Virus record (IMG/VR): IMGVR_UViG_3300049916_000010
Span: 1 to 22,201 of that record
DNA: 22,201 nucleotides
Origin: a virus
Direction: 5' to 3' (one strand)
The translations under genes and the position numbers were made by a program. How positions within the stretch are numbered: position 1 is the stretch's first letter; every line of letters begins with the position of its first letter. Shown one piece after another: positions 1 to 22,201 of the stretch. The notes beneath the pieces were generated by a model. That model had not been told where the DNA came from. It did no database searches and was given only the letters and a program-made list of their open reading frames with translations.

Positions 1-1966
1 TTAGTGTTTCTGTTGCTCTTGTAACTGTACTACCGTATGTTGGTATGTATGATGTAGCGTAGGATAAGTCTTCAGATTGTGCTCCCCAAACTAAAACCTC
101 ATCAAGAGTATTTCCAACCCCTCTAAAATCTACTGCATAAAAAAATGTTGCAGAAATATCAGTAGTATTAACTTCAAATCTTTGCCAATCTTCTGTCAAA
201 GTAAAAGTGTTGTTAGTATTATCGTGTTTAGATAATAAAGAGATTGTTCCTATTCCACTAACAGTTCTTGCCCATATAGTCCTAGCATAGTTGGTATCTG
301 TAACGCCAAAGTATCTCCAAAAAGAATCTTTATTAGGATTAGATATTTTATAAGCACTATTGCTACCATCAGGTGCAGTATAGCCACCATCTAAAGTTGG
401 AGTAGTACCTACACTTCCATTAGTCCAAGAACCACCTTCAAAATCCTCACTATAAGGTATAAGATTAGTAGATGTAGGCTCTAACAACCAATGCCCATTC
501 TCTCCATTACTATCATAGTTTATTCTAGCTAAATCTACATCTTCACTAAATGTAATGTCTTTTACTGATATGTTGTCTAATGAGCCAATGAAATTAGCAT
601 CAGCTTGTATGTATAAAATATCATTTGGAGTTGCAGAAGTTACTTTAACATTTCTTGTATATGTGCCGTTAGCATCTTCTTTAGGATAAGTTCCTACTGT
701 TGTATTAGTTGGATATACTTGCACACTTCCATCTTCATAATTACTTATAGTAAAAGTTATTTTATAAGTTTTGCCTGATGCACTAGGTAATACAGATGAT
801 TGTGATAAACTTGAGTTGGCAGTTTGTGTACCATCACAACTAGCTACACCATCTTCTACACTCCAACCTGTACCTAAATTCCACCTATCGTTAGGGTCAA
901 CTTGTTGTACTGATACGTTGTCTATTGAACCTTCAAATGATGAATCTGCTTGAAATTTAAGTTGGTCGTTGCTTGTAGGTGTTACATAGTATGTATATGT
1001 ATCTGTTGCACCAACGTAAGGTAAATTAAAAGTACCTGCCCTCAATCTTACTGAACCTGCCGACCTAACAACATCAAAAGTTATTTTAAATATACTTGTT
1101 AAATTTGGAAATACACTTACTTGAACTAAATCTGTTGAAGATGAAGCTACTCTAACCGCCTTACCATCTTCTATACTCCAACCTGCACCTAAAGTCCAAT
1201 CACTATCAGTATCAAATGTACCGTTAGTAACTAACTCATCACCCAACTCCTCAAAATCACCATTAAGTACTAATTCAGGGTCAGTAATACTCTGCATATC
1301 TTGTACTAAACCATCAGAGTTTATTCTTGTAGCACTACTTGCTCTATCGAAGTCAAAGTCTGATGATACATCTACTATTGATACGTTGTCAATATAGAAC
1401 TCTGTATTATGTCCAAATGCTCTACCAAAGTTGATTTCTGTGTTAGCTTTTACAGGTTCAGTTATGATAGTATAACTACCACTAGAAGTAAATGTAGTTG
1501 ATACATCAGAGTTAGCTTCGTTTTTGTAAAAACATTGTGCAGTACCCTGAACATATGTTAAATCAAAAGTAATTCTTAAAACTACACCTACATTATTTGT
1601 TATATCTTGTTTTAACGGATTAAAAGATGTAGTTAATGGGTGGTAAGCACTACCACTAGACCATTGCCAATGTGTATTTGTATTTGCCCAACCACTTAAA
1701 TCTGTACTATATGTACCATTAGTTACAAGTTCATCACCTGTATAAGTCTTTACAGAGTGTACCCTTGCATCAGAATATGCAGTAGGTGTAAGTAGTATAG
1801 ATGCTTTGTCTAGCAACTCGTAGTTATCAATATCTTTAAGCACTTGCTTACTATCAGCAATATTCTCGCTATAAGTAGCACGACCCTTAACAGCCGACAT
1901 TAAAGAATCTATTAGACTTCCTAATACTCTTTTACCTACTCTTATTGCTAAACTTAATCCTAACAT
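1..1966 (-). CDS. Phage tail fibre / receptor-binding protein, C-terminus cut by window edge
   Basis: The frame is open from an ATG at 1966 to the left edge, 655 codons with no stop, so the gene is partial. The start lies 1 nt after the stop of the 202-aa gene. The N-terminus (about residues 1-75) has the short amphipathic opening and the ASILLTPTAYSDARVHSVK stretch typical of Bacteroidota phage fibres. Three CBM-like beta-rich modules follow, at about residues 78-202, 243-356 and 356-472. Each has a GW(S)xEDG-like or VTNGT opening, a central ITF strand and a closing DNVSV/DNISV. FDRASSATRINSDGLVQ at about 200-220 and LLEPTSTNLIPYSEDF at about 491 frame the modules. A WGAQSEDLSYATSYIPT motif sits near residue 626. 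These motifs are frequent in phage adhesins; binding of cell-surface glycan is inferred. The missing C-terminus may hold the true receptor-binding tip. Confidence 0.8.
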   Translation of the reverse strand, partial: MLGLSLAIRVGKRVLGSLIDSLMSAVKGRATYSENIADSKQVLKDIDNYELLDKASILLTPTAYSDARVHSVKTYTGDELVTNGTYSTDLSGWANTNTHWQWSSGSAYHPLTTSFNPLKQDITNNVGVVLRITFDLTYVQGTAQCFYKNEANSDVSTTFTSSGSYTIITEPVKANTEINFGRAFGHNTEFYIDNVSIVDVSSDFDFDRASSATRINSDGLVQDMQSITDPELVLNGDFEELGDELVTNGTFDTDSDWTLGAGWSIEDGKAVRVASSSTDLVQVSVFPNLTSIFKITFDVVRSAGSVRLRAGTFNLPYVGATDTYTYYVTPTSNDQLKFQADSSFEGSIDNVSVQQVDPNDRWNLGTGWSVEDGVASCDGTQTANSSLSQSSVLPSASGKTYKITFTISNYEDGSVQVYPTNTTVGTYPKEDANGTYTRNVKVTSATPNDILYIQADANFIGSLDNISVKDITFSEDVDLARINYDSNGENGHWLLEPTSTNLIPYSEDFEGGSWTNGSVGTTPTLDGGYTAPDGSNSAYKISNPNKDSFWRYFGVTDTNYARTIWARTVSGIGTISLLSKHDNTNNTFTLTEDWQRFEVNTTDISATFFYAVDFRGVGNTLDEVLVWGAQSEDLSYATSYIPTYGSTVTRATETL
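553..1735 (-). repeat. Three tandem CBM-like modules inside the fibre gene
   Basis: Diverged protein-level repeats lie at about 1735-1362, 1240-901 and 902-553. Units 1 and 2 both open with DELVTNGT and are encoded by similar but not identical DNA. Units 2 and 3 share LGxGWSxEDG near their starts, and all end with I/LDNV/ISV. Boundaries are approximate. They look like duplicated carbohydrate-binding-like beta-sandwich domains. Confidence 0.6.
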
Positions 1967-1967
1967 A

Positions 1968-2576
1968 TTATGATGTATATACTACCTCCATAGTAGCGTT
2001 AAACCTTACTGTTGTTTCAAGTGCTGTTGACGGCGCTACTGTAACTATAAGAACATCACCCGCTGCAAACGTAGCACTACTACCTAAAGATGTAGTTGAG
2101 AAGAAGTCGGTAGTGGTATCACCTCCTAAAGTTTCACTCGCAGTATCGCCTAGTTGTGTAAGGTCGATAGCAGCAGAACTTTCATCAGAAGGAGTACCTT
2201 TATATACTTTAAAACCCACAGTCCTACCGCTTGTTCCTCCAACTAATCCACTAAAAGAGTTTACAAAACCATCTCTAGTGCAATATAGCTGTGCTTGTTG
2301 TAGTGCATCTTGTGCATCATTAGTAGGGTCAGTAACGACTGACGACCAAGAATAGGTAACGTTACCCCCATAAGCGGGTGCGTATTCATCCGCCCTTCTT
2401 ACTCTATTTAAAAGTCCACTAACACGAACAAAATGAGTTTTCCTTAAATTGTCATCTTGCCATTGTAAAGCACCGCTAGAGTTTTTAGTAAGCACAGTAT
2501 CATTACTAGCTGTACTAAAGCCTTTAGGAACGTGCAGTTGCGAATCCTCTAAACTACTATGTTCGTTACTAGCCAT
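1968..2576 (-). CDS. Probable virion structural protein (202 aa), function unknown
   Basis: This 202-aa gene starts at an ATG 1 nt after the stop of the 92-aa gene and ends 1 nt before the fibre gene, so translation is probably coupled. The N-terminus (residues 1-40) contains SSLEDSQLHVPKGFSTA followed by LTKNSSGALQWQDD. That segment resembles short tail or neck fibre attachment stretches seen in marine phage structural proteins. The C-terminal 100 residues are rich in Ser, Thr, Ala and Val and are predicted beta-rich, with TVRFNATMEVVYTS as a closing strand. There is no signal peptide, membrane segment or catalytic motif. The place just before the receptor-binding protein suggests a fibre or head-decoration accessory. 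That role is inferred from position only. Confidence 0.6.
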   Translation of the reverse strand: MASNEHSSLEDSQLHVPKGFSTASNDTVLTKNSSGALQWQDDNLRKTHFVRVSGLLNRVRRADEYAPAYGGNVTYSWSSVVTDPTNDAQDALQQAQLYCTRDGFVNSFSGLVGGTSGRTVGFKVYKGTPSDESSAAIDLTQLGDTASETLGGDTTTDFFSTTSLGSSATFAAGDVLIVTVAPSTALETTVRFNATMEVVYTS

Positions 2577-2577
2577 A

Positions 2578-2856
2578 TTAAGATTTATATCCTATGCAAA
2601 TTCCACTTGTCAATGTAATCGCTGTAACCTTTCCTAAGAACAATGTAGTTCCCGCAGGTACAGTTGTTTGTAGAGCATCTTCACCCGTACACTCATCAGC
2701 AGTAATACTAGCTATAACACTCTCCACAGGGAAGTGTAAGCAGTAATATCTTTTGCCTGTTTGTGCAGCAGTAGTGAATACCTCAACATCACCACTAGGA
2801 GAATGACCTACCATTCGCATTAACGATACATTATCATCTAAAAATCCTGTTGCCAT
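2578..2856 (-). CDS. Small probable virion protein (92 aa)
   Basis: This 92-aa protein has no assigned family. It has a beta-rich composition with the stretch VPAGTTLFLGKVTAITLTSG near the C-terminus, a pattern seen in small trimeric or decoration-like phage structural proteins. It contains two Cys residues near the middle and one near the end. It starts at an ATG preceded by an A/T-rich leader nearly identical to that of the major capsid gene (AAATAATATAAAATGG in both). Its stop is 1 nt before the next gene. A highly expressed structural role, such as head decoration or fibre base, is inferred from the shared leader and the neighbours. It could also be a fibre chaperone. Confidence 0.55.
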   Translation of the reverse strand: MATGFLDDNVSLMRMVGHSPSGDVEVFTTAAQTGKRYYCLHFPVESVIASITADECTGEDALQTTVPAGTTLFLGKVTAITLTSGICIGYKS

Positions 2857-2867
2857 TTTATATTATT

Positions 2868-3395
2868 TTATTTGTTTCTATCGTATGCCCAATTCTTTAA
2901 AGCAATATAATTCTTAGAGTAAGGGCATTCTTTACTCACATCCTTGCCTTGTGGTTGTTTAATTGCTCTTGCAATATATGCAATAGCTTTTCTTGCTTCA
3001 GTAGCATCGTTAGATGTCCAATCAGCCTTCTTCTTAGAAAGTAGTTTTAAGTTTCTGTTTATAGCATCTCTACCTAAACTAGCTTTCTTACTACATTTAT
3101 TCTCAGACCATCTCTTTAGTTCTGAGTAACTCATATTTACAGACTTCTTATATTCTGTATATGTTTCATCAATCTCCTCTTGTGAGAAAGCGTTTTTAGC
3201 AGACTTAACCTCAGAAACTAAATCACTCATCATCTCGTTGATTAAATCCATAAGGTCAAGTTGATTCTCATCAAACTCATCATAAGCATCACCATCGTGT
3301 TCCTTTCCGCACATCCAATTACCATCGGGCATTTGATGCTCATAACCATCAGGACACTCTTTGTTTTCTCTAAATACGTTTTCTTCCTCTTTCAT
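2868..3395 (-). CDS. Unknown protein with Cys-containing N-terminus and basic helical C-terminal domain (175 aa)
   Basis: I do not recognise this as a named family. The N-terminus (about residues 14-34) reads CPDGYEHQMPDGNWMCGKEH: two Cys and two His residues that could bind a metal. An acidic stretch (residues 35-70) follows. Residues 90-175 form a basic, Trp- and Lys-rich domain with SYSELKRWSENKCSKKAS, INRNLKLLSKKKADW and a C-terminal CPYSKNYIALKNWAYD. The start overlaps the stop of the connector gene (TAATG), so the two are probably translated together. The location after portal and connector suggests a minor head protein. A nucleic-acid-binding role for the basic domain is speculative. 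Confidence 0.55.
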   Translation of the reverse strand: MKEEENVFRENKECPDGYEHQMPDGNWMCGKEHDGDAYDEFDENQLDLMDLINEMMSDLVSEVKSAKNAFSQEEIDETYTEYKKSVNMSYSELKRWSENKCSKKASLGRDAINRNLKLLSKKKADWTSNDATEARKAIAYIARAIKQPQGKDVSKECPYSKNYIALKNWAYDRNK

Positions 3396-3922
3396 TAGTA
3401 GAATATTATTCCGTTCATCTTACTAGCTATGTCAGTATCAGGCATAGAGCTATCTCCATCCTTTCCATACAAAAGATAGTTGTTTACTTGGTCTTGATGA
3501 GTAATGTAAGCAATCATATCATCCAACAATACCTTAGCCTTTCTAAATGTGTCGCTTTTCATTTGATTAAACTGCTCTACATTTGCAGGGGTGCTAAAGT
3601 CAGAAACATTAACAACTAATCCTGCTGAGGTTGTATTGTATTGTATCTCGTTCATAACCTCAAACCTAACAAACCAACATAGTGCAGGTTTTAGGTAGTG
3701 TGTTAACAAATCAGAGTTAGCAGTTGTCAAAGTACCGTTATGGTTCTGTGTCTTTAACTCCTCAAACATATCTAATCCAAGCTCAGGCTTAATGTGTGCA
3801 AGTTCAGCAATTTCAAGTATAGCATCACTTATCAAAGCGGTATCTGTTGCCTGATTAGTAAATGAAGTTGATATAACCTCTGATGCTGTTACAAACTTGT
3901 TGTATTGTCTTACATTTGCCAT
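3395..3922 (-). CDS. Putative head-tail connector / adaptor protein
   Basis: This is a 175-aa, mostly alpha-helical protein encoded 1 nt after the portal stop. Its size, its helical content (residues 30-100 and 120-150) and its place directly after the portal match the gp6-like head-tail adaptors of HK97-like phages, which form a ring under the portal. Visible segments include TDTALISDAILEIAELAHIK and LTHYLKPALCWFVRFEVMNE, then a Lys-rich helix around residues 125-145. There is no catalytic motif. It ends in a TAATG overlap with the next gene. The call rests on position and helix pattern rather than a strong motif. Confidence 0.55.
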   Translation of the reverse strand: MANVRQYNKFVTASEVISTSFTNQATDTALISDAILEIAELAHIKPELGLDMFEELKTQNHNGTLTTANSDLLTHYLKPALCWFVRFEVMNEIQYNTTSAGLVVNVSDFSTPANVEQFNQMKSDTFRKAKVLLDDMIAYITHQDQVNNYLLYGKDGDSSMPDTDIASKMNGIIFY

Positions 3923-3923
3923 A

Positions 3924-5216
3924 TTAGTCTTGTGTTTCGTTTCGTTCTACTCTAATTGTCTGTCTGTCTGATAAGAGCATATGACCATCCTCAATATCTT
4001 CTAAGTCTTTATTAAGCATTGCTCTTTGCTCATTGATAGTCAATACTTGCTTAGGGTCAATGTCCGACAGGAATGAAATAGGTGGCTCGTAAGCAACTGT
4101 TAGGTCATCCGTATCAATTCCTACCTCAGCAGCAATAACTCTCTTTATAGGGTCTAATAAGATGTTAGTAGTATCTCTAATAACAGTTGACATAGCTAAG
4201 TCATAAGCTATTCTAATCTCACTACCCGTATTGTTCATCTTTCCTGATGATACGATACCACTCAAGGCGGGTTGCCATCTGTGAGCAGTAATTATGTTTT
4301 GGTCAGTTAACTTCTGTAAATCTAGGAAATCACCATCTTCCTTGTTGCTTATAATCTGAACGTCAGTACCTCTACTGTCCTCACCGTTCTTTACAAGGAA
4401 TAATATCTTTGAGTTGTTACCACTACCCGTTAATGTATCTTTGGCAGTTTCAACAAACTTCTCTGCTTCTGCTTCACCAAAATCACCGTTAACGGTAACA
4501 ATAGCAGAAGGACTAAATCCGTTCTTAAATGATGTGTGATTAAATTTACCAATCTCATAGTCTATTGCTATGTGTTCTAATGAAGCTACATAGTCAGGTA
4601 ATCCGTAAAAGTTAAATGTACTTTCGTAATCCTTGTAATGTATGATAAATCTACTGTTAGAAATCTGTGGGTAAACAGGTATTCTCTGTGTTTTATCTTT
4701 GTTTTTTCTGTAATTAGTCCAATCAGAATTAAAGTAAACATACTTCTTGTTTTTAGCTAGTCTAGCTGTTGAAGCATCTTTATGATAGAAGTTTACACCA
4801 CCCTCATATATAACGCCTTCTAGGTATGCGTTACCATAAGTATAATAATCGTCTGCTAGTTTTTTAAAGCAGTCCTTTAAACTTTCTCCGTTAGCATTAA
4901 CATCTTCTATGAAATCAGATAATGATTCGTTAGAAGTCAAGAAACCACCACCCGTAGTGAATGTAGTTTTCTGTGCTAATACAGAACGATGTGTAGAAGA
5001 TTGTCTTTTTAACTCAGCTAGATATTGTGGAAATAGATTGTCTTTTCCAAAAGGAATCCAATCTTCTCTTAATCTGTCTAAGTCTTTAACCTCAGTATCT
5101 ACCGTAGGAGTAGATAGGTTTACAAAAGCATATTTAGTGTTAAAACTACTCTTTGTCTGAGTTGTCTTTAACTGATTCTTCTTGTGCTTTTGCTTTGGTT
5201 TTCTTTGGTTTTGCAT
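3924..5216 (-). CDS. Phage portal protein
   Basis: A 430-aa portal, the dodecameric ring at the capsid vertex through which DNA enters and to which the terminase docks. Residues 50-65 (REDWIPFGKDNLFP) and 120-135 (ADDYYTYGNAYLE) resemble the N-terminal portal clip and wing of HK97/PBSX-type portals. Residues 203-242 hold the strongest signature, FYGLPDY followed by IDYEIGKF and NGFSPSAIVTV. ITAHRWQPALSGI and the conserved helices near the C-terminus follow. The first 25 residues are very rich in Lys and Gln. They overlap the 66-aa upstream gene by 71 nt, and no later in-frame ATG lies near the conserved start. A 66-aa protein precedes it and a connector-like protein follows it. Confidence 0.88.
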   Translation of the reverse strand: MQNQRKPKQKHKKNQLKTTQTKSSFNTKYAFVNLSTPTVDTEVKDLDRLREDWIPFGKDNLFPQYLAELKRQSSTHRSVLAQKTTFTTGGGFLTSNESLSDFIEDVNANGESLKDCFKKLADDYYTYGNAYLEGVIYEGGVNFYHKDASTARLAKNKKYVYFNSDWTNYRKNKDKTQRIPVYPQISNSRFIIHYKDYESTFNFYGLPDYVASLEHIAIDYEIGKFNHTSFKNGFSPSAIVTVNGDFGEAEAEKFVETAKDTLTGSGNNSKILFLVKNGEDSRGTDVQIISNKEDGDFLDLQKLTDQNIITAHRWQPALSGIVSSGKMNNTGSEIRIAYDLAMSTVIRDTTNILLDPIKRVIAAEVGIDTDDLTVAYEPPISFLSDIDPKQVLTINEQRAMLNKDLEDIEDGHMLLSDRQTIRVERNETQD

Positions 5217-5346
5217 CTTCTTTGCTTACAAAATTAGTAAATCCCAAGTCATAAACCTTTTTTAGTTCTGCTTGAGTTGCCTTAGACCAACTTACTTTGA
5301 AACCATCAAAAAAAGTTGTTCCTTTGTTTAGTTTAGATTTATACAT
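5146..5346 (-). CDS. Small lysine-rich protein upstream of portal (66 aa)
   Basis: I place the start at the ATG at 5346, giving 66 aa. The longer frame up to 5481 would run into the coding end of the 187-aa gene and through a terminator-like hairpin. The protein has an N-terminal FFDGFKVSWSKATQAELKKV segment and a helix ending near LGFTNFVSK. A charged Lys/Glu tail follows (DAKPKKTKAKAQEESVKDN). Its last 71 nt overlap the portal start in another frame. A TATACTTG box lies 4 nt before the ATG. Small proteins with a KATQAxLKxxxxLG pattern are common near phage portal genes, but their job is unknown to me. Confidence 0.6.
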   Translation of the reverse strand: MYKSKLNKGTTFFDGFKVSWSKATQAELKKVYDLGFTNFVSKEDAKPKKTKAKAQEESVKDNSDKE

Positions 5347-5350
5347 AGTG

Positions 5351-5382
5351 CAAGTATAATAAAAAAAGAAGGAAAGGGCAAA
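5351..5382 (-). promoter_or_regulatory. Candidate Bacteroidota promoter before the 66-aa/portal genes
   Basis: On the minus strand TTTG (5382-5379) is followed by 20 nt and then TATACTTG (5358-5351), one mismatch from TAnnTTTG. The spacing fits the Bacteroidota -33/-7 pattern. The ATG follows after 4 nt, so a transcript would be leaderless or nearly so. The -33 bases overlap the loop of the upstream hairpin. Confidence 0.45.
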
Positions 5383-5389
5383 TCGCCCT
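5361..5389 (-). terminator. Terminator-like hairpin after the 187-aa gene
   Basis: On the minus strand AGGGC (5389-5385) and GCCCT (5379-5375) form a 5-bp stem with loop GATTT. A pyrimidine tract ending in seven T residues follows (to about 5361). The stem is short, so termination is probably partial. It sits 22 nt after the stop of the 187-aa gene. Confidence 0.45.
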
Positions 5390-5410
5390 AACCTATCCTT
5401 TTTAGTTAGT

Positions 5411-5974
5411 TTATGATAAAGCCATTGTTCCTGCTGAAGTGTTAAGAGTAAGAGTGTTAGCAGATACTCTTGGTAGCTCACCTGAACTACAAGTAATTGT
5501 AACTGTTACACCATTCTCATCACCTAAAGCAGCACCCGTTCCACCTTCAATAGATGAAAGAGTAGCAAACATTTGTACGTTACCTAAAGTAGAATCTTCT
5601 AAACCATACGCTTCAGAAAGACCGATGCAGTACTTGTTTCCGTCATAGCCTTGTGCTACAACTACAATATGCTCATTTCTCATTGATTCTAAAGCTCTTA
5701 GGTGAGCAGAAGAACAATTAGGAACATAAAAAGAAACAGTATGCTCAAACATAATAGTTCCACCTTCTTTTGAACCACTTGTAGATAAAGAACCCGTACC
5801 TTGTTTAAGGTCGAATAATTCTAAATCAGAAGCAGCAGTATATGAAACTGTATGAACACCTGAGTTATCAAAAGTTACAGCAGAAGCACCTGATACTAGA
5901 CCGATACCTACATACTGCAAACCACCTCTGATTTCTAAATCGCTGTGTGCTATACTTAAATTTTCGATTGCCAT
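5411..5974 (-). CDS. Probable major tail tube protein (187 aa)
   Basis: This is a 187-aa, beta-rich protein with Gly/Ser/Thr turns and no enzymatic motif. It opens MAIENLSIAHSDLEIRGG and includes strands such as GGTIMFEHTVSFYVPN (about residues 72-87) and EHIVVVAQGYDGNKYCIGL (about 101-119). Size and composition fit a siphovirus tail tube protein, which stacks as hexamers around the tape measure. It lies between capsid and portal, has its own A/T-rich leader ending AATAATAATAAAATGG, and is bracketed by two hairpins, which fits a highly expressed gene. A head decoration protein is the main alternative. No other gene in the window looks like a tube protein. Confidence 0.5.
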   Translation of the reverse strand: MAIENLSIAHSDLEIRGGLQYVGIGLVSGASAVTFDNSGVHTVSYTAASDLELFDLKQGTGSLSTSGSKEGGTIMFEHTVSFYVPNCSSAHLRALESMRNEHIVVVAQGYDGNKYCIGLSEAYGLEDSTLGNVQMFATLSSIEGGTGAALGDENGVTVTITCSSGELPRVSANTLTLNTSAGTMALS

Positions 5975-5984
5975 TTTATTATTA

Positions 5985-6023
5985 TTTAAAAGTTAAAAAT
6001 TAAGGGGGAGTATTTCATCCCCC
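5985..6023 (-). terminator. G/C-rich hairpin after the capsid gene
   Basis: On the minus strand GGGGGA (6023-6018) pairs with TCCCCC (6009-6004) around an 8-nt loop. A T/A-rich stretch with two T runs follows. It lies 14 nt after the capsid stop and 29 nt before the next ATG. It may be a partial terminator, or it may protect the 3' end of an abundant capsid message. Confidence 0.55.
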
Positions 6024-6037
6024 GTTAATTAAATTAA

Positions 6038-7063
6038 TTATACAGCAATTGCATCAGGAGTGTAATACACAGCTAGTTTAGCATCTTTTAATGCTACACC
6101 TACCATATATGCTACACGGAATCTGTATGCTTTGTTGTCTTGTGAGTACCATTGCTCAACTGAGTTCTCATCAAAATCAGTACCTACAACAAAAGCATCT
6201 TGTGTAGTTAACATTGCTCTGTGAGTTTCAGCAGCAGCATTTTGACCGTTAATCTCAGCGTGGTCAGCAGCAATCGCTACATCCCAATCTCTACGAACTA
6301 CTAAAGGAATACCTCTGTAAGTTAACTGAGGAACACCGTTAACCATTGCACCGTAACCTGCTGCTGCAAAGTTAGAAGATTCTAACGTAGAAGCCATATA
6401 GTCATCAGCGATGTCGCCTGACACAAAGTAAACGTGATTTCCTGCTTCTAATAATTCAGGAGAAGCGTTGTCATATAATTTCTTTAGAATATCTAAAGCG
6501 TTACCTGCAACTAAAGCAGCACCATCAGCTTGTGTAGAAGCATCTAAAGAGGCACTTGTTAGTGCAGTTGCACCACCTTCACGAGCTACTTGGAAGATAC
6601 CATCATATATACCGTAGTTAACATCAGCTTCAGCAGCATCTGATAACCATAATTGACGGTTAAAGTCAGCTTTAACACCTTGTCCGATTAAGTCAAGAAG
6701 AATGTTCTTAACGATAGTTCCATCTATGTTCTCAAAGTCGTGTCCCGCTCTTAATACTTGACCTTTCATTTTATTGAAAAGCTCTTTTGCTCTAAACTCA
6801 ATCTCAGCCTCAACTCTTGCAGGAGTAAGTGTGATTGTATCACCTTTTGCAGAATCAGAACCTGCTGCGAAAGCAACGTCAGAAGCGGCAACAGTAATTT
6901 TACCTAATTGATTGAATTTATCAATAACAGTAGTACCTTTAATGTTAGGTAATACCTCCATATATTGCATATAATCCTGACCCATAAATATAGGTTGGAT
7001 AATGCTTTTGTTTACATCATACTGCTCAACAGTAGGTAAACTTGATAATGTTAAATTTCCCAT
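6038..7063 (-). CDS. Major capsid protein
   Basis: A 341-aa protein that directly follows the ClpP-like protease/scaffold gene, the standard place for the major capsid protein of HK97-fold phages. The N-terminus has no long delta-type scaffold domain. It begins near the mature fold (NLTLSSLPTVEQYDVNKS, then YMQYMEVLPNIKG). KITVAASDVAFAAGSDSA suggests an E-loop, and RVEAEIEFRAKELFNKMKGQ the spine helix region. The C-terminal half carries VPQLTYRGIPLVVRRDWD and ends YRFRVAYMVGVALKDAKLAVYYTP, a pattern common in capsid proteins of Bacteroidota phages. The lack of a delta domain agrees with a scaffold being supplied by the upstream gene. The leader reads AAATAATATAAAATGG. Confidence 0.82.
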   Translation of the reverse strand: MGNLTLSSLPTVEQYDVNKSIIQPIFMGQDYMQYMEVLPNIKGTTVIDKFNQLGKITVAASDVAFAAGSDSAKGDTITLTPARVEAEIEFRAKELFNKMKGQVLRAGHDFENIDGTIVKNILLDLIGQGVKADFNRQLWLSDAAEADVNYGIYDGIFQVAREGGATALTSASLDASTQADGAALVAGNALDILKKLYDNASPELLEAGNHVYFVSGDIADDYMASTLESSNFAAAGYGAMVNGVPQLTYRGIPLVVRRDWDVAIAADHAEINGQNAAAETHRAMLTTQDAFVVGTDFDENSVEQWYSQDNKAYRFRVAYMVGVALKDAKLAVYYTPDAIAV

Positions 7064-7080
7064 TTTATATTATTTATTAA

Positions 7081-7458
7081 TTATTTTAAAATTGATTTAG
7101 CAAAAGCATCCCATTTGTTAACCACAACATCGTTTTCGTTGATTGCAGGGTCAGAATCCACTTCTACATTAGTTTCAGTAGCTTCTAATTTCGCTAATTT
7201 AGCTTCCATATCAGCAACCTTGTTAGTCAAGTCAGCAATAACGCTTTCTTTTTCTCCAACAAGACCTGCTAATTCTTCTTTTTCTTCTGTTAAAGATTTA
7301 GCGTTTTCTTCAAGTTCTTCAAACTTGTTAACGATAACCTCATTGTCAGAAATAGAAACAGAAACTTCTTCAGCAGGAGTAGAAACTTCCTCTCCTTTAA
7401 CAGCGTTTAAGATTTCTTCTTTAACACCGTTGAACCAAGTTTTTAATTCTTCAGTCAT
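7081..7458 (-). CDS. Possible nested scaffold protein (125 aa) from an internal start of the protease gene
   Basis: An in-frame ATG at 7458 (residue 210 of the protease) opens MTEELKTWFNG and would give a 125-aa acidic coiled-coil protein identical to the protease C-terminus. The preceding coding bases are strikingly A/T-rich (TAATAATAATAAATC and then AATTAAAATG). They resemble the untranslated leaders of the capsid, 187-aa and 92-aa genes. Lambda gpC/Nu3 is a known precedent for a scaffold nested in a protease gene. Internal initiation is inferred from the sequence context. Confidence 0.45.
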   Translation of the reverse strand: MTEELKTWFNGVKEEILNAVKGEEVSTPAEEVSVSISDNEVIVNKFEELEENAKSLTEEKEELAGLVGEKESVIADLTNKVADMEAKLAKLEATETNVEVDSDPAINENDVVVNKWDAFAKSILK

Positions 7459-8085
7459 TTTAATTGATTTATTATTATTAGTTAATTTCAATTTATCATT
7501 AACCTCTTTTTCATTTACGTTTGTAAACTTAGATAGGTCAAATGAAGCTGCAACTTTCATAGGCTCTGTAATTGTATCTATAAAGCCATATTCCATTGCT
7601 TCCTGACTAGACAACCAAGTTTCTTTATCCATCATATCAGAAAGAGTTTCAAACGAAAGGTTTGATTTCTTAGAATATATTTCGATAATTTCATTTTTTA
7701 TCTTGTCAAGTAAATCAGCAGTCTTACGCATATCTCCTGCTTCACCTGCCGATTGTCCGAAAGGATTGTGTATCATAAAGAATCCGTTTTCTGACATCTC
7801 AATGTTATCTCCTGCCATAGCAATGACAGTTGATATAGATGCAGCTAAACCTTCAATCTTAATGTTTACATATCCATTGTGAGAACGTAAAGTATTGTAA
7901 ATAGCTAAACCATCAAATACACTACCACCAACAGAGTTGATGCGTAATGTGATGTCAGCAGTTCCAACAGCCTTTACTTCTTCTATAAAGTTTTTAGCAG
8001 ATGTTCCGTAATCACCTATCTCATCATAGATAGATATTTCTACGTTATTATCCGCTTTATTTTCTATTGAATACCATTTGTTCAT
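7081..8085 (-). CDS. ClpP-like (S14) prohead protease with C-terminal scaffold-like region
   Basis: A 334-aa two-part protein. Residues 1-180 form a ClpP-like serine protease. RINSVGGSVFDGLAIYN (about 48-64) is the oxyanion/strand motif. GLAASISTVIAMAG contains the nucleophile Ser83, and FFMIHNP contains His106. The third acidic residue is probably Asp153 or Glu155, before WLSSQEAMEYGFID. Residues 210-334 are acidic and coiled-coil-like (ELEENAKSLTEEKEELAG, and the stretch around residues 285-303), as expected of a scaffold. The protein would shape the procapsid and cleave scaffold or capsid during maturation. An internal ATG (residue 210) could yield the scaffold alone. The start at 8085 lies 4 nt after a TAAATTTG box. 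Confidence 0.85.
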   Translation of the reverse strand: MNKWYSIENKADNNVEISIYDEIGDYGTSAKNFIEEVKAVGTADITLRINSVGGSVFDGLAIYNTLRSHNGYVNIKIEGLAASISTVIAMAGDNIEMSENGFFMIHNPFGQSAGEAGDMRKTADLLDKIKNEIIEIYSKKSNLSFETLSDMMDKETWLSSQEAMEYGFIDTITEPMKVAASFDLSKFTNVNEKEVNDKLKLTNNNKSIKMTEELKTWFNGVKEEILNAVKGEEVSTPAEEVSVSISDNEVIVNKFEELEENAKSLTEEKEELAGLVGEKESVIADLTNKVADMEAKLAKLEATETNVEVDSDPAINENDVVVNKWDAFAKSILK

Positions 8086-8089
8086 TTTG

Positions 8090-8123
8090 CAAATTTAATT
8101 ATTAATAGTTAATATCTTTCGCA
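8090..8123 (-). promoter_or_regulatory. Promoter-like element before the protease/capsid genes (TGCGA type)
   Basis: On the minus strand TGCGA (8123-8119) is followed by 21 nt and TAAATTTG (8097-8090), then CAAA and the ATG. The same arrangement precedes the 131-aa gene with identical spacing, and about 25 of 34 positions match by hand count. There is no TTTG at the usual -33 position. A small inverted repeat TTTC-gca-GAAA spans 8117-8127. Confidence 0.5.
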
Positions 8124-8136
8124 GAAATGGTCAAAA

Positions 8137-8454
8137 CTACCTAATGTTGTAATCCTTGTTGTATTTACGCTTGTGCTTATAGATTATATTCTGTATAGTT
8201 CTCTCTGACACATCATACTTAATAGATATATCCATATAGGTATAAGTATAGTTGTTGTCATTCTCCAAGAGTATTCTGTCAAAATCTCTTATTATCATAT
8301 AATCCCTTAGCTTTCTAGGCTCGATAAGACCTTTCTCTGATAGATGGTTCAGGACATTCTTAATTCCTGCTTCCTCAGAGTATCGTGCTTTGACTTCATT
8401 GTATATGATGTCTATGAACTCATCAACAATATCAGCACTATTCTGTCTTATCAT
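8137..8454 (-). CDS. Small helix-turn-helix protein, candidate late regulator (105 aa)
   Basis: I choose the ATG at 8454 (MIRQNSADIV, 105 aa). The upstream TTG at 8460 would lie within a TATATTTG box. The C-terminal third, from about residue 70 on, reads YTYMDISIKYDVSERTIQNI followed by a basic YKHKRKYNK tail. That is a typical helix-turn-helix in which the recognition helix follows DVSE. The N-terminal part is helical (FIDIIYNEVKARYSEEAG). The overall plan recalls small phage activators such as the Mor/C type, but I see no specific family signature. The gene lies alone between tail and head modules, with promoter-like elements on both sides. That would suit a regulator of late genes. A packaging or structural role cannot be excluded. 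Confidence 0.6.
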   Translation of the reverse strand: MIRQNSADIVDEFIDIIYNEVKARYSEEAGIKNVLNHLSEKGLIEPRKLRDYMIIRDFDRILLENDNNYTYTYMDISIKYDVSERTIQNIIYKHKRKYNKDYNIR

Positions 8455-8457
8455 ATG

Positions 8458-8489
8458 CAAATATATTAAAAAGTAGCCTGACTTTCAAT
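8458..8489 (-). promoter_or_regulatory. Candidate promoter for the HTH gene
   Basis: On the minus strand ATTG (8489-8486) is followed by 20 nt and TATATTTG (8465-8458), a full match to TAnnTTTG, then CAT and the ATG at 8454. The -7 box starts immediately after the stop codon of the tape measure gene, and the -33 part lies within its last codons. Confidence 0.45.
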
Positions 8490-11327
8490 AGCAGATATTC
8501 TATTCTGCACATCTGTCATATCACTTTCTACGATTACAACCTTAGAACTTCCCATTCCTCCGCTTATTAATTGTTGTGCAGACCTTAGTTCACCACCCAT
8601 CGCAAACTTCTCTCCACTATTGAGTAAACCACCATCAGCGAACTTAACACCATTACCATTGTAACTGTTTATTGCTGATAGCATTGGTCTAAACATACTT
8701 GTTGAACGTTTGTTGATAATTGCTTCACCACCTTCTGCTTCGTGTATTCTACCACCAACTCTAAATTTAACACCGCCATTAGCGTGTGATGCACCTTGAA
8801 ACATACCGCCATTTGTAAGACCACCGTTAGCAAACTGATTACCAACCTCAACAGTTTCACCTCTAGTTGAATCAACATCACCTCCACCACCTTTAAGAGC
8901 CATTAAACTAGCTATAAGAGGAGCAACAGCACCCGCCATCATTGCCATACGAGCAAAGGCACTAAAAGGGTCACCTGATGAAGCTTGTTTTGCAATGGCT
9001 GATTGAGCAGATATAATACCTTGTATAGCTTGAGCTACGGATGCAGCTTTGGTTATTGCTATACCTGCTTTTGCAGCAGCAGAGTTCTCACCCATAATTT
9101 GACCTATTTCTGTAAGAGATTTACCAATAGCCATTGCGTTTTCTATGTTAGCTTTTATAAGGTCGGATTTAGCCTTTTCAGTATCTTCTGTTTGTTTTAA
9201 ATCTGCTTCTCTATTTTTAACTCTTAAATTAGCTATTTTTTCTTCAATACCTATTCTTTGTTCAGCAGAAAGATTCTCTATATCTAGCATATTCTCAAGA
9301 TGAACTATTTGTATATCATACAATCTGCTGTTTAGTTCTTCTTTTGTTTCTATTTCTTTGTTTGCAAAAGATGTTTTTGTAGCTAAAATCCATTCCTGCA
9401 ATGTTAGTTCAGCTTGTCCTAAAGCTGTTGTAGCAGGGTCAACTCCATCACCCGCAGGTGTACCTCCCGTACCTCCCGTACCTCCTGTTGAAGGGTCATC
9501 CATCCCCATTGTAAGACCAAACTTTTTTGCAAAATCTTCTGCATCTTTTAATATCTTCTGACTTTCTGTTTGCAAATCTTCAAAATCTTGTTGATTTTTT
9601 TTCATTGCAACACTTGCAGTAGATAAAGCTCTTAAAGACACTTCACTACTTGTTTTAATTCCCTTAGAGCCTGTTACACTTATTAAACTAAATGGGTCGC
9701 TTAAATCACCTTTATCTATAAGACCTGCATCTTGCATAGATTTTTTAATAGCTGAAAATGCTTCTGTTGTAGTTTTACCTTCTAATTCAACCGCTAAATT
9801 GTGTTTTTTCTTTAATCTTAATGCTTCTGTGTCAAATTCATTTTGCAACCTTGTTATATTAGCATCTTTTTCTTGAGCATCAGACAAAACCTTACTTAAC
9901 TTGTCCTCTTTTTGCCTTAACGCTATTCTTTTAAGATATTGGTCATTTGCTAATGATAACGATTTTTTTAACTCATCGTTTTTGGTTTTTTCTGCATCAA
10001 GCTGAGTAAAATAATTTGGGTATAATCTTTGCAATCTTTCTATTGCTTTCTTTCTTTTATCAGTTCCTTCTTCTAGTCTTGATGCTTGAATAGCTAAAGC
10101 GTTCATCTTTAACCTATCTTTTTCTAATTCTTCAGACATAGTAACCTCACTAAAAGAAGCAAACTTATTGAATAAATTAGTTAAAATATCAAGAGTTTTT
10201 TGTATTGAAGGAGCGAACTTTTCTACAATAACTATTCTTAGTCCATCAAGTGCTGATTGAAAACGAAGTGTAGCACCTTGTAGTGAATTAGCAATAATAT
10301 CAGCCATATCTTGTGCTGCACCTGCTGATGCCCTAAATGATTCTGTTTGGCTTTCTATCTTATCAATATGCTCAATCATTGTAGATATAGCAGCAACCTG
10401 TCTTACATCAACAACCTTTAGCATCTTCTCTACATTTATTCCCTCATCTCTCATTCTTCTAAACTCCTTAACCATATCCGCACCTGAGTTTACAGTAAAT
10501 CCAATAGACTTGGCTAAATCAGATGAAGGGTCGCCAAGTTTAAGGAATATGTTACGAAGTGATGTACCCGCGATAGATGCTTCAATACCTGCATCTGTAA
10601 GCACACCCATAATAGAAGTAGTTTCTTCTAAGTCCATACCTAGAAGTTTTGCAACAGGAGAAACCTTTGTCATTGATGTTTGAAACTTCTCAAGTGTAAG
10701 TGCAGAGCTTGTAAATGAAGCAGCCATTACATCGGCTACCCTTGCTCCCTCACTAGCATCCAAACCAAAACCTCTAATAGTAGAACCAATTACCGTTGCA
10801 GTTCTAGCCAAATCTTCACCTGTTGCTGTTGCAGCAGTTAATGCTGCTTCCTGTACTTTTAATACCTCTGCTGAGGTAAATCCAAGTTTAGAGAAGTTAA
10901 GCTGTAAGGCTGCTACTTGTTGTGCTGTAAAAAATGTAGAACGACCTAGTTTCTGAGCTGACTTATCTAGTTTTAAAAACTCTTGTGTATTAGCACCTGA
11001 GATTGCCTTAACCTTTTGCATCTCAAATTCGTAACCCTTAAACACTTCTACACCTTTTCTTAACTCAGCAGTTAATGCTTTTGATATTTTAGAAAAAGCC
11101 ACCAATGCAGCAGTAGCTGCTAAAGCATTTTTAGCTAGTTTTTGTATTCCTAATTTTGATTCTTTAGAACTTTTACCAACTTTTTTAGTTGATTCATCAG
11201 CTTCTTTGCCTTTCTTGCCTAACTCCTCATAGTTGCCTGCTAACTTTCCTATCTCAACATTTAAAGCCTTAATATCATTAAGTCCTAGTATTTTAATTTT
11301 ATGTACTGTTTGTTGCTTCTTCGCCAT
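8466..11327 (-). CDS. Tail tape measure protein (TP901 family)
   Basis: A 953-aa tail tape measure protein that sets siphovirus tail length and is packed inside the tube. Residues 90-365 carry the TP901 core, with GYEFEMQKVKAISGA, LGRSTFFTAQQVAALQ, LTAATATGEDLARTATVIGS and DAGIEASIAGTSLRNIFLKLG. Residues 395-605 and 640-730 are charged coiled-coil helices, separated by a Gly-Thr-rich linker at about 614-624. Residues 740-815 contain an Ala-rich hydrophobic region that may cross a membrane during DNA delivery. The Gly-rich end includes RIHEAEGGEAIINKRST, a motif common in Bacteroidota phage tape measures. At about 1.5 angstrom per residue a tail near 140 nm is expected (inference). The start overlaps the gp10-like gene stop (TAATG). 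Confidence 0.93.
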   Translation of the reverse strand: MAKKQQTVHKIKILGLNDIKALNVEIGKLAGNYEELGKKGKEADESTKKVGKSSKESKLGIQKLAKNALAATAALVAFSKISKALTAELRKGVEVFKGYEFEMQKVKAISGANTQEFLKLDKSAQKLGRSTFFTAQQVAALQLNFSKLGFTSAEVLKVQEAALTAATATGEDLARTATVIGSTIRGFGLDASEGARVADVMAASFTSSALTLEKFQTSMTKVSPVAKLLGMDLEETTSIMGVLTDAGIEASIAGTSLRNIFLKLGDPSSDLAKSIGFTVNSGADMVKEFRRMRDEGINVEKMLKVVDVRQVAAISTMIEHIDKIESQTESFRASAGAAQDMADIIANSLQGATLRFQSALDGLRIVIVEKFAPSIQKTLDILTNLFNKFASFSEVTMSEELEKDRLKMNALAIQASRLEEGTDKRKKAIERLQRLYPNYFTQLDAEKTKNDELKKSLSLANDQYLKRIALRQKEDKLSKVLSDAQEKDANITRLQNEFDTEALRLKKKHNLAVELEGKTTTEAFSAIKKSMQDAGLIDKGDLSDPFSLISVTGSKGIKTSSEVSLRALSTASVAMKKNQQDFEDLQTESQKILKDAEDFAKKFGLTMGMDDPSTGGTGGTGGTPAGDGVDPATTALGQAELTLQEWILATKTSFANKEIETKEELNSRLYDIQIVHLENMLDIENLSAEQRIGIEEKIANLRVKNREADLKQTEDTEKAKSDLIKANIENAMAIGKSLTEIGQIMGENSAAAKAGIAITKAASVAQAIQGIISAQSAIAKQASSGDPFSAFARMAMMAGAVAPLIASLMALKGGGGDVDSTRGETVEVGNQFANGGLTNGGMFQGASHANGGVKFRVGGRIHEAEGGEAIINKRSTSMFRPMLSAINSYNGNGVKFADGGLLNSGEKFAMGGELRSAQQLISGGMGSSKVVIVESDMTDVQNRISAIESQATF
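9460..9486 (-). repeat. Three copies of a 9-bp repeat encoding a Gly-Gly-Thr linker
   Basis: The plus strand reads GTACCTCCC twice and GTACCTCCT once. It encodes GGT units in the flexible linker of the tape measure protein. Such repeats can change copy number without breaking the frame. Confidence 0.7.
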
Positions 11328-11845
11328 TATACTTGTTTTGGTAATTGTTTAAATATGTTGTTTATATCTGTTGATATTGATTTGTCAATGTCGTTAAGAA
11401 AGTGTCTTTCGTTGCTTCCTACCACTCTATTAATAAATCCTGTTCTATATGTATTATTAGAATACTCCTTGCTATTTTTTGTAGGAGTACCTTCTCTTGA
11501 TATTGCTGCTGCAATTAAATATGCTATTCGTAATCTTTCTTGTGTTCCGCTTGGAAACTTCTTACTGTTTCCATTCTTATCCTTATCATCCATCCAATTC
11601 ATTATCTCAGACACATCCCAATCAAAAGGTCTTTGACCTTCATTGACCTCTCTTACATAGTCTGCTTTAGATTGAATTATTAGCTCGACATAGTTATTGC
11701 CCTCATCCAATGAATAGTGCATAGTGTCGTGCATATGTCCTGATGCAATATGATTCTGATTAACAAGTTCTTCTTGTATTCTTTTTACAAACTTCTTACC
11801 AATGTCATTTATTGCCCTATCAAATGTCTTTAAAACGTTCTCCAT
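11327..11845 (-). CDS. gp10-like tail completion / neck protein
   Basis: A 172-aa protein. Its pattern resembles HK97 gp10-type tail completion proteins, which join the tail to the head connector. There is an N-terminal amphipathic helix (FDRAINDIGKKFVKRIQEEL), then a short IASGHMHDTMHY segment, then a strand leading into the ADYVREVNEGQRPF motif, the usual YxxxVExG-type region of this family. The middle differs from classical gp10 in having an insertion with DWDVSEIMNWMDDKDKNGN and RLRIAYLIAAAISREGTPT. A C-terminal helix follows. It lies directly before the tape measure gene and overlaps both neighbours by 1 nt, so coupled translation is likely. Confidence 0.6.
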   Translation of the reverse strand: MENVLKTFDRAINDIGKKFVKRIQEELVNQNHIASGHMHDTMHYSLDEGNNYVELIIQSKADYVREVNEGQRPFDWDVSEIMNWMDDKDKNGNSKKFPSGTQERLRIAYLIAAAISREGTPTKNSKEYSNNTYRTGFINRVVGSNERHFLNDIDKSISTDINNIFKQLPKQV

Positions 11846-12765
11846 TATTCTTTTGCTAATGATGCTTCTTTAATTATTGAGTTCTCTATCTTAGCTAAGT
11901 TATCGTTTAAATAACCGTCATAAGCTGAAAAGTGATATATGCTACCATTGTATGTCGGTATAGCTGAATTACCCAACTTGCCTATTTGGTCAAAGGTAAA
12001 ATTGGTTGTAGCTATAACTCCGATATGCACCTGTGTTCCATTCTCTCTTATGTAAATCTTATCACCTTTTCTTTGTACTGTAATCAATAGTTTTTTTGTA
12101 CTTGGCTGCCAATACCCTGTTGTCGTTACAACAACCTCGCTTGACGCTGAAAATCTAAGGTTGTATGATTCATTGTACCCTTCGCTTATTGACAAATACA
12201 TATTGTTGTCATCACTCTTTCCTAGCAATCTAGTGTTCTTATGTCCTCTTACAGATATTGGTTGTATGTAGAAGAATAAACTAAAATCACCTGCAAGTGT
12301 GATAGCTGTATCAAGCGACATAAAGTCTGATTGCTCTTTATTAAAAAACAAAGGCACTTGACCGTTAACACCGCCACGCTTTGAGCCTAAAGAAGGTTGA
12401 TTATCTGTTGTGGATTGACCTAAAGTATATCTACCCTCTAAGCTACCCCAAGAAGATATAGCACCGCTAGTATGACTTATGCCTTTTTGATATGTAAACA
12501 CGCATAACGGAAATACATTAACAGCTACACCATCTACAATCTCAATTTGCCTAGATATTTTAGGTGCTTGGTTTGTAGCCGACAAAAGTCTTAGCTGTCT
12601 TTGTTTGGGTATAAGAAATACAGGCTTTTTGTGTTGTGTATTATTCTTAGTGTTTGTGTAATAAATAGGTTGTAAAACACCATCAACAGTAACGTAGATG
12701 TTTTCACCTACATATTCTGTAACCTCTTTAGTCTTTGTATTTTCTGTAAACTTTACTGTTCTCAT
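11845..12765 (-). CDS. LamG-like domain tail protein (306 aa)
   Basis: A 306-aa protein with an unassigned N-terminal part (residues 1-95) and a LamG/concanavalin-like beta-sandwich at about 100-295. The second part shows VPLFFNKEQSDFMSLD, LAGDFSLFFYIQPISV, KIYIRENGTQVHIG and the closing GSIYHFSAYDGYLNDNL, the usual strand pattern of LamG domains. These often bind glycans. In a virion they probably help adsorption to surface polysaccharide. It is encoded between the 861-aa tail protein and the gp10-like gene with TAATG overlaps at both ends. The N-terminal region may anchor it to the tail tip. No catalytic residues of a polysaccharide lyase or hydrolase are apparent. Confidence 0.6.
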   Translation of the reverse strand: MRTVKFTENTKTKEVTEYVGENIYVTVDGVLQPIYYTNTKNNTQHKKPVFLIPKQRQLRLLSATNQAPKISRQIEIVDGVAVNVFPLCVFTYQKGISHTSGAISSWGSLEGRYTLGQSTTDNQPSLGSKRGGVNGQVPLFFNKEQSDFMSLDTAITLAGDFSLFFYIQPISVRGHKNTRLLGKSDDNNMYLSISEGYNESYNLRFSASSEVVVTTTGYWQPSTKKLLITVQRKGDKIYIRENGTQVHIGVIATTNFTFDQIGKLGNSAIPTYNGSIYHFSAYDGYLNDNLAKIENSIIKEASLAKE

Positions 12766-15350
12766 TACATTCTAAGGTTTTCTGCGTCTATATATAATGA
12801 TGCAGGTGCATCTGATTTTCCTAAATTAAAGAACTCTTGTAGCTCTACCTTTGTTGATTCTTTGTGATGTGGCTTGAAATCTATTATCTTGTTTATTCTG
12901 TAATAGATACCATCAATAAACACTAAGTTTCTAAAGTCTAGTTTTTGTATATCCGACTTTTCTAAGTTTATATACGCTACTTTTATTCTAGGGTTGTTTC
13001 TTAACTGCTCAACCATTCTAGTGTAATAGTTAGAATATAATCCTGACTTAGTGTAAGTTCCGTTAACAACAGTTTCGTGTCTTATGTCTGCAAAAGAAAG
13101 GTTGTAGTCAACTGTTTGATGACCGTCTGATATTGTTAACTCTGACAAGGTATTTATTGCAGGGTCATCATTAGGGTCATCTGTTGATACTAGGTTATCG
13201 TAATTAACAAACGTAGCTTTATTCCAAGTTTTATTAGCTACTGCTGCACCTGTTGATGGGTCGTTATCACTATCCACATAAGTCCAAGTTCTCTTGCCGT
13301 TTGCTGATGAATACAATCCTCCACCTTTTAGAAGTATTCTAGCACCGATAGCAAACTCTTTCTCAGGTCTTTCTACCGCACTAGAAAGCACTAAATCAGT
13401 AAAGTCTGTATGATACATAGGTATTAGAGGAACTCTAGCTATATGCGGACTGTAAATTATTGAAGGCTCATACCAATTAAAAGTAGGTGAGAAGTAAGCG
13501 TTTTCTACTTTGTACTCTCCGTTTTGTAGATTGCCCGTTGCATCAGTTTCTTCATAAGCACCCCAATCCACAGTATTCTTTTTGTTGTATCTTTCTATAA
13601 GAGCATCACTACTAGGGTCTTTGTATTTAAAAATCATATTAGATTTTAACTCATATAAAAACTCGTCTTTTATATTCTTAGAGTAATCTATTTTATCAGT
13701 CCAATTATAGGCTGATGCTGTTCCGTTATAAAAGTAATCGTAAGGCTCAATATACACTATTTTTGCTATCGGGTCAGTTTCAAATTGTAAGTTGAATAAC
13801 TGAGATATACCTTTAACAAAATCAGACTGCTTACCTTTAGGTAGTAAGTGTTGTATGTTTCCTATATCTTCACCACTAAAAAACGCTGAGGTTTGCTCTA
13901 TCTGAAGGAAGCTACCTGATAACACCTTAACCGTTTCTCTTGTAAGATAATCACCATCTTTGTCAGAACCGCTCCTTCTGTGAACATAATGAACAATCAG
14001 AGCTACCTTATCACCCTCATCTAGGTTTGTTTCTTCGTCAAACTGAAACTGAAATTGCTCGGAGGTGTGTATTGCATATCCCGAAGCTGCACTATGACCT
14101 ATAACAAATGTATCTGATGCACTATCAGAACCGTAGTTTGGCGATTCAACTATGCTTATAAAATCATCTGTATCGTCATTTGTTCCTACCTTTTTTAAAG
14201 CAGCATATATTTGAAGCGAAGAGTTTCCATCTAAATCTTGGTTATTAGTAGTTCCTGATGTTGGGTCAATATCAAAGCTAACCTCAACTGTAAGGCTTCC
14301 TGTTAAATTAAAAACACCACTACCTTGTGCTGCAACAACTAATCCATTTTCAAAACCACCTGAATGAACAGTTCCGAGTTGTGCATTTCCGTAATCATCC
14401 GTATCTAATCCTCCTTGTGCAGGTGCATCATCAACTAAAGTGTCTGAGGACATTACAAACTCTAGCTTATGGTCATCACTATTAAACTGTGTTGTTATGG
14501 TAGGGTCATCTATTGCTCTTAATATTGTAAAGTTGTTGTTACCTCCTGAACCTGCATTATAGTCTGCTGTATCAAACTGATATATAGTTTCATCAGCACT
14601 CATAGAAACCTTACCTAAAGAGAAGTCTGTATATTCACTAGGTTTCTCAAATATCAAAGGCATTATTAGATTCTTAAAAAATGCACTATCACAAAATGTT
14701 GATGTAACACTATATCCTTGTGCTTGAAATATCTTATCCCAAACATTTTTTACAAACACGCAGGGAACGTAGTCGCTGTCAATAACAGCAGGTGCGGTAC
14801 TATCCTTTTCACCTACACTTAAAACAGGATATACAAGTTTATCTTGATTGAAAACATAATTACCATAATAGCTAGACGGGTCTGTATAACTAAACACTAC
14901 TTCAGGAGAAGGGGGGTAAGAACTATAAGCTGCACTACTAAATCTTAAATCATCTAATTTGAGGTTTTTGATAGCATCTGCCCAATCCATATTATCACCA
15001 AGAAATATACATTCATACTCTAAAACCTCTGTGTTTTTGTATATCTGTGTTACTCTTAGCTTTCCTGTAATTATAGGAATATTATCAGCATATATTGTAG
15101 ATGGTATATTCTTTAGAACATTGTTGTTGTCAATGTTACCATCTCTATATATGTGATTAAAAAGTCTATTGTTATTTTTAGATGCAGGTATCTTAAATGT
15201 TTTACTAAAGCTACCGCTACGAGAGTTGAAATCCCTAACATCAAAGTTCTGAAAACTCAACGACAAAGGAAAGTCATCACTAGACGTAATGTCAAGGTTA
15301 CCTAATATACCATCCGTAAAATCTCTTAACTCAACTCTTATTTCTGCCAT
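12765..15350 (-). CDS. Large tail tip / baseplate hub-like protein (861 aa)
   Basis: An 861-aa protein of a type common in tails of Bacteroidota phages. Residues 30-62 contain FQNFDVRDFNSRSGSFSKTFKIP, split here as FQNFDVRDFNS and RSGSFSKTFKIP, the most recognisable part. Residues 195-235 hold VKNVWDKIFQAQGYSVTSTF. Residues 500-540 carry LLPKGKQSDFVKGISQLFNL and KIVYIEPYDYFY, which look like the conserved hub fold. Between about 260 and 490 lies an Asp/Ser/Gly-rich beta domain that looks like an insertion, possibly a carbohydrate-binding module. The final part (about 740-861) includes DIQKLDFRNLVFIDGIYY. A role as central tip protein is inferred from size, place and motifs. TAATG overlaps link both neighbours. 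Confidence 0.65.
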   Translation of the reverse strand: MAEIRVELRDFTDGILGNLDITSSDDFPLSLSFQNFDVRDFNSRSGSFSKTFKIPASKNNNRLFNHIYRDGNIDNNNVLKNIPSTIYADNIPIITGKLRVTQIYKNTEVLEYECIFLGDNMDWADAIKNLKLDDLRFSSAAYSSYPPSPEVVFSYTDPSSYYGNYVFNQDKLVYPVLSVGEKDSTAPAVIDSDYVPCVFVKNVWDKIFQAQGYSVTSTFCDSAFFKNLIMPLIFEKPSEYTDFSLGKVSMSADETIYQFDTADYNAGSGGNNNFTILRAIDDPTITTQFNSDDHKLEFVMSSDTLVDDAPAQGGLDTDDYGNAQLGTVHSGGFENGLVVAAQGSGVFNLTGSLTVEVSFDIDPTSGTTNNQDLDGNSSLQIYAALKKVGTNDDTDDFISIVESPNYGSDSASDTFVIGHSAASGYAIHTSEQFQFQFDEETNLDEGDKVALIVHYVHRRSGSDKDGDYLTRETVKVLSGSFLQIEQTSAFFSGEDIGNIQHLLPKGKQSDFVKGISQLFNLQFETDPIAKIVYIEPYDYFYNGTASAYNWTDKIDYSKNIKDEFLYELKSNMIFKYKDPSSDALIERYNKKNTVDWGAYEETDATGNLQNGEYKVENAYFSPTFNWYEPSIIYSPHIARVPLIPMYHTDFTDLVLSSAVERPEKEFAIGARILLKGGGLYSSANGKRTWTYVDSDNDPSTGAAVANKTWNKATFVNYDNLVSTDDPNDDPAINTLSELTISDGHQTVDYNLSFADIRHETVVNGTYTKSGLYSNYYTRMVEQLRNNPRIKVAYINLEKSDIQKLDFRNLVFIDGIYYRINKIIDFKPHHKESTKVELQEFFNLGKSDAPASLYIDAENLRM

Positions 15351-17530
15351 TATTGTATGGTTCTTTTAGCTTTACTTTCTATATAATTTACTGTGCATCT
15401 TTGCAAGTTCTCATTGTCAAATGTGGTAACACTAGCATCCTTAATTACAACAGGAACATAGTAGCTTCTATTTAGTGTAGAATACCAACCGTTAGAGTTA
15501 GGTATGTCTGTTTGATATTCCCTTACCACAATGTAATCTATCTGAGTAATATCACTTTGGTCATTATAGTTAACCAAGAACATTGGCTTTATATATCTTA
15601 CACCTGTGTATGCTGTTGACGGGTTATTAGGGTCGTGTGAGTTTGATGTGTACGAATCAGAGTTCCCTGAAACGTAACCTCTAAATGTTTCCCATCTATC
15701 ATTAGCAGTTTGGTCGTAAGCACTTAGCGTAACATAATGTGCGGGTGATAAGTTTTCTGTTCCATTAGAACTAATTAATGTCGTTCCATCAGCAGCAAGT
15801 CCAACAAACCCACAGTAATGTGTGCCATTGCTAGTTCCGCTACTTTTCATTCTTATCTCTATTTCGTAAATACTTTTAGGATTGTAGGGTATAGCCTTTC
15901 TGTGATAAGAAAAAAGCTCATCATTGCCTGAATCATTACCAATTACAATAGTTTTTGTTCCTGACAACTGACCATCGGCTGTGCTAAATGATACATCTCC
16001 TGAACCTCCACCACTAGCATACCAATCTGTATTATAAGCAGCAAAATCTGCATAGTCAAAACTTTCTCTAAATACTTCTTTGCCTACCCATCCCTTCTCT
16101 ATCCATACATTTGGTGATGCTAATAAATCCTCAAACATATCCTGCTCACCAACACCATAAGGTCTTGAAACAGCAGTTCCTTCCTTTACAGCTTTTACTT
16201 GCGACTTTCTAACAGAAGGGTATTTATCATCAGTAAGACCTGCTACTCTAGGAACTAAAGCACCATAATCTTCTGCATACAAAGGATTCTCACCAACAAC
16301 AACTTTAGTGTCGCTTGTTGACTGACCTAGCTGTCCTCTAAAGTCAGGATATATGCTTTGCTCGTAAGATTTAGAAGATATGTTTATGCCCTCGCTAAAT
16401 GTTCCGTCAAAAGTGTAGCTATCTATACCGCCTAGTCTGTTCTGCCAATGAAACCTTACGCCATCAACTCTTTGTCTATTATGGTCAATGTAATATCTAA
16501 CAGTTTCGCCTATTTGGTCGCTTTGTGCAACTTCAGTATATACATCATAAAACTTAATGTTTGTAAAGTCTGTAACAGCACAATCATCATTAAATCTTTC
16601 TCTATTTGTTTCTTTTATGTTTCTTGTTCCTATACCTATTTGACAGACAGAGAATGGCTCATCAGTACTACCGCTATTTGCCCAAGAGTTTAGATTACTA
16701 CCACTATTTCCCTGACCATCTACGGTTGTTGATATTGACATAGTATAAGAGTTGGTTGAACCTGCTACATCAGTACCTATTAGACTACCATTAAATCCTC
16801 TAAATCTAATAATAGCACGAATATCAGTTCCGTCATCATAGTTTAGGAATGACAAATACTCACACTCATCTACACCTATAATTCTATAACTTGTTGGTTT
16901 AGTAGTTAAATACTTTTGTCTGCTAAGACCCCTAAGTGAGTACGCACTATGCAAGTACACATTTGATAGACCTGAACCTTGATACACAAAGTCATTATCA
17001 CTAAGCAGCTTTTCGCCAATGTTAAGATAATGTTCTTCCTCGTGAAGTAAAGCACTATTTGTTGCTATAAATGTTCCTGAATCAGATTCTCCTGAAAGTG
17101 TTAGCTGACCATTAGATATAACCTCCAACTCAAATGTTACAGTAAACTTTTGATATACATTGTTTGATATTTCCCCTTGTGTTATATCCCTTCTAACCAT
17201 TGTGCTTAAATCGTGCGTACAAGGTCTTAGATTGTATGACAAGAAATCTCTACATATTGAAGAAACATCTATGGAGTAATACAGGTAGTTATTGTTTGGT
17301 GTATTACCTGCTGCATTGAAGTTGGGTATATTTATACTAGGCTGCACTCTAATAGAAACTTTTTGGTCTGTCAACTCTGAATCCGTAATATTATCGAATG
17401 GGGTTATAGTAACCTTTGAGCTTACATAAGCATCTCTATTTGTGGTTTCGGCTCTAGCATTAAACTTTATTGGCTGATATACGCTTTGAAAAGTATTTGC
17501 AGGTTGGTCTGTTAACTGATAATCAGGCAT
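15350..17530 (-). CDS. Distal tail protein with inserted CBM-like domain (726 aa)
   Basis: A 726-aa structural protein without a named family that I can assign. Residues 1-175 are beta-rich (VYQPIKFNARAETTNR, KFTVTFELEVISNGQ) and could form a distal-tail-like ring domain. Residues 340-460 include RYYIDHNRQRVDGVRFHWQN and FRGQLGQSTSD. Residues 485-675 look like an inserted CBM-like module. It opens FRESFDYADFAAYNTDWYAS, has SIYEIEIRMKSSG in the centre and closes TQIDYIVVREYQT. The end (675-726) resumes with SYYVPVVIKDASVTTFDNEN. A tail tip role with glycan binding is inferred from the neighbours and the inserted domain. It overlaps both neighbours by 1 nt in TAATG junctions. Confidence 0.6.
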   Translation of the reverse strand: MPDYQLTDQPANTFQSVYQPIKFNARAETTNRDAYVSSKVTITPFDNITDSELTDQKVSIRVQPSINIPNFNAAGNTPNNNYLYYSIDVSSICRDFLSYNLRPCTHDLSTMVRRDITQGEISNNVYQKFTVTFELEVISNGQLTLSGESDSGTFIATNSALLHEEEHYLNIGEKLLSDNDFVYQGSGLSNVYLHSAYSLRGLSRQKYLTTKPTSYRIIGVDECEYLSFLNYDDGTDIRAIIRFRGFNGSLIGTDVAGSTNSYTMSISTTVDGQGNSGSNLNSWANSGSTDEPFSVCQIGIGTRNIKETNRERFNDDCAVTDFTNIKFYDVYTEVAQSDQIGETVRYYIDHNRQRVDGVRFHWQNRLGGIDSYTFDGTFSEGINISSKSYEQSIYPDFRGQLGQSTSDTKVVVGENPLYAEDYGALVPRVAGLTDDKYPSVRKSQVKAVKEGTAVSRPYGVGEQDMFEDLLASPNVWIEKGWVGKEVFRESFDYADFAAYNTDWYASGGGSGDVSFSTADGQLSGTKTIVIGNDSGNDELFSYHRKAIPYNPKSIYEIEIRMKSSGTSNGTHYCGFVGLAADGTTLISSNGTENLSPAHYVTLSAYDQTANDRWETFRGYVSGNSDSYTSNSHDPNNPSTAYTGVRYIKPMFLVNYNDQSDITQIDYIVVREYQTDIPNSNGWYSTLNRSYYVPVVIKDASVTTFDNENLQRCTVNYIESKAKRTIQ

Positions 17531-18705
17531 TATATTTTGTATTTATGTTGTAAGTATCTATTTATCTGTTTTACTTGGTCGTGAGTAACAGCATCGTGAT
17601 TAAATATTATAAGCTCTTGCACATTACCTTGAAAGAAGTTTGTTGGTGATATGTATTTATTAGCACCCAATACAATAGGAGAAAGGTTGCCAAAATACCA
17701 AGTGCTGTGCATCCAATCGTTTACATTATCGTGTCCTATTTGTGTTTGGTTTGCAAACAAGTGAAATCCTTTGTTGTGAAAGTCAAATCCAACTACTGAA
17801 GTTCCATACTCGTAATCAGAATCCAATTCTATCTCCTCACTTTGAGGGTCATACAAAAACCCTCTAATGTTAATATCATTAATATTTCTTGAAAGATTAA
17901 TAAATATTCTTTGTATATTAGTTCCTTCACCATTTTTACTTAAAAAAGAAAAATTTGCTTCACTTGTTGGTTTAGCTACCCAAATAATTGTATATTCGTG
18001 ATTAAGACCATTGCTACCGTCAATAGAATTGTTTATGCAACTCATAAAGTCGTTAGCACCATCAAACTCTAGGTAAGGATAGCCATTGTCAGTATTCTCG
18101 TACTTGTATATTGGCTTTGCTGTGCTAGTAGCCTGCACAAAGTCATTACCATTACTACTTTGGTCAATCCACTTGTTAACCACCTCGTTACCGCCAAAGA
18201 ACTCCGTTTTAACGCCCATATCTGCCTTTAGCCACACTTTTGGGTTGTAAGACATAACAAGTGCTTCATCCATAGCTAAAAGGCTGTGAGAGAACGTATT
18301 TAAAGTAAAAGTAAGCCTGACTTGTATCAACTTGTCGTTATACAACTCTTTTTCTCGTTCGACAGATATACTGTCAGGACTTAAAATTACTTCTTTACTT
18401 GTGTAGCTATCCAACACCCTTTGCAGCCAAGTCAAACCCTCTTGCTCTAATAAACTAAACACCACATCAAGCGAACCTGATTGGTTTTGGTAGTAAGGTT
18501 TTGTTATAAGGCACTCAAAGGTGTATTCTTCTTGCACATCACCTTCCGTAGCAGGAAGCTCTGATGTTGGAGGTAAAACAACTAATAATGGGTAGTCATT
18601 GTTATGATTCTCGTTTATTTCATTCTCATAACCAAAAATAAAGCCACCATTAATCCATTGTTGCTCAAACCTATCTCTTATTTCTCTAAGTTTTGTAAAA
18701 CTCAT
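17530..18705 (-). CDS. Two-domain protein: tail-terminator-like N-terminus fused to LamG domain (391 aa)
   Basis: A 391-aa protein with two clear parts. Residues 1-145 (LREIRDRFEQQWINGGFIFG, DYPLLVVLPPTSELPA, YTFECLITKPYYQ, then KLIQVRLTFTLNTFSH) have the size and alternating helix/strand pattern of tail terminator proteins, a tentative match. Residues 150-391 are a LamG-like beta-sandwich with PKVWLKADMG, VVNKWIDQSSNGNDF, YPYLEFDGANDFM and FQGNVQELIIFNH. The typical W-x-DqSg-n-nd-f and l-FdG-ndy motifs are easy to see. LamG domains often bind sugars. The gene overlaps the frameshift-extension stop (TAATG) upstream and the 726-aa gene downstream. The domain join is notable because terminators are normally stand-alone. 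Confidence 0.65.
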   Translation of the reverse strand: MSFTKLREIRDRFEQQWINGGFIFGYENEINENHNNDYPLLVVLPPTSELPATEGDVQEEYTFECLITKPYYQNQSGSLDVVFSLLEQEGLTWLQRVLDSYTSKEVILSPDSISVEREKELYNDKLIQVRLTFTLNTFSHSLLAMDEALVMSYNPKVWLKADMGVKTEFFGGNEVVNKWIDQSSNGNDFVQATSTAKPIYKYENTDNGYPYLEFDGANDFMSCINNSIDGSNGLNHEYTIIWVAKPTSEANFSFLSKNGEGTNIQRIFINLSRNINDINIRGFLYDPQSEEIELDSDYEYGTSVVGFDFHNKGFHLFANQTQIGHDNVNDWMHSTWYFGNLSPIVLGANKYISPTNFFQGNVQELIIFNHDAVTHDQVKQINRYLQHKYKI

Positions 18706-19001
18706 TATTTTATCTGTTTTCGCTGTTCTTCATTGACAGCTAATTCATAATCTCCTTTTGCAGTTTTCCAAGACAGGTATGTTAAAACCTTATACAACTT
18801 TTCGTCTTTTACACTTTGCATAGCATCTTTACCCTCTTTTGTAAATACTCCATCAAGTGATAGGTCATATAAGGTGTTCAGCCAACCAAATGGCTTCATT
18901 ATCTTACTTGCCTTCGCTACTGCGATACTTTTTGTTCCGCCATTTCTGAAAAGGTTTTTATAACGTTGATTGATGCCAAAGTTCGTTTGTTCAAAAAAAA
19001 A
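18705..19001 (-). CDS. Frameshifted extension of the tail assembly chaperone (gpT-like part)
   Basis: A -1 slip at the T run would take ribosomes from the 214-aa chaperone frame into this frame, giving a product of 285 aa from 19561 to 18705. This frame adds 96 residues after the slip, starting FEQTNFGINQRYKNLF and ending NEEQRKQIK. An ATG at 19013 exists in this frame but lies just upstream of the slip site with no convincing leader. Independent translation is therefore less likely. In lambda the equivalent gpGT fusion recruits tube protein to the tape measure. The arithmetic (857 nt plus one re-read base = 286 codons with stop) fits a -1 slip exactly. Confidence 0.7.
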   Translation of the reverse strand, partial: FFFEQTNFGINQRYKNLFRNGGTKSIAVAKASKIMKPFGWLNTLYDLSLDGVFTKEGKDAMQSVKDEKLYKVLTYLSWKTAKGDYELAVNEEQRKQIK

Positions 19002-19561
19002 CTGAACTCCCATACGATGTCCATTGTCAACTCACGAAACTTCTTCGCCTTTTCGTCAATATTGTCTAGGTCAACCTCCTCATCTACTTCTTTACACAAA
19101 ATTGCCATTTGTTCAGGTAAAATATCAAATCTACCGTTTTTTAGGTATTGTGTGTTCAACTCCAACTGTTGACTTTCTATATAATCACCAAAAGTACCTG
19201 TTCTTAGGAAGTCCATAGGAAAATAGTAAACTTTTCCATCAAACTCGAAATAATCCATTCCTTTTGGCTTATATTCCTCCATAATCTCGTTAAGGCACTC
19301 AATTACTGCCATAACATCATCCATAGGCACGTTTGCCATTGTTTCACCGTCAATACCCGTCATATAGATGAATAATTCCTTATACATCTTATTTTCTTGC
19401 ATAACGTGATACTTTGTTAGGTCATTCTCGCTATTTGCTTCATCTTCTGTGATTTGATACTTTTTTATTATATCATATACACCACAGTAGTAGTCAACGG
19501 TCATTTCCTCCCACTTGTTAGGGATATTGTATTGTTTGTTATTGATTTCTATGTTTAACAT
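18917..19561 (-). CDS. Tail assembly chaperone (gpG-like)
   Basis: A 214-aa protein. It opens MLNIEINNKQYNIPNKWEEM, a pattern typical of tail assembly chaperones (a short beta hairpin followed by a helix starting around W17). An acidic, mostly helical body follows, including MDDVMAVIECLNEIMEEY and KEVDEEVDLDNIDEKAK. The short C-terminus after residue 189 continues in frame for 25 residues if no shift occurs. The combination with an overlapping -1 frame and a slippery T run is the hallmark of gpG/gpGT genes. These coat the tape measure protein during tail assembly and are absent from the virion. The start overlaps the 131-aa gene stop by 7 nt. Confidence 0.72.
   Translation of the reverse strand: MLNIEINNKQYNIPNKWEEMTVDYYCGVYDIIKKYQITEDEANSENDLTKYHVMQENKMYKELFIYMTGIDGETMANVPMDDVMAVIECLNEIMEEYKPKGMDYFEFDGKVYYFPMDFLRTGTFGDYIESQQLELNTQYLKNGRFDILPEQMAILCKEVDEEVDLDNIDEKAKKFRELTMDIVWEFSFFLNKRTLASINVIKTFSEMAEQKVSQ
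18993..19001 (-). promoter_or_regulatory. Slippery site for -1 programmed frameshift (T9)
   Basis: Nine T residues on the minus strand are read AGT TTT TTT TTG in the chaperone frame (residues 187-190). A -1 slip gives TTT TTT TTT GAA and enters the overlapping downstream frame. Nine identical bases could also cause transcriptional slippage. I saw no clear stimulatory hairpin just downstream. Confidence 0.72.
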
Positions 19562-19950
19562 TGTTTTTCTACTTTACTTTCTTCTTCTAAATCTTTTAAC
19601 ATATCTGACAGTCTGCCTACCATTTCCATAGTTGCACTATGTATATTGGTTGAGCATTTGTCTAATAAATCCTCATTGGACTTATTTTTTAATCCTGCAA
19701 AGAAGCCTAAAGTAGTGAACATAGCTAAATTTGGTATAGAAAACAACCATTCGCTTACACTATCGTCTTTCAAGCCAAAATCAGAGAAATCATTGTGATA
19801 CATTAGTATATCGCTAAGAATATCTTGAAAATCGTTGTATTTACCACTTTCAGCCATCTCAGTAGCGTCATACACTTGTTTCTGAACAAATGTTAGATAA
19901 TCTAGGACTATCTGCTCGTGTTCTTCGTTTATGTATATGATTTCACTCAT
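19555..19950 (-). CDS. Unknown acidic helical protein (131 aa) before the tail chaperone
   Basis: I do not recognise this protein. It is acidic and mostly helical: EEHEQIVLDYLTFVQKQVYD at the N-terminus, a loop with HNDFSDFGLKDDSVSEW, then a hydrophobic stretch LFSIPNLAMFTTLGFFAGLK (about residues 69-88) and a final helix MVGRLSDMLKDLEEESK. The hydrophobic stretch is short and Pro/Gly-containing, so it may be a buried core helix and need not span a membrane. The gene follows a 71-nt gap with a promoter-like element, and its stop overlaps the chaperone start. A tail assembly role is suggested only by position. It may be the first gene of the tail operon. Confidence 0.6.
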   Translation of the reverse strand: MSEIIYINEEHEQIVLDYLTFVQKQVYDATEMAESGKYNDFQDILSDILMYHNDFSDFGLKDDSVSEWLFSIPNLAMFTTLGFFAGLKNKSNEDLLDKCSTNIHSATMEMVGRLSDMLKDLEEESKVEKQC

Positions 19951-19955
19951 TTCTG

Positions 19956-19989
19956 CAAAATTAATTATATATGTTAGTTATCTGTCGCA
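19956..19989 (-). promoter_or_regulatory. Promoter-like element before the tail operon (TGCGA type)
   Basis: On the minus strand TGCGA (19989-19985), 21 nt, then TAATTTTG (19963-19956), CAGAA and the ATG at 19950. The order, spacing and much of the intervening sequence match the element before the protease gene. The terminase and 131-aa genes are separated here by the only sizeable gap in the region, so a new transcript start is plausible. Confidence 0.5.
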
Positions 19990-20021
19990 ATTTTTGTGCA
20001 AATTTCAATTTTATAGGTCAT

Positions 20022-21449
20022 TTATCCAAAAAATACTATTTTCTTACCCCTAAAGTGCTGATTTAGTGCCATAACTAGGCAATCAACCATATCATCGTGC
20101 CTTGCAGCAGGAAATTGTTGGCATTGCATCAAAAATTCTTCATTCCAAGCACCTTTGAGTAGTGTTACCCTACCCGTTTCTAGTGTTGGACTTACGTCTT
20201 GTACTCTAGCCACCTTGTCTTTAGTTGGCGGTTTATCTTCTTTTACGTTTAGACCTGTTTCTCTAATAAGCGTTTGCACTATGGACTTACCACTTGCTTT
20301 AGGTTCTACAAAAATTTTGGACTGTGTTGTATATCCATTTTTTTCTACGAACTTAATTATATGCTTTACTAGGTCAGGAAACTCTAGTCTTACATTCTGT
20401 ACTGCTATTATTTGCCAAGTGTTCTCTGCAAATACATAGGCTAGTAGTGCTGAAGGGTCATTTTTCTCACTTGCGGTGTATGCGGGGTCGATTATAAAAT
20501 TGACTACCCCTTCTTTTTGTGTTTCATCTACTTTAAACCACGTTTTCTTAATCATACCGCTATTTGCGGGTGTTGGTCGTTGTTGTAGCTGTCCTGCATA
20601 GCCATAAGAGCCTAGTGCCGACTTGTAGTCATCTAACACCTCTTGAGAAAACCTTTCTTTCCAAAATAGACCATCTTGATATTGGTCTGCTAGGCTAGAA
20701 GGCTTTAAGTCGCTAGAAAGCTCTGCGGGTATGCAAATATGTTTGTGTTTATCGGGTGAGTTATACAAGAGGTAACCGCTAAGGTCATCTTCGTGTACTC
20801 TCTGCATAATTATTATCCTAACTCCCGTTGTAGGATTGTTTAGTCGTGAGTATAGTGTTGACTTATACCATTCGTTAGCATTTTCTCTTTCTATCTGCGA
20901 AGCTGCGTTCTTTGGTGATGTAGGGTCATCGACTAGAATTATATCGCCACCCTGTCCTGTTACCGAACCACCAACAGATGTTGCCCTTCTAACTCCTAGA
21001 TAAGTATTCTCGTATCTAGCTTTTAGGTTTTGGTCTTTCTTAATCTGATAGACTTCTCCCCAATGTTTCTGATACCATTCGCTATTTATGATATCCCTTG
21101 ACTTAGTTGCGTGTTCTATACTAATCTCTGCCGAATATGATGCTGTGATAAACCTCATCTTAGGATATACTGCCCAACACCAAGCGGGAAACAGAACGGT
21201 AACAAGTAAAGACTTACTGCTACGGAAAGGAATATTAATAATTATATCCTTACCCTTTGGTTTATTCTCCTTTATCCTTTCGGCTTCGGCTTGTAGTAAA
21301 TCGCAAAGGTATTTATGGTGAAAGTTTACTGATATGGGAACAGAGGGTTCAGCAATCTCAAAGGCTCTAATGAAGAACTCATAAAACGATTTCTCGCATA
21401 TGGCTTTCTCCATTGCCTGAAGCAACTGCTTTTTCTGTTGTTTATCCAT
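20022..21449 (-). CDS. terL: Terminase large subunit
   Basis: A 475-aa terminase large subunit, the ATP-driven motor and nuclease that packages DNA into the procapsid through the portal. The N-terminal ATPase has a deviant Walker A, IPFRSSKS (residues 73-80, Lys79). Walker B is DIILVDDP (169-176) with Asp174/Asp175. The motif III region is around VRIIIMQRVHEDDLSG (about 210-224). The C-terminal nuclease shows Asp321 in NFIIDPAYTA, Glu382 in KIFVEPKASGKS and the RHDDMVDCLVMAL motif (450-462) with Asp452/453/456. All expected catalytic residues seem present. It overlaps the small subunit gene by 8 nt. The portal does not follow; the tail genes do. Confidence 0.96.
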   Translation of the reverse strand: MDKQQKKQLLQAMEKAICEKSFYEFFIRAFEIAEPSVPISVNFHHKYLCDLLQAEAERIKENKPKGKDIIINIPFRSSKSLLVTVLFPAWCWAVYPKMRFITASYSAEISIEHATKSRDIINSEWYQKHWGEVYQIKKDQNLKARYENTYLGVRRATSVGGSVTGQGGDIILVDDPTSPKNAASQIERENANEWYKSTLYSRLNNPTTGVRIIIMQRVHEDDLSGYLLYNSPDKHKHICIPAELSSDLKPSSLADQYQDGLFWKERFSQEVLDDYKSALGSYGYAGQLQQRPTPANSGMIKKTWFKVDETQKEGVVNFIIDPAYTASEKNDPSALLAYVFAENTWQIIAVQNVRLEFPDLVKHIIKFVEKNGYTTQSKIFVEPKASGKSIVQTLIRETGLNVKEDKPPTKDKVARVQDVSPTLETGRVTLLKGAWNEEFLMQCQQFPAARHDDMVDCLVMALNQHFRGKKIVFFG

Positions 21450-21852
21450 CTATCTCAACGTAGTCAGCTAAGTCATCGTCATCATCGACATCTCTTTCGA
21501 GGTTTTCCATCTTAGCCTTTAGTTCGTCTAGGCTAACATTATCGTCTAGCTTAATTTCTATTTTTCTACTGTTCTCCGATTTTATTTCTGTTGATTGTAG
21601 TTTCGGCATTGCATAGTTAAGCAACTTGGCAATAGCATTTATATATGCTTCAGGATTCTTAGCCGATAGCTTTTCGAGTGCATCCATAATATTCACTTCC
21701 TGTCCGCTAAGAGCATTGGCAAGTATCTCTCTTGTTATCTTAGTGTTCTTAGTAATGCTACCCTTACGTCTGCCCGTACCATTGTGATGACCAAAGGTTC
21801 TTTTGGGTGAATACTTTTCTGTGTTAGGTAAATCTTCTTTTTCCTCACTCAT
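21442..21852 (-). CDS. terS: Terminase small subunit
   Basis: A 136-aa protein directly before, and overlapping by 8 nt, the large terminase gene. It carries a basic GTGRRKGSITKNTKITRE segment (about residues 26-43), likely DNA-binding. A helical region KNPEAYINAIAKLLNYAMPK follows at about 65-84, a pattern of Bacteroidota phage small terminases. An acidic tail (NLERDVDDDDDLADYVEIDG) ends the protein and may contact the large subunit. The small subunit recognises the packaging site and regulates the motor. Repeats in the upstream non-coding DNA are candidate binding sites. The ATG at 21852 lies 4 nt after a TAGTTTTG box. Confidence 0.8.
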   Translation of the reverse strand: MSEEKEDLPNTEKYSPKRTFGHHNGTGRRKGSITKNTKITREILANALSGQEVNIMDALEKLSAKNPEAYINAIAKLLNYAMPKLQSTEIKSENSRKIEIKLDDNVSLDELKAKMENLERDVDDDDDLADYVEIDG

Positions 21853-21856
21853 AATA

Positions 21857-21888
21857 CAAAACTAAATAAAATACTATACATATACAAA
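21857..21888 (-). promoter_or_regulatory. Candidate Bacteroidota promoter before the terminase genes
   Basis: On the minus strand TTTG (21888-21885) is followed by exactly 20 nt and TAGTTTTG (21864-21857), a full match to the -33/-7 consensus. The ATG of the small terminase comes 4 nt later, so the transcript may lack a leader. It is the best promoter match in the window. Confidence 0.6.
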
Positions 21889-21914
21889 TAGCTTTATCTT
21901 TAGCTTTATTATGT

Positions 21915-21931
21915 AGGGTATATTATACCCT
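21915..21931. promoter_or_regulatory. 17-nt perfect palindrome, possible operator
   Basis: AGGGTATA-t-TATACCCT, 8-bp arms around a single central base. No T tract follows on either side, which argues against a terminator. It overlaps the first ACCCTT repeat and lies 27 nt upstream of the terminase -33 box. Confidence 0.5.
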
Positions 21932-21972
21932 TCACAAACCCTTCATTAACCCTTTAACTATAAAATACCCTT
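21927..21972. repeat. Four ACCCTT repeats, three at 11-bp spacing
   Basis: ACCCTT occurs at 21927, 21938, 21949 and 21967. The first three start points are 11 bp apart, about one helical turn, with the longer form ACCCTTCAnnA seen in the first two. The inverse, AGGGT, lies at 21915. Such phased repeats often bind an oligomeric protein, such as small terminase or a regulator. Confidence 0.55.
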
Positions 21973-22012
21973 TTAAAATTTTTTTTGTATTTTTTTTACC
22001 TATATTTTAGCA

Positions 22013-22033
22013 TTTCGCACTACTTTTGCGAAA
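22013..22033. promoter_or_regulatory. Inverted repeat with plus-strand -7-like box
   Basis: TTTCGCA and TGCGAAA form perfect 7-bp arms around 7 nt. The plus-strand TACTTTTG (22021-22028) matches TAnnTTTG. The TGCGA arm is the same motif found upstream of the tail and protease genes. There is no TTTG at the expected -33 position. It may control rightward transcription out of the window. Confidence 0.4.
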
Positions 22034-22070
22034 GACTATCTTTTATTTTAACTAACTTCGTACCTTTCCT

Positions 22071-22082
22071 ATCAACGTTGAT
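22071..22082. promoter_or_regulatory. 12-nt perfect palindrome, possible operator
   Basis: ATCAACGTTGAT is its own reverse complement. It lies about 43 nt after the plus-strand -7-like box, so it could be a repressor site for a rightward transcript. This is a short motif and may be chance. Confidence 0.3.
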
Positions 22083-22096
22083 TAAACGTATTCCAA

Positions 22097-22120
22097 TAAA
22101 TATTATTTCCTAAATATTAT
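22097..22120. repeat. Direct repeat TAAATATTAT
   Basis: TAAATATTAT occurs at 22097-22106 and 22111-22120, each preceded by TTCC with or without AA. In such A/T-rich DNA it may be chance. Confidence 0.35.
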
Positions 22121-22201
22121 CTACTTATAAAATTGGATTCCATTTTGTTGTGGTTATGTGTATATGCAGAAGTAATAGGTATTAGTTATTTGACGGTAAT
22201 T

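Follow-up and report, generated by a model that had tools for sequence, protein, structure and literature searches.

A probable three-site, activator-type late regulon on Bacteroidota-type promoters of uncultured phages, with a putative activator encoded beside the head promoter

Our analysis of the window (the whole stretch of 22,201 nt examined here, record IMGVR_UViG_3300049916_000010) pointed to a probable late regulon of the activator type, in which three promoter-like sites would be governed by a phage protein encoded beside the head promoter. On balance, we favor a model in which the late promoters depend on an activator, three boxes serve as its binding sites and a 105-aa HTH protein is their likeliest reader. 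This 22.2 kb fragment of a virus has, on the minus strand and in this order, TerS, TerL, tail module (131-aa gene to tape measure), 105-aa gene and head module; the last begins with the head maturation protease and also includes the probable major capsid protein and the portal (Table 1). The tail module thus separates TerL from the head module, and the portal gene is 3' of the capsid gene, an order that is unusual for tailed phages. Two ORFs of 214 and 102 aa (18705-19561, minus strand) overlap by 97 nt in different frames and occupy the usual place of tail assembly chaperones with programmed frameshifts. No known RNA family was found in the window. The relatives of the record are uncultured IMG/VR contigs, and protease matches in isolate phages were all distant (<60% identity). 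A close provirus relative, sought in GTDB genomes for host assignment, was not found; the host is presumably a member of the Bacteroidota, with the promoter type as the sole ground.

Table 1. Positions of the promoter-like sites and genes considered in the window
Feature	Position	Strand	Details
Head maturation protease gene, first of head module	7081..8085	-	ATG 8085
Head-operon promoter (putative)	8090..8123	-	TGCGA box 8123-8119, 21-nt spacer, -7 element TAAATTTG 8097-8090; ATG 8085, 4 nt on
Candidate activator gene, 105-aa protein with C-terminal HTH	8137..8454	-	ends just upstream of head promoter
TATATTTG, element 3 nt before 105-aa gene ATG	8458..8465	-	overlaps tape-measure stop codon
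131-aa gene, first of tail module in window	19555..19950	-	ATG 19950
Tail-operon promoter (putative)	19956..19989	-	TGCGA box 19989-19985, 21-nt spacer, -7 element TAATTTTG 19963-19956; ATG 19950, 5 nt on
TerS promoter, canonical -33	21857..21888	-	TTTG 21888-21885, 20-nt spacer, TAGTTTTG 21864-21857; ATG 21852, 4 nt on
Third site, divergent from TerS	22026..22060	+	TTGCG 22026-22030, 22-nt spacer, -7-like TAACTTCG 22053-22060

According to the original prediction, a shared promoter-like element (TGCGA, 21 nt, TAnnTTTG, then 4-5 nt to the ATG) precedes both the 131-aa gene and the protease gene. Both sites were recovered exactly and at the same spacing (TGCGACAGATAACTAACATATATAATTAATTTTG at 19989-19956 and TGCGAAAGATATTAACTATTAATAATTAAATTTG at 8123-8090, minus strand); they were the sole two exact matches to TGCGA-N21-TAnnTTTG in the 22.2 kb record, in which the reversed-pattern control gave none. 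The two 34-mers share 25 of 34 bases by computed count, as the earlier hand count had suggested, and the distance to the ATG is indeed 5 nt for the 131-aa gene and 4 nt for the protease. TAnnTTTG, the -7 element of Bacteroidota primary-sigma promoters, is exact at both sites. The pair is not the whole set, however, because a third copy with one mismatch is present upstream of TerS (22027-22060, plus strand). Two such motifs adjoin ATGs, whereas 1000 dinucleotide shuffles gave 0.001 on average and never reached two. The tail and head sites are very probably real co-regulated promoters, and to judge from their sequences they would be active and drive the tail and head genes in step.

To characterize their conservation, we searched the relatives for TGCGA-type motifs and compared 54 distinct upstream regions of the protease gene and 26 of the 131-aa gene from IMG/VR relatives, counting columns from 0 at the first base of TAnnTTTG. 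The TGCGA block might have proved unconserved in relatives; instead, the box was kept in dozens of them at a fixed distance of 22 nt from the -7 element. What is conserved is the position rather than the letters as first read: the box is TKC followed by G, A or T, and although tail and head sites carry the same type of box, its letters vary by clade, in concert. Box and -7 element form the conserved islands of both intergenic regions. At head sites, T(-26), C(-24) and A(-21) were invariant, G(-23) was found in 40 of 41 and most other spacer columns were less informative; a conserved T was also seen near -49. All 16 alignable tail sites had TGCG, and TAnnTTTG was present in all 41 distinct aligned head sites and in most tail sites, several distant tail sites having one mismatch in this element. 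The near-clade tail promoter (AAAAAYTGCGACAGAWAAC...TAATTTTGCA) was almost constant, though the 131-aa proteins are mostly only 37-59% identical. TGCG-N22-TAnnTTTG occurred exactly twice in each of ten near-clade relatives of full or near-full length and once in an eleventh, a short contig; the reversed controls in these relatives gave no match. In distant clades the head box took the form TTTTTCGCAAA or a close variant, its CG kept at an unchanged distance and N22 exact. Even the relative G022 (protease 40% and 131-aa protein 28% identical) kept CG-N22 at both tail and head sites, its head -7 element lying about 15 nt or more from the ATG. Another short sequence, TATAAAATTG, is found just after the TerL stop (20006-20015, minus strand) and downstream of the third site (22126-22135, plus strand); it has two to three copies in most relatives, and most clades keep the copy upstream of the tail promoter unchanged. 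AT-rich spacers do raise the identity of 25/34, but a mere chance likeness of AT-rich intergenic sequence is scarcely credible in view of the shuffle test, the conservation profile, the exact spacing across clades and the three-site concerted change described below; chance similarity is already refuted by conservation.

As had been predicted, TTTG at -33 is missing from the tail and head sites, whereas the TerS and early promoters of the same phages carry it with a spacer of about 19-21 nt; its absence is therefore specific to the tail and head sites. Among 66 distinct intergenic TAnnTTTG sites of the same genomes with 15-35 nt leaders, a list of early promoters and some chance sites, the TTTG distance peaked at 19-21 nt upstream (28 occurrences), and TGCG at 22 nt never occurred. 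Bacteroidota-type hosts use no Shine-Dalgarno sequence, and their primary sigma factor is atypical. Compared with their primary-sigma promoters (TTTG at -33, TAnnTTTG at -7), the -7 element is identical and the TerS and early promoters are canonical, but the tail and head sites have a clade-specific box at N22 instead of TTTG. Upstream of TerS there is also a conserved block (21900-21965, minus strand) in which AAGGGT is repeated and a GGGTATAATATACCC palindrome precedes AAAGCTAAAGATAAAGCT repeats; the block could be a packaging site or an operator.

It is quite likely that a positive factor replaces the -33 contact. TAnnTTTG would be read by the host polymerase carrying sigma-A, the primary sigma factor of Bacteroidota, and a phage protein bound to the box (TKCG in most clades; taking the -7 element as -12 to -5, the box core would occupy -38 to -35) would stand in for the TTTG contact and recruit or stabilise the polymerase. 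The box overlaps the -33 position at a strictly fixed spacing, and an alternative sigma factor, or sigma-A region 4 itself across a longer spacer, could read it as a variant of the -33 element. We consider this improbable. The -7 element has the primary-sigma form TAnnTTTG, and the early promoters of these genomes have their TTTG at 19-21 nt. A Pfam and PHROGs scan of ten of the early proteins yielded no recognisable sigma factor, and a host sigma would not track the concerted, clade-wise changes in the box letters. There is equally little to recommend the box as an operator at which a repressor at -38 to -35 silences the tail and head promoters until late. Operators overlapping the -35 are common and concerted change would fit a repressor equally well, but promoters without the -33 TTTG should be weak unaided, repressible promoters usually retain TTTG and an operator does not need invariant N22 spacing.

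Under the activator model, one protein would read three boxes, namely those of the tail operon, the head operon and the divergent site upstream of TerS. This third site was kept in G001-G004, G006-G009, G011, G016, G019, G020 and G024, but the search did not recover it in the clade of G005, G010, G013 and G023. The -7 element of the third site is imperfect (TAACTTCG or TAACTTGC). The 9-mer TGCGA[AC]AGA has exactly three copies in the window, G001, G002 and G003, always 22 nt from a -7-like element, and G004 has two further copies without such an element. No conserved ORF was found downstream of the third site, and we therefore predict a non-coding leftward RNA directed away from TerS. Many relatives have a conserved CAACGTTG palindrome after the third site, possibly part of a non-coding RNA. 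In the window, the third box pairs with another copy in the opposite orientation to form an inverted repeat, TTTCGCA-N7-TGCGAAA (22014-22034, plus strand), which is present in some relatives (G002, G009, G016) and absent in G001.

The boxes of the three sites change together. Most clades have G at position -23 of every site. G024 has A there at all three (tail ATTGCAC, head TTTTTCAC, third TTTTGCAC), and G019 and G020 have TTCTAA at all three, with head TTTTTCTAAAG and third TTTTTCTAAAA in both; their tail site reads TTTTCTAAT in G020 and TTCTTCTAAT in G019, G019 with the same imperfect -7 element CAATTTTG. These three relatives have extra genes between TerL and the 131-aa gene, and the box is still beside TerL, 5' of the gene that now comes first. 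That three separate loci have undergone the same base change in two lineages (a small number, without formal correction for relatedness) is hard to explain unless they share one trans-acting reader. A DnaA-like early protein was considered for this role, as TTTTTCACA of G024 resembles a DnaA box, and was set aside, its gene being undetected in the G024, G019, G020 and G022 contigs. A dyad or direct-repeat architecture of the box, with an 11-bp upstream half-site, was seen by eye only and not established.

The likeliest reader appears to be the 105-aa protein, and we regard this assignment as somewhat more probable than not. Its gene lies between the tape-measure and protease genes, the predicted structure has a C-terminal HTH (AlphaFold, pLDDT 90), and it was the only HTH protein detected in 16 of the 16 genomes compared, some of which are incomplete contigs. 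Relatives of this protein numbered 423 in one search of IMG/VR viral contigs and 483 in another, and none was found among the isolate phages and reference genomes searched. HTH residues 77 and 88, otherwise invariant, differ only where the box differs, a co-variation seen in two lineages and not corrected for phylogeny. Across the distinct HTH stretches, S77 and Q88 accompany CG boxes, G77 accompanies TTCT, A77 TGCT and R88 TTCA; near-clade CTGCG boxes were missed by this box/residue pattern and were read from a separate head-site comparison. Two other widespread early HTH proteins kept their recognition helices where the boxes changed.

The 105-aa gene closes the tail module, which makes a feed-forward loop likely: the tail promoter would yield the activator and the activator would in turn act on the tail and head promoters. 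A starting supply would be needed, because the gene is downstream of the tail promoter that its product should activate. An early-encoded reader would remove this problem, and the same three-site regulon could be read by an early phage HTH protein (of 65 or 78 aa, both widespread in related phages) or by a host regulator. We hold this to be unlikely: the recognition helices of the 65-aa and 78-aa proteins are nearly constant in G019 and G020 despite the changed boxes, both proteins were undetected in G022, which keeps the box (though this contig may be incomplete), and a host regulator is not expected to shift its specificity along phage clades. Whether TATATTTG is the 105-aa gene's own conserved promoter was left uncertain, since distant clades have degenerate forms of the element (TATATTGC, TATATTTA) and since it shares bases with the tape-measure stop. 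The TATATTGC form before the 105-aa gene in distant clades (8458-8465, minus strand, in the window) fits the TAnnTTGY motif (SM5) of F. psychrophilum (PMC9723704).

The distance of 3-5 nt between TAnnTTTG and the ATG fits a -10-type element close enough for initiation at the start codon, a prediction that was overlooked when the 4-5 nt distance was first noted. A -10-like element directly before the ATG has been taken to predict the absence of a 5' UTR (PMC3160421), and in F. psychrophilum TAnnTTTG is at -12 to -5 and only 5.5% of mRNAs are leaderless (PMC9723704). Given the 4-5 nt to the ATG and this flavobacterial numbering, the TerS, tail and head transcripts should start at the AUG or about 1 nt before it and thus be leaderless. 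Such an element is the trait in common with leaderless mRNAs as described elsewhere (PMC3160421); here leaderless initiation is a predicted trait of the TerS, tail and head promoters, whereas the early genes of the same phages have leaders of about 20-30 nt. In G019 and G020 (L327-L330), 3' of TerL, the tail box is followed by an ATG that starts a reading frame of five codons (MDNNI); the first real gene comes after it, so that the operon looks as though it were headed by a leaderless mini-ORF.

Related arrangements are known from other phages. In phage T4 middle promoters, a MotA box takes the place of the -35 contact and the -10 is retained; MotA boxes are centred near -30 and AsiA is required. 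The proposed activator box in the -35 place and the retained -10-type element are common to both systems. The middle and late promoters of phage Mu have a -10-type element without a -35 and need Mor or C, small HTH proteins that are encoded close to the late genes and bind at the -35 region (PMC4287176, PMC4461284). Our tail and head sites have the same type of element, with -7 and -33 as the analogous positions, and the candidate protein here, also small and encoded in such a place, would act likewise. However, the Mor dyad is centred at -43.5 (PMC4287176), whereas the box core here is at -38 to -35 with no convincing dyad; the phages studied here also have the Bacteroidota -7 element TAnnTTTG, predicted leaderless starts and a 105-aa protein without significant Mor/C homology. 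Against Pfam Mor (PF08765), this protein scored 9.9 bits, below the cut-off of 24.9; 33 of 33 members of its family matched PHROG 836 'late transcriptional activator' with weak E-values (best 0.0018), and hhalign against Mor/C gave P 0.017 and a probability of 2.7%. With Foldseek, Mor (1rr7) was at rank 1 (E 0.49) using a low-confidence model and at rank 10 (E 3.9) using the pLDDT 90 model. Membership in Mor/C was therefore not adopted: the signals from Pfam, PHROGs, hhalign and two AlphaFold/Foldseek runs are no more than suggestive, and they fade when the better model is used. The 105-aa protein may work like Mor/C but is not filed as a member. No description of late gene control or late transcription in phages with Bacteroidota-type promoters was found in the literature searched. 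The third divergent site, the concerted box change and the 105-aa candidate reader are new.

A more far-reaching reading, which we offer tentatively and with clear doubt, would combine a new family of small activators that replaces the -33 contact, a passage from leadered early to leaderless tail and head mRNAs, a divergent non-coding transcript toward the early operon, and a DNA specificity that has shifted in at least two lineages with the three sites following. If true, the divergent transcript could help to shut the early operon down. Our data yield a defined cis element at three sites and a candidate activator, and the natural co-varying box and protein variants (TGCG, TGCA, TTCT) make the specificity of this activator directly testable. 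The activator model would reveal by what route a phage can dispense with the -33 contact of the Bacteroidota sigma factor; late leaderless initiation becomes a concrete prediction.
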